From contig JAHQIY010000010.1 in the NCBI GenBank assembly GCA_019054805.1, positions 355,501 to 419,500 of the forward strand: a stretch of DNA of 64,000 nt, in the 5' to 3' direction. This stretch comes from Brachionus manjavacas (lineage: Eukaryota; Rotifera; Eurotatoria; Ploima; Brachionidae). Within the stretch, counting starts at the first letter, position 1. Each line of letters opens with the position of its first letter. Both the position numbers and the translations under genes were made by a program. Below are positions 1 through 64,000 of the stretch, one piece after another. The notes below the pieces were generated by a model. The model did no database searches and had not been told where the DNA came from. It saw nothing but the letters and a program-made list of their open reading frames with translations.

Positions 1-1894
1 ATATCAAAGCTTTCATTGTTTCAAATTGTTTCTTATTAAAAGCATAAGACCGTAATTTGATTCAATTAATTTTTATTATTAAGATTATATAGTTATTAAA
101 CTTATTGGTTAGTAACTTTATAATTTTTTTCTATTTAAGTTTATTTTAAATTTTATCATCTTTTTTAAACTTTATTTTGAGTCTAAATTAGTTTTATCAG
201 TGCTTAATCTTAATTTTTAATAAAAATCCCAGTGTGAAAAAAGTTAGCTTTAGTGAATTCAAGTTATTGATTTATATTTAGAACAAATCTAGATAAATTT
301 AAATTTAAAAAAAAAAATGCTGATCCTAAATAATGACAAATTTTCTTTTATTATAGATTAATTTATTTTAAGAAGCGTTTTAATTAAAGAATCTTCTTAA
401 GTCAATTTTTTTACTTTCAACAACCATTTGAGTTGTTAGAAAGATATATTTTTTAGACTGGATTTTTTTATGATTTATTTTCAGTAATAAGATAATTGCA
501 AAAAAAAATAGACACACAGTACCATAAAACCACAAATCATAAATCTTTTACGATCATAAAAAAATCTAAAAAAAATCTAAATTTTCATACTAAGTACGAA
601 TACACTAAAAGGAAGCAAATTCCTAGCTTCTAAGGCATCATTTACAATGATATGAAAACTCTAGTTTAGTTACAAAAAAACCTTATTTATTTCATTTAAG
701 TAAAGGGTCCCAAATCATTGAATGTAGGAACATATAAATTATTAAATGTAGGAACGTATAAATTTCGAGTCTAATAATCTTCAACTCCATCAATCCTAAT
801 TTTATTCAAATTAAATCTTATAAATTTCTTTCAAATTCTTGGGAATTTTTGTGAATATCTGAGTTTAAATTTCAAAAAAAGTCAACTTCAATCAGGTCTT
901 TTAAAAGTCAAGTCATTTGACTTGAGATAAATCTTTTTTTGAAAAAAAGTATTTTAAAGACTTAGTTTTAAACGAAGTCGCAATAATTTATTTATTTATT
1001 ATTTATTAATTGAATTGAATTAACGTCCTTTTTAGGAGGAGTAAAGAAAATAATGATAAAAAATTTAATTATTAAAAAGAGAATAAAAAAATTACAAAAA
1101 TATAAAAAAGCATCATTAGATAATTGAATAAAACACATTTGATACAAAAAACAAGTAGATTAGCAAAAATTTAGAAAAATAAGAAAGACTTTTTTTAGCT
1201 GTTCATTTAGGATACTTCTGAAGTTATTAAGTTTGAGATTGCTCATGCAAAGTTTTATGAATTTAGACTTTGCACATAAAAATACCTAAAAATAATAAAG
1301 ATAAAATTTATTTTAAATTGTTTTTTACATCACATCAAAAGTTATAAATATTCCACGATAGTTTAAGCTGGTATCTTCACGTTTAAAAGTTCTTCAAATA
1401 ACGGATTCTTCAAATTCAGTCAAAATTGCGTTTCATCTGTACCGAAAGTTAATTTTTTTTTTTGTTTTTGATCATTTTATTTTCATTACCTCAGGAACAA
1501 ACTTGAGTAATTGACATTTTATTTTTTACTTAACTCATTTTTTTAAAGATTTAACAAAACCTTTGAACTAAATTTTTAATTTTTTTTCACCTTTTTAAAG
1601 TTTAGCTATCTATATATTATATTTATCAGACCAATAAAGATTTATTAATATCGTTTTCAGGATTTGCAAAATTCTTGATATACAGTATTTCTAGAAAATT
1701 TAGAACATTTATTTTTTTTTTGCAAGTTTTGTTTCTGGGAAGATAAATATTAAATTAAAAATCGTTTTTTTTGTTAGAATTTTATTCAGAAAAAAAATTT
1801 TTAATCGGAAAAGTACAGAACTAAGATTGAAAAAAAAATCGGAATGAAAAAATCAGAAAAAAGAGAGGTCTATTTTTTTTTTCAAAAAAAAGTC
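1..1894. other. AT-rich non-coding stretch
   Basis: No supported coding sequence. A 24-bp unit is tandemly duplicated at 717-740 and 741-764 with two mismatches. At about 1688-1720 there is a stretch resembling the terminal repeat of the mariner copy that follows (shared core AATTTAGAACATT), possibly a leftover end of an older copy. The rest is homopolymer-rich AT sequence. Confidence 0.6.
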
Positions 1895-1896
1895 TA

Positions 1897-3115
1897 CAAA
1901 ATTTAGAACATAATATTTTTTTACATTTGAAATGGCCACCCGCATCTTTAATTCACTTAGTGACACGTTAAGGCATAGATACAACTATATTTTTGACTAT
2001 TTCACTTGGAACTTTCAACCATTCATCAAAAAGAATGCTTTTTAGATGCTCTACTGATGTAATCTTTGTATTGACCATTTGTGGTCTATATATGACAATA
2101 AAAATAAATTATATATTAATATATATAAATTCTCTATTGGATTAAGATCAGGTTATCTTGGGCATCAAGGGAGGACCGATATTTGTTTTTCTCGAAATCA
2201 ATCGCGAACGGAATGAGCAATATGTGAACTAGCCCCATCTTGCTGAAGAATCCACTGACTCTGATCGAAAAATATCTCGGCTCATGGTAGGAACTGTTTT
2301 TCCAGGGTGTCCATGTATACAAACTGATTGATTCTGCCTGTATAAATAGAGCAACAACCAGTACCTTTATGATAAATACATTCCTAAATTCCAACCGAAC
2401 CTTCATCATTCTGTAACTTTGATAAACTCAACTTGGGGTGATACTCTTCGTTTGCGAAACGTTTTACGAACACTCTTGATTTTCTGTTTAATTCAAAATT
2501 AGATTCATCGCTGAAAATTACTTTTGACTTTATTACTTTTGAACAGTCCAATAATACAGTCAAAAGAGTCTTTATTTATAGCAGTATATATTCCTTAATA
2601 GCATCTTCTAACAGTCTCTTTAAAAACACTAACATTTGGAAACTTGGAACTTAAGTCAGATGCTAGTTGCCTATTGCTTTTTGTAGGATTGATTCTGACC
2701 TTTCAAAAAATGTAGAATTCATCTCGACTGGTAAGCTTTCGAGGTCTACCAGACCTTGGTAATTCTTTGTTCACCGAAGTCTTCTCAAAATTACACTTTG
2801 TTGTAAACACGCATTTTCTCCAAACTCTTACTAAATCAGCTATTTCTTGTTGAGTCTTTGTCTTATCCTTCAACAGCCCAATTTTTTACCACCTTTGCGC
2901 CTCAGTTACTTTTTTGTACCCATTTTTATGGAAAAATAAAATGAACTGGTACAATTTAATAAAATCACCGGTTTTAAAGCCAAAAATAATTAATGAATTA
3001 TAAAAAGTGCATGTAAACAATAAAGAGGACATTTCAAACTTTGTGTGACAAAAAAATTTCCAGGTATTGTCAAGGTGTGGTAAAATATTTTTAAAAATGA
3101 ATGTTCTAAACTTTA
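1897..3115 (-). mobile_element. Dead Tc1/mariner-type transposon, near full length
   Basis: About 1.2 kb, the usual size for the superfamily, flanked by TA on both sides (1895-1896 and 3116-3117). The ends are inverted repeats: the left reads CAAAATTTAGAACAT and the right, read inward, TAAAGTTTAGAACATT. On the minus strand a transposase can be followed through stops and frameshifts. It has an N-terminal helix-turn-helix beginning near 2930 (GTKKVTEAQRW), a GRPRK linker near 2740, the first catalytic Asp in VIFSDESNFEL near 2500, the second in QQDGASSH near 2245, and PDLNPIE near 2140 at the third acidic position. In-frame stops (for example RD*FREKQ) make it non-functional. The superfamily assignment is secure; the family within it is not. 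Confidence 0.9.
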
Positions 3116-3117
3116 TA

Positions 3118-5179
3118 GGCTAGTTTTTTTTATGAATTTAATCTAAGTATTTTTAAAATGAGTTCTGAAGTGGTTAGATGTTTTTTTTTTGGACAATTCA
3201 TATACCTAAAAAAAGCCAAAAAATATTTAGTAAGGTTCCGGCAGTGCAAAACGTCCTCACTATCTTAGGATTCGATTTTTGACTTCAAATTCATAAACTG
3301 GGGGAATTTCCGCTACAGGGGCTCAAAGAGTTTTTTAATTGTCTTCGGTGCGATGAGAATATCTTTTGCAAACATATACAAAAGATGTATAAATCACATA
3401 CCATTTTGTAAAGCGAAAAATTCTCTAATTTTTTTTCTTCCAAAAAATAAATTTAGTCTCGAGATTTTTTCACAAAAATCCGAAATTTTCCCCATTTTTT
3501 GTTTTTTTGTACCTAGTCCCAGGGGATACCCTTGACCCCAAATGAGATATACAAATTCTGAAACTAGAGAGAATTCTGAACAAATTAAACCTAAATTTTG
3601 TTCAGTAATTTAAACAAATTTTATACTAAATTTTGTTTTTTTGACAATTGAACTTATTTTCTTTAATTTGATATAATTAGTTTTTTATTCTGCACTTGAC
3701 AAGAAAAAAGTAAAAAGTGAATCCGATGGATAATTAATTCTTATTTTTTAAAGTTTATTTTTATTAAGCATTTTGTTTTTGTAATTATTCATTAAATTTT
3801 ATTTTCATGTTCAAAAATAGTAAAGAAATTTTATAAAAAATTCTATATAAAAATATAATTTAAAAAATAAGAATTAATCGTTATTTTTAAAATTTTGATT
3901 TGTAATAAAATTGATATTTTTTGCAATAAACTAAGACAAAAGATTATTTGACATACTTAAAAGACTTAAGGTAAAAATTTGCAAATTTGCTTTTTTTAAT
4001 AACCTACTGAAAATCAATTTTGAATAGACTAACTCGTAATAAAAAATGTTCACATTTTTTTTAATTTCCCATTAGAATTTATTAAGAGGCTAAATTTTTA
4101 ATTCAAATAATTTAAAATTTAAATTAAAAATTGGATTTATTTTGATATCTAATTTACAAATTCAAACAAAGAATAAATTAAATGCTTACTAAATACTTTT
4201 TTGAAGTTTTTTCAGAAATTCATCTTTTTGGTTGGAATTGAGTAGTGGAGCTATTAATTCATTTCTATCAAAATAGAATAAGAAAATGACCATAAACTTA
4301 CCGATGCTCAAACTTCTGCATCTTACTGCAATAACTCAAGATATTAACCCACAAAATAATTAGAAAAGAAGCAGACTCCAAATTTTCAAAATTTAAATAT
4401 TGTGGAAAACGAAATAAGGGTATAATTTAGAACCACCTAAGAAAAAAATTCTTTTGATTTTTGAAAGGCAAACAAAAAAAATTATCCAATTTGGTTTTCG
4501 ATTTAAAAATTTAAGCAATTTTAATATTCAATTTTCGATCAATTGTTTTTTCTAAATCAAATAATATTTTGTTTTTTATTTATGTTAATTTTCAAATTAG
4601 TTTGATACTTTGTTCAAATTCAAATCAGAATTTTTTTGATTCAAACATATAATAAATTATTTTAAAGCTTTAAATTTTAATTAAAAAATGTTTAAATACT
4701 AAATCAAATACTATTTAGCCAAAGTCGATTAAATGCTGCTCCAGACAAAGTTTTTGTTGAGTTTAATGAAGCAAATTTTGTTTTATGTTGTTTTATCATC
4801 AAAGTTTAAAAAGCTCAACTTTGTCTTTTTAAATTAATGAAAAAGAATTGTATTTATGTAATTTTTGGAAAGTTTGGAAAGAAAATTCACAATGCCAGTT
4901 AAGAGTATTAAATTGATAACTAGATGGACTAGTTTTTGACTGATTTTTTTGACAATTGAACTTATTTTCTTTAATTTGATATAATTAGTTTTTTGTTCTG
5001 CACTTGACAAGAAAAAAGTAAAAAGTGAATTTAACAACAAATAATTTCAATTAGATGTTGTCGACTCCAAATTTAAGAGCTAAAACTCTACATGAAAAAT
5101 TTATTCTCTTTAATAAGCAAAAAACAATGGAAAATAAAGTTCTCGACGGATTTAGATCCGACAAAAATAATCAACAAAA
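3118..5179. other. Intergenic AT-rich region with repeats
   Basis: No gene seen. It holds an 87-bp direct repeat pair (3636-3722 and 4944-5030), a perfect 20-bp inverted repeat (3733-3752 and 3859-3878), and at 3233-3350 a stretch weakly similar to 24918-25015 (both start with an AAGGTTC-like motif followed by a similar order of words). An open frame at 3353-3535 is low-complexity and not supported. Confidence 0.5.
3636..5030. repeat. 87-bp direct repeat pair (3636-3722, 4944-5030)
   Basis: The two 87-bp copies differ at one base (TTTTATTC versus TTTTGTTC) and lie 1,308 bp apart in the same orientation. Sequence outside the copies does not match. The interval between them has no recognisable coding content. 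This could be terminal repeats of a small element or a recent segmental duplication. Confidence 0.85.
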
Positions 5180-8100
5180 TTAAATTTTATTGATTATTTT
5201 TTCATTTTTTAATTTTTGTTTATACAAGCGAAAAACTTGATCTTGTAATGGCAGTGCAAGTCTGTAGTCTTGAACTAATTGCGAGAGAAAAAAGCTCGAG
5301 TGTTTGTGAATTGAGAGAAATTTATCTTTTGTAATTTGAATTACACTCACGTCATCTTCAAAAGCTCTAAACCACATATTCACATTCTGACTTGACTCGA
5401 AGCCAAAGTAGTTGTACTTTTTCAAAAAGCACACTCGAACAAACTTCCTGCCAATTTTGTGCATCTCTTTTTTCGCCTCTTTCACCGAATCGCAACTCTT
5501 GGCCTGCTTGACCACTCCTTTTCTCTCTTCCACATTAATCATCCTTATGAGCTCAACAGTTCCCGAATAGATAAAGTTAATTTTCTCAATGGGCTGATAA
5601 GAGTTATCAGCGATCAATTCGCCGCAGTTGAATCTCAAAAACTCGGAAAATTGTGAGAATTTCTCAAAACTTTCCTCGGACCAATTCCAGTACTTGACCG
5701 GCCACCAGTTTGATATGAACTCTTTGATGAAGTTTTTTTCCAAAAGCCTAAGCTTGTCCAAATAATTTTCAATATCGTTGGGCTCCACCATCAGCATCTC
5801 GGTCCTTTGATTGGTAATGACCGTGTACGGGGTGATACCAGTCTGAAAGGAGTTGTCACCGAACGTGTCGCCGGTCTGAAGCTCGTCAATTTTAAGCAGT
5901 CCATCATTGCCCATTGAGAGGACGTCACAGCTGCCATTTAGGATGTAGTAGAATCCGATGGACAGGTGACCCTCGCGGACCAGCTCACGTCCTTTTTCAT
6001 ACACAATAAGCTTGATTATTTTAGCTATGTGATTAAGAACGTGCCGAGGAAATGTGTTCAAGCGAGGCACTGAATTAATGAGGCTTAGCAGATTTTGAAT
6101 GTCCTCAGCAGTTCGGTTGGCGGCATCTTTGGCCAATATGCGCCTATGTGTATCATTAATAAGCGCTGTGAGATTCTTCTGGGCCTTAAATTCCTCTTTA
6201 TTAAACAAGATCTGTAATTTTTTTCCATTCATAAAATCAGACGAATTCTCTAGTTTATCATACTCCAGCAATAGCTTGTCGCGTTCTTCCTTTTTTTCGC
6301 TATTCAGCACCTAAAGGATATTTATTAGTTGTTTTTTTTTTCACCTAAATTACTGAGTTCAATAGCAAGATTGGTTTAATTAATTAATTTATTTATTTAG
6401 CATTAGCATTAGCATTAGCTTCTTTAGATTAAAAAAAATTTAATTGAAAAAATTTATTTATATTGTATTTGTATTTAGAATTTAAATTTTTAATTGTTAA
6501 TTTTTTTAATTAATAACTAACTTCCTTTAAATGATAGTGTATGTCTGCTTTCATTTTTGTGCAAATATCTTAATAATTGAAAAAATTTTCAGAGTGAAAA
6601 ATATAACGCGCGTTCTGCGGGCGTTTTTTGGCGTGAAAACGTAAGCTTTATCGCACGCCAAAAAACGTCACCAAAATTCAAAATTTTTTTATCTTTTAAA
6701 AATTTTTATCATAAATTAAAGAACCAGAGTGTTTTAGGAATAATGTTTTTTGCTGTTGTAAGCGGTAATGGGCTGTCAGAATAGATGAAGGTCGTCTTGT
6801 TGGCGGGCAGGATGAAATTAAAATTTTAACAGGTTTATTTATTATTTAAAAGACTAAGATTTTCGAACATAAAAACGACTTTATATTTAAAATAATTTAA
6901 TTTGTCCTAGAGGACATCAAAACGGCCTTTACTTATTTGTGGTTCAGTAGCCTCCTTCCTGAGGTCTCTAGCACAAATTTTTAGATACCTTAAAAATTAA
7001 AATAAAATTTCAAAAAGTCAATTTTTATATTTATATTTTATTTTAATTTTACCAAATCGTAATTAACTCAAAAACGAGGCGAAGTTTTAAATGACTTCAA
7101 AAATTTAAAATAAATTTATTTAAGTTCTAATCTAACAATATAAAGCTTACTGCTGTTCGAAGGAGCAGGAAACTTTTAAAATTTAAAAAAAAATTGCCAG
7201 ACGCAATTTTAACTAAATTTTTCATTTTTCATTTTTAAACCCTAATGATAAGATCAGATAGACCGGTCCTAGGGATACTAATGTAAACATCACAAAAATT
7301 ATCTAGATTGTTTCCAGATCTAAATAAAATATTTTCGGATTAAAATTGAATCCAAAAATTAAAAAAAGAAGATCAATCAATCACTTTATTTTTTTTTCAT
7401 AAAAAATAACTCTATTCTAACTTTAATCATTTTTTTACCTTTTATTTTTATCATATATCTTATTTCTTTTCTTTTATTTATTATTTTATATTATTAAATA
7501 TAAAGTATGATCTAAGAACATTTGACTGAAAGGGAGGACTATGTTTCATTCCTAACTGCCAGGGTATAACCCGAACTATTTTTCAATAAACATTAATAAA
7601 TTGCCTATTTGTTCACACTTTTACTTAATAAGTTTAATAGCATAAAAAATATGATCACTGGGTTACAAAATAAATATGAGTTACTAACTGGGATACATAT
7701 TAGGTTAAAACAGATTAAAAAGATAATTTACAATTTTCTTCATTATATTTAAATCTAAAAAAGCTGATTTTTTTTCAAACAATTTCCCAATTAATCCAAC
7801 AATTTTTTTTAATTTTTCCATATAGTTTTTGTTTTTAAGAAAAATAAATGAATTAAAAAAATCCTCAAAACTATAAAATTATCCTCAAGAATTAATCTAA
7901 AAAACATTAATTAAATTTTTTTAAATATTTATTTAGCATTTTATGACACATTTCCAAAAATAAATTAATACGATAAAGATTTATGAATCAATACAAACAC
8001 CACCTAAAAGTTGAAAAGTAACTGTGCTTCATCAATGAGAGAGGTAGAACGAAACATATAAAATGATAAAAAACATAAGTAACCGTACTTAATCAATTAG

Positions 8101-10800
8101 AAGCTACCATTAAAAATAATAAAGTTACTATTATTTAAGTCAACTAATAATTAAATATTTTCTCAGTTTTTTACTAAAAGTATCTCGAATAAAAAAATCA
8201 TAATTTTTTTTGTTCAAAAGAAGAAAAAACTGATAACCATCGGAACTAAATGATCCAGGCTTCCACTCATCAAAATCTTTCACTCAGGTCAATCAGTCAA
8301 CTCCAAGCTTTTAACTCAAGGTTATATAAAGCCTCTTGATATTTAAAGTCAATTAATCATTTTAATTTTCATTTATGTTTCAGTTAATTTTTTTTTTTGG
8401 GTGAGAGAATTATTTTTAAAAATTTCTAATGTAAATCAGTGTTTCTTATGATCTGAGAATCTTATTCAGAAATATAAAAGGGTTAATTTTAGACTCAAAG
8501 GAATGCAAACCTTTTCTCTAAATTAATACACTAAAAATAAATTTAGTTTAGAAAAGTGTTAATTTAATTACCAAAAATATTATTCGATAAGAATTCACCT
8601 TTTTAACAGAGCCAAATTATGTAACCGGGAAATTAAAGCTTGAGTTTTTAATTAATTCCGTAATGAATGAGTTTTAAAGTTCTTGTATAAAAAAATTACT
8701 ATCAAAAATTTAGACTAGATATTAAAAGAATTGATTTAGGTTGAAAATTGATTGAATTTAATATTTAAGTAATTCACTTATGCTTCATAATTTTTTCTTA
8801 ATATTAAATTTTAAATTGATAAAAGTCAAGTTTATAAAAATGTGAAAATTAGTGAAAATAGGGACTTTATTTTTAATTTTCAAAAAAAAGAAATTGATTA
8901 ACAGTAGCGACCCTTTAATTTTAAATATTTGAAATTATTATAGTCCTAAAAAAAATTGACGATGTAATTATGTTTTTGTTAAATAAAATATCAAAAATTT
9001 TTGAAAAAAATATTTTTTTATTGAATCATAAACGAATTGATTTTTTTTAAAAGAAATTTTAATCATCCTTTAACAAGCCTAGTTTTCTAGGCAATATAAA
9101 AAAAGGAACCAAAAAATTTTTCAACAGCAATTTTGTCTATTCAAGTGGTACCATTTAATAAAAATTTTTTTTATATCATTTTTAAATTTAATGGTTAGAG
9201 CTCTTATAGCCGAATGGTTTACGTGTTAGTCAAGCAGAGGATTGAGGGTTCAAAACCCGCCGAGGGTGAAGAAATCTTTAAAATATCTCTGCGTACTTAA
9301 AAAGGAGATGAGTGCCTTTCCATTTTCCATTAGGATAGAATAGGGACAATTATTATTTATTAAATTTAAAGGTAGATTAGGATATTAAAATTACTGTTTT
9401 GTTTCATCAAATTTAATTAAAAGAATTTATAAGTTTTATATAATGTGCAGTGGGTCTTAAATTTGACAAGCCTAAAATTGGCATTGTGAATTTTGGAACA
9501 AAAAAAAAAGGAAAAATTATTTAAAATTGAAGCAACTTTTAAGTTAAGGTCTAAAACTCGAAACTGCAGAGTTGTTGCAAAAATTTGGGTGATGAAAATT
9601 TTTATCAGCTGATACAATTTGCAGGACGAGTCAGATTTAACCCTAAAATACCTTTAAATTTAGATATGATATAAAAATTTTTTTATTAAATAGTCCTACT
9701 TGAAAAGAAATTTAAAATTAAAAAAAAATAAAGACCTGATTTCAAAATTGATTAATTAATTCGACAATAGTTTTGATCTTTTTTACCAAATTATTTTTTA
9801 AATCGTTCACTTAAAAGTTTATTAAGGTAAAAAAATGTGATCAGCTCCCCTAGTTTTAATCAGAATAAAAAATAAACATCCATACCTTAATCCATTCGCG
9901 GTTAATGATCACAATTCGGACTATTCGTTTGAAGCGTTCGAGAGCCAAGCGCCGCTTTTCCTCGCTTGTCTCGAACCTGACGCCCTTGCGCTTCATTTCG
10001 GCCATTTTAATCAATTTTTTCAAATCAATCGAGTGAATATCTGTCTTAGTGAAGTCAACTAGGCTCGATTTTTGCTCAAGGCCAACATCTGGAAGTGCTA
10101 AATTTCTAACTTTGCTCAAATTGTACTGTCTAATCAGTTTTACTAGAACATTATCGAAAGTCTTTAGTTTTTCGCCGCTAAGTCGACTCAAACTGGCGGC
10201 ATACTCTGCATATTTAGCACCAGAGTTGATCAGATATTTGTTCAAATAGAGGACCGAGTCCTCGCTCAAATGGTACAAAGTGTTTACAAAAGCTAGCTGT
10301 AGGGATAGCTTATTAGAAAGTGCATTTATTTGAAGTGAATAGTTGTAGACCAAATCTTCCAGTGTTTTCTCAGCAAGGGTTTTGCTAGATGAGTCCAAGT
10401 CATACAGTTGAAAGTTTGACGTTCTAGTGTCAGCATAAGTCTGTACGCCTATTTCTCTAAGAGACAGTCGTGTTTCGCCAGATAAATTGAACTTGTCTCT
10501 GTTAAATCTTTTAATCTGAAATGGAAGAAATACTGAGTTGGTGGCCATGTTTAAATGGCTCGCCAGACTCACATTCAGGCGGAACTCGACCAGGCCGCAC
10601 TGAGTCGCTTGGTCTTTGTATTCTCTATTTAACTTGGCAAGGCTTTGTTCTTTTTTGTTTTGCAGTTTGGAATGAAAAAGCGGAAAATAGCTCGAATAAA
10701 AATAGGATTTTTTTTTGCTCTGGGTTTTATCCAAACTTGTCTCGTTTTTTAAGGATCTACTGGTAGTTGACTTTTTTTGATTTAGAGTTAAATGAGACAT
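5180..10800 (-). CDS. CNBD2-like protein with two cyclic-nucleotide-binding folds, 2 exons
   Basis: Exon 1 runs 10800-9886 (305 codons, ATG after a run of A) and exon 2 runs 6310-5180 (376 codons plus TAA). The donor AAG|GTATGG and acceptor CCTTTAG|GTG are both phase 0, giving about 681 residues across a 3.6 kb intron. Exon 1 is basic and low-complexity at the N-terminus and ends in a helical ERFKRIVRIVIINREW segment. Exon 2 holds a cyclic-nucleotide-binding fold at about residues 395-500 (FYYILNGSCDVL, then GDTFGDNSF) and a second, weaker one at about 530-650 (IYSGTVELIR ... YFGFES). The phosphate-binding cassette lacks the usual FGE...R signature (FGD, and no Arg), so ligand binding is doubtful. 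The order resembles CNBD2, a mammalian spermatogenesis protein; orthology is inferred. An AATAAA sits inside the last codons (5191-5186). Confidence 0.8.
6622..6667. repeat. Perfect 14-bp hairpin, locally GC-rich
   Basis: The arm at 6622-6635 (CGTTTTTTGGCGTG) is exactly complementary to 6654-6667, with an 18-bp spacer. It is unusual in its GC content for this region and may be the remains of a miniature inverted-repeat element. Confidence 0.75.
9192..9359 (+). mobile_element. tRNA-derived SINE, internally deleted copy
   Basis: Starts with an RNA polymerase III promoter: A box TAGCCGAATGG (9207-9217) and B box GGTTCAAAACC (9247-9257), about 30 bp apart as in tRNAs. The body continues to a TTATT-rich tail. 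A perfect 10-bp duplication TTAAATTTAA flanks it (9182-9191 and 9360-9369). Relative to the copy at 13916-14152 it lacks about 120 bp between CTCTGCG and TACTTAAAAAGG. It is not a functional tRNA gene: the stems are imperfect and the body is SINE-like. Confidence 0.88.
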
Positions 10801-10811
10801 TTTTTTTTAAG

Positions 10812-13800
10812 AATCAATTAATTAAGTTTTTTAACATTCAATCTTTGCCGTTTGTGGGAATAATTCGATTCGATTTGGACAAAGACTTGGCAATCACCGG
10901 CATGTGCTCGGAAAAAAATGATGTGAAAAATTTTTTGTTGAACAATGAGCCTGGATTTCCGTGGTTTATTGAGCAAAAAAATCAGGTTTCTAAAGCGGAA
11001 ACTCGACTTTTGGACGAGATTTTGGCCAATATGAGTCTAATTAAGTCGCGCGCTGCTCCCAAAGACAACTATGAGTCAATTAAAGCAAACAATATGTTTT
11101 TGTTTGTTCTATTTATGTCGAATCAAGTGATGGCTAGGAAACAGATTATAAAAAGTTTTATTAAATTTGACAAAAATTTCTCCAAAAATTTCAAATTAAT
11201 ATTTTTGTATATTGATCTTGACAAGTATGATTGCAAAGAATTGCACAATACAAGTTGGTATACAATTGGAAAAACTTATTTTAAAGTGAGTTTTTTTTTT
11301 CAATTTTTTTTATATCTTTTAAAAAATTTAAAATATCTGAGACCATTAAATTTCAATTGTGACTCTTGAGAAAAATATTCAGAACGCAGCCATGAAAGAT
11401 CATATAAAATCTTTTAAAACACATAATCAAAATTTGTTGAATAAGACATTTATTTATTTATTTGTGAATCTTTACCGAGCTAATGATCCTTCAGAAAAAA
11501 AAATATATAAAATGGAAAAAAAAATAAAGTTAAAAAAGAGAAAAAAAGGATTAAATAATCAGAAAAAAAATTCAAAACTTTAAGTTGAAATAGTTAGAGT
11601 TTAAACATGTTTAAATATTCAATAGTAATAATAATAATAATAAAGAGCTACAGAAAGCGAGCTTGCCGAGATGGCTTACTCGGATACCATCTATGGTAGC
11701 CAATTGCGCAAAAATCGAGAGATAAATTAAAAGTTACAGAAACGAAACTGAGGTACAAGACGAATACGAGAGATTATACAGATTGATGAGCTAAGTAGAT
11801 TTAAAGTAATTCAAAAAATTTGTCATTAATAAGAAATCAATAGAAAAATAAATTAAATAATGGTACAATAGTATAAAAAACTAATAAGAGATGAGTAATT
11901 TCATGTATGTACAATTGATTAAGAAAATATATAGATTTGTTCATAATCGATTTTAAATTTAAATTAATACATAAGTGTATAAGTGTTACATAAATCTTTC
12001 ATTCAACTTAAAACTCTTTATAAAAAAATTATAATTTACTTGATAATAACAAACTTTTAATTTATTTTTATTAATTTTTATTTATATTTTGAAAGTTTGA
12101 CTTTGAGTTACAGCGTTTATTAATTTTGTCAACCATTAAGTTAAAATTTAATTAAAAGTCAAATTTAATACCTAGAAATTTAATTTCTTTTTGGCTTTCG
12201 ATTTTATTTCCATTTAACTCAATTTCATTATTTTAAAATATTGATTTATAATATATTCATATTATTTTAAAATATTGACTAGCATTTTTAAAATTTCTTA
12301 GGTGAAATTAAAATTATATTTGAATTTTTTTTGAAGAAGTGATTTTTCATCTTAAAAAAATAAAGCTTGTTTTGTTTTGCTTTGACTTTTTAATTTGATC
12401 ATTGCAATAAATTTCAATACATTCTAGATATGGCTAGATATTTTCTCAGTTTAACTTTTTCAAATAGATCTAAAAGCCAAAAAAATGTTGGCTTATTAAT
12501 AAAAATCAAACAGAATAAAATTCAGATATCCCTATTAATTTATTTATTTATTAATTTTTTAAAGGCCGCATATTAAAGCGTCTTTTATTTTGATTAAACG
12601 TAAATAAAATGAATGTAAATTAAATGTATTAATTGTCATTGAAATGAATAAATGTAACTTAAATGTATTAATTGTCATAGTCAAAATGGTAACTTATTTC
12701 AATGAACCATGGCTCGAATCTTACGACCCCAATAAATAATTTTATGGGGTTTATGGGCTGTTATCCCATTTTATAATGTGGAAGCATATAATTGGTGTTG
12801 ATTAAAGCCAAGGATTATTCGAGTCCTTTCCAGCTGAAGCTTGCGACATACCTTTAGGAAAATAAAGAGGAGTAGGACGACCAAAAAAGGAATTAAAAGC
12901 ATTAGTAATGAAATAATTGAAAATATTTTCTTAATTTTTTTATGATTAAATTTTTTTTTTATGACTCTTTACTTTATAACATTTAATTTTATTATGTGAT
13001 AACTAATTACTTAAAATGACAACTATTACTTTCAAGTTACGATTCATACATTCAATTGACTAATTTTTATGTTGACTATTTAATATAAATAAATGACGAT
13101 TTGATCTTATTTTAATTGATGTTTAATCAAAATAAATGACACTTTAAAATTAATGACAATATTTTCTTTTTTAAATCACTTGATAGTTCATCTTTTATTA
13201 TAATTGAAATAACTTTAATGAACTTTTTTATATTTTTTTTGAAATTTTGAGAAACAAATTTAAAGAAAACAATCGAACAATTTTTCTTGAATTTTTGACT
13301 AAAAAGGTATTGTGAATTTCAGTACAATAGAACAGAACGAGATGTAAAAAATTGAATAACTTTTTTTCTAGAAGTTTAAAATTAGTTATGTGGATGCAGC
13401 ATGGTGCAACATTCTAAGATTTAGCTTTCTGCTTAATTCTGTAAATTTAGCAGACCTTGATATTTAATTTAACTTTGAATGTTAAATGTTGCATTTACAG
13501 AACTAAGTTTAAAGCTTTAGAAAAAAACTTGTTCAAATTTTTTATATTTTTTTCTGTTCTTTTCATCATTTTGTATTGAATTTCACAAAACAAGAGTCAG
13601 AATATTTTAATTATTAAAAAAATTGAATAACTTTTTTCTTAAAGTTTAAAATAAGTTCTGTGAATTTAGTGTTTAATGACAACTCGTTGTCAAATCTGCG
13701 TACAAAGAATTGTACGTAGATAATTGCTTTAGTTTTCTTAAGAACTTTAAGTTAAAACATTATTTTTAATATTTCTGTAGCTGAATCGAACAAGACTCGA

Positions 13801-16800
13801 GCCTTAAAGACGCTAAATTAAGTTCTAAAACAAAGCCAAAAGTTTGTATTTTCATCATTTGGACAACTTCAAATTTAATAATTATTAAATAATTTTTGTC
13901 AAGCAATTTTTTTAATTAACTGTCCCTATTCTATCCTAGTGGATAATGGGGAGGCACTCATCTCCTTTTTAAGTACCTTTTTGAGCAACGGCTCCGATCT
14001 GACACAGAGGCTACTGCATCGAGTTGATCATCTACCCCGCAATTATTACCCAGTCGAAACTGATCCCCCTATTTTTATGATGAAAGAGGTTTAAACATTC
14101 ACCCCGTAATGCAGAGATATTTTGAAGATTTTTTCACTCTCAGCGGGTTTTGAAGCAATTTTTTTAAAAGACTTAAAATTCATTTTAAGCTTATTTATTA
14201 TTTTTATAATAAATGATTTATTTCAACTTTTATATGGTCTAATTTTTTGTATTTGAATCACAAAATGTATCCAATATGAAATAACATTGAAAAAGTGCGA
14301 TGTTTCAAATATTTTTTTCAGTTTTAAATAAAAAATCAAAATTTTAAGTTAATTTTGCAAGCATGAAAAACTTTGAGTTATTTATAATTTTTGACTTTGG
14401 GTTTGTGATATGATAATCCTTAAGATAATATTTGTAGTTTAGAAAACTATCTACGTTCTGTTTTCCATTTTTGATAAATTGAGTTTTTTTTTAAATGCAT
14501 CAAACAAACGTCAATTATCACTAAATTCAAGATTTTAAAAGAAAAAATCAAATTATTCGAGGTCTAGTTACTGGAACAATTCTTGTTTCAGATTTTAGTT
14601 TTTTTCACCTATTTTTTCATCTTTAATATTAAAAAATAGGATAGTTAAAAAAAAAAAACAATTAGAAAAAAAAATTTTAGATGAATCTATGTTAACACCA
14701 GATCAGAGAAAATGCTATTTCTAAAGCTCCTTCAAATTTACAAAAAAACAAAAAATTCTTGACTACAATTGTTCATTTATTAAATGGTTTTATTCAATGT
14801 GTTCACATAATTTGAAATTTGTTCACCTTTACGTGAACCAAAAAAATAAGTTGAACTAATAGTTCAGAAAACCTGAGAACAAGAATTGTTTGCGTAATAG
14901 GTAAACTATGATTCAACTAACCGACCATATCAAGTTTTGCAACGATTGATTATAAAATTTAATCTTAATGAATTATTTATCTTTTTTTTTTCTTATCTTA
15001 TTTAAGATTTAGGTAAATTTTTTTTTTTAATTTTTATTCTGAAGGAATTTTATTTTTAATTTTCATTAGCTCAATAATTTATTTGGTTCAGATAAACGAA
15101 TAAATAAATTATTTAAAAGTTAAAAAAAGAATTTTCTATATTTTTATCAAATTTCCATCAAAATTTAAATTCATTCTAAATCACTATCAAGTTTAATTTC
15201 AAATATGAAAATACTTGCAATATTAACTTAAAATTTTAATTTTTTTTAAAACTGAAAAAAATATTTGAAACATCGCATTTTTTCAATGTTATTTCAACAT
15301 CGAATACATTTTGTAATTCGAGCACAAAAAATTAAACCTTATTTAATATTAATTTTTATAGAAATAAAAATATATTTAGTAATTTTGGTGCAAAAATAAA
15401 GAATAGCTAAAAAAAATCTTTATTCAAAAAGTAATTTAAGCTGCCTCCACCAAAGTCGTGTTTCTAATTTAAGAGCACGCTAAAATTCTAGTTTTTTAAA
15501 TAAAATGCAACATTTCCGCTTGAGTTTCAATGAAAAATAAAAAAAAATTTTTTTGTAATGCATTTGATGCTGCATCGCTAATTCAGCATTTAAAAAATTA
15601 TGATTTTTTTTTTCAAAATAGTTGAAAAAATAAATTTTTTTTTCAATTGCGCAGCATTAAATCAGAATTGAAAAAAGAATTAAGAGTATGAAATCCTAGA
15701 GTGATTATTAGGCTATTGAAAATGATAACATGTTGTTTTGAAAGAGTAATTTATTTAAATCAAAATATTTTCTTTAAATTTAACTACCGTCTAAAAGCGC
15801 ATTATTGCTTAAAGCGCACAACTTCAAAGAAATTTGATGGATCTTAACCATTTTACATTGGATTTGCTTGCCTAAAGCCCAATTTTTACCCGGTCCCTTC
15901 GAATGCGGTTTGAACAAGTTCAATATTAATGTGTTATTATATAGGCTTTATTAATAGTTTTAAAAAAATTTGTTTAATTCTCAATTTGAATATTTTATTT
16001 CTAACCATAAAGTTTAAATTCATTCTATTTAATTCTTAAAAGACACGTTTTTAAAGCAAAAAATAAAAACATAAAAATGAATTTTTTAATATTTCTTAAT
16101 CTTTGGTGCTGCACCAAATGCATAATTCAAAAGAATCAATTTTTATTTTTTGCTTTAAAAACGTGTCTTGATGACGCATTAAACCTAAGGCTTTCATTGT
16201 TTGATGCGAACTTAAACGAGTGATTACGCTTTTAGAGCATGCGCTCAAAGTTAACAATATTATAGCATAGGCGAGATGTACTTTGGTGCATGGTCCAAAG
16301 ACGTGTCTTAACTTGAGGCGCAGCATAATTCAACGAGGGAATACGGTAAGCTAAATATTTTGGAGAGAAATGCAAATTTAGAAGTAAAGATACATGAAAA
16401 TTTAAATAAAAATATTTATTCATTATTATCTTTTATACATGACACTTCAGATAATTAGCTTGCGTCTAAAAATAAATAATTAAAGTTTAAAAAATAGATT
16501 TTAATTTCTCGTTGAATGAAAATACTTTCGAAGCATTCAAAATTTTTTTAATTTCAAAAAATTAATCAATTTTTAAATATTACTTTATGAATTTTGAAAC
16601 AAACAATTAATTAAAATAAAAAAAAAAGAAAAATTTTTAAATTAGTTTTGAATCAAAAAAATTTCAACAAAAAATATCAAAAAATCGTTTTTTTTTCTTT
16701 GTTCCAAAATTAACAGTTTTGCATTGAAAAAGATTTGAAAAACTTTTAAAAATTCAAAAGTTCAACAGTCTTAATTTGGAGAGTTAATGAAAAACTCTTC

Positions 16801-17522
16801 AAATAGAAATAAAAACAATATTTTTTTCAATATAGAGACACTTTAATAAACTATATTTTATTTTTTTTAAGTGGAAGATAATGCGCCATTACAGTGTCGA
16901 ATTTCTACCAAAGCTTTTGGTACTAGATCTAAAAACTGGTGATTTGTTAAATGCGAAAATAATGAGCCGAATGACCGAGTTATATCACAATTTTATAAAG
17001 AATGGTTTAAAAAATAACTTTTTATCAAACGAGGATCTGAGCAAAAGAAAATTTGTCTGTACAGAAATTTTGTCACAGCTTAAGGATAATCTAATTGATG
17101 TTTGTGTAAACGAAAAAAAAGAAGATAATACAAGAGTTTTTTTTTTGTTATATTTTTGTTCGTACAATACAGCAATTGGAACCATGAATTCGTTTAATGA
17201 AATTACAAAATTTATATCACAAATGCCACAGTTAAAAAGATATCTTATTAAAATTGTGCTGATTAGCTCTGATCCATCGAAAGAGTCATTTTTAAAGTTG
17301 ATTGAAGAATTGAAGTCAAACAAAAGTATGAGTCTTAATTTGAGCGCTCTCAGCTATGAATCGAACAAGATTAAAGAAAGACTTTTGAGAGATCTTCATA
17401 TTATTGGCATACCTTGGTTTGTAATCATCGATTCCAGAAAGGGACTTGTTTTATGTGAAAATGTTAAATTTTTTTTTCAACAAAATAATTCCGAAAATAA
17501 AAACACTTTAAATTGTCAATAA
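10812..17522 (+). CDS. Nucleoredoxin-like thioredoxin-fold protein, 5' exon missing
   Basis: Two exons are visible: 10812-11285 (158 codons, donor AAA|GTGAGT) and 16872-17522 (216 codons plus TAA, acceptor TTTTAAG|TGG), both phase 0, with a 5.6 kb intron. They encode the C-terminal half of one thioredoxin fold, a full second fold split by the intron, and a full third fold, as in nucleoredoxins. SLPFVGIIRFDLDKD and FLPKLLVLDLKTGD are equivalent beta-strand/cis-Pro segments, and IIGIPWFVIIDSRKG is the same in the last fold. The positions where nucleoredoxin has WCPPC read FMSNQVMARK and YFCSYNTAIG, so no CxxC remains and redox activity is unlikely. Each acceptor falls 12 residues before the LP motif, which supports 10812 as a true internal acceptor; the exon before it was not found. 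AATAAA overlaps the stop (17519-17524). Confidence 0.78.
11440..11500 (-). mobile_element. LINE 3'-end fragment (TAAA-tailed family)
   Basis: Read on the minus strand it ends with a TAAATAAATAAA tail preceded by a motif like CTGAAGGAGCTTTAGCTCGG. Related ends occur at 17853-17905 and 22078-22130 (minus) and at 33800-33856 (plus). Confidence 0.55.
11626..11705 (-). repeat. Dispersed repeat with (ATT)n end, copy 1
   Basis: An (AAT)n microsatellite followed by GAGCTTGCCGAGATGGC. A second diverged copy is at 24712-24790 with the same microsatellite on the same side. Read on the minus strand this looks like the 3' end of a retroposon. Confidence 0.5.
12700..12915 (+). pseudogene. Possible transposon-derived coding relic
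   Basis: A decayed plus-strand reading ends with AEACDIPLGK, a stop, then RGVGRPKKELKALV. The basic GRPKK stretch followed by an alanine/lysine helix resembles DNA-binding linkers in transposon proteins and is similar in kind to KKGRPLK at about 34030. Assignment to a superfamily is not possible by eye. Confidence 0.3.
13916..14152 (-). mobile_element. tRNA-derived SINE, 5'-truncated copy
   Basis: The same family as the element at 9192-9359, in opposite orientation. It matches that copy on both sides of an extra segment of about 120 bp (near 13975-14110) that the first copy lacks. It is truncated inside the B box (it begins CAAAACCCGC on the minus strand). A perfect 15-bp duplication AAGCAATTTTTTTAA flanks it (13901-13915 and 14153-14167), direct evidence for target-primed insertion. 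Confidence 0.88.
14233..15340. mobile_element. Non-autonomous element with ~130-bp terminal inverted repeats
   Basis: The left arm (about 14233-14365) is the imperfect reverse complement of the right arm (about 15208-15340). Shared words include AACATTGAAAAA and CGATGTTTCAAATA, and the outer ends read GGTCTAATTTTTT and GGTTTAATTTTTT. The 840-bp interior has no coding capacity. No clear target duplication was found, so the superfamily is unknown. Confidence 0.75.
16040..16169. repeat. Perfect 30-bp inverted repeat
   Basis: 16040-16069 (AAGACACGTTTTTAAAGCAA...) is the exact reverse complement of 16140-16169, separated by 70 bp that contain the palindrome TTGGTGCTGCACCAA (16103-16117). It resembles the end pair of a small foldback element. 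Open frames crossing it (16096-16423, minus) are not convincing genes. Confidence 0.8.
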
Positions 17523-17524
17523 AC

Positions 17525-17992
17525 ATAATTAATTTTTTTATTTAAAACTAATTAGTTATTTTATTAAATAATATGTCTAGAATGCTTTTTGAATAATTAT
17601 TAGATTTGTTTTTTAGTCAAAAGTTTTTTGTTGAGTCAAATCATTAACAAAAAATTTTTTTGTCCCTTAAAAGTCAATTCTTATTTTTCTTTCATTCTTT
17701 TTATTTTCACAAAAAGAAAAGGAATGAAAGAAAACTACTATCTACTTTCTTTTTTAGTAAATAAAAATATGTTGCCAAACAAAGAAATCCATAAAATTTA
17801 ATAGTATCGGATTGAAATAACCATTTAGTTACATTTTCCGTCCGTAAAATTTTCCTTTATTTATTTATTTTCTGTATCGAGCTAGAGCTCCTTCAGAACA
17901 AATTATAAAATAAAAATAAAGCAAATAAGTTAAACTGAAAAGAGAGTTAAAAAGACAAATATTGAAATAGAGTGTTACAGGATGCACATTTT
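17525..17992. other. Intergenic spacer with LINE 3'-end fragment
   Basis: Downstream of the nucleoredoxin-like gene. Contains a minus-strand LINE tail at 17853-17905 (TTTATTTATTTA then CTGTATCGAGCTAGAGCTCC), related to the fragments at 11440, 22078 and 33800. Nothing else is supported. Confidence 0.5.
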
Positions 17993-17993
17993 A

Positions 17994-18165
17994 CAGTCGA
18001 GCCTCGATATAACGAGACCCCATTTGACGAGCACCTCTTTATAACGAGCTGTATTGCCGGAATCGATTACAAACAACCGAAATAGATATAAAAATTGTTT
18101 CGATACAACGAGTTTCGATTTAACGAAAACTTGATAGAACGAGCTGTTTTTTTAAAACCGCTTAA
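17994..18165 (+). mobile_element. Terminal segment of a pogo/Tigger-like DNA transposon
   Basis: Begins CAGTCGAGCCTCGATATAAC directly after a TA, the classic form of pogo-group termini (CAGT...CTCGATATAACGA). ATAACGAG/AACGAG motifs recur through the segment (for example ATACAACGAG and ATAGAACGAG). No matching right end was found, so this is a fragment or a decayed miniature copy. Confidence 0.6.
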
Positions 18166-18321
18166 TCAGAAAAATTATCAATCAAAAATAAATAGCAAAT
18201 TTCAAAATACATTACTCAATTGCCGCAAAATTTTTTTTGCTCCACACAAGTATAAGTCTCGGTTAACTCGATGACAGATGTGTCAACCATAACTAAGGAC
18301 CTGATGAAGACACATTATTAG

Positions 18322-19450
18322 TCAATTGGAGTGTCAAAAGAGGAGATGGTCAAAGTGTACAGACTACCCAAACGCTCTAACCATGCAGACTTATCGACAT
18401 CACCAAACACACAGACCTCTAACTGGACATCAAAAGTAATTGTGGAAATGACAAATAGTGATTCACAAAAATCGACCCTTATTGCTAATAAAGCCCTAAA
18501 AGAATATGATGATTATAGAAATATTTATATAAATCAAGACAAGACTTTAAATGAGCGCCTAATTGAAAGTAAATTACGTTCCGAACGGAATAAACGCAAC
18601 GAGGGCCTAAATTCTGTTTCTGGGAAGCATCGATTTCAAGATGACGGTGAGAAGAAGTGGTACTGGGGAATCCGCAATGGTGAACTCAGAAAAATTGAAA
18701 TCAAAAACAAATAGACAATCAACTGTTGGGGGAGGGCAACCTGCTGCTCATCAAAATCTACCAAACCATGAAGTAATTCAAATTCCCTCCCCTTACACTA
18801 ACCATGCATGCACATGGCAAGATAAACTTATTTTCATATTTCTAAATCCCACCTCACTTGTTAATAAATGGGCTGATTTTAATTCTCTAATTATTAACCC
18901 TAAATTCCCCCACGTAATTGGTGTAGCTGAAACATGGTTCAATAGTTACTCCATCACTGACTTGCCGGGATACACTTAGTATCTTAGAAATAGATAAATT
19001 CCAGAGGAGGAGGAGCCGCTCTGTACATCAGAAACGACATTGCATCTTTTGAAATGAAATTAAATCACAATAGATAGTGAGCAAGTTTGGTGTCAACTAA
19101 CTTAAAAAAAAACAAATTACTAATTGGTTGCGTTTATCGCCCTCCAAATGCTGATTACATCACTAGCACTAGCATTAACAATGCCATCATCCATGCCAAA
19201 AAATTGGTTGACACAAAAAATCAAGATGGTCTAGTTATCCTCGGTGACTTCAATTTTTCGGACATTTTATGGTCGAACTTCGGTGGCACTTGCAGAGGTA
19301 AAGGAAGGAACTCAATCATTGCCTTCCTAGACACTCTATCTGATAACTACCTTTACCAACTTACACCTCTTCCGAATTTTGGTGCAAACACTTTGGATCT
19401 TGTTGCAAGGACAAGATTAGATTTGTCTGTAACAGGTTATGAAATGGAAA
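18322..19450 (+). mobile_element. LINE fragment: end of ORF1 plus AP-type endonuclease
   Basis: 18331-18714 encodes an ORF1-like C-terminus (VKVYRLPKRSN ... DKTLNERLIESKLRSERN ... YWGIRNGELRKI). It overlaps, in another frame, the start of an endonuclease at 18641-18979 (GVAETWFNSYSITDLPGY). The endonuclease continues at 19087-19450 (IGCVYRPPNADY, VILGDFNFSDI, NTLDLV). A stop and a frameshift around 18979-19080 break it. Homology ends near 19450, before any reverse transcriptase. Loss of the 3' half is unusual for a LINE and implies a later deletion. CR1/Jockey-type by motif resemblance. Confidence 0.8.
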
Positions 19451-21750
19451 TAAATTGGGCTTTAATCGTGACAATTGTTAAACAATTTACATGTGATTCT
19501 TGTGTAGGAGAGAAGGTTTTTAAATCGATCTGTAAATATTTTGAGAAATTTTACTTTGTAAATAATTTCAAGTTTTTACTTTAAAAAAGATTATTATTTT
19601 TCATCAAAAACATAATAAAAATGATAAAAGGCATTTATTTTTACTTTTTTAACATATTTTTAATAATTAATTTATTTTAGGTAGTTAATTTTACCAAAAA
19701 ACATATTTAACTAAAGATTTGTTTGGATCTCTTTTGCCCTTAACGTACAAAAAAGGGAACTATCTAAATTTAAATATTTCAAGCTTAATTTTTGCAATTT
19801 GAATAAAAAAACTAAAAAATTTAATCAAAAAAGGGCAAAACATCAATAAAAAAAAATTAGATACACGTAACAAATTTTTAGAGGCTCAAATTTTAACTAA
19901 TTTCAATCAATTAATTGCAGTGTAAAGTTTAAAAAAAATTAACTCGGAACAGAGCAATTTTTATTTAGCGTTAAAATTTAATATTTAAACCATAACGCTT
20001 TGCACACTGAAGCCGTCTAGTAAATAAATTTAAAAATTTGAGAAGATAGATATTTAAATTTGATAGTGTTGATAAATGATAAATTAGAAAAGATCAAAGT
20101 TGTTTATAAATACCAAGCTTTTAGTTAAGATTTGTAAGTTAAAAAATAGTCAGGAAGGATATTTTCAAAATTGAGAATTTTAAAATTTATGAAATTTTGA
20201 TAAAATGACAAAAAAGTCACAAAACAAAAACTGCTTGTTTTTTTCTAAATCCAAACTTCTCAAGATATTCTCGACTTTTGGTTAGGATAGCATCAAAGGC
20301 TATCAAATTTCTAAAAGGTGTAAACTTGTGTTTAGTTGTTGGGGACATGGAATGAAACAATGTTAGTGTCAACTTGTTGCTTACTTTTAAATTTCAAGGT
20401 ATAATTTCATTTAAAATATCTATAACTAATTGGCCAATGTCAAAAACTTAGTTCTATTAGTCTTGACACAAAATGGACAGCCAGACAGCAAATAATTATT
20501 TTGATAAATTTTGTTTTTAATTAACGAGCTAATGTTAAACTTAGGGACGTTTTAGCGATCGTTTTCAATATTTAGTTAAAAATTTTGATCTTTTTCAAGC
20601 CCTTAATCTCACTAAAAGAGCGTGAAGAATTTTGGTAATTTTTGCATTCTATTTTTTCTTTAAATTTAAACAACTCCAAGAATAGTAGTATTAGAAGCTT
20701 TTTCTAAAGCACCTTAAAATGGTGAATCCTTGAACTAGTGATTAAGGTGTTGAAGTGTGAAAAAGATCTTACAAATTTTCATTTTATAGAAACACCCAAA
20801 TAATTAATTATTTTTTTTCTATTATTTTATTAGGTTCAGGGATAAGAGGGTCTTTTCAAAATTTAATAAAGAAAATAGTGATATACTTAAAAATCTATGG
20901 AAATTTAATTGAAAGCAAAAAGAAATCAAGTTTTGGGTTATTAAATTTTGATATTTAACAACCCAAAACTTGATTTAGTAGTAGTAGTAGTAATGCTGTT
21001 GGGATTAAATTTAATCCTAAGCAGCGGTTTTGAATCAAAATTTAATTCAAAATTTGAATAAATTTTACTTGAAAGGTGGACCAAATTAAAGAAAGTCGCA
21101 ATTCAAGGCTAAATTTAATTAGACTTTCACTTTTGAAAACTTTAGGAAACTATGGAAATCATTAAATGGATTATTTTTTCAATTATTTTTTAGAGATAAT
21201 TTGTCACAAGGATTTAAACCTGTATTGCGATAATTTCCGTAAAATTATATGAGAGAAAGATCAAAAATTAACGTAATTCTACGAAGAGTTGTTCGTAAGT
21301 TATAAAGACAAATTCAAGTCATTTGACAAAAATTTCAAAAAAATTAAAATTTATAAGCCATGTCAAATGAGTTTTTTTCTGATTTTATGCAACTTTTTAT
21401 TAATTTAAGTTAAAAAAAAACCTAGCAAAATTTTTTGAAAGTCTTTTCTTTTGATTAATATTCAAATTAAAAATTTTTTTTTTAAATTTTATATGTAAAA
21501 ATTTGGATATTTAAAAAAAAAAATTATTTATTAAAAACATAATAATTAAATTTTCAACTAAGATTAAATGGACTTTAAATTTAGTGATTTTGACTATAAA
21601 TAGGCTGCCACAATAGCTACCTGGAACGGCAAATAATTCATGTGTCCATGATCATGACTGATGAAAGATCTTCTGAAGGAACTTAAGCTCAATAAAGAAA
21701 ATGGTCAAATTTCGGAAATTAGCTAAATATCTAGCAAAATCTCTGTGACA
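19451..21750. other. Non-coding AT-rich stretch
   Basis: No supported gene. Contains a 23-bp hairpin at 20923-20976 and just after it an AGT microsatellite (20976-20991) and a 16-bp palindrome GGATTAAATTTAATCC (21002-21017). Confidence 0.55.
20923..20976. repeat. 23-bp hairpin with 8-nt loop
   Basis: The arm at 20923-20945 (AAATCAAGTTTTGGGTTATT...) pairs with 20954-20976 at 22 of 23 positions. An AGT microsatellite is directly adjacent, a combination seen at retroposon or miniature-element ends here. Confidence 0.7.
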
Positions 21751-21769
21751 AATCACAACTGTATTTCAT

Positions 21770-22140
21770 TCACAGAAAGTAATTAAAAAAAAATGCAATT
21801 AATTCAAAATTCAGTAGTTCGGTTCATTCTAAAAATAAAATATGAAACTCTCTCCAACATTTCACATAATGCGGTATGGCCTATGCGGTTTTGGGAAACA
21901 TCAACCATTTATCAAGCAGCGCCATGAATTGATTTAACTTCTGTGCATTTATAATTTCTTTTGGTAACTAATTTCAGTACAGGACTATTCAATTTTTGAG
22001 AAGCGTTTCTCTTTTATAAAAATTTTTGTTTGTCTGTCTACTTAATTTTAAATTATTGTCTCTAGAGTTGTAATTATTTTTTTTTATTTACTTGCTTTCT
22101 GTACCGAGCTTAAGCCACTTCAGAATAAAATATAAAATAA
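21770..22140. mobile_element. Decayed LINE relics
   Basis: On the plus strand at 21796-21870 the reading QLIQNSVVRFILK matches the conserved IQN-A-R helix near the C-terminus of LINE reverse transcriptases. At 22078-22130 is a minus-strand TAAA-type LINE 3' end (CTGTACCGAGCTTAAGCC). These are probably two different insertions. Confidence 0.5.
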
Positions 22141-22759
22141 GGTTAAATAAGTTGTAATTAAAAAAAAGGAAATTTAAAAAAGATTTGTTGGAATAGAGAG
22201 TTGCAGGTTACACATGTTTACATAGTTTAGGCTTTAGAAAAAAACTGACTGATTCAATGATTTGATTCAAATAATGACTTAAATAACTGAGTGAGGATCA
22301 AAAACAAACAAAAAGAGATTAAAATACATAAAAAATGTGATTCACACATAAAAAGAAAACATATTATTTTAATTATGAAAAACGCATAAAATGAATTTAA
22401 TGAAATGTAAAAATCACATAAATTAATTTTTTATTTAGATCTTAAAAAGTTAGTCAATAATTTAAAAAAAATACTCTTCTTTTTTCATTTAAAATTTAAT
22501 TTTTTGTTTTACAACACTATAACTGTCTAATTACTGTTTTTTTTCTTCAAGATTTAATTTTTTATTCAAAAAAAAATAAGATTTCAAAAATTAAATATTG
22601 AAAATCAATTAAAAAAAGTTAAGAACACATTTATTAAAAAGGAAAAAAAATATCTTAAGTGTCAATTAACATTAAGAAAACATTTTTGACTGATAAAGTT
22701 TTATGCGTTGTTTTTTTTGTGTCACTTTTTTATTTGTTTTTAATCTTCACCTAAAATAA

Positions 22760-23060
22760 CTCTAGAAGTGACTAAAGGCTTAGCTGAATTAAGGTATTGT
22801 CAAAGAAAAAATGAGGTCGAAACCATGATACTTTATGGGAAACTTTATAAATCTCTAATCGGATCAAATTTAGATCAAATTATTTTTTCTCAAAGACTGA
22901 TCGTAAAAGAATTGAAATTATTCAAAATTCAGCAGCTCGATCTATTAAGCTAAAATCTGATGCGCCAAATTATATGAGTGATTGGTTTCTTTTAGCTGTC
23001 AAAATGGTGAATGAATTTCGAACAGTTTTCAAATCAAGATTTATCGAATAACCAATTCTT
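22760..23060 (+). mobile_element. LINE reverse-transcriptase C-terminal relic
   Basis: The frame at 22768-22953 contains LYKSLIGSNLDQIIFS, then shifts frame into IEIIQNSAARSI and SDWFLLAVKMVNEFRT. These are the post-palm segments of a CR1/Jockey-like ORF2 (YKSLIGS...LQ.IQNSAAR). Stops and one frameshift make it dead. Confidence 0.6.
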
Positions 23061-23249
23061 CAGTTTATAAGCACCTTATTAATGCTATGTAAAATTGAAC
23101 AAGAAAAGAACAGAACATGATTAAAAATTCTAATTTCTTTTTTTCTTGTTGTAAAAAATTAAATCCACTAAGTCTTGTGGTTTGAGGAAATTAAGCCAAG
23201 TAATAAATAAAACAATTTGATTTACTTTTAAAGTTATTAATAGGAATCC

Positions 23250-23820
23250 GAAATTATGTCATAATTTTTGCAGATGATAAAAATTTGAATTAATCTAGCA
23301 ATGATCTTGAAACAGTTTTAATAAATCTTAATTCTGTTATAGAAAGTTAAAATGAAAATGAGAATTAATGTTTTAATAAAATAGATATTGAATGGTCTAC
23401 TTAAAAGTAAAATATTAATAGTAAAAACGTTAAGTAAATAAAGTAAAAGTAAAACAAGTTAAAATAAAATGAAAAAAATTGATAAATTGAAATTGAAAAT
23501 CGAACTTCGATTATTTGTAAAATTCTTAAAAAGAAAATTCAAAACAAATTTCAGGATTTGAAGGATGTTTTGTACACAGATTATTTAAAAATATACCAAT
23601 CTTTTTATTGATTCAAAATATACAAAATATATTTTTAACAAATCGAATAGTTCCGGTATGGAATAAGTTACCAAATACTATTGCTATGGCCAAGAGCATA
23701 AATAGCTTTAGAGCATTGTAAGAGAAATGGATGAATGGTAACTGCAAAAGCTCATTTATGAGCTAGGTACTGATTGTAATTCCTTTTCTAATTTTATTTT
23801 ATAAATACCATTGAACGATA
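23250..23820 (+). mobile_element. LINE relic with FADD box and VWNKLP segment
   Basis: At 23255-23345 the reading NYVIIFADDKNLN carries the reverse-transcriptase active-site box, followed by a stop and SSNDLETVLINLNSVI. At about 23640-23720 a second piece, RIVPVWNKLPNTIAMAKSINSF, is the standard far C-terminus of Jockey/CR1-type ORF2. The part between is deleted or scrambled. Confidence 0.6.
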
Positions 23821-23994
23821 CTTTTCAACTAGTATTTTAATTTCCCACTTGAAGAGCCAATATTCTTATTCATTTAAGTATTTATTGATCTTGTATTCAA
23901 AATTAACCTGTTTCTTATAAACAAAAAAGTGGCAAGGAAAAGAAGGGAGTATTTCTTATTTTTCAAAATGAGTCCACTTTCTAAAATTTTCTGT

Positions 23995-24545
23995 ATTATT
24001 ATTATTATTATTATTTATTAGATCTAAGCCTCTAGGCAAAAAAAAAATGAAAAAATACAAAAAAAAAGAACTTGAGGCTCACTAAATTATGAAAAAATCA
24101 TTAGTTTCAAAAGATAATTGGGTAAAAAAATCAATTTTTAGAAGATCATTCAAAATTTTAAATAGGTGAGAATCATCTATCCTTTCTACAAATTTTTCTT
24201 CTATTTTAGATAAAATAAAGGTAATCGAGTCAACAAGTCCGTGGCTTCTTTCACAATTAATATGTTCAATTAATTCAAATGATGTTCTTGGATCAAACTC
24301 AGTAACATTTATGAATATTTTTTTTTAAGTTAGACAATTGTTTACATATGGAGGTATTTTTTTGCTGATAAGTTTTGAAATGTCCGTTTGAAAAGAAGAT
24401 TTTTTCTTGTCTCAAGTTCTCTAAGCTTCTCATCTCCAATATAGATTAAGTACAAAAGATTTCTAAAAATAGACTGACAAAATTGTTTATTTAAGAAGGC
24501 AATCAGGTAATGACTGATTTGTCTCGGCTTGCAACCCATTCCTTA
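23995..24545 (-). mobile_element. Probable retroposon 3' region with (TAA)n tail
   Basis: On the minus strand, a frame starting about 24539 (KPRQISHYLIAFLNKQ ... ETRKNLLFKRTFQN) shifts into another frame that reads FELIEHINCERSHGLVDSIT and NDLLKIDFFTQLSFETNDF before a stop near 24090. It then runs into GCCTAGAGGCTTAGATCTAA and an (ATAATA)n tail at 23997-24020. The layout suggests the end of a LINE; the protein family is not recognised. Confidence 0.4.
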
Positions 24546-24711
24546 AAGAGCGTATAGACTTTTTCAACTTTTTTTCACTTTTCTTCAACGAATCCAATTT
24601 ACATAATTTCTATCACCAATGGGTTAGGGACTTCCAAACCACACTGACCAAACGATGGTGAAATTGTAATTATATCATCGCAGTATGCAATCACTGAAAG
24701 GTTCATACCAT

Positions 24712-24790
24712 AATAATAATAATAATAATAATATATATAAGGTACAGCAAGACTAGCTTGCGGAGGTGGCCTACTAGGAGGTCACCTATG
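24712..24790 (-). repeat. Dispersed repeat with (ATT)n end, copy 2
   Basis: An (AAT)n tract followed by AAGACTAGCTTGCGGAGGTGG, alignable with 11626-11705. The region downstream to 25060 includes a stretch weakly like 3233-3350. Confidence 0.5.
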
Positions 24791-25347
24791 GGAGCTCCTT
24801 GCACATTACACATAGAACCATTTATAGAAGCTCCAATATTTAAAGCAGTTAATTCAATTATTTACTTTTTGTTCCACAATTTACAATGCCTCAATAAAGA
24901 AAATTTGAAAACAAAAAATTTAAGGTTCGCGCAGTTTAAAACTACAGTACTATCTGAATTTGTCTTTTTCGACCGCAAATTCTTATTCTGCATAAATGGA
25001 AACCTAGGAAAGCCATTTTTTAGGGGGGTAAAAAAATGATTTTTTTGGCTACCCCCTCTCAAAGCTTGGCACCAAAATTATTAGTAGTATTTTTTTAGTT
25101 CTAAATATCTTTTGATTTTGTAAACACATTGAATTATTATTAATTATTATACAGATTCTTAAAGATCTTTTTCTAAGCTTCAAAATGGTGTATTCACTTG
25201 TTTTTTATAAAAATAAGTTTTGACCATTAAAAATGACTGGAGACGAAAATTCTTGTAGTTATGACCATTTTGTGATCAAATGTTCACTAAAATATATGAT
25301 CAATGGTATCATGTTGGTTTGGTGAACATTATAATCGTAAAACCGCT

Positions 25348-25646
25348 GGTCACCAAATTGGTGATTTAAAAATTTATTTTAAGATCCTAAAATTAAAATT
25401 TATTTTTGAGATCAATATTTTTATTAGGAGAAAAATATTTTGATTAAGTATTCGATATTCTTATATATATTATTATTATTATATTTTATTTTTTAGATTA
25501 GGCTGAAAATAAATAAAAAATTATTTTTAGTAGTAAGATGTATTTTACTGAATTATAAAAAAAATTTTTTAAATATTTTAGAGAGGTATTTTTTGTGATC
25601 AAAATTTCATCTGGTTCTTAAAATAATGATCACCAAATTGGTGATC
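25348..25646. mobile_element. Miniature inverted-repeat element with palindromic ends
   Basis: The left end GGTCACCAAATTGGTGAT (25348-25365) and the right end GATCACCAAATTGGTGATC (25628-25646) are both palindromes. Inside them the repeats extend as TTTATTTTAAGATCC and, inverted, TTATTTTAAGAACC. The 299-bp unit has no coding sequence. The target duplication is not clear. Confidence 0.6.
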
Positions 25647-25976
25647 ATTGCCTTTAAATTCGATTGTTCTTTCAGGAGTCTTACTCTTACTTTCCAAAAA
25701 AAAGATTTTAAACAATTTGGCCATCTCTTATTAAATTTTTTCATCATGATTTAGACTAACTTCAAAAGTAAATCTAGTTTTTATTTTTCCGTCAAATTGC
25801 ATAAGGATCCGAACAAAATAATAATTTCAAATATTCATAATTTAAATAATAATTTGCATTTGTTTCGGTTTAATTATAGATTTTAGTAAAAATAAAATGG
25901 TGAGCATATCTCACGAATATTCAACCTAATTTTGCAGTATCTGTTCAAAAATCGATTCTAGATAAGAACAAATACA

Positions 25977-28900
25977 ATGAACTCACATTCAAATTCAAAG
26001 AGCGAAAATTCGAACATCGAAAAAGAATCATATGATTTGAACGAGTCTTCATCATCAGACATAGACTTGTTCGATTATGATGAACTAAACAAACTAAAGA
26101 AAAATTCAAAGTTTTGTAATAACTTTAGTTCTGCGAATATTCTTTCATCTAGGCACCATCTATTTACCTCAAATCAGAAATCACTCATTCATTCTTATAT
26201 ATACACAAACACGGGCACAATTCTGAACAAATTTATAATGAGCTTTGAGGAACAGTTGCACAAAGCCATACTCAAGGCTAATTACGAACTCTGCTCGGAG
26301 ATACTAAAGAATAAGTGCAACCTGAGCAAATACTACGACTACAAACTGCCCTTGTGTTTGGCATGCGAGTACAATCAATATGAAATAGCTGAGCTGTTGA
26401 TTACCAACGGGGCTGACATCAATCAATTCGATCACTATGATCAACCGAGTCTGATTTATGCATGCGACACCGCAGACCTCAGTTTGATCCAGCTTTTGGT
26501 CAAAAACGGGGCTGATCTCAGTTTATGTGAATCGAAGGGAGCTTTTCCTCTTCATGTAGCCATAAATCGAAAAATTGATCAAATATGTGATTACTTAATA
26601 GACCAAGGAGCTGACATTAACGCCTTGGACAAGTATTCAAAATTTTTTACTCAAAATTTTCTCACTAAATTTAGCTTCTATTTGGGATTTAAAGGAAAAT
26701 CTTAATTTAGGCCAAAAATGATATAAATTAGATTAATTATGGTTTTTTTTCACAATGAACTCGAGGCTAATAAAGAGTTATAAAAAAATGGCCGGGTTAA
26801 AGATTAAACCACAGGTAAAAAGTAGTTTGAGATTTAAAAATTTTACGAAACACCTCAAAAAATACAATAAAATTTTTTAAATGGATTTTTTAAGGGATAT
26901 CAGAATTTGTCAAAAAAGGCACCCGCATCAATGAGAGATCTATCTTATAATTCCAATTTTCTTTCTTTGATAGTAGTGACTGAGTAAGCATTAAATCAAA
27001 ACATTTTTTTATGATGCAAAAAAGTATCTAAGTAAAAGGAAATAATTTATTTAGAAAATTTAAAAAAAAATGCTAATTCTAAAATACTTTTCGTAAAATG
27101 TAAAATTTGAAAATTTTCTAAAAATCCTATTAAATTTTGTCATAAGATAATGATTATTTTCCAAATAAAATTTTAATAGAAGAAAAAGAGAAAATTAGTT
27201 CGAACACCACAAAATTTGAATAAAATACACCAATTGTTAGATTATACATCAAAAAAAATTAATTAAAACTAGATTAAATCGAAATCCAATATATTTAAAT
27301 GTAACAAGATTGTAAAAGTAACTGAAATTTCTTCATTTTTTTTAAAAAAAATTTGAAACATATCAAAACACTTTTTTCATGCTTTTTAAAATTTGTGTAT
27401 GCGTATGATAATTTTTTTTGATAAGAGTTGACTTTTCAAAATACTAAGTTGGTTGAAATTTTTCTAAATTTAGTAAATATTTGAGAATAATTAACCAAAA
27501 CTCAAAGATTTAATTAAGGTCCATTTTTTTGAAACCGGTTTTGTATTAAACGGGATTTTACCAGAAGAATGAAAAGAAGATATTTAAAAGAAGAACTTTT
27601 TTTACTCAGTAGTAGTAGTAGTTTTGGCTGTAGATGGCTAGCCAACGAGTGTGCTGATAAGGCACACTAAGACAGCTGATGTGATTGACTGATTTTTCGC
27701 CTTTTTTAAACAATGGAATAATATTTGCTGATCTGAATTGTATTGGAAGCTGACTATTAGATAAAGACTTTCTGAAAATTAAAGTTAAAGGAACAGTAAA
27801 GGCTTCTGCACAGTTTTTTAGCAATAGCGGATGAAGCTTGTCTACACCTCATGATTTATTTTGATAAAGGTCTTGTAATTTATTATAAACTACTTCATAA
27901 CTAATATCATTTGGTTCAATTAATGCATACATACTTAATTAGTTTTAAATTTTTCCAATCAAACATTAATTAAAAATTAAATTCTGAATTAAAAACTAAT
28001 TATTTTCAACTATTTTATTTAATTATTTTTAAAAGTAATTCAAAAATTTAAATTTTTGTGCTTGTTATGCTTTGTTATGTTATAAGCGCACTTATATAGT
28101 AAATAAAAAATTTGGAAAAAAATCACAAATGCAATTTTTGTTTAGTTTAAAAAAGTTTTTTATTTCCAAAGTGGTTGCAACAAAATTAAATTATTTTGCT
28201 ATTTAAAATAATTTAAAAAATCTATAAATTAGAAGCCAGTGCTTATATTGAAATTATTTATTTCAATTTATGGGTTTAAAATTAAAAAAGTCAAATTTTT
28301 GCCTCGGCTCTCAAAGAGAATTTCGGTATTTTCAGTAAAAAAAATTTTTTTTAAGAAAAAATTGGAAATTATTTTTCAAATTTTTTAAATGCCAAAATAA
28401 TTCAGGCCATTTGTGTCTGAATCATCGTCAAAACACCATCTAAATCGTGAATGTAAATTCAAATTTAAAAAATTTTAGAAGATAATGAGAAAATTAAGTA
28501 TTAAAAAAAATAATAAATTCTTAATAACCTTAAATTTTGATGTTTAAAACGTATTTATTTAACTTAATATGATGATGCAAATTTGTAAAGATTTTAAGCT
28601 CATGGGTGTGTATTATTTTTAAAAATGCAGTCCCATGAAACTAAAATATAATTACTGTAATCATCCCATGGGGTTATACTGAAAATCAGTTTGTATTATT
28701 ATAAATATTTTTATTTATTTTTTAATACAACCCCGAGGTAATACAGATTTTTTTTTAAAATCCTTTAAGTTAGATTTTTATATTATGGCAGTGGGGCAAT
28801 GGCAATTATTACCCCGGGAAAGCTTGCAAATTTTTACAGTAGATTTATTATTATTTTTAAATATTAATATTTTAATTAAAGGTAATTAAATTTTTTAATT

Positions 28901-30354
28901 AAAATTTATTTTTTATTTACTTTAGCTACTTAAATAATCAATAGTCTTTTTTGTACGGGTTTCATTTTTTAAATTCCGCTTTTAAATAAAACCAAGCATT
29001 CTCTTTTTTCACTTATTTAGATAAAATTTAGTGAGAGATATTTTTTTTTGATTTTAATTTTTTGATTTTTGTCACTAGAACTGGATGTTCACCCTTGGCA
29101 ATTGCAATAAACAATGACTATTTGTACATGATTGAAAAGCTCCTTTTGATGGGAGCTGATCCGAACCAAGTTGACAATAACGGCGACACACCGTTGATAA
29201 AATCAATTTGGTTAAGCATGAATTCAGAGTTTACAACTGAACAAATACTGAAAATAGTCAAACTTCTTGTGGACTGTGGTGCCGACTTGAATGCCAAAAA
29301 TGAAAGCGGCCGGACAGCTCTTTTTACTGCAATTTATCAAAATAACACCCGGATCGCTTTGTTCTTGATCGAACATGGAGCTGAGTGCCAAATGGAAGAC
29401 GATCTATTGAGCAATTTTACACTCGTTCACTATGCTTGTTTTCAAGGAAATTACCAGCTTACCAAAGTTCTACTGGAAAAAAACTGCAATCCAAATTCAA
29501 TTGCAGCTTCGTGTGAAAGCCCGATATACATTGCAGTGACTAGGGGATATGCTGATTTAGTCGGACTTCTAATTGAATACGGCGCTGATGTCAATCTCCT
29601 AATTGGTACAGAAAACGACAGCAAATGCACTGCTCTCCAAGCGGCGCTTTACTACATATCTGACTATAAACTTTTTAAACAAATTGTAAATAAACTTTTA
29701 TTAGGAAATGCTAATTTAAACATCGACCAGCCCGGTCCATTGCTCTACGTGTGTCTTCAGTACAACAAACTGGACTTTGCCAAATACTTGGTCTCAGTTG
29801 GCGCCGATGTTAAACAGCGCACTGTTTTTAACCAATCTTGCTTTTACAAAGCTTTTTTGAACAAAAATATTGAATTTATGAGCATGTGCATAATGGCTGG
29901 CTTTAAGCTCAACGATGAACCATGGATAAGTGAATACCTTCAAAATCCAGACTTTATCCAATACACAGACTATTATGTGAAAAGAGCCATGTCTTCGTCG
30001 AGCAGTGACTCGGAGAGTAGCAATGATAGTTTGAGCGAGGGCGAACTTGCCCGCAAAACAGACCAGGAATTGAATGAATTGCTCAATTTGGACGAATATT
30101 ATTTTGAAAGGTTTCACCGAAAAAGTACTCGAAAAAATAATAATCAAAAAAAACAGGCCGAATTGGCCAAGAATATTTTTAAGTTAATAAACTATCACTA
30201 TACGAATCCGCTGAGTCTTAAAGAAATTTGCCGCATAGCCATACGAGACCAAATGCTAAGCATAAATTTTAAACTAAAATATTCGGTTGAAAATGAGCTT
30301 TTTTTGCCCAAAATTTTAAAATCTTTTATTTTAATGGAAGAATTTAATTTATAA
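25977..30354 (+). CDS. Ankyrin-repeat and SOCS-box (ASB-type) protein, 2 exons
   Basis: Exon 1 is 25977-26632 and exon 2 is 29079-30354. The donor GACAA|GTATTC and acceptor CACTAG|A join in frame as ALDKTGCSPLAIAI, a textbook ankyrin turn, giving 643 residues. A Ser/acid-rich N-terminus (residues about 1-85) is followed by about ten ankyrin repeats from residue 90 to 450 (LLITNGADINQFD, LLVKNGADLSLCE, LLLMGADPNQVDNNGDTPLI, LIEHGAECQ, LIEYGADVNLL). Then comes a Ser/Asp cluster (SSSSDSESSNDSLSEGE) and a C-terminal SOCS box with BC box SLKEICRIAI. ASB proteins bring substrates to elongin B/C-cullin 5 ubiquitin ligases. The cullin-5 segment reads FLPKILKSFIL, so the usual LPxP is LPKI and cullin choice is uncertain. 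AATAAA lies 37 nt after the stop. Confidence 0.88.
26633..29078 (+). other. 2.4 kb intron of the ASB-type gene
   Basis: Carries a minus-strand, internally deleted LINE copy at 27605-27935. No other feature is supported. Confidence 0.75.
27605..27935 (-). mobile_element. Internally deleted CR1/Jockey-like LINE
   Basis: On the minus strand the start of the reverse transcriptase (SYEVVYNKLQDLYQNKS ... VDKLHPLLLKNCAEAFTVPL ... SANIIPLFKKGEKS) is joined directly to the 3' end shared with the copies at 40116 and 44945 (AGCTGTCTTAGTGTGCC, CTCGTTGGCTAGCC, then a TAC microsatellite at 27608-27621). About 2 kb of the palm domain and C-terminus is missing. This could be a deletion or template switching during insertion. 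Confidence 0.8.
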
Positions 30355-30390
30355 ATTTTAGTTTTTTTTTAATTATGTTTTTTAGTTATC

Positions 30391-30396
30391 AATAAA
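30391..30396 (+). terminator. Polyadenylation signal of the ASB-type gene
   Basis: AATAAA, 37 nt downstream of the TAA stop, at a normal distance for a short 3' UTR. Confidence 0.6.
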
Positions 30397-32309
30397 ATTA
30401 AATTAAAATTTTATTTATATTTTCTCTAAATTATTTTTGATTTCATAGTTTAACTAAAGACAAATAGTTTTTATCTTTACCAACAGAATTTTATTAGTTT
30501 ATTTACAATTGACTTTAGTTAAAAGTAAATTAAACTTTTAATAATTAATTTGAGACAAATTTTCCAATATTTTCAGTGAACGGAGTAAAAATCAATCTGG
30601 GTCTCTAATTTAAAAATAAGAGACCACTCTTTTTAATTAAAAATAAATTGGATAAAAACTTGTCTCGGAAATAAAATTTCTTTGAATTAGAACATTGGCC
30701 AGACTTTCATGGAATTTTTGCACTTTTTGCCATATTCCATTATTTATATTCCAATGCGTTTACTTAACTTGTATCAATTTTAGAACAATTTCATAATAAT
30801 AAAATTTAAAAGCGTGATAAGAATCAAAATTAGTAGACTTCTCAAAATTTTTAATCAAAATGAATCTCCTTATTCTCTAATTTCGAAACCATGATGCTAA
30901 ACAAAATTTGCTTAAAACTTTACATTTCCACTGCAAATATCATCATGAAATTAGATCTATGAGATCTATTTTTTTTTTCCAATTTTTTTAATAAAATAAC
31001 CATATTCAATCCACACAAATTATCCAAAGCCTTGATAAAAAATCTAAATACAATGTTTAAATTTAAACTGTTAAAGTGTATTATTATCTCTTATAAAGTT
31101 TAAAAAAAATTAAAAAAGATACCAAATTAAATTTAGTTTTTCACAAATGAAAGAAAATGAATTAAGTTCGATATTTTGAAAATTTTGTTAAATTGAATTA
31201 GTCTCTTAAATTTTTCAAATATTAAAAATTTCAGCCCAAAAGTCAAAAATTAAATAATAAAAAATGAAGATTTAAAGAAAAGAGCTTAGTTTAAATTGAT
31301 TTTTTAAAATTAATTCAGCTAATTAAGAAATTAAAGACTTAAGAAACAAATTAAAGTAATCAAAATAACACTTTCTTATGGTAAAAATAAAATTGAAAAT
31401 TAATTATGGTAAAACTCTAAATGTTTATAATGGGAATTCGGTTTTTGAATTATATCTCTTCTGTTTTTTAACTTTTTTTCTAACTAGCCTTATGTTCTTA
31501 TAGATCTTGAGGAGAGGAATTTGAATAAGTATAAATAAAAATCTTTAAATTTTTTGAGCCCCTTTTTTTTAGTTAAAGTTATTTTTCGGCCAATTCAGTG
31601 AATATCGGTCATATTAGTAATTTGATTTGTCCACGTTTTCCTCTTTCATCTTAGATGCTAGCTCTAACCTAAATAGATCATTGACTTCCCCATATTTTTA
31701 TTAGTAATAAAAAAATTTTTAAGAATTTTTAGTTGTCCTTGAACATGTCCAGCTAAATGTGTTATTTTTAGGGAGTAATTAGGTTATTAAGGTTTCACCT
31801 AAAAACCCAAAAATCTCACCTAATAAACCAAAAAATCATCCTGTTTAACATTATTAGACTGAAAGGACAAAAATGATCACAATGACGTCATTTTTTATGA
31901 AAAATTTAAAATTTTGTTTCTCCTTTTTTTACAAAAATTCAGAAAAAACAAAAAGAAGGAGCCATTAAAAACGATACCACAAAACTTAAATAGAATACCC
32001 CAAAATTTAAATTTTTTCCTCCAAATATTAAATAAAATTCCCCAAATATTAAGATTAAACATAAAAAAATTAATTGACACCAAATTAAATAAAAAAACAC
32101 TAATTTTTTTTTATTGACACTTATTTAATTAAATTCTCTTTAATTAATGTATTTTTGGAACTTTAATAAAGCAACTTTTTCTTAATAAAACAATGGAAAA
32201 TATATCTTCTTTTTGCAGATGATCTAGTTACTTTTTTTATTTTCAACAAAAAGGGAAATCTTGAAAAAAAGATAAATAAATCATTCATGGACAATAATTT
32301 GTATTATAC
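30397..32309. other. Intergenic AT-rich stretch
   Basis: No gene or clear repeat found. Open frames at 31895-32117 on both strands are low-complexity Phe/Asn/Lys-rich readings of AT-rich DNA. Confidence 0.55.
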
Positions 32310-32746
32310 AACTTAAATATATTCTAGTCAACTTTTCGATTTTTCAATTATTCTCTTTTATTACTCATTCAACTATTCAATTTTTCAACTTTCCATTTTT
32401 TCAACTTTTCATTTATTCAACTTTTCAAATTTTCAATTATTCAATTTTTCAACTTTTCATTTTTTCAACTTTTCATTTTTTCAACTTTTCAAAATTTCAA
32501 TTATTCAATTTTTCAACTTTTCATTTATTCAATTATTCTTTTTTTAAAACTAATTCATTAATTCAACTATTCAATTTTTCTATTATTCCATTTTAAAACT
32601 ACATTAAAACAAAAAATTTATAATAAGACGCATGAAAAAAATAAAGTTTATAGCGAATTATGATTCAGAGCATTTTTTGAATTTGAAACAATCAAAATAA
32701 CCCAGCATATTAACAAAAAATTTTAAAATAATTTTATTTGTGAGTT

Positions 32747-32778
32747 AAAGAAATCTAATTTTAAAATTAGATTTCTTT
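32747..32778. repeat. 32-bp perfect palindrome
   Basis: AAAGAAATCTAATTTT at 32747-32762 followed immediately by its reverse complement at 32763-32778. Near-complementary bases extend a few positions further on both sides. Confidence 0.85.
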
Positions 32779-32802
32779 TAACAAATTTTAGATAAAATTA
32801 AA

Positions 32803-32829
32803 GGGGTCCGGGGCGTAGCCCTGGTTTAT
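32803..32829. repeat. GC-rich short hairpin in the AT-rich spacer
   Basis: GGGGTCCGGGGCGTAGCCCT followed by GG can form a stem around GTA. It stands out from the surrounding sequence in base composition. Similar short palindromes are common in some bacterial and organelle genomes, but there is no coding context here to support transfer. Confidence 0.45.
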
Positions 32830-33203
32830 GCACTTCGGCTAATCAAAAAGAGTAAGAGTTTTTTCTTAAATACTGCTTAATTAATTCATAATAATTAATT
32901 GTTAAAAGTTGAATAATAGAATAATTGAATAGTTGAATAGTTGAATAGTTGAATAGTTGAAAAAGTTAATAAAATTTAAAAGTTAAAAAAAAGAATAATT
33001 GAATAGTTGAAAAAGTTAAAAAAATTTAAAATAATAGAATAATTGAAAAGTTGAATAGTTGGAAAAGTTAATAAATTAAAAAGTTGAATAATAGAAAGGT
33101 ACACATAGTAGGAATAAAATGATAACTGTAAAATTGAATAACACAAAAAGTTGTCCATTACTCAAATAATTACACCAACGAGCTAGAACAATGACTAATT
33201 TAG

Positions 33204-33856
33204 TGGAAAATGAAGATGTCAGTTGAAAAGTCGTGTTCAGTAGTATTCTCTAAGTACAAGAAAGAAAGTGATAATCTTAACTTAAAAATTTATGGAAATA
33301 GATTAAAAAGCCAAAAAGAAATAAAGTTTCTAGGTATTAAATTTGATTCTAAATTATATTTTAATACACTGGTTGACGAAATAAAAGAACGTTGCAATAC
33401 AAGGCAACATTTAATTAAGATTCTGTCAAACAAAAAATGGGGTCTTAATCAACTTAAATTACTTATAGTCTCGAATCGACTTCTTGAGTTGAGTGAGACA
33501 GGACTGAGTAATTCCATGCCATTGGTTGTCAGACTGGTCGATGAATACAAAGCGGGTTTCGAATCAAGAAATATCGAATACCCGACTCCATTGTGTAATT
33601 GCTACCTTACAATTTCCTCTTTTTTTCCTGAAACCTGAACTATGTAAACCTGAATGACCTAAAACTCTCATTATCATATTTCTATTTTTTATTCCAGGTT
33701 ATTAACTCTTACAAACTTTATTCATATTTTTATTTTTATTTTTTGATTTTATTTTACTTAACTTTTTTAATTTTTAACTTACCTTAATTTTTATTTTTGA
33801 TTTTTATTCTGAAGGAGCTTTAGCTCGGTACAGTTAACAAATAAATAAATAAATAA
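33204..33856 (+). mobile_element. LINE 3' fragment (TAAA-tailed family)
   Basis: 33210-33638 reads as the region after the reverse-transcriptase palm (KMSVEKSCSVVFSK ... IKFLGIKFDSKL ... NKKWGLN) joined, probably by an internal deletion, to a C-terminal tail (NSMPLVVRLVDEYKAGFE, SRNIEYPTPLCNCY). The 3' UTR ends with CTGAAGGAGCTTTAGCTCGG and TAAATAAATAAA at 33841-33856. The same tail is seen in reverse at 11440, 17853 and 22078. Confidence 0.75.
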
Positions 33857-34284
33857 AATGTCTAGTTCAGTCAGCAATTTTGGAAACCAATTTAATGATA
33901 CAGCCGAAGACGCTGAAGCGCTACCAAAAAACAAGAGAAGTGTTAGCAAAGTATATGAATATCTCCTAGAATATGAGTCATTCGATGTACACAGTAAGAA
34001 TGGACGTTCCAATTCAATCGAACCGTAAAAAAGGCAGACCGTTAAAGACTGCTAGCGCACTGAAAAAACAACCGAATGAAACACGAGCTTTTAACGCTGT
34101 TCCAAATGGCATTGAGTCTAGTGAGTCTTACGTTGAAGAAGAGGAACCGGTTTCAAAAAGAGCAAGATTGGAGGCAAAAAATGTAGAAGTAATTGTCAAA
34201 CAAACAAAATTGTGTGATCAATGTGGCGCGCAAATGAAGAAAAAACTCTACTGGGCTTGTCCAAACAAATGTGTGAAAAATTAA
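33857..34284 (+). pseudogene. Frameshifted basic / zinc-ribbon-like protein
   Basis: A frame beginning ATG at 33857 reads SSSVSNFGNQFNDTAEDAE and SKVYEYLLEYESFDV, then must shift near 33985 to the frame of 33973-34284. That frame contains KKGRPLK, an acidic/basic stretch (VEEEEPVSKRARLEAKN), and a terminal CDQCGAQ...YWACPNKC Cys cluster of zinc-ribbon type. The break could be a frameshift or an unrecognised intron. It starts immediately after a LINE tail. The basic GRPLK motif and nearby psq-like helix hint at a transposon-derived DNA-binding protein; no function is assigned. Confidence 0.45.
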
Positions 34285-34489
34285 AAAATCTAGTGTCACA
34301 AGTTTCATTGTCTTTTTAATCAAATTGGTGTCAAAAAATAAAAAAAGTGTTTTTTTTATATTTTTATGTATTTTTTTTATTTTTTGTGGTTATTCTAATA
34401 AAATTGGGGGAAAAACTTAAAAATTTGGACTATTCTATTTAATTTTTGTGGAATTCGAACTAAATTTCTCAAAAAGAAGTTAAAAAAAA

Positions 34490-34614
34490 AGTATTCGATG
34501 GAAGATCTTGATAACGCAAAAAAAGATGTTTTTGAAAAAAAATTGAACACTACTCAAGCTTCAAATTTATACAACATTCCGAGACAGTTCTTTTTAACTA
34601 ATCTTTTTAACTAA
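34490..34614 (+). pseudogene. Psq-type helix-turn-helix fragment
   Basis: The reading KKKYSMEDLDNAKKDVFEKK followed by LNTTQASNLYNIPRQ fits the pipsqueak/CENP-B-type helix-turn-helix pattern (YS.EDL..A...V....S...AS..YGIPR). That fold is found in pogo-group transposases and psq transcription factors. The frame stops at about 34610 and nothing downstream continues it. It may belong with the zinc-ribbon fragment 200 bp upstream. Confidence 0.5.
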
Positions 34615-35267
34615 AAAAAATCAAACATAAAATTTATTTTGAATTCGTTAATAATTCGTTTAAATTTTTTTCTAAATAGTTATGTTGTAGCGTATATTTA
34701 AAATAATAATAATAAAGAATATTTTAAATTTTTAAATTTTTAAAAATAACAAAAAATCCTTTTTTTAATTTTTATTGGGAATTTCATTAGAATATGAAAT
34801 TTCATTAGAATGTCAGTAAAAATTTTCTCTATTTTTTACCATAAAAGGTCGTTATTTTCAAGCAATTCTCTAAAATAAGTTTGTTGCTTTAAAATTCGGT
34901 TAAAGTTGCTAGAAAGTTATTTAAATTTATTCATACTGAGATTTTCAAAATATAACAAGATTTGTGGAACTTTTTTTAAATTTAATGCTGACTGTATTTA
35001 TCTTAAAAAAATTTTCAAAAATCAAATTAATTTTATTTAAATAATCTATCATTATATTTCTAAGTTAAAAGATCATTTTTAGATAAATTATTCTAAAAGA
35101 GTCAAAAATAATTTAAATCAAAAACAAAAAATCATTATAATCTAAAAAATATTTTGAGGCAATTTTATAATAAAACTTGAGTTGAATACAAATTAAAAAA
35201 AAATTTTCTAACAAAGAAAATCTTTAAAGCTGTGAAAAAAACCATTACTAGAAAAAAAAGCAACAAA
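34615..35267. other. Upstream region of the lectin-protease gene
   Basis: AT-rich and no coding content. It presumably includes the promoter of the gene starting at 35268; no specific element can be assigned. Confidence 0.5.
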
Positions 35268-38200
35268 ATGAAATTATTAATTGGAACGTTTTTTTATTTG
35301 GTAGTGTTATATTGTTGCCATCCAGGTACCTTTGGTTTAGAAAAAAAAAGAAAACAAAAATTTAGAATAAATAAACTTAGTCTTGAAGAATTTGAAAATT
35401 GGTTTTCCAAAAAGAATTGAAAATATAAAAATATCTAAATATAAAAATGATAAATGTCCACCTGGTTGGTTTGATTACAGAAATACTTGCTATTATATTT
35501 CAAGATTCAGAAGAACATGGGTTAAAGCCAGACGCGATTGTCAAATGAAAGGTGCAGAATTGCTAGTGATTGATTCTGACATTGTTTTGGACTTTTCGAT
35601 GGATTTCTTCACAAAATTAAGATTGTCAAATTCATATTTTGTAATTTCACTAAGACCAAATCAAAAAAAAAATTTTTAACCAATTTTTGAATAGGTTGGT
35701 GCAAGAGCAAATGGTCTTCCATCAAATTGGGAATGGTTGAATGGAGAAAAAATTGCTGCTTCAGGATTCATGTAGCTCCGAATGAAAAAAATTTTAATTA
35801 TTTTTGCTAAAATATTTTTTATTAGGTGGAGTGAATGCGGAAGTCCATCAAACACTGGTGGAACAAATTCGATAATAGCAGAAGGATGTGCTACACTGAA
35901 CTTTTTTGGCCTGAACGACATTACTTGTGATTCAAAACAATTTTTTATTTGTTCAAGTTAAGTCATTTTACTTTTGTTATTTTTTTAGAATTTAAACTCA
36001 TCTTTTAAAATAAAAGAATTCAAAGGTTCAGAGCAAAATCAAGCAATTAAAATATCCGATCCAAAATTATTACAAGGTAATTTAAATTTCTATTTTTTTT
36101 TCTAAATCAAAAATTAAAATTAACAAGGAGCTTCACGAGGCTTGAAAAAGTGTCGATATGATTATCAATGCATCAAAGGATTGATTTGTACTCAAAATGG
36201 AACATGTGGTTGCCCTGATGGATTTTCTTTGTAAGCTTTGGTGAAATCCTTTTATAAATTTTAAAACCAGCATCTGTTTTTTTTTCAAGTATTTTCTTTT
36301 AAGAAATTAATTGATTTAATACTTGCATAAAGAGTATAAAAACATTTGTTCTATTAAGGATATATATTCTAGTATTTTGAATATATTGTAAGTGATGCTC
36401 ATAAAATAAAAAAAATATTTTGTTAGGTATCCTATTAATAACGGGTTTTCAAAGTAAATGAATATTTTTTTTTCGACAAAAATCTTTTCCTGTCTGCCAA
36501 AATTCCATAAATTTTATTCACAGAAACTATCACTATCACTATTTTTTTGTATATTTTTTGCATTTAAGAACGATATTAAATTAAAAATTAGAAAAGGTAT
36601 TGTTTCAGTTTCATTATACATATACAATAGTGCCATGACACGTTGTTTTTATGTAATTTTACGATAAATTACGTAAAAAAAATTATTAATTAATTAGATT
36701 CATTTTTAAGACTTAATATTGTTTTCATTTTATTTTCAAAGATTTATCTGCAATGTCAATATGTATCTCATTAAGAAAAAAAATATCTTATTTTTTCGAT
36801 TAAAAATTTTTTAAAGCTAAAAAAATTGAACCTTTCCGATGTTTAAAATACAAAAGTTGTCTAACTTTAAAGGTTGTTTTTTAAAATAATGATTTTTCAT
36901 TTAAATTGAAAGCTTCAGTAAAAAATTTAAATTTTTATTTGCTCTATGATTTCAGAAAATTTATTTATATTCATTGAATTCTATTTTAAATTGAAATTAA
37001 GTGATGTTTAAGTATGATGATTTTAAAAATAATTTTAATTTTAAATAATAGTTTTAGTAGTAGTTTAAGTTTCTGGTCATAAAACTTAATTGCTATATTT
37101 TTAGATTATTTTTCATCTTTAGGCCTCTAAATTTTGACAAATGCATAAGTATAAATTCAGCTGATTTCATGACATTCATTGCCTCTTATGGTCATCTTGA
37201 TTTTTTTATTTCTAATTTGGAATTAACTTGGAGGACTGCTTTGCAAAGTGCAAAGAAATACGAATGCAATTTTTTGATGTTTGAAAATTCACTGCAAATA
37301 ACAAATTTTATTGATTTGGCCATCAAAAATAATTTAGCTGGAACATATTGGGTAAATTTGGGAATAAAAAATGAATCCAAAATAAATTTTTTCTTTCTAG
37401 ATAGGGGTATTTAGTTTGAATAGAACAGCTACTTGGATTGACTGCTCTCCAATACCAAATGGACCTTGGTACCAACTTTTTTCATGAATCAATAAAAATA
37501 AATAAATTCTATAATTAAAATACAAAGGCTTCCTTCATTCAATGGTTGTTCAAATCAAATAATTGAGCCTGGTTTTGTATGCTTTGCATTGGAAAACTAT
37601 AGAATAGTTATGAAAAATTGCGCTCACAATTACAAAGCCTTATATGTGACGGGTAAAAAATTTATTTTTTGTATCATTCTTTTGAAATCAAAACAAAACA
37701 TTTTTAAAGATCTTAGATAAAATATTTGCATTTTAAGTATTCTTATATTTTAAAAAAACTTAACTCTCTAAATTTAAAAAAATTTAGACTTTAATCTGTT
37801 CAACCTTGTCTAATTGAATTGAATATTTTTTTTGATAAAAAATCCTATGTAGTATTTTTATTAGGCGTAAAATCCGATGAACTTCAAATTGAATTATTGA
37901 GGAAAAAATTAACAACAACTACTTCGACACCAACTGCTACTACATCTATTGATTCGTCAATCATTAATCCTCCGGGGTGTGGTAGAAGAATTAAGGAAAT
38001 TCGGAATGAAAGGCCGGGGAAAATTGTAAATGGACAAAGAGCCGATCCAGAAGATTGGGGCTGGCAAACCCTTCTGGAATACCGTGGTATCTTTATTTGT
38101 GGAGGATCTATTATAAACTCAGAATGGGTCATATCAGCTGCCCATTGTTTTTTGTCAAATAGCTCTGCATCAGATTTCACTCTGAAATTTGGTCTACATG

Positions 38201-39648
38201 ACCAACTAAATCCAGAAGAATATTCGCAATCAAGAAATGTTATTTATTTTATTATTCATTCCTTTTACAACCCGAACACTTTTGAAAACGACATTGCTTT
38301 AATCAGGATAAGCGTAAGCTTTTTTTAATAATCTTATGAATATGATTTTTGGTTAAAAGTATTTTTTGTTTGCTATAATTATTTTTTATAATTATTAAAG
38401 TATTTATTTGACATGATGGTGGGCGCAAATTTACGTAAAATTACGAGAGTTATAAAAGAAATAAAAATTTTTAAAATTCTCAGTTTGAAATCTTTTTTAA
38501 ATGTATAATATTTAAGATTTTTTTTTTTTGACCAATATATCCTTCCTAAGTATATTTCGATTGTTTTTTTTGCTACTTGCTTCTACTATCTAAATCGAAT
38601 TGAAAAAAGAAAAATTAAATTTATTAATAATTATTTCCGGGAGTACTATTTTTTAAACTTGTTCTAGACTTGTTTAAATATTAATGGGTGCTCTAGGTAA
38701 TTGTTGTTACCTATCATTTTCAAGTTTCTCACCTCATTTCTTGCTTTTGTTTGCAACATTCGCTAAATACCGATTTATTGGTCTTTTTCCAAAAGGCTTT
38801 GTCTGAACCTTTATTTGCAAGTGATCAGAGCTCTTTTAATAGTTCCCAATCCAGATGGCTACATCTTGCTAGATTTATTGTAAAAAAATTTAAAACGTGT
38901 TTTTAAAATTTTGAAAAGAATCTGAATTCTCAAATATCTTATTATTTTTTAACAAAAATAGGATTTTTTTCCCATAGTTCTTTTCTGCTGTCAAATAGAA
39001 GACGTACCAATTGAAAAGTCAATCTTTCTATCTTATAAATTTTTATTTAATAGAATATAGAATCAATTGAATTCCTAGTTTTTTAATTTTTAATTCTAAA
39101 TCGGAATAAAATTATTTTTTAAGTCACCGTTGATTTTTAGTGATCAAATTTTACCTGTTTGTATTCCGGATAATTCAGAAAGCTTTGCAAACAAAGAGAG
39201 TTGGACAACAGGATGGGGCGCTTTGTTTCAACAGGCAACGAGACCATCAAGATATTTAATGGAAGTTAAGCTGTCAATATTAAACGATCTAGAATGCGAA
39301 CAAAAATATTTTGAAAGTTTTAATTTTACGATAAATGCAGATGTTTTTTTATGTGGTCGTACTAATTTGAAAGGTCCTTGCTTCGGTGATTCAGGAGGAC
39401 CATTGGTAGTTAAATCACAAGATAGATGGGAACTTGCTGGAATTACAAGTTGGGGTTTATTTTGTGGAGACGGAGCTGTTTTCACAAAAACAAGCAATTA
39501 CATAGATTGGATTTTGGAGACCATGAGTGGTAAGAAACATGAATATTTACAGATAATTTATTTTCATTATAAATGTGGGTAAAATTTCTATCTAAATTCA
39601 GGCAGGCGTATAATAATTTGGTCATCAGCTAAAAAACTTATTGGATAA
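35268..39648 (+). CDS. Secreted lectin-protease mosaic: signal peptide, CTLD, EB-like, CTLD, S1 protease
   Basis: Twelve exons, all in phase, 670 residues: 35268-35325, 35381-35640, 35695-35771, 35826-35956, 36017-36076, 36128-36230, 37123-37351, 37401-37468, 37528-37652, 37865-38313, 39124-39529, 39602-39648. Signal peptide MKLLIGTFFYLVVLYCCHP. CTLD1 covers about residues 36-150 (CPPGWFDYRNTCYYIS, NWEWLNG, then LND where lectins have WND, FICS). A short Cys-rich EB/EGF-like piece follows (CRYDYQCIKGLICTQNGTC), then a diverged CTLD2 (ELTWRTALQSAKKYE, YWIGVFSLNRTATWIDC). A Thr-rich linker precedes an S1 protease with IVNG start, SAAHC, ENDIAL and GDSGGP, so the triad is intact. Residue 189 (chymotrypsin numbering) is Gly (KGPCFGDSGG), so trypsin specificity is not expected. 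The linker Cys can pair with VCIPD. It resembles lectin-protease innate-immune or digestive mosaics; role inferred. Confidence 0.85.
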
Positions 39649-40115
39649 GCTGAAAAAACTTAAACTTAAGCCTATTTGAAAAACCATAATTATTTTGATT
39701 TATGTTTTAAAATCTAAAATTTTTAAATTCTTTTTAATTAAAAAATCAGTTTTCATATTTAAAGAAAAAATCGTAAAAAGAAATAATGGAAAAAAAAAAT
39801 AAAAAAAAATATAAAATGAGTCAGTTAAGAAGAACCACATATTCTACTAGCCCTAAGTTATGAAGCAGATTTATCTTTTTACTTCAGGAAATTCAATTAC
39901 GCATGAAGTTACACATAAATGTTAATTCTTGTATTTTCCGTATTTTTATTCTAGTTATAGAACTATTAATTAATTCTTAAATAAATAAATACAGACCTGA
40001 TAATTAAAAATTTCCAAAATATTTTAACAGATTTGTTTCTTATTGATTGGTAAATTCACGAAGAGAACTTGGTAAGACTATCCCAAAATTTTCAATGCTT
40101 TTTTGAATTATAAGA
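39649..40115. other. Spacer downstream of the first protease module
   Basis: AT-rich, no coding content. It separates exon 12 from the LINE insertion at 40116. Confidence 0.5.
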
Positions 40116-41453
40116 TAGTAGTAGTAGTTTTGACTGTAGTTTGCTAGCCAGCGAGTGTGCTGATAAGGCACACTAAGACAGCTGATTTGATTGATTGCTG
40201 CTCATCCAGCAATCAATGCCTGCTTTAAAGCTGTTAACATTGGGGGCTTCAACTAATTGATTTGGCAATGAGTTCCAAATGTAAGCGGTTCTGTTGAAAA
40301 AAAAGTTACCTCTATGTTGGAGCCTCGAAATTTCTTTGTGATATTTGAAGCAGTGACCTCTTCCTTAGATTTTGGTGATATTAAAATTGTTGCTTTTTTC
40401 AAACATTTCTATTCCATGCATGAACTTGTATAATTGAATTAGGTCACCTCTTTTTCTTCTTTCCACCAGATTTGGAATGTTCAAAGCCTTCAATCTGCTT
40501 TCATGCGGTTTGTCTCTAATTGAAGAAACAAATTTCGTAGCTCTGCGTTGAATCCTCTCAAGATTCTCACAATCCGACTTAAGAAATGGAGACCATACAG
40601 GCACAGCAAATTCCAAAAGAGGACTAACAAAAGTTAAATAGAATGATCTAAATAACTTACAATCAAAACGAGCGAATGATTTCCTGATGCGACCCAACAT
40701 TTGATTTGCTTTGTTTGTAGCCTCTATCACTTGATTTTTCCATTTGAGATTTGTATTGAAGATAACTCCACGATCTCTTTCGATTTCTGACGTTGATAAC
40801 TCTTAACCATTAATAAAATAAGTGAATTCTTTGTTTTTATGACCGTAATGCATAACCACACATTTAAATGTGTTGAAGAGAAGAAGCCAATCTTGAGTCT
40901 ACTTGAAAATTAAATCTAAATCTGATTGCAGTTTTACTGCGCTTATTTCTGATACAGTTTGCGAGAATATTTTAGTATCATCTGCATACATTTTGACAAC
41001 ATTCTCAATTCCTTTTGGTAGATGATTGATATACAAAACGAACAATAGTGGACCAATCACTAACCCTTGTGGTACACCGCTAAAAATCTCAACCCAATCC
41101 GACAAAATTTCACCTTGAACAACTCGTTGTCTTCTATTTTTCAAGAAAGATTCAATCCATTTTAGTGTCATCCCATCAAAGCAATACGCTTTCAATTTAG
41201 CTATTAGTCGTCTGTGCGGAACAGTATCAAATGCTTTCGCAAAATCTAGCAGAATTACATCAACAGGCATACTTTTGTCTAGACTTTTTGAGATGAAATC
41301 TAGAGTTTCCAGAAGATTAGATGTACATGTTTTTTTCTTGACAAATTCATGCTGTTCTTTAGATATAATATTGTTCTTATAAAGATAGTCTTTCATTCTG
41401 GTTCTTATTATGCTTTCCATAATTTTGCACGGAATTGAAGTTAAAGACACAGG
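40116..41453 (-). mobile_element. 5'-truncated CR1/Jockey-like LINE
   Basis: Minus strand. It begins abruptly at the YPVSLTS position of the palm (near 41453) and runs through LLDFAKAFDTVPH, GVPQGLVIGPLLFVLYIN and KMYADDTKIF. It then reads DWLLLFNTFKCVVMHYGHKN, SPLLEFAVPVWSPFLKSD and ERIQRRATKFVSSIRDKP, followed by a 3' UTR and a (TAC)n tail at 40116-40127. Stop codons after SDLDLIFK, after FING and after NITKI break it; the last stop is shared with the copy at 44945-45440, so it may be ancestral to both. It sits between the two protease modules. Confidence 0.88.
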
Positions 41454-41458
41454 ATATA

Positions 41459-42006
41459 TTTAAATTTTGAATTTTTGTTTTAATTTTTTTTAAATCAAAT
41501 GAAAATTCAAAATGCTATTTTCAATGTATTTTTGAGTAACTAATTTTTTAATTTTTTATAATTAATTTTCTAAATATAAAAATACCTGCTGTTTGGATGG
41601 TAAATTAAGGTCTAGGACACAGGTGTGTGTTTTGCCCAGAACTTGGCAATAGTAAACCAACATGATACCAGATATGGAAGACCTTGATTATAAATTTTAA
41701 AAAATTTTGTTAAATTACAACCCTGTCTTATTTTCCGTTGATATTTTAGTCTGGGTTCAAATCCTTGAAAAACATTTTGAATCAACCTTTATTATTTATT
41801 GATTAAATAATTTTTGATGCAATAGAATAATTTTTATCGTCGAATTCAAATAAACTGGTTCATAACTTATTGATGATTCATCTATCTATTTTTATCTATT
41901 AATCATAATTTAATTTTTTCTCATTAAAATTTCCAAAATTTTACCTAAAAGTATAAAAAATAATGATAAGGTTTACTTTTTAATAAAAAAAAAAAAATAA
42001 TTTAAG
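41459..42006. other. Spacer before the second protease module
   Basis: No lectin-domain exon could be found here, although the protease module downstream lacks its own signal peptide and lectin exons. Confidence 0.5.
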
Positions 42007-43127
42007 GATTAAGTTCGAAGCATAAATCAAGCATCTATGTCACCTCTACAACCAGTTTAAGTACTTCAACGGGTAATTTTTGAGTAATTTTAATTTAAGT
42101 TAGATAACTTTTAATACCCTTTTAATTATTAGCAACAACAAACTTTGATTCATCAATTAATCAGCCTGAATGTGGTCGAAGGCCATCTCCTAATAATTTA
42201 TTTGGTCAAATAGTTGGAGGCAAAAGAGCTATTCCAAAAGACTGGGGCTGGCAGGTAGCGATGAATTACCAAAGTCTTGGATTTTTATGTGGAGGATCTG
42301 TACTAAACACATTTTGGATCATCACTGCAGCTCATTGCGTAGAATTTGATTTAGATCCTGATTTTTATTCTATCGACATTGGTTTACATGACAGAGAAGG
42401 TGTTGAGCCTTGGGCTCTAAAGAAAAAAGTCGACAAAATTATTATTCACCCAAATTATAATTCTGACACTTTGGATAACGATATAGCTTTATTAAAGCTT
42501 GATGTAATTTCATTTACTTTACTATTTGTGAAATAGAATGAAAAAAATTAATTTATTTTCAGTTTAATTTAATTGAAATTTTTACTAGAAAAAATTGTTA
42601 AAGGTAAATTTCAGGAATCTTTTGATTCGATTTTCAGCATAGATTTTCCAATATTATTATGTGAATTTTCTTTATTTTTCATGGTACTTTTTTTTTAGAT
42701 TCAAATTGATTAAATTATTTAATTTAAGAGTCCACTGACATTTACTGACAAGATTTATCCAATCTGTATTCCAGATGAAAGTTTAGATTTTCAGCACAAA
42801 TACTCGTGGGCAACTGGTTGGGGAGCTTTATTTTGGACTGGTCCAGTATCAAGATATCTGATGCAAGTTAAATTGCTCATTTTATCAAATGACAAATGTG
42901 AAAAAAAATTCAACTTGAATACAACTTCCGTTATATGTGCTGGGGAAACAGGTAAGAATAAAGATACTTGTCAGGGTGATTCTGGTGGTCCTCTAGTGGT
43001 GCAGATAAAAGGAAAATGGTTATTAGCTGGTATTACTAGTTGGGGAATTGAATGCGGCGATGGTGGTGTTTACACAAAAACTAGCTTTTTTATTCATTGG
43101 ATAAAGAATATAATCGAAAACAATTAG
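42007..43127 (+). CDS. Second trypsin-like S1 protease module, paralogue of the upstream one
   Basis: Exons 42007-42072 (symmetric phase 1-1, Ser/Thr-rich linker VTSTTSLSTST), 42133-42503 and 42729-43127 (TAG). Together they encode a linker, the propeptide Cys (QPECGRRP), IVGG at the activation site, ITAAHC, DNDIALL, ICIPD, WATGWG and CQGDSGGPLV. The triad is intact and Asp189 is present (KDTCQGDSGG), so trypsin-like Arg/Lys cleavage is predicted. The residue before IVGG is Gln, so a trypsin-type activator would not be expected to process the zymogen there. The internal intron is at the same place and phase as in the upstream module. No start codon or signal peptide precedes it; its first exon is in phase with exon 9 of the lectin-protease gene, so it may be an alternative 3' module or a truncated duplicate. 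AATAAA at 43129-43134. Confidence 0.82.
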
Positions 43128-43128
43128 A

Positions 43129-43134
43129 AATAAA
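43129..43134 (+). terminator. Polyadenylation signal of the second protease module
   Basis: AATAAA two bases after the TAG stop, implying a very short 3' UTR. Confidence 0.55.
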
Positions 43135-43318
43135 ATTCTTTTAAAAATTATAAGAAATATAATAAATAGGAAAACCCCATTAAATTTTATTTTAATGAAA
43201 TCATTTTTTTACGATTACTGTATTTACTTAAATTTACCAAAACAAGATTTGCATTGAAAATTAGCCCCTGTTTAGTTTTTGATTAGATCACTCTAAAAAA
43301 AATTTAACAAATATTTTT

Positions 43319-43830
43319 TTGAGATTTCAAATTTCAGATTTTTTCAGTCTTTATAAGCCATCAAATAAACAACAACCTTTTGAACTTTTCTTTGATATCT
43401 CAAGGAAATATGGAAAATTTTTAATGGGAGGTGATCTGAATGCGAAGACTAAAAGTTTAGGTTGTTTAAGAGAAATCGAAAATTGCCTTATCTTAGAGAA
43501 AATTCTTAACAAATTCAACCTTAAAGTAATTAATGATAAGAAACCAACATTTAATAGATTTAAAGCGGAATATTAAAAGTCCTAGATATTTTTTTGATAT
43601 CATCTTCACTCTCAGATAGAGTTGCTGACTTTTAAGTTCTGATAGATGATAATAATTGAGTGATCCTTTTACCCATTCAAGCATATATTTCAGTATATCA
43701 CGCTATTAAAGTTAATCGCTCGAATTATTATTTCAATTTTGCAAAAGGAAATTGGGAAATCTACCAAAATTTAGATAAATCTTCAAGTCAGCATAATAGT
43801 TCTGCGGAAAGTAGAATTATTAAGATTTTT
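43319..43830 (+). mobile_element. LINE endonuclease relic
   Basis: Reads FFSLYKPSNKQQPFELFFDI, KFLMGGDLNAKTKSLGC and VINDKKPTFNRF, the AP-endonuclease core of Jockey/I-type ORF2. After stops it continues to YYFNFAKGNWEIYQNLD near 43728-43785, a segment usually found just after the endonuclease. It is truncated where the RTE-like element begins. Confidence 0.7.
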
Positions 43831-43837
43831 TTCCCTT

Positions 43838-45712
43838 AATCGCTCCTTGTGGAGCAAAGGGTCATTACTTTTGATTTCCACTCAAGTCGATCTTTTGCCT
43901 TTACTCTTGCTTCTCCCCATGTCATTCCCATTTTGATGAGCTCTTTCGTGATTGTTGACCTCTAAGTTACTGCTGGTCGTCCTACCCTACATCGCCCTTG
44001 AGGCGTCCATTGAAAGGCTCTTTTTGGTATCCGTATTTCTTTCATTCTAAGTACATGCTCGAGCCATCGCAGTCTTTTGTTCTTAATGTATTGACTTAAT
44101 GGCTCTGAATTTGTTCTTGTGTATAGGTCAGCGTTCGACAATGTCTCAGGGCAGTGTATCCCGAGAATCCTCCGCAGGCTTCCCGTGTGGAGGGTGTTAA
44201 GACTTTTTCTGTCAGATTCACACATTCTCCAACATTCACTTCCGTACATCACTGTTGCTTTTACTACACTGTTGTATAGTTTAAGTTTACTGAAGCTGGC
44301 TGACTTCCATGCTGGTTTGAGTCTAGCGAAGGCACTCTTTGCTTTAGCAAGTCTATTCTTAATGTCTCTGTTTGTTCCCAGTGCTGTACTGATAGTGCTT
44401 TTTAAGTATTTGAATTCACTTACACACTCGATTGGTGTACCATCGATGGTGATCGAGATATCCAATTTGGTGCATAGATATTATCATTAGATCGCCCGAA
44501 AAGTCTAAGTCTTCAAGCTTTGCTGTTAATCCCCATTGTGTTCCCCTCGCACTGGCAATTGTTTTCTTCATGACATAGTCAATCAGTACTAGGAATAGTG
44601 TCGGAGAGAGAACGCACCCTTGTCTGACTCCTGTACACACTTTGAAGCTCTCAGATTGTTCTTTTTCCAGAATCACGCTACACTTGAATTTCTCGTAGAA
44701 GAGTTTTATCATGTTAACTATCTTCTGTGGCAGGTCATTGTATCTTAATATGGCCCACAAGGTTTCTCTGCGTATGCTATCAAAGGCTTTCTTGAAGTCA
44801 ATGAAGTTAAGATACACGGGGCTATTTCATTCCAGGCTTTGTTCTATGATGTTCCTAAGTGTTAATTTTTGGTTTATGCATCCTCTACCTCGTCTAAATC
44901 CTGCTTGTTATTCTCTAAGTATAACATCCAAGCAGTTCCTGATTCTAGTAGTAGTAGTAGTAGTTTTGACTGTAGCTGGCTAGCCAGCGAGTGTGCTGAT
45001 AAGGCACACTATGACAGCTGATGTGATTGATTGCTGCTCATCCAGCAATCAATGCCTGCTTTAAAGCTGTTAACATTAGGGGCTTCTACTAATTGATTTG
45101 GCAGTGAGTTCCATATGTTAGCGGTTCTGTTGAAAAAAAAGTTATCTCTATGTTGGAGCCTCGAAATTTCTTTGTGATATTTGAAGCAGTGACCTCTTCC
45201 TTAGATTTTGGTGATATTAAAATTGTTGCTTTTTTCAAACATTTCTATTCCATGCATGAACTTGTATAATTGAATTAGGTCACCTCTTTTTCTTCTTTCC
45301 ACCAGATTTGGAATGTTCAAAGCCTTCAATCTGCTTTCATGCGGTTTGTCTCTAATTGAAGAAACAAATTTCGTAGCTCTGCGTTGAATCCTCTCAAGAT
45401 TCTCACAATCCGACTTAAGAAATGGAGACCATACAGGCATAAGTGAGTCTGTATATTTATTCTTTCCAGTATAATGCTGCAGAACGCCTTGCTTGCTATT
45501 GGTAACAGTTTTATTCCTCGCCAATTACCACAAATCATTTTATAACCTTTTTTAGGGAGCCTGACTATTAGGCCTTTTGACCAGTCCTCTGGTATTATTT
45601 CTTGCCGCCATATCTTGCTGAAGAGGTCTTGTAATATCCCTATTGTGATCCAACTGTCAGCTTTTAACATTTCTGCTGTGTTTATCTCGGCTGTAAATGA
45701 GGTAGTGCTCAA
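43838..45712 (-). mobile_element. RTE-like LINE, interrupted by another LINE
   Basis: Minus strand. The 5' part at 45712-45441 reads LFSKIWRQEIIPEDWSKGLI, LPKKG and CGNWRGIKLLPIASK. After the 496-bp insertion it resumes at 44944 with QAGFRRGRGCINQ, NFIDFKKAFDSI, GVRQGCVLSPTLFLVLID and LEDLDFSGDL, then IDGTPIECVSEFKYLKSTI, VMYGSECW, LRRILGIH and GRCRVGRPAVT. The active-site box, normally FADD, reads FSGD, and about 100 residues after it are deleted, so the copy is dead. The LEDLDF...DL and RPRGRP-type C-terminus are typical of RTE-clade elements. Confidence 0.85.
44945..45440 (-). mobile_element. CR1/Jockey-like LINE 3' end nested in the RTE-like LINE
   Basis: Minus strand, same family as 40116-41453 and nearly identical to it over about 490 bp (MPVWSPFLKSDCENLERIQR ... 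NITKI then stop, same 3' UTR, (TAC)n tail at 44948-44962). It is truncated at its 5' end at 45440. The RTE coding frame is cut at ERINKYTDSL and continues at NCLDVILRE on the other side, so this copy inserted second. Confidence 0.88.
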
Positions 45713-45884
45713 AAACCAAAGATGAATTTATTTCAAAAATATTGAAACTGGTAGGCGATCCCAATCCTAATCATGAGAAAAAAGAACTCCTCAATAACCT
45801 TAGAGTCAAATTGCGCTATTTGTAATAGACAAGTCGAAACTAAAGAAATATATTCAAATTCAAAATCGCACAAGCTGTAGACAA

Positions 45885-46860
45885 ATGGCTTTTGATGGAT
45901 GGAACATGGCTCACTCAATATTTGACGATAGACTTAATTTAGAAACATTAGATATAATAAAGTTGAAAAATGAATTTTATCTAGGCAATACTCATTTAAC
46001 AAAAGTAGATAAGATAGGCTATCTCGGTATTGAGATTCCATCAAATCTAGACTTTGAGTCAAAATCTATAAATAAATTCTCTAAAGTGCATCAAGCTATT
46101 TTTTCCTTATCATATCTAGGATTAAAAAAATGTAAAATTTCACCCTTTCTACAATCTTTCATTTATAAAACGTATTGCTTGTCCCAATTTACATATGGAC
46201 TCGGAACTACAACTTTAGGAAAAAAAACAAAAGAGGCCCTAAATACCTCACAGAATAATCTACTAAGACATATAATAGGATTAAAAGGTAGATGCCATAT
46301 GAAAGACGTGTTAAAATGTTTACAAATTTTTAACATTGATGAACTTTACATTCAATCAAAACTCTCTTTTCTAGGAACCTTGAAATTTAATAAGCTTTCA
46401 TACGATATATTTCACGATTTAACTAAAACATCTAGAGACATCGGATCTAGATTAAAAACATTTGATCATGATATAGTAACATTAGAAAATTTTTTTAAAT
46501 TGGACATAATTAACATATAAAATAATTTTGGAGTCCTAAAAAGGGATCTTAAATTACAATTTAAACTAAAAGATGGACTAACTGACTCTATTAATTTATG
46601 TTTAAATAATATAAATAATAGAAAATAGTTTCTTCTTCTTCAAGAATTAACTAAATCATTTTGATTTTAAATGTTTAAAATTTATGTTTTTTTTTACATG
46701 TATTTTTATCTGTATTTAATCTTTTTTTTTGTATATTTAAGTCTTTTTCTTTTCTTTTTCTTTAATTTTTCAAATTTAAAATTTTTACATCTACTTCTCC
46801 TAAAAGGAGGTTAATTTCAATTTAAATAAATTAAAATAAATAATAAAGTTAAATGCCAAT
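45885..46860 (+). mobile_element. LINE ORF2 C-terminus and 3' UTR
   Basis: 45885-46520 encodes a post-palm segment (LTKVDKIGYLGIEIPSNLDF, FIYKTYCLSQFTYGLGTTTL, SQNNLLRHIIGLKGRCHMKD, IFNIDELYIQSKLSF). The same order is found at 62100-62480, so the two belong to one family. A pyrimidine-rich 3' UTR and an A/T-rich tail end near 46855. Confidence 0.75.
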
Positions 46861-46899
46861 TGTAAATCATTGAATGACTCGGTCATAATTGAAACTGTT

Positions 46900-49800
46900 A
46901 ATACTGATACTGGGGATGAGCTGAAAAAAACATTGGAACTTTAATAAAAGAAATACAAGATCTGAAGATCTCTAATGGAAAAATTTTAGATATTGTTGAG
47001 GATCTTAAGCAAGAAAATATACAACTAAAGAAAAAGCTCTTTGATCAAAGTAAATTAAAAAATTTTAATTTGTACAACTGGATGGAAAACAATCGAATTG
47101 ATGATAATGGTATGAACTCGATTGATCCTGAGTTAGATCAAAACGGTAATGAATGGCAAAACGTTGGTCCAACTACAGTATCAAACAGACGACCGTCTTA
47201 TTCTGACTGGAATGGACAAAACAATTAAACAGACGGACAATGGGAAAAAAAGAGAGGTAGATTTATTAGTTAGCTTTATTTATGTCAGCAAAACTCGAAG
47301 CTAAGCACGGCACCTAAACCTCAAAAAGTTTTTGATTATTACAGTGGTTTTTGGTCCCTTAGCAGTACTAAGAACAGTGTAAGAGAAGTTATTGAGCGTT
47401 TTGCTAAAGTAGAGAATATTGGGGAACTCAAAACTAAATTTGATTGTTACAAATCATATAGATTCCAAGTATTGAGCAACTATAAAGATGCGATTTTAAA
47501 TGCCAATAACTGGCCTACGGGTATTAGAATAAAGCGATTCTTCAATTCCACTGGGTCAAAAAAGACTAATTTAGAGCAAATTAGCAATGTTGTTCAAGAT
47601 AGTTTCAAATCAAATGGTGACTCTCGTAACAAAATTGGCCATGATGTTGTAATTAGTTTATCTGAGAACAAAAGTGGAGCAAGTAGAAGTGGAGTAGCTC
47701 CGGGTACTGGTATTTTTATCCCGTCTTATATACCTCAAGGTACTTTACGAAGTTATGATGATATTAGTTATGATGAATCTGTTACAGAGCCGAATCAAAT
47801 ACCTTCAAAAAAGTTGGATAATGGCAAAGTTGACAGCCAGGAAGTATTTTTTGAGCTAACAATCGCTAAGTCGAGCAACTCAACTCAAATGAATTTATGA
47901 TAATTACAAGCTATTACTGTAAATATTTTACCATTAGTAAATTAATTGTAGATAAAATTTTAGAATTTTTTTATATTGTATTTTTGTGTCAACATTAAGT
48001 TTTTTATGAGGAAGACTATAATATAAAATCACGTTATCCAGACTTTAATCTTTTTTTTAAATCCGACATGGACATCTCTATCTCAGATAGAAAACAAGAT
48101 CGGCGTTTCGGTGGTAAGTGTTGGTTAGTGAAAAATAGTCTAAATGTTATTTCCTTTGATTTTGATAATCCAGATTATGCTGTTATTAGAGTTTTAGCTG
48201 GCACTGAGACTATTAATATAATTGATGTCTGGCCCTCATTTGATAATAATAAACTTAAAAGACTCTGTAACTTCAAATCAATTTTATCTTCGATTGAAAA
48301 TACATTAGAAACTTACTCAAATGAAAATTATTGCATTGTTGGTGACTGGAATTGCGATCAGAAACGTGAAAAACGCTTTGACATATTATTTAATAATTTT
48401 ATTAGCGACAATCAACTTGTTAATTGCTTGGACAAATTTGAACCATTTATTGACAATACTTATATGAATGGTAATTATATAGCTACACTAGACCATATTC
48501 TAGTCAAAAACAATGATTTAGTTAACATATCAAGATTTGATGTCTTTCTTAATGCAAGCAACTTGAGTGACCATCATCAAATTTTTTGTGAATTTAATTT
48601 AAAAAAGAAAGAACAGCCGACTACTGATAAGATTAAGGCGAAATTTCATTTCTTTGATTGGAAAAATGATGAATTTATTGAGAAGTACGAACTAAACTTG
48701 TCTACCAATCTTATAGATTTATTTAAAATTGTAAACAAAATAGACAATAGCTCTAAAAGTGAAGTGATAAATTTGATTGATTTCATATATCAACTACTTC
48801 CTAGTATTTTTCTTAAATCGGCTAGAATTTCAGAAAAAGTCACATGTTATAACAATCATAAACAAAAAGCCAGAGTCTCAATGTATTAAAATGGTGAAAT
48901 AGATGGATTAACTAATGTCATAAATGACTTATATGGTAAATTTGAGAGGCTGTGTATTAAAATAGCATTGATCAAAATAGCAAAATCATAATAGCGATAT
49001 CATGATAGCAAAAATTACATGTTGTTTTAAAGTTCAAAATAACATTATCAAATTAACATAATAATTTTTGAATACTCAAAATAACACGTTCACAATAGCT
49101 TATTCAAAATATCAAGTTAGAAGCTAAATTAAATTGTTTATTTATTTATTTTAAAAATAATTTAGGCGAGTCCTTGGCCGGATGAAATGGAGACTTAGTC
49201 CTTCCTTGCAGCCACATGATAGATTTTTGATACCACATAATGTAAAAAAAAAATAACACAATTTTTTGAAAAAAGTTAAATTAGTTTTAGTTTAGTTTTT
49301 AAATTTTCCTATATATGTTAAATGAAAACAAATTTACAATTTTCATAAAAAAATTAAAATTTAAATTAAATTGTTTGCATTTCATAAAAATGGAAATTGT
49401 CAATACATTATCAAAGCTAAAAAGTATGATCCTTCAAAAAAATTATAAACATTACACAATTTAGCTTTATTACTTATATAATTTTTGTTCTAATTGATAA
49501 ATTAATTGATGTATGCTATTTTGAATTTAATAAAAGTGTCGATATTCTAATTATGTTATTTTGAATTCGCTAATTTAAACATTGTTATTTTAATACTTTA
49601 ATTGCTATTCTAATCTTAGCTATTTTAATATTGCTATTATGATAATTTTATTTTGATCAATGCTGCTTTGACTATTTACCATTTGAGAAGTCGCAATTTA
49701 AAGATAAGTGTATAAGGTCCCAAATCAATCTAAATAAGAAGAAATTAAAAACTTTAATTCGCAAAGAGGCCTACAAACATGAATATGATAAAAATATCAA

Positions 49801-50006
49801 TCTTAGTAAATTAAAAGACAATAGCTGTGAAATGTCTGGAGAAAAATAAGCAGGTTTAGGAACACACGGAATTGCGTAAACAGGTGCTCAAGCAAACTTG
49901 GTATTAGTGAATTCTCAGAATTCTATGCTGAGTTGTTCTCGCGCACAGGAAAAGCTCATCAAGGCTCTCATCAGGAAATTCAAAACATAGAACAGAGTCA
50001 CAACTC
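46900..50006 (+). mobile_element. LINE 5' part: ORF1 and AP-endonuclease, with a MITE inserted
   Basis: ORF1 pieces lie at 46930-47225 (coiled-coil IQDLKISNGKILDIVEDLKQ, ending NGQNN) and, in frame with 47472-47900, at 47285-47900 (FDYYSGFWSL, KVENIGELKTKFDCYKSYRF, NNWPTGIRIKRFF). 48068-48889 is an endonuclease (RRFGGKCWLVKNS, INIIDVWPSFDN, CIVGDWNCDQ, TLDHILV, NLSDHHQIFCEF). Coding continues past the insertion as KSQFKDKCIRSQINLNKKKL and ISEFSEFYAELFSRTGK. Reverse transcriptase is absent. Probably the same clade as the 45885 fragment but a separate insertion. Confidence 0.78.
48948..49680. mobile_element. 733-bp hAT-like miniature element inside a LINE
   Basis: Flanked by a perfect 8-bp duplication ATTTGAGA (48940-48947 and 49681-49688) that interrupts the LINE frame exactly. 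The ends are imperfect inverted repeats sharing AGCATTGATCAAAATA and CATAATAGC. Variants of AATAGC or GCTATTTT are scattered through both halves, direct on the left and inverted on the right, like subterminal transposase-binding motifs. There is no coding capacity. An 8-bp duplication fits hAT (or P-type) transposition. Confidence 0.85.
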
Positions 50007-50242
50007 AAGTCCAAGTCCGGACTTTTTTTTCAAAATTATGAGTCAATGACTTAAAATTTTTTAAATAAAATGGGCCAAATAAATAGCATCGGGAATCCAT
50101 CAGTCAGAACCAAGGACAAATGAAATTCCTTCCGTTCCAGATAGTTATTGTTGCGAAAAAATGATCTTTTTGCCGTCTCAGGTGTTGGACCTTTTAAAAT
50201 GAAAAAAAAAATCCGGCATTGGACTTTTTTTGGGACTTTTAA
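50007..50242. mobile_element. 236-bp miniature inverted-repeat element
   Basis: Flanked by the 7-bp duplication ACAACTC (50000-50006 and 50243-50249). The left end is AAGTCCAAGTCCGGACTTTT; the right end, inverted, contains AAGTCCAATGCCGGATTTTT. The interior is non-coding. It abuts the end of the LINE fragment. Confidence 0.7.
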
Positions 50243-50249
50243 ACAACTC

Positions 50250-50473
50250 TGTTATAACTAATTTAATTCAGAAAAAAATAAGAAAAATAAATTATAAATT
50301 TATTAAAATAATTTGAATTTAATTTTAACTTTAATTAAATATGATAAAAATTCAATAAAGACAATAATATCAAATGCCAACAAATTTAACAAATAGTAAA
50401 AAAATAACCTGGACCGTTTAATTAAAATATTCTAATATCAATAAAAATCATTCTAGAAAATAGGCTGGATTTT
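50250..50473. other. 3' flank of the coiled-coil gene
   Basis: AT-rich. On the minus strand an ATTAAA lies about 50 nt and an AATAAA about 165 nt beyond the stop at 50474; either could serve as the polyadenylation signal. Confidence 0.4.
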
Positions 50474-53400
50474 TTAATTTAAATCTGTTTCGTTTTTTTC
50501 GTTCAATTTGGCACAATTACATTTAGGTATCTGTTGTGCCGCAGTACTTTCCAAAAATTCATCATCTCCATTTAATTTCTGCTTCGAGTCTCTCACTTGA
50601 TGTTCTATTTCCCATCTCATTTCACATTTTTCACAAGTAAAACCTAATTTATAACGCCACGTAGAAGATTCTCTCGCTTGTTCGTACACTTGAGTTTGCA
50701 GTTCACTCATTTGATCTCGAAGTGATTTTAAGCATGATTGAACTCCGTCAAGAGGCCTTCAACAAATTTTAATTTACCTTATTTTAGTTTTAATTTTATA
50801 AATACTTTTTTTCTAGAATTATTGAGTCTGAATCTTGAACCATTTTTTCAATGTGTGTTATGTCTATGGCAAAGTCGTTCAAAATGTCAGATTTATCTAT
50901 CGAATTGAGGCTTGAACTTGATTTGATGCTCGAGGTCTCGGAGACAGGAGGTAAAATTGCTCTCAATGGTTTTCCATCGGCACCGATGGCCAGTTCTTCA
51001 TTACCTGGAGTCAATAGCTTGGCTCTTATATGCTAAAATCAACTATTAATTTACAACTAATAAAATTCTAATTATGACAACTCACCATCAAATCAAGTTT
51101 TAAATTATACTAAATAATTAAAAATATTTTATTCCTTTTTTTTAGTTATTAATTATAATGATAATTTACTTGTGATTCTTTCTCAGTAAGCTTGAGGGTA
51201 CGCTTTAGATCTTCAACAGTAGATTCCAAGTCGATTTTCTCACGCTTCAGGCTCGACAATTGATTTTTTAATAGTTCACATTCTTCTGCAAGACTCTTAA
51301 ATAAAACTGGTAATCATCCGATTTAATTATTTGCCAGTAAGTCTACTTTAATCCGATTTTTTAGTATTGAATACACCACTATACTTGAACCTATTCCTAA
51401 AGCAATAATTATTTTTCTACTAAAAAATTCTATGCTTTTAAGCATGCTTTTGATTGATAAAATTCTTAAACATTTATGATTCAATATTAATGTCTTTTTT
51501 AAGGTAAAAAAAAACTATTGTTATAATTTATCATAATTTTTTAAGATTTTTTTTGCTATGAAATTTTTAATTAAGTGAATTGAAAAAAAATTAATGTTTC
51601 CATAAACAACCCCTTCAATTTTTATTGTGAATGCTAAAAAATCAAACATAAGCTAATAGTAATGATTAACTATATAAACAGCTTTTTGCTTTTTTTTGAA
51701 ACTAAATTATCTGAAATAAAATTAGGGGATAAATTTTTGAAAGAAAACTTTTTTTCAACGAACAACTTGAGATTCACTTTTAATTAAAAAAGTAGTTATG
51801 AAAAATTTTCCCAAAAATATTTAAATTTTAAGATAAAATAAACTACACTGGCTTTTTAAATATAATCTTACATTGCTACTCTTGGTTAATTTGTTGATTG
51901 TGGTGTCTTTTGCTGCTTCTATTTGATCAATTTTGGACTTGAATGCTTTAAATTCGTTTTCCTTTAGCTCGATTTGGCCGCCCAAAGCCTTTCATTAAAA
52001 ATTTAAATAAAAGATTTTTAGTTATTTTGAAAAAAAATTTACATTAATTTTAGAATTAGAAAATTCTATTTGCATTTCATAATCGTTTAATTTTTGTTTT
52101 AAAACTTGATTTTTTAGTTCTTCAGCTTGAAGCCTTGAATCCAAATTATCAATTTCTGATTTTAGATTTACATTCGCCGAACTAAAAATAAAGATAAGAA
52201 TTGAATAAACATTCTTTAATATGATTTTTTTATCTTTTAATTAAATAATTTTTCTTGTTAAATTTAGACTAACTTAACTAATTTAATTTTTTTTTATTAG
52301 AAACATGTTCATGTGATCAATTGCTGATCTTCAATGGGGGATTTTACTTAGGAAGATAAGCAATTCAGAATAATGAATAAAAATATTTAAAAAAAATTTG
52401 TGAAATTAAGCCAAAATATTTTGAAATCAATTTATTAAATTTTCTTCTTCCAACTCTAAATATTCGATGATAAGCAAAAAGATTTAAATTTCAAAATGTG
52501 GTTCTTTTCATTACATTTTAAGAATAAATTTAGAACTTATTTTTAAATAGTGCTCAATTCTAAAATTCAAAACTAAGTTTTATTTATTTGAAAATCTTAG
52601 GTTTAAAGGAAACTTTATTTTAACTTTTTTTTTAGTTGATGGTCAAAAGTTTTTTCTTTTATAGCAAAAGATAAGTTATTTTTAAAAAAGGTTTTCATAT
52701 TTTTTACAAATATTTTTGGTTCGATTTTTGTTGAAAGATCTTGATATTTATTAAAAAATATTCTTCGAAAATCATTTACTTTAAGATATTTTAAATAAAA
52801 TGAATACTATGAATCAATAATAATCATTGATAAAATCTTGAAGCAGACAAAAAAATATTATTCAGATAGCTTCTGAAGAATTTTAGTTTTAAAAGACGAC
52901 TCCAATTGTTTGGATGATATTTGATCGATCAAAGTAGCTGAAAAAGGAAAAGAACAATAAAAGTTAATTATAAATTTTATTATATATATTTTATAGCAGG
53001 ATTAAAAATTATTTTTAGATATTATTTTATCTTTAGTAGAAAAGAAGTCAAGTCTCTAAGGGTCATGTCCAATTTGAGATCATATGTTCTCTTAATTTTT
53101 GATCAGTCAAATCATTTCGGGTTGATGAACATCGAATTTTATTAATCACATTTTTGATGATAACATGATTTATGAACAAAATTCATTTAAAAAAAATTTC
53201 TTGATCATTAAATATCTCTTGAAATTTGAAAACAACATACTTATAATATAATTACTAATGCTATTAAGTCATGTTCAGTTTAACACCTAAGTCAATTTGC
53301 ATTAATTGAGTACAAATGGGACATGGAACTGATCTCAAAGCTTTGTGTACAATCTTGAGTGGTTAAAAAAACAACTGGAGAAGCCATGGGCTTCAGCTTT

Positions 53401-56400
53401 TTCCTTGACATCATTTAATTCAAAATTAAAAAATTTAAAATTTAATTTTTATAGATCTGTATCAGAAGATATAGCACCACTTTTTTACTTTGAATTTTTG
53501 TAATAGTAGCGTTATCATTATCCTTTAAGTGCATTGATTTTATCACAATCATTAAAACCACCGGAGTCACCTTCGGATCCTCGGTCTGATTTGTGTAAAA
53601 TATTTGTGCGCTTCTTTTCTAGAAATATTTTACTAGTTTTATTCTCTACTTGAAAAAAAAAAAACGAAAATATTTTAAATGATGCTAAATCTGAAGCTTA
53701 AAAAAAGAGTTTTGCAGAATTATTTTAAGTGATCATTTTTTATTTTAGTCATCAGATTTTCATTATAAATCATGTAATCATCAAAAACGTGATCGAAAAA
53801 AAATTCGATATTCACCAATCGAGCATTCTATCGAATTTTTAATCTCTGTTTATAAGCTAATTGCATTTTTATAGACTTAATAGACTTTAGAAATTGATAT
53901 TGAAAACATTGTTCTATTGAAATAAAGTTTTTGATTTAATTTAGAGAGAAAATCTTCAAAATTTGTCTTGCTCTTTTAGAATCTAATTTTAAAATAGATG
54001 CATATTAATTCGTCCTATCAATTATTAAATTTTCATTTGAAAATAAATAAAATCGTCAGAAGGATAACTAAATTAATGATTTTTATTTATTAAAAGTTTA
54101 ATTATTTATTTTGGTTTAATTAATAGTTCTCTAATATACATAGTGTTGTAAATAAATAGCATTTGAATTTACTATTGAATAATTAAATCGATTTTTATAT
54201 TTGAGTCTAAATTTAAACAAATTTTTAAGTTAAGTTTTGATTTAAAACCAGAAGAATAACTAAATTTAAATTTAATTTTGAATTTAAAAAAATAAAATAA
54301 TTAAGCCTTTATTTGAAAATTTCTTTTCTTTAAATTAAAAAATCATTTAAATAGAATTTAGAATTATTTAAGTTAATGTTTGAATTTAATTATTTTATAT
54401 TTTAAATTAGAATCAAAATAAATCGAATTTCTTCAAATTGTCAATTTGATTTACAACACTAAATCCACAACATACCTTAAATCCCTAAATCAGGGCTTTG
54501 CCAAGGATCCCGTTTAATTAAAGATCATTTAATCTTGATATTTTACTTTTTAAAAAACTAAATTTAACTAGAAAAAAATATTTATAAACCAAATTTTTCT
54601 TTTTAATACGTACCATAATAATTCTTGATTTTTCCGAGCCATTTTCGGTGCATTGTGGCTCGCTATAGTTGGCTGAAAATTTTTTAACATATTTAAAAAT
54701 CTATTTTCAAAAAATTAAATAGTTAGATACACACCTGAGTTTGAAGGTAATCGGTTTTGGGACAACTATAAAAAAATTATTTGAATATTGTTTGAAAATT
54801 TATTAATAAAATAATTTAAATTTAAAAAAAAAAGTGACCAAAAACTCGAAACAATTAAAACAATTAGATTTAAAGGAAAAGCAATTAATTTTTTGTACAT
54901 AAAGCAAGTTTATCGAGTGCACATTTAGGACCCGAAACCTCAGGTATTAGATTTTTTAGACTTGTGAGCTGGGTTTAGGGTCCATAATTAATAAGCTATC
55001 TAAAGCGATTTGTGTATTTGGCTTACAAATTTTTTTTAGATGAGTCAATCAACTGAATATAGGCATTGTGTAATTTGTTATATGATTTGATCGACTCTGT
55101 TTTTTGATGTTGATACAGTGAATATAAACTTTCATAAGCTGATTTAAGGTTGTGAATCTTTTCGTTCTCAGAAAGGTCACTTGTTCTATGCCCATTAATT
55201 GGATTTTTTGAGTTAGATTTTTTTAACTTTAAAAACTCATCATTTAGATAGCTGTAGGCCTCTCTAAGCTCAGAGTTATCTACACTAACAGCATCTAATT
55301 TAGCTAATAAATTTTTATAGCTTTTGATTAAATTCAGATAATTAGCGATCAAATCTTGTAAATTATTTATCTCATTAAAATCTGTACTTAACCTTACGCT
55401 TTCTGTCTGGTCGTCCTTGCTATAATTGATGTCACATTGAGTTTCCACATCGCATTTTTTTACCATCAGTAATAAGCTTGTAGCATTTTTATGCTTTAAG
55501 TTTTCTTCTTGGAAAGAACAATCTTGGTGAGAGTTGATTTCAGATTCATCAATGTTGGCATTGAAAGAATCGGACACTTTCCTTGGAGAAGAGTGTTGAC
55601 TGATGAACTGTCTCAAGCTTTGAAGAGAATACGTTGAATCTAATGTATTCGCTGGTGTATTTTCCAAATCATTATCCTTGATATTATTCAGTATTTGAAT
55701 TAAATTGTTCAAGTCAGATTCGATTTCTTGGACTTTATGGTCTATTTGGTTAGGTTCTAAATCACGAAAAGAATCAATCAGAGAATGGAAAACATCATTG
55801 TAGCATTTGTCTTGTTTGGAAATCAGTCTACGCTGGGCGTAGATAAGTTTTTCATACAAAAAACACATTTTTTTAGACTCTTTTTCAAGTTTATCAATCA
55901 AAAGCTTCTGATATTGAACTAAATTATTCAATATAACAATTTGTATGTGAGAATCGCTTGAACTAATATTTTCCTCTAAATTTTTATCTTCTGGTACATT
56001 AAATTCTACATTAGGCTTTAAAGTTTTGATTTCAGATTGGAGAATATTTATGCAGTCATCTTTGGAATCAATTTTGGCATTTAAATCACTGATTTTGTTC
56101 TCAAAAAGTTTGATCATTTTTTCGTGTTCTTCGTTGGTAAAGTAAATCTCATCCTTGAAATTACTGATATCCAGACTCTTGGACTCAAGTTGAGATTTAA
56201 GGGAGTTTATTTCATTATTTAAATTGCCGAGCTCAGACTGACCTAAGGAACTGTTTTGATCTTTAATTTTTATTAATTCCTGATCTTTTGATAAAATTTG
56301 AGAATTTAAGTCTTGTACTTTCTCAGTCAATTTGTTGCATTGATTTTCTACTTCTATCAAACCTCTCAAATCAGTTTCCAAAGATTGATTTAGCGATTTG

Positions 56401-59400
56401 AGTGCATCGACCTCTCTGATCAATTCCGTATTTTGATTTTGCAACTGTTTCTCGGTAGACTGGACTAAATCAAACTTTGAAATTAGTGAATTAAATTCAT
56501 TCTGTCGGTGCTGAAGCTCTGACTCCAATGTTTCAATCGAAATTTGATATTGTTCCTCTTTTTTTGACATTTCTTTTTTTAAATCGTCAATAAAGGCTTC
56601 TAAATCGTTCACTTTGGTCGAACATTGTGTAAAATCTAATTCATCTTTTACTGTATTGGTAAATTCTGAGCTCAAAGAATCATTGATAACAAGCTCTTTA
56701 CGTTCATTTTCCAAAACTTCTTTCTCAGATCTCAAAGAATCAACATCGCAAAGAAGATCCATATTTTTTTTCTGCAATTCTCGCCTTGATTGTTCTAATT
56801 CATTAAATTTGCACTGCATCTCCTGCTCACGGACTTCGCATGTGTTTTTTTCTTCCTTGTACTTTTCATTTGAGTGTAATAGTTCTTCATTTATTTTCTC
56901 GAGTCGATTAATTGTGTCGATATTTCGTTGATTAATAATTTCTCGAGATTGCTCATCAAGAAGGTGAGAGTTTTGTTGTTGAAGTGAAATAATTTGATCT
57001 TCCAGTATTTTGTTTGAATTTTGCCACTCGACCAAATTTTGGCTTAGCTGACTACTTATGTTTTGTTTTTCCAAAATCGAATCTTCCAATTTAGATATTT
57101 CTTGTTCAATGTTCAAAACCTGACAATCAAATTCTGTCTTTTTTCGTTCAAGAACATTAATATTATCAACAAGATTAGTATTGGCTTTAAATTGTTCTAA
57201 CATTGTATTGAGGTCATTTATTTTTTGATCTTTTAGCTCAATCACTTCTTTCAGTGAATCAATATCGTAATTTTTCGTATTAAATTGGTCCCTTAGTTTC
57301 TGCATTTCTGTGTTATCTTTGAATTCGTATTTTTTACCAAATTGAATCTCACAAAATTTTGATGATTCTTGGATGTTATTTCTGGTTGCTATATTATAAT
57401 TACTTTGATCTGATTCCGGATTGACATTTATGTTTTCATTATTATTTCCATTTGAATTTGAAATGTCTTTTTCAATTTTGCTTGATTTTAACTTTGAAAC
57501 TTCTAATTTCTGATGGTCTAAATTAACAATGGTGCTTTGATTCTTTTCTCCATCTAATTTTCCTCCTTTTCCATTTAATATCTCATTTTCTAAGTCTTTT
57601 TTAGCTTCAATGCAATCATCATTATCTTTTCTTAATTTCTTTATAATCTTTTTTAACTTGATAATATCTTTGGCTTGCTGCTCAATTTCATTTTTTAAAA
57701 ATTCATTTTCAGCGATAAAATTTTTCTTTTGCTCATTTAAAAAGTTCCTTTCTTCTTTAATTTCATTCTTTAATGATTCATTTTCGAAATTTTTATCATT
57801 TAATTTAGAACTCATTTGATCAAACAATATCTTTAGTTCATTGATTTCATTAATTAAACTTATTTTCTCTAATTGTAAATTATTTTTTTCCTCATCGTTT
57901 AATAATAATTTCGAATTAATTTTTTCCAATTCTTTGCTCAATTCATTATTTTTAAAAACATGAATTTCATTTTCTTTCAGTAATTTAAAATTATCATCTT
58001 TCAAAATTGTCACTTGGTCCATTAGTTCATTCATTTCATTCGAAGAAGATCTATTCAAATCAAAATCTTGTTCTAAATGATTACTCAATAAATTAATATC
58101 ATTCTCAAACTGGGTTATCTTTTGACAAAGTTCATATTTTTCTGATTTCAATATTTCATTCTGAGCAAAAAGATCTTGGTATTTTGTCTCTATTTGCAAA
58201 AATTTTTGCTCGAATTCATTGAACTTATTATTATCTGAATGCAAATAAGTTGAATTTAAATATCTTTGATCTTTTTCATAGATATAGTTGCATTTATTAG
58301 TTTCAGGATTGAAAATAAAACTGTCATTATGAATTTTAAAGACCTTCACATCATTTTCCAAATAGCAAATTCTAAGCAAACAACTCTCCCTTTCATTTTT
58401 CAAAAATGCAATTTCCCTTTCAAGATCTATTATCTTGTTCTCAAAATACTCTTTTTCACTTTTATCATTCTCTTGATTAAAATTAAGTATTTCTTCCTTG
58501 TACTTTTCATTTGAGTGTAATAGTTCTTCATTTATTTTCTCGAGTCGATTAATTGTGTCGATATTTCGTTGATTAATAATTTCTCGAGATTGCTCATCAA
58601 GAAGGTGAGAGTTTTGTTGTTGAAGTGAAATAATTTGATCTTCCAGTATTTTGTTTGAATTTTGCCACTCGACCAAATTTTGGCTTAGCTGACTACTTAT
58701 GTTTTGTTTTTCCAAAATCGAATCTTCCAATTTAGATATTTCTTGTTCAATGATCAAAACCTGACAATCAAATTCTGTCTTTTTTCGTTCAAGAACATTA
58801 ATATTATCAACAAGATTAGTATTGGCTTTAAATTGTTCTAAAATTGTATTGAGGTCATTTATTTTTTGATCTTTTAACTCAATCACTTCTTTCAGTGAAT
58901 CAATTTCTTCATTAATTGTTTGTTGTACTTCGAATTCTTTTTTCAATTCATCGATTTCTTTGTTTTTCTTATCGGTTATTTCTTTAATGACATTTTCATA
59001 GTTCTTTTCTACTTGGTCATTTAACTTCAAAGATAATTCCATATTATGGCTTTGATATTCCAAAATTTTTGCTTCAAGCATCTCGTTTGCATTATTCCAT
59101 TCTTTTAAATTATGCTCCAGCTTTTCATTTAACGCTTCATTTTCAGATATTTTTTTTTGAAGAATTTTTATTTCATTTTCAAGTTCATTTGTTTTATTTT
59201 CGAGATTTTTTTTGTTTGTTTCTAAATTCTCGATGCTTTTTGACAATTTATTCAGATTAGAGTATTGCTCAATCTTTTGATTTAGTTTCTCGATTATCCT
59301 ATTTTTTGATTCCGATTGCTCAAGAATTTCTTTTTTCTGTTCTCCATGCAAGATATTTAGCTTTTCATCTGTAGATGATTTAGTTAAGTCTTTCTCATTT

Positions 59401-60989
59401 CTGATTAATGTGAGTGAATCTTTAATCGGTTCAGATATTTCATCAGAACTTTCTAATTTATGCGTGTAATCAAAGTTATTTTTTTCTGAGTTTTGGTCAG
59501 TAAAATCGAAATTTCCCTTTAAATCATTAGTCTGATTCCAAACTGTTTGTTTTTTTAGCTCTGACAAATTTATGAGTAAATTTTCAATCCTAATTTCTTT
59601 GTGTTTCAGCTGCTCTTCGTATTCCTGTTTTAATTTTGAAATAGTGTCTTCGGAATTTGATATTTTGGCTTCAAATGATTGATGCGATATTGTTAAATCA
59701 CTATTTTGAGCCTGAAGTTCAATAATTTGCTTTTCCAATACTCTATTTGCATTTTCCCATTCCATCAAGTTTTCACTCAAATTAGAATATAACTCTTGAT
59801 TTTTAATTATTTCAATTTCGATTAACTTAATACTGCTCTCCGTTTCTTCCAGCTTATTTTTTGTTGTAATGATTGAATTAAATGAATCATCAGAATCATC
59901 ATGATCTGTTTGGGTATCCTTATCAATCGATGATCCAAATTTTTTCTTAATTTGCATGTAATTTTCATCTACATTTTGTTGATAATCGCATTCACTTTTT
60001 GTGGTATTATTTCTAATTAAACTATTTTCTTGCTCGTCTAGATTATTTTTATGAAAAAAATCATTAGATTTTTTCAAAATATCAGAATTCTGTTTTTGGG
60101 TTTCTAAAATTTGATTCTCGATTATCTCATTAGCTTGTTGCCATTGTTGAAGATTGTCAACAAGCTGCTTATTCAATTCTTTAAATCCATCAATTTCTGT
60201 TTCCAAACTTTCTATTCTTAATTTCGATTCCAATTTGCTGTTCTCAAGTTCTTTGAGTTTTTTATAAATATCATGCTCTTCATTCTTTAAATTTTCAAAA
60301 CTCTCTTGCAATGAGGAGATATTTTTTTGATCGCTTGCAAATTTCTCGTTCAATTTCTCATTCAAATTCTGATTATTCGTAATTTCCTTTTCAAGAATTT
60401 GATTAGCATTCTGCCATTCTAACAAATTAACATTTAATTTTTCATTTATTTCTTGTTGATGTAAAATATCTTGCTCGAATTGCTTTATTTTTTGATCTAG
60501 TCTAAAATTTTTATCCTCAAGATCCTGACTTGCTTCAGTCGCTTGGAGAACAATCCTTATTTCTTGTATCTCGCTTCTTAATTTGACAATTTCTTCGTCT
60601 TTTGAATCCAAATCATTTCTCAAAGTAATAATATCGCATTCAGATTGTAATTTTAAAGTATCCAATATGTTCAATTCGCTTTCAAGCTTTTCATTTTTCA
60701 TTTTTAACTCATTTATTTTATCATTTTTATCGTCACTTTCAATGATATCTGAATTTTTTTTTTCTCTCTCTACCTTTGATTCATTTTGAAGTAATAAATT
60801 TCGTTCATTACATCGTTCGTCGATTTCAAGTTTAGTGATTAATTTTGTTTTTAATTCATCTATATTTTCTCGAAGATTTATTTCTTGATTAAATTGTATA
60901 TTTTCTTTATTATTTAACTTTTTTTGTTGATTAACTATTGATTCCAGGAGATGATTTTGTTTTTTTAAGTCTTCGATTGTGTTTTTCAT
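50474..60989 (-). CDS. Giant coiled-coil protein, 9 exons, about 2,322 residues
   Basis: Exons (minus, all in phase): 60989-55027, 54765-54735, 54672-54614, 52181-52043, 51988-51872, 51295-51170, 51109-51086, 51032-50806, 50756-50474. The first ends at a GTAAGC donor just before an apparent stop at 55025. Exon 1 (1,987 codons) is almost continuous Glu/Lys/Leu/Asn heptad coiled coil. It contains six copies of a motif like NLVEWQNSNKILEDQI near residues 190, 280, 405, 625, 770 and 1320. The later exons add more coiled coil (LKREKIDLESTVEDLKRTLK), a conserved-looking LLTPGNEELAIGADGKPLRA segment, a Ser-rich linker and a C-terminal Cys pair (FTCEKCEMRW, then CNC). The architecture resembles golgins or centrosomal scaffolds, but no diagnostic C-terminal domain (such as GRIP) was recognised. 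The start may instead be upstream through an acceptor near 61003. Confidence 0.82.
52182..54613 (-). other. 2.4 kb intron of the coiled-coil gene
   Basis: AT-rich. It contains one open, exon-like block at 53632-53518 on the same strand (listed separately). No transposon was recognised. Confidence 0.55.
53518..53632 (-). other. Possible alternative terminal exon of the coiled-coil gene
   Basis: Behind an ACTAG acceptor is an open frame compatible with the phase-2 end of exon 3, reading KIFLEKKRTNILHKSDRGSE then GDSGGFNDCDKINALKG and a stop. The base composition is less AT-rich than the surroundings and looks coding. If used instead of the splice to 52181, it would give a shorter C-terminus lacking the last six exons. 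Confidence 0.4.
56850..58904 (-). repeat. 414-bp in-frame duplication within the coiled-coil exon
   Basis: 56850-57263 and 58491-58904 are 414 bp each and differ at about three positions (for example AATGTTC/AATGATC and TAACATT/TAAAATT). The offset of 1,641 bp is 547 codons, so the frame is kept. The duplicated block encodes SLKEVIELKDQKINDLNT through RLEKINEELLHSNEKYKEE. Near identity indicates a recent duplication or gene conversion. Confidence 0.92.
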
Positions 60990-61003
60990 TATTCTAATCT
61001 CCT

Positions 61004-62090
61004 CTGTTATTTTAATGTTAACAATTTTTTGTTTTCCATTTTCGGTATCTTTGTTTAAATAAAATTAATTAAATTTTGTTGATTAGAAATTAAATCAGAA
61101 GTTTTTGTTTTTCATCAAAATTAGAACATTTTAGATCAAATTTTGAAAAAATATTTTATAAATTACAATATTTAAATTAAAAGAATAAAAAAAATCATAA
61201 TCAGAATTATTTTAAAGTTAGTTTAATTTATTTATCTAAATCTTCTTAAATTAAGAGTAACAAAACTCTAATTTATTATTTTAATTATTTTTTTTTTTGC
61301 TTTTTATTAAATAATCAAAATTATTTGAGTACTTAAAAGAGAATTAAATTCATTTTTACCAATTCATCCCAATTAAAATTGATTTTATAGCAGTACAATA
61401 CAAGGAATAATTAATTTAATTAATATATTTTATTAGAATTATTATTGTAAATTTTCAATATATATTACTTGAACAATTATTATTATTTGTTACACATGTT
61501 GGATATTAAATTAAAATTTTATAATGTAAAAACTCATGTGATCATCGATCATATCTATCAATATTTCAGTTTCGCTTATTAAAATTTTTTTAATTAATTC
61601 GAAATGATAAATAGTTATTCTATTGTTACTTGAAAGATCGAGTTCATTATAAAAAAATCTATCAATAATCTATCTAATATATAGAAATTTTTGAAAAAAA
61701 TTAAAAGCAATCAACATGTTTTTTTCATTCTTATTTTCAAACTTAAAATTGATTTGATCTCCTTGAAATTTTAAATTGACTTTAATTAATAAACAGAATT
61801 TAGATAAATTTATTTTCTAAAATTAAAAAATTTAAATTTTCAGAATATTTTTTAATGATATACAAGTTGATAAGAAATAAATAAATTGAAACTCAACTAA
61901 TTTTATAAAACTTATTTTATAATCTAAAGAAATAAAAATCAATTTTAGCCGTCACATTCAAGAAATAATGAGTTAATTAAATTCATTTTTTTGAGTAGAG
62001 TAATAAAAAATTTCATTTTTTTTTACGATTTAATTTTTTAATTTTTTCACCGCCAGAATTTGCTAAAATTGAAAAGATATTATAAAAGTA
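61004..62090. other. AT-rich upstream region of the coiled-coil gene
   Basis: Non-coding; presumably holds the promoter and perhaps a 5' untranslated exon of the minus-strand gene. No element can be assigned. Confidence 0.5.
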
Positions 62091-62094
62091 AAGA

Positions 62095-63430
62095 AGCAAG
62101 TTAGTTAGAATACTTCGGCTTCATTATAGATTCTAATCTTGACCTTAACACACAGGCAGTTATAAATTTTAAAAAAGTTCAGGGGAGCTTTTTTGGAGTT
62201 TCCTATCTTCTTCCTAAAAATAGTCCTGCCTCTTCACCTAAATTCAAATCATTTAAATACAAGACTTATTGTTTATCTAAATTCACATATGGTCTTGAGG
62301 CTCTCACTCTTAATTCGACCACAAAGGATTCAATAAATAAATTTCAAAACAACTTAATTAGACAAATGTTTGGTTTAAAAGCCTACTGTCACATGTCACG
62401 AGTCTTAAAAGTAATGAAAGTATTCAACTTTGATGAACTTTATCTTTTTTCAAAACTAACTTTTATTGATACAATTAAATATAATTAACTTAATGCCTTG
62501 CCCCCTAATGCATTGCACTTAAAACCAGAATTCTGGATTTTAATGCTGCATTTAACCCACTTTTTTTTCCAGATAAGCTGCGACTAAAAATGCTGCAGTT
62601 AATGTCAAAATTTCGGTATAAATGCCGCATTAAAAATGTAAAAAATAATAAAAATATATTTTTATCAATTTAAATAAAATTTCGTGACGCATTAAAACTC
62701 AAAATTTTAACTTTACATGCATGCATTATGTCCGAAGAAAATTTTTTGTGTTTCAAATTTTGAAACAATTGAAAAAATAGAAAAATATATTTTTATAATA
62801 TTTTACATATTTAATGCGGCATTTGTACCAAAATTTTGATATTAACTGCAGCATTTTTAGTCGCAGCGTATCTGGAAAAAAAAGTGGGTTAAATGCATGC
62901 ATTAAAATCCAGAATTCTGAAAATAAATGCCACATTAGGGGGCAAGGCATTACGGTATCTCTCATCACAATTTTTAAAATCTATGCTAAGTGACCCCCTC
63001 TAATAAATCTTTTCTCTCCGATTTGGTACTTATTTCCAAGTACCAGGGTAATTTGAAACTGAAACCTCAAAAATTACAGTAAATATAAACCAACTTAAAG
63101 GAAATCTTAAGATTAATCTGATTTTTAATGATGGTATATCTGATTAAATTTGGTTATGTCTTTGCAATTTAAAATTAAAACATTACCGAACTGTCTTAAT
63201 TGAGCTAATTCAAAATAAAAGAAATTCATAAATTTTGGTCCAAATTATCTTGCTTTCTAACTTTCAAGCCTTTTTCTAGTTTCGAACTAGTTTTTTTTTT
63301 ATATTTATAATTTTATTTTCAAGTAATAATTTTTCATAATTAAAAAAAAAAAACACAAAAAAAATTTTTTTTATTTTTTTTAATTTTCTTTAAAGCTGTT
63401 AATTCAATTCAATAAATAAATAAATAAAAG
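62095..63430 (+). mobile_element. LINE ORF2 C-terminus and 3' UTR, split by a foldback element
   Basis: 62100-62485 reads YFGFIIDSNLDLNTQAVINF, FKYKTYCLSKFTYGLEALTL, QNNLIRQMFGLKAYCHMSR and VFNFDELYLFSKLTF, matching the order in 45885-46520. After the inserted 458-bp element it resumes near 62955 (SSQFLKSMLSDP, LVLISKYQGNLKLKP) and ends in a TAAATAAATAAA tail at 63411-63428. Stops make it dead. Confidence 0.78.
62493..62950. mobile_element. 458-bp foldback MITE with TA target duplication
   Basis: Nearly the whole element is one inverted repeat: arms of about 180 bp (left from ATGCCTTGCCCCCTAATG, right ending GGGGGCAAGGCAT) share long words such as AACCCACTTTTTTTTCCAG and CTGCGACTAAAAATGCTGCA. 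TA lies on both sides (62491-62492 and 62951-62952). It sits inside a LINE coding frame. TA duplication suggests Tc1/mariner-type mobilisation. An open frame on the minus strand (62753-62968) is part of the arm, not a gene. Confidence 0.88.
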
Positions 63431-64000
63431 GAATAATAAGTATATAATTTAGACTAAATTACTTTGTCAATTTATCTTTTTTAATTTTCTCTTATATAAT
63501 ACTTTGACTAAATTCACTATCATTTTATTTTTTTAATCTGAAAAAGCAAATTAAAAAATTAAAAAATTAAAATGAATTCTATCGCATTTTACTATTTAAT
63601 TTTTGAAGGCGCTTTTTTAGTTTTTCATTTCATCTTTTGTTGGTTAACCATTTTGTAAATAATGTTTTTCATAGTAAAGTTGTGAAAGCGAGATAAAAGA
63701 TTTTTTACTTATTAAGTTTCTAGTATTTACACTTAATTCATTAATTGAACTTATTTTAGTTAAATAATTTTTTTTAAAATAGGTCTATTGATGTTTTGCT
63801 GTTTACAAAAATTAATTTTAGCTATTTTGAACATGGCTAATTTTATTTTGCAATTAACTCTAAACAAATAGCTAAAAATACATTTAGCTATTATGACACT
63901 GGCTGTTTTGACATAGAGCTCTGATAGTTGATTTTTTTGTTAACCCTTTTAAATTTTAACTTTAGCAATCTAAACTAAAATTATTAATTTTTATTATCAT
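63431..64000. other. AT-rich window end with AATAGC/GCTATTTT-like motifs
   Basis: No gene. At about 63785-63915 the motif TTAGCTATTTT and variants (TAGCTATTATGACACTGGCT) recur, similar to the right half of the element at 48948-49680. This may be a decayed relative of that element. Confidence 0.35.

Follow-up and report, generated by a model that had tools for sequence, protein, structure and literature searches.

A putative lectin-headed tandem serine protease gene in the rotifer Brachionus manjavacas

We found a gene in Brachionus manjavacas that probably encodes a single long chain in which a double C-type lectin head is followed by two serine protease domains, the second (M2) coming after the first (M1) rather than replacing it; we put the probability of this reading at about 0.57. 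The gene lies at 35268–43127 on the forward strand of the window, the 64,000-nucleotide stretch of DNA that was analysed, which has a G+C content of 26.7%.

Lectin head and protease modules

The double-lectin head delineated by scripted splicing has nine exons (35268–37652) and ends in phase 1. Exon 1 (35268–35325) carries the start codon and a signal peptide judged by eye (MKLLIGTFFYLVVLYCCHP). The first lectin domain (CTLD1) is divided among exons 2 (35381–35640), 3 (35695–35771) and 4 (35826–35956) and matches Pfam Lectin_C (E 9e-11); acceptor 35366 for exon 2 leads to a stop, and the frame is open with exon 2 starting at 35381. A short spacer (exon 5, 36017–36076) and a cysteine-rich hinge (exon 6, 36128–36230) with paralogues at loci L011, L012, L013 and L031 precede the second, divergent lectin domain (CTLD2), composed of exons 7 (37123–37351), 8 (37401–37468) and 9 (37528–37652; phase-1 donor CGG/GTAAAA, 7.8 bits). 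The C-type lectin sequence signature is present in CTLD1, by Pfam, and in CTLD2, for which exon 7 by itself had no Pfam match and a five-paralogue profile hits PDB C-type lectins (best E 2e-5). C-type lectins bind sugars in a calcium-dependent manner through EPN/QPD and WND motifs; at what by eye are the likely places of these, CTLD1 has SPS and LND.

M1, a match to Pfam Trypsin (E 6e-52), consists of exon 10 (37865–38313), with a Thr-rich linker and the first half of the domain (His, Asp), and exon 11 (39124–39529), with the second half (Ser) and a phase-1 end. M2 (Trypsin, E 4e-57) has a Thr/Ser-rich linker exon of phase 1-1 (42007–42072), a first half (His, Asp; 42133–42503) and a second half (Ser) with the stop codon (42729–43127). 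The AAHC, NDIAL and GDSGG motifs are intact in both modules, and both domains are presumably catalytically active. Their predicted specificity residues at 189 are Gly in M1 and Asp in M2, suggesting that specificity differs, M2 being trypsin-like and M1 having an altered primary pocket. The residue before the IVGG activation site of M2 is Gln, not Lys/Arg.

The preliminary description placed the phase-1 end of exon 9 at 37652 and gave 37865 and 42007 as acceptors that fit this phase; it also had an internal intron position common to the two modules, and an in-frame product of 648 residues upon splicing exon 9 to 42007. Scripted splicing reproduced all of these, with both internal introns (38314–39123 and 42504–42728) in phase 0 and the head joined to M2 open for 648 codons when exon 2 is read from 35381. 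It had been overlooked at that stage that M1 ends in a phase-1 donor and that a path leads in frame from M1 to M2.

The junction between the modules

The phase-1 donor 39529/39530 (GTG/GTAAGA, 8.3 bits) joins the M2 acceptor at 42007 (TTTAAG/GA, 10.5 bits) in frame, and the combined head, M1 and M2 form a lectin-protease-protease frame open for 933 codons. Through this inferred junction two protease domains share one open frame, as in a polyserase. In the forward strand of the window the donor is in the best 0.4–0.5% of 2,497 GT sites and the acceptor in the best 0.2–0.7% of 2,943 AG sites, across three training sets of which one had no window site; the model was built on 27 introns of the family, recognised by homology rather than from cDNA, and the 0.2% acceptor rank comes from training that included sites of the lectin-protease gene. 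We infer that the junction is used. The main transcript would have exon 9 spliced to M1 and donor 39529 spliced to the M2 linker exon across a retroelement-bearing intron, and the secreted 933-residue product would carry, in order, signal peptide, C-type lectin domain, cysteine-rich hinge, second lectin domain, Thr-rich linker, serine protease 1, Thr-rich linker and serine protease 2.

Counting against the tandem reading, a weak acceptor at 39602 (4.6 bits) could end M1 instead, adding a possible short terminal exon (39602–39648) of 14 codons and a stop. It is nearer to 39529 than is 42007, the 72-base intron being of usual size in this DNA; read through unspliced, the M1 frame stops at 39580–39582. 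The lectin-M1 gene might thus end at the 39602–39648 exon and M2 be a separate gene, an arrangement that we consider the foremost rival though a fairly improbable one. M2 could also be the tail end of what was once a second lectin-protease gene; in either case its first exon would be out of sight, lost or situated far upstream. A retroelement reverse-transcriptase fragment, which does not belong to the gene, lies just ahead of M2 (40902–41459, reverse strand; RVT_1, E 7e-27), and stand-alone protease relatives have their own signal peptide, in frame at 15 of 17 positions and out of frame at one more. By eye, the signal peptide is in the same exon and frame at ten positions, and at five it has an exon to itself, set off by a phase-0 intron; it is out of frame at L025, a near-identical copy of L023/L024/L026, and the single position without one is the second unit of a protease dimer (C10).

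Against two genes, neither a start codon nor a credible signal-peptide exon with phase-1 donor was found for M2 in 39400–42132, where its nearest in-frame stop (42003) is directly ahead of the linker exon. This interval holds three combinations of ATG, hydrophobic segment and phase-1 donor, where the rate of the whole window predicts about 2.6 (forward strand) or 1.4 (reverse strand), and their donors score 2.8, -0.1 and 2.8 bits under a 25-site model; these candidates for a signal exon of M2's own, no better than chance, were rejected. A search ahead of M2 for remains of a second lectin head found none, the best lectin-exon match (E 0.08) being interrupted by stops. The earlier statement that M2 is without start codon, signal peptide or lectin exons thus agrees with the scan. 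Furthermore, the stand-alone relatives have a phase-0 intron or none, unlike M2, and plain inheritance of the phase-1 acceptors from them was discarded on that ground.

Related loci and the order of the modules

We examined 23 distinct protease C-termini with GDSGG. Three have a phase-1 donor of at least 5 bits exactly 22 bases after the start of the last Trp codon: M1, a unit of the seven-unit protease array C3, and unit 1 of the C10 dimer. After each of these a signal-less phase-1 protease unit comes next. In the C10 dimer 679 codons form one open frame that includes two GDSGG motifs; the signal exon, of phase 0, cannot join the phase-1 unit 2, whereas the end of unit 1 can, and no signal candidate was found within the 759-base intron. 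The C3 array has a signal peptide on unit 1, and units 2–7 are linked through 83-base phase-1 introns; because three of the seven are shorter by a single base, the joined frame stays open no further than codon 777, which falls in unit 3 after two full domains. Locus L027 also has a strong phase-1 donor at its end (8.6 bits, offset 10), yet no second protease was found in 3.3 kb downstream, and four further C-termini have donors of at least 5 bits at other offsets, so a terminal donor does not necessarily lead on to a further protease. Such donors and the C3 frame shift are further points against the tandem reading, as is the placement of M1 outside the branch of the C3 and C10 units in the protease tree.

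The preliminary description had raised mutually exclusive use of M1 and M2 as a possibility. Its view that M2 relies on upstream exons is supported, and the phase-1 acceptor of M2 is unlike that of stand-alone relatives; exclusivity is not supported, since the frame permits M1 alone, M2 alone or both, M1 being a symmetric 1-1 cassette of 855 bases, and since the offset-22 donor leads to the next unit at the two other loci. A swappable protease as in MASP1, a published one-head gene with two exclusive protease domains (PMC3759447), would have the head spliced either to M1, with the transcript's coding part closing at 39582 or 39648, or past M1 to M2. The phases allow this, a candidate M1-only end is present, and skipping could occur because the cassette preserves the frame; regulated skipping might then switch a secreted lectin between an altered-pocket (Gly 189) and a trypsin-like (Asp 189) protease, in an invertebrate case independent of MASP1. 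However, strong splice sites on the M1 exons mean that skipping would need regulation, and nothing enforces exclusivity. We regard swapping as unlikely; a lectin-headed tandem protease appears likelier because the offset-22 donors of C10 and C3 lead on to the next signal-less unit and because at C10 only the unit 1 end, not the signal exon, can join unit 2.

The tree also bears on swapping. M2 groups with L021 (support 97/92), and M1 falls outside the branch of the C3 and C10 units, whose junctions lie at the same place as its own; a tree constrained to keep M1 and M2 in one clade is 15.6 log units worse (AU p 0.084). The modules appear not to be each other's nearest relatives, as exons from a recent local duplication would be, although their pairing is not formally rejected. 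The tandem protein as main form with regulated isoforms dropping one protease, for which all three routes are in frame, seems more doubtful still. That M2 is a decaying, unexpressed remnant, as its missing start, the adjoining retroelement debris and the Gln before IVGG might suggest, is very improbable: it is open across three exons with His-Asp-Ser motifs retained, when 10% of its bases were redrawn at random it stayed stop-free in 3.3% of 2,000 simulations, and its real divergence from L021 is far larger. As M2 is intact although 52% of the 61 four-fold sites shared with L021 differ, selection on an expressed M2 protein is favoured.

Phase-1-ended protease cassettes could attach behind any phase-1 donor, and the lectin gene may have gained two such cassettes that are not close relatives. 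Four double-CTLD lectins of this genome (L011, L012, L013 and L031) have the head architecture of the lectin-protease gene; L011–L013 share its phase-1 end of exon 9 and a Thr-rich tail exon. Unlike it, the four have no protease match within the 7–16 kb examined per locus; Thr-rich regions follow downstream at three of them (L012, L013 and L031), and a short Thr-rich tail ends L011. The M2 linker exon may be a copy of the L011–L013 tail exon, which it resembles in phase, size and Thr content, but the C3 unit linkers look like it too.

Known systems and implications

The MASP1 head (CUB/EGF/CCP, against a C-type lectin head here) associates with lectins and is itself not a lectin. The MASP1 gene (MASP-1/MASP-3) likewise has one head and two protease modules, which are mutually exclusive there (PMC3759447), whereas the lectin-protease gene offers a serial junction read from its sequence. 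Human polyserases 1–3 string several trypsin-fold domains along a single chain, secreted or membrane-bound, and domain loss through alternative splicing has been suggested for them (PMC1435904); the rotifer gene differs in its double C-type lectin head, its Thr-rich linkers and the catalytic motifs kept in both domains. CLSP1–3 of Aedes aegypti also combine a C-type lectin domain with a serine protease, in reverse order and with one domain of each kind (PMC6070988). The main text of a survey of rotifer secretory lectins (PMC8878817) is without the terms protease, trypsin and mucin, and a lectin head with tandem proteases was absent among the matches listed for literature on lectin-protease and tandem-protease fusions, which is not proof of absence. 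Lectin-protease fusions and polyserases are known kinds, and the present gene would be a variant joining features of both.

If the tandem reading is true, this one genome has phase-1-ended protease cassettes strung behind a lectin head as well as behind a signal-bearing protease (C3, C10), and secreted proteases have here clearly grown by modules. A lectin with two proteases of seemingly different specificity would combine targeting and cleavage in one compact molecule, perhaps serving in defence or feeding.

Gene structure and the lectin head

The analysis used genomic sequence (a 114 Mb genome in 61 contigs, of which the window is C10:355501-419500). The exons of the preliminary gene model were spliced in a script, and the model held. 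Nine plus-strand exons (35268-37652) form the head, encoding a signal peptide (judged by eye) and a C-type lectin domain with a Lectin_C match (E 9e-11), then a hinge rich in cysteine and a second lectin domain; the latter is divergent, and its five-paralogue profile against PDB gave a best E of 2e-5. Two protease modules follow on the same strand: M1, with two exons (37865-38313 and 39124-39529), and M2, with a linker exon (42007-42072) and two more (42133-42503 and 42729-43127). Head plus M2 does yield the 648 codons proposed earlier; head, M1 and a short last exon yield 670. The window also holds an ankyrin-repeat protein with SOCS box (29035-30351, plus strand), retroelement fragments of reverse transcriptase (40902-41459, minus) and endonuclease (47999-48886, plus; a weak match, below cut-off), and a 2,013-codon open frame with strong strand skew (55023-61064, minus) that has no Pfam match above cut-off.

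The same head occurs in four paralogues, L011, L012, L013 and L031, to which the comparison was confined; further lectin loci lie on C12. No protease match accompanies these heads within the 13, 16, 13 and 7 kb examined, respectively. Exon 9 of L011-L013 ends in phase 1 and can be followed by a Thr-rich tail exon, which in L012 and L013 has 75 bases and again ends in phase 1, and in L011 contains a stop. Thr-rich, mucin-like repeat regions lie further downstream in the double-CTLD lectins L012+L033, L013+L034 and L031. Among the listed lectin and protease matches, as read by eye, the closest further pairing of the two on a shared contig is on C11, ~34 kb apart.

Proposed joining of the two proteases

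The best-supported reading (probability roughly 0.57) is that one gene would carry the lectin head followed serially by both protease units. Absent from the preliminary description was that the last M1 exon ends GTG/GTAAGA, in phase 1, directly after the protease domain; joined to 42007, it gives a single 933-codon frame containing both proteases. A splice-site model trained on 27 introns, themselves inferred within the gene families concerned, gives this donor 8.3 bits, in the top 0.5% of the window's plus-strand GT sites, and acceptor 42007 10.5 bits, in the top 0.2% of AG sites; a nearer acceptor, 39602, scores 4.6, which 11% of AG sites reach. Retraining on 25 introns (omitting M1 and M2 internal sites) or 17 (omitting all window sites) ranked the donor at 0.5 and 0.4%, 42007 at 0.4 and 0.7%, and 39602 at 12 and 9%.

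We surveyed 23 distinct protease C-termini with GDSGG in the loci examined (L028 and L029, with ADSGG, fall outside the count). Eight have a donor of at least 5 bits somewhere after the last Trp, and in three (M1, the C3 unit and C10 unit 1) it lies exactly 22 bases past the start of that codon, in phase 1. M2 lacks such a donor, and C10 unit 2 has a single one, 374 bases away and in phase 2. In L027 a strong phase-1 donor sits at offset 10, and the 3.3 kb examined downstream contains no second protease; donors at different offsets occur in L002, L007 and L009. By this pattern M1 resembles a non-terminal unit and M2 a terminal one, though the sign is not exclusive.

Both C3 and C10 carry relatives in series. 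In the C10 dimer, signal and protease 1 are followed by a phase-1 donor, a 759-base intron with no signal candidate on scanning, a phase-1 acceptor and protease 2; spliced, 679 codons are open. Because the signal exon is in phase 0 and the second unit accepts phase 1, that unit can be joined, among the exons seen, to the end of unit 1 only. The C3 array (L003-L006, C3:518414-528274, minus strand) has seven consecutive near-identical units of ~1,015 bases, a signal peptide on the first, and the same 83-base phase-1 intron after each, the last preceding a Ser/Thr-rich tail, a long repeat region. Units 3, 5 and 6 are each a base short of the others, which leaves the joined frame open no further than codon 777, inside unit 3; decay or assembly error may account for this. 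Ser-rich C-terminal tails also occur on the relatives L014-L016 and L023-L026, those of L023, L025 and L026 ending in a hydrophobic, GPI-anchored-like stretch (by eye).

Alternative arrangements and the history of M2

That M2 is a separate gene seems unlikely; it would require a first exon so far unseen. An in-frame stop (42003) lies just upstream of the linker exon, and the earlier statement that M2 lacks its own start and signal exon was upheld: scanning 39400-42132 gave three candidates, with donors of 2.8, -0.1 and 2.8 bits, against ~2.6 (plus) or ~1.4 (minus) expected at the window's own rates, none credible. Among 17 first-exon positions of protease relatives in the genome, several of them near-identical copies, the signal peptide (judged by eye) is in the same exon and frame in 10, on an exon of its own before a phase-0 intron in five (L014, L015, L017, L018, L019), out of frame in one (L025, near 9840, a copy almost identical to L023, L024 and L026) and absent in one (L016 at 1395, the second C10 unit). 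The swappable protease first proposed, with the head joined to one module or the other, is a still slimmer prospect beside the series arrangement; it would be feasible, since M1 is a symmetric 855-base cassette that could be included or skipped without loss of frame, and since MASP1 is a known one-head gene with exchangeable proteases (PMC3759447).

In a 17-row tree M2 groups with L021, a stand-alone protease to which it is 63% identical (support 97/92), and M1 falls elsewhere; forcing M1 and M2 together is 15.6 log units worse, with an AU p of 0.084, so that grouping is not formally rejected. Of 61 four-fold sites that M2 and L021 share, 52% differ, yet M2 keeps its frame and motifs, which argues that selection acted on it during most of the time since their split.

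Predicted activities

In alignments with chymotrypsin and TMPRSS2, positions 189 and 226 are Gly and Ala in M1, and Asp and Gly in M2; from these residues M2 should be trypsin-like and M1 not. The residue before the activation site is Lys in M1 and Gln in M2, and each module has a Cys before that site. In two-chain proteases the preceding part stays tethered through such a Cys after activation, and by analogy these could keep the preceding part attached to each protease.
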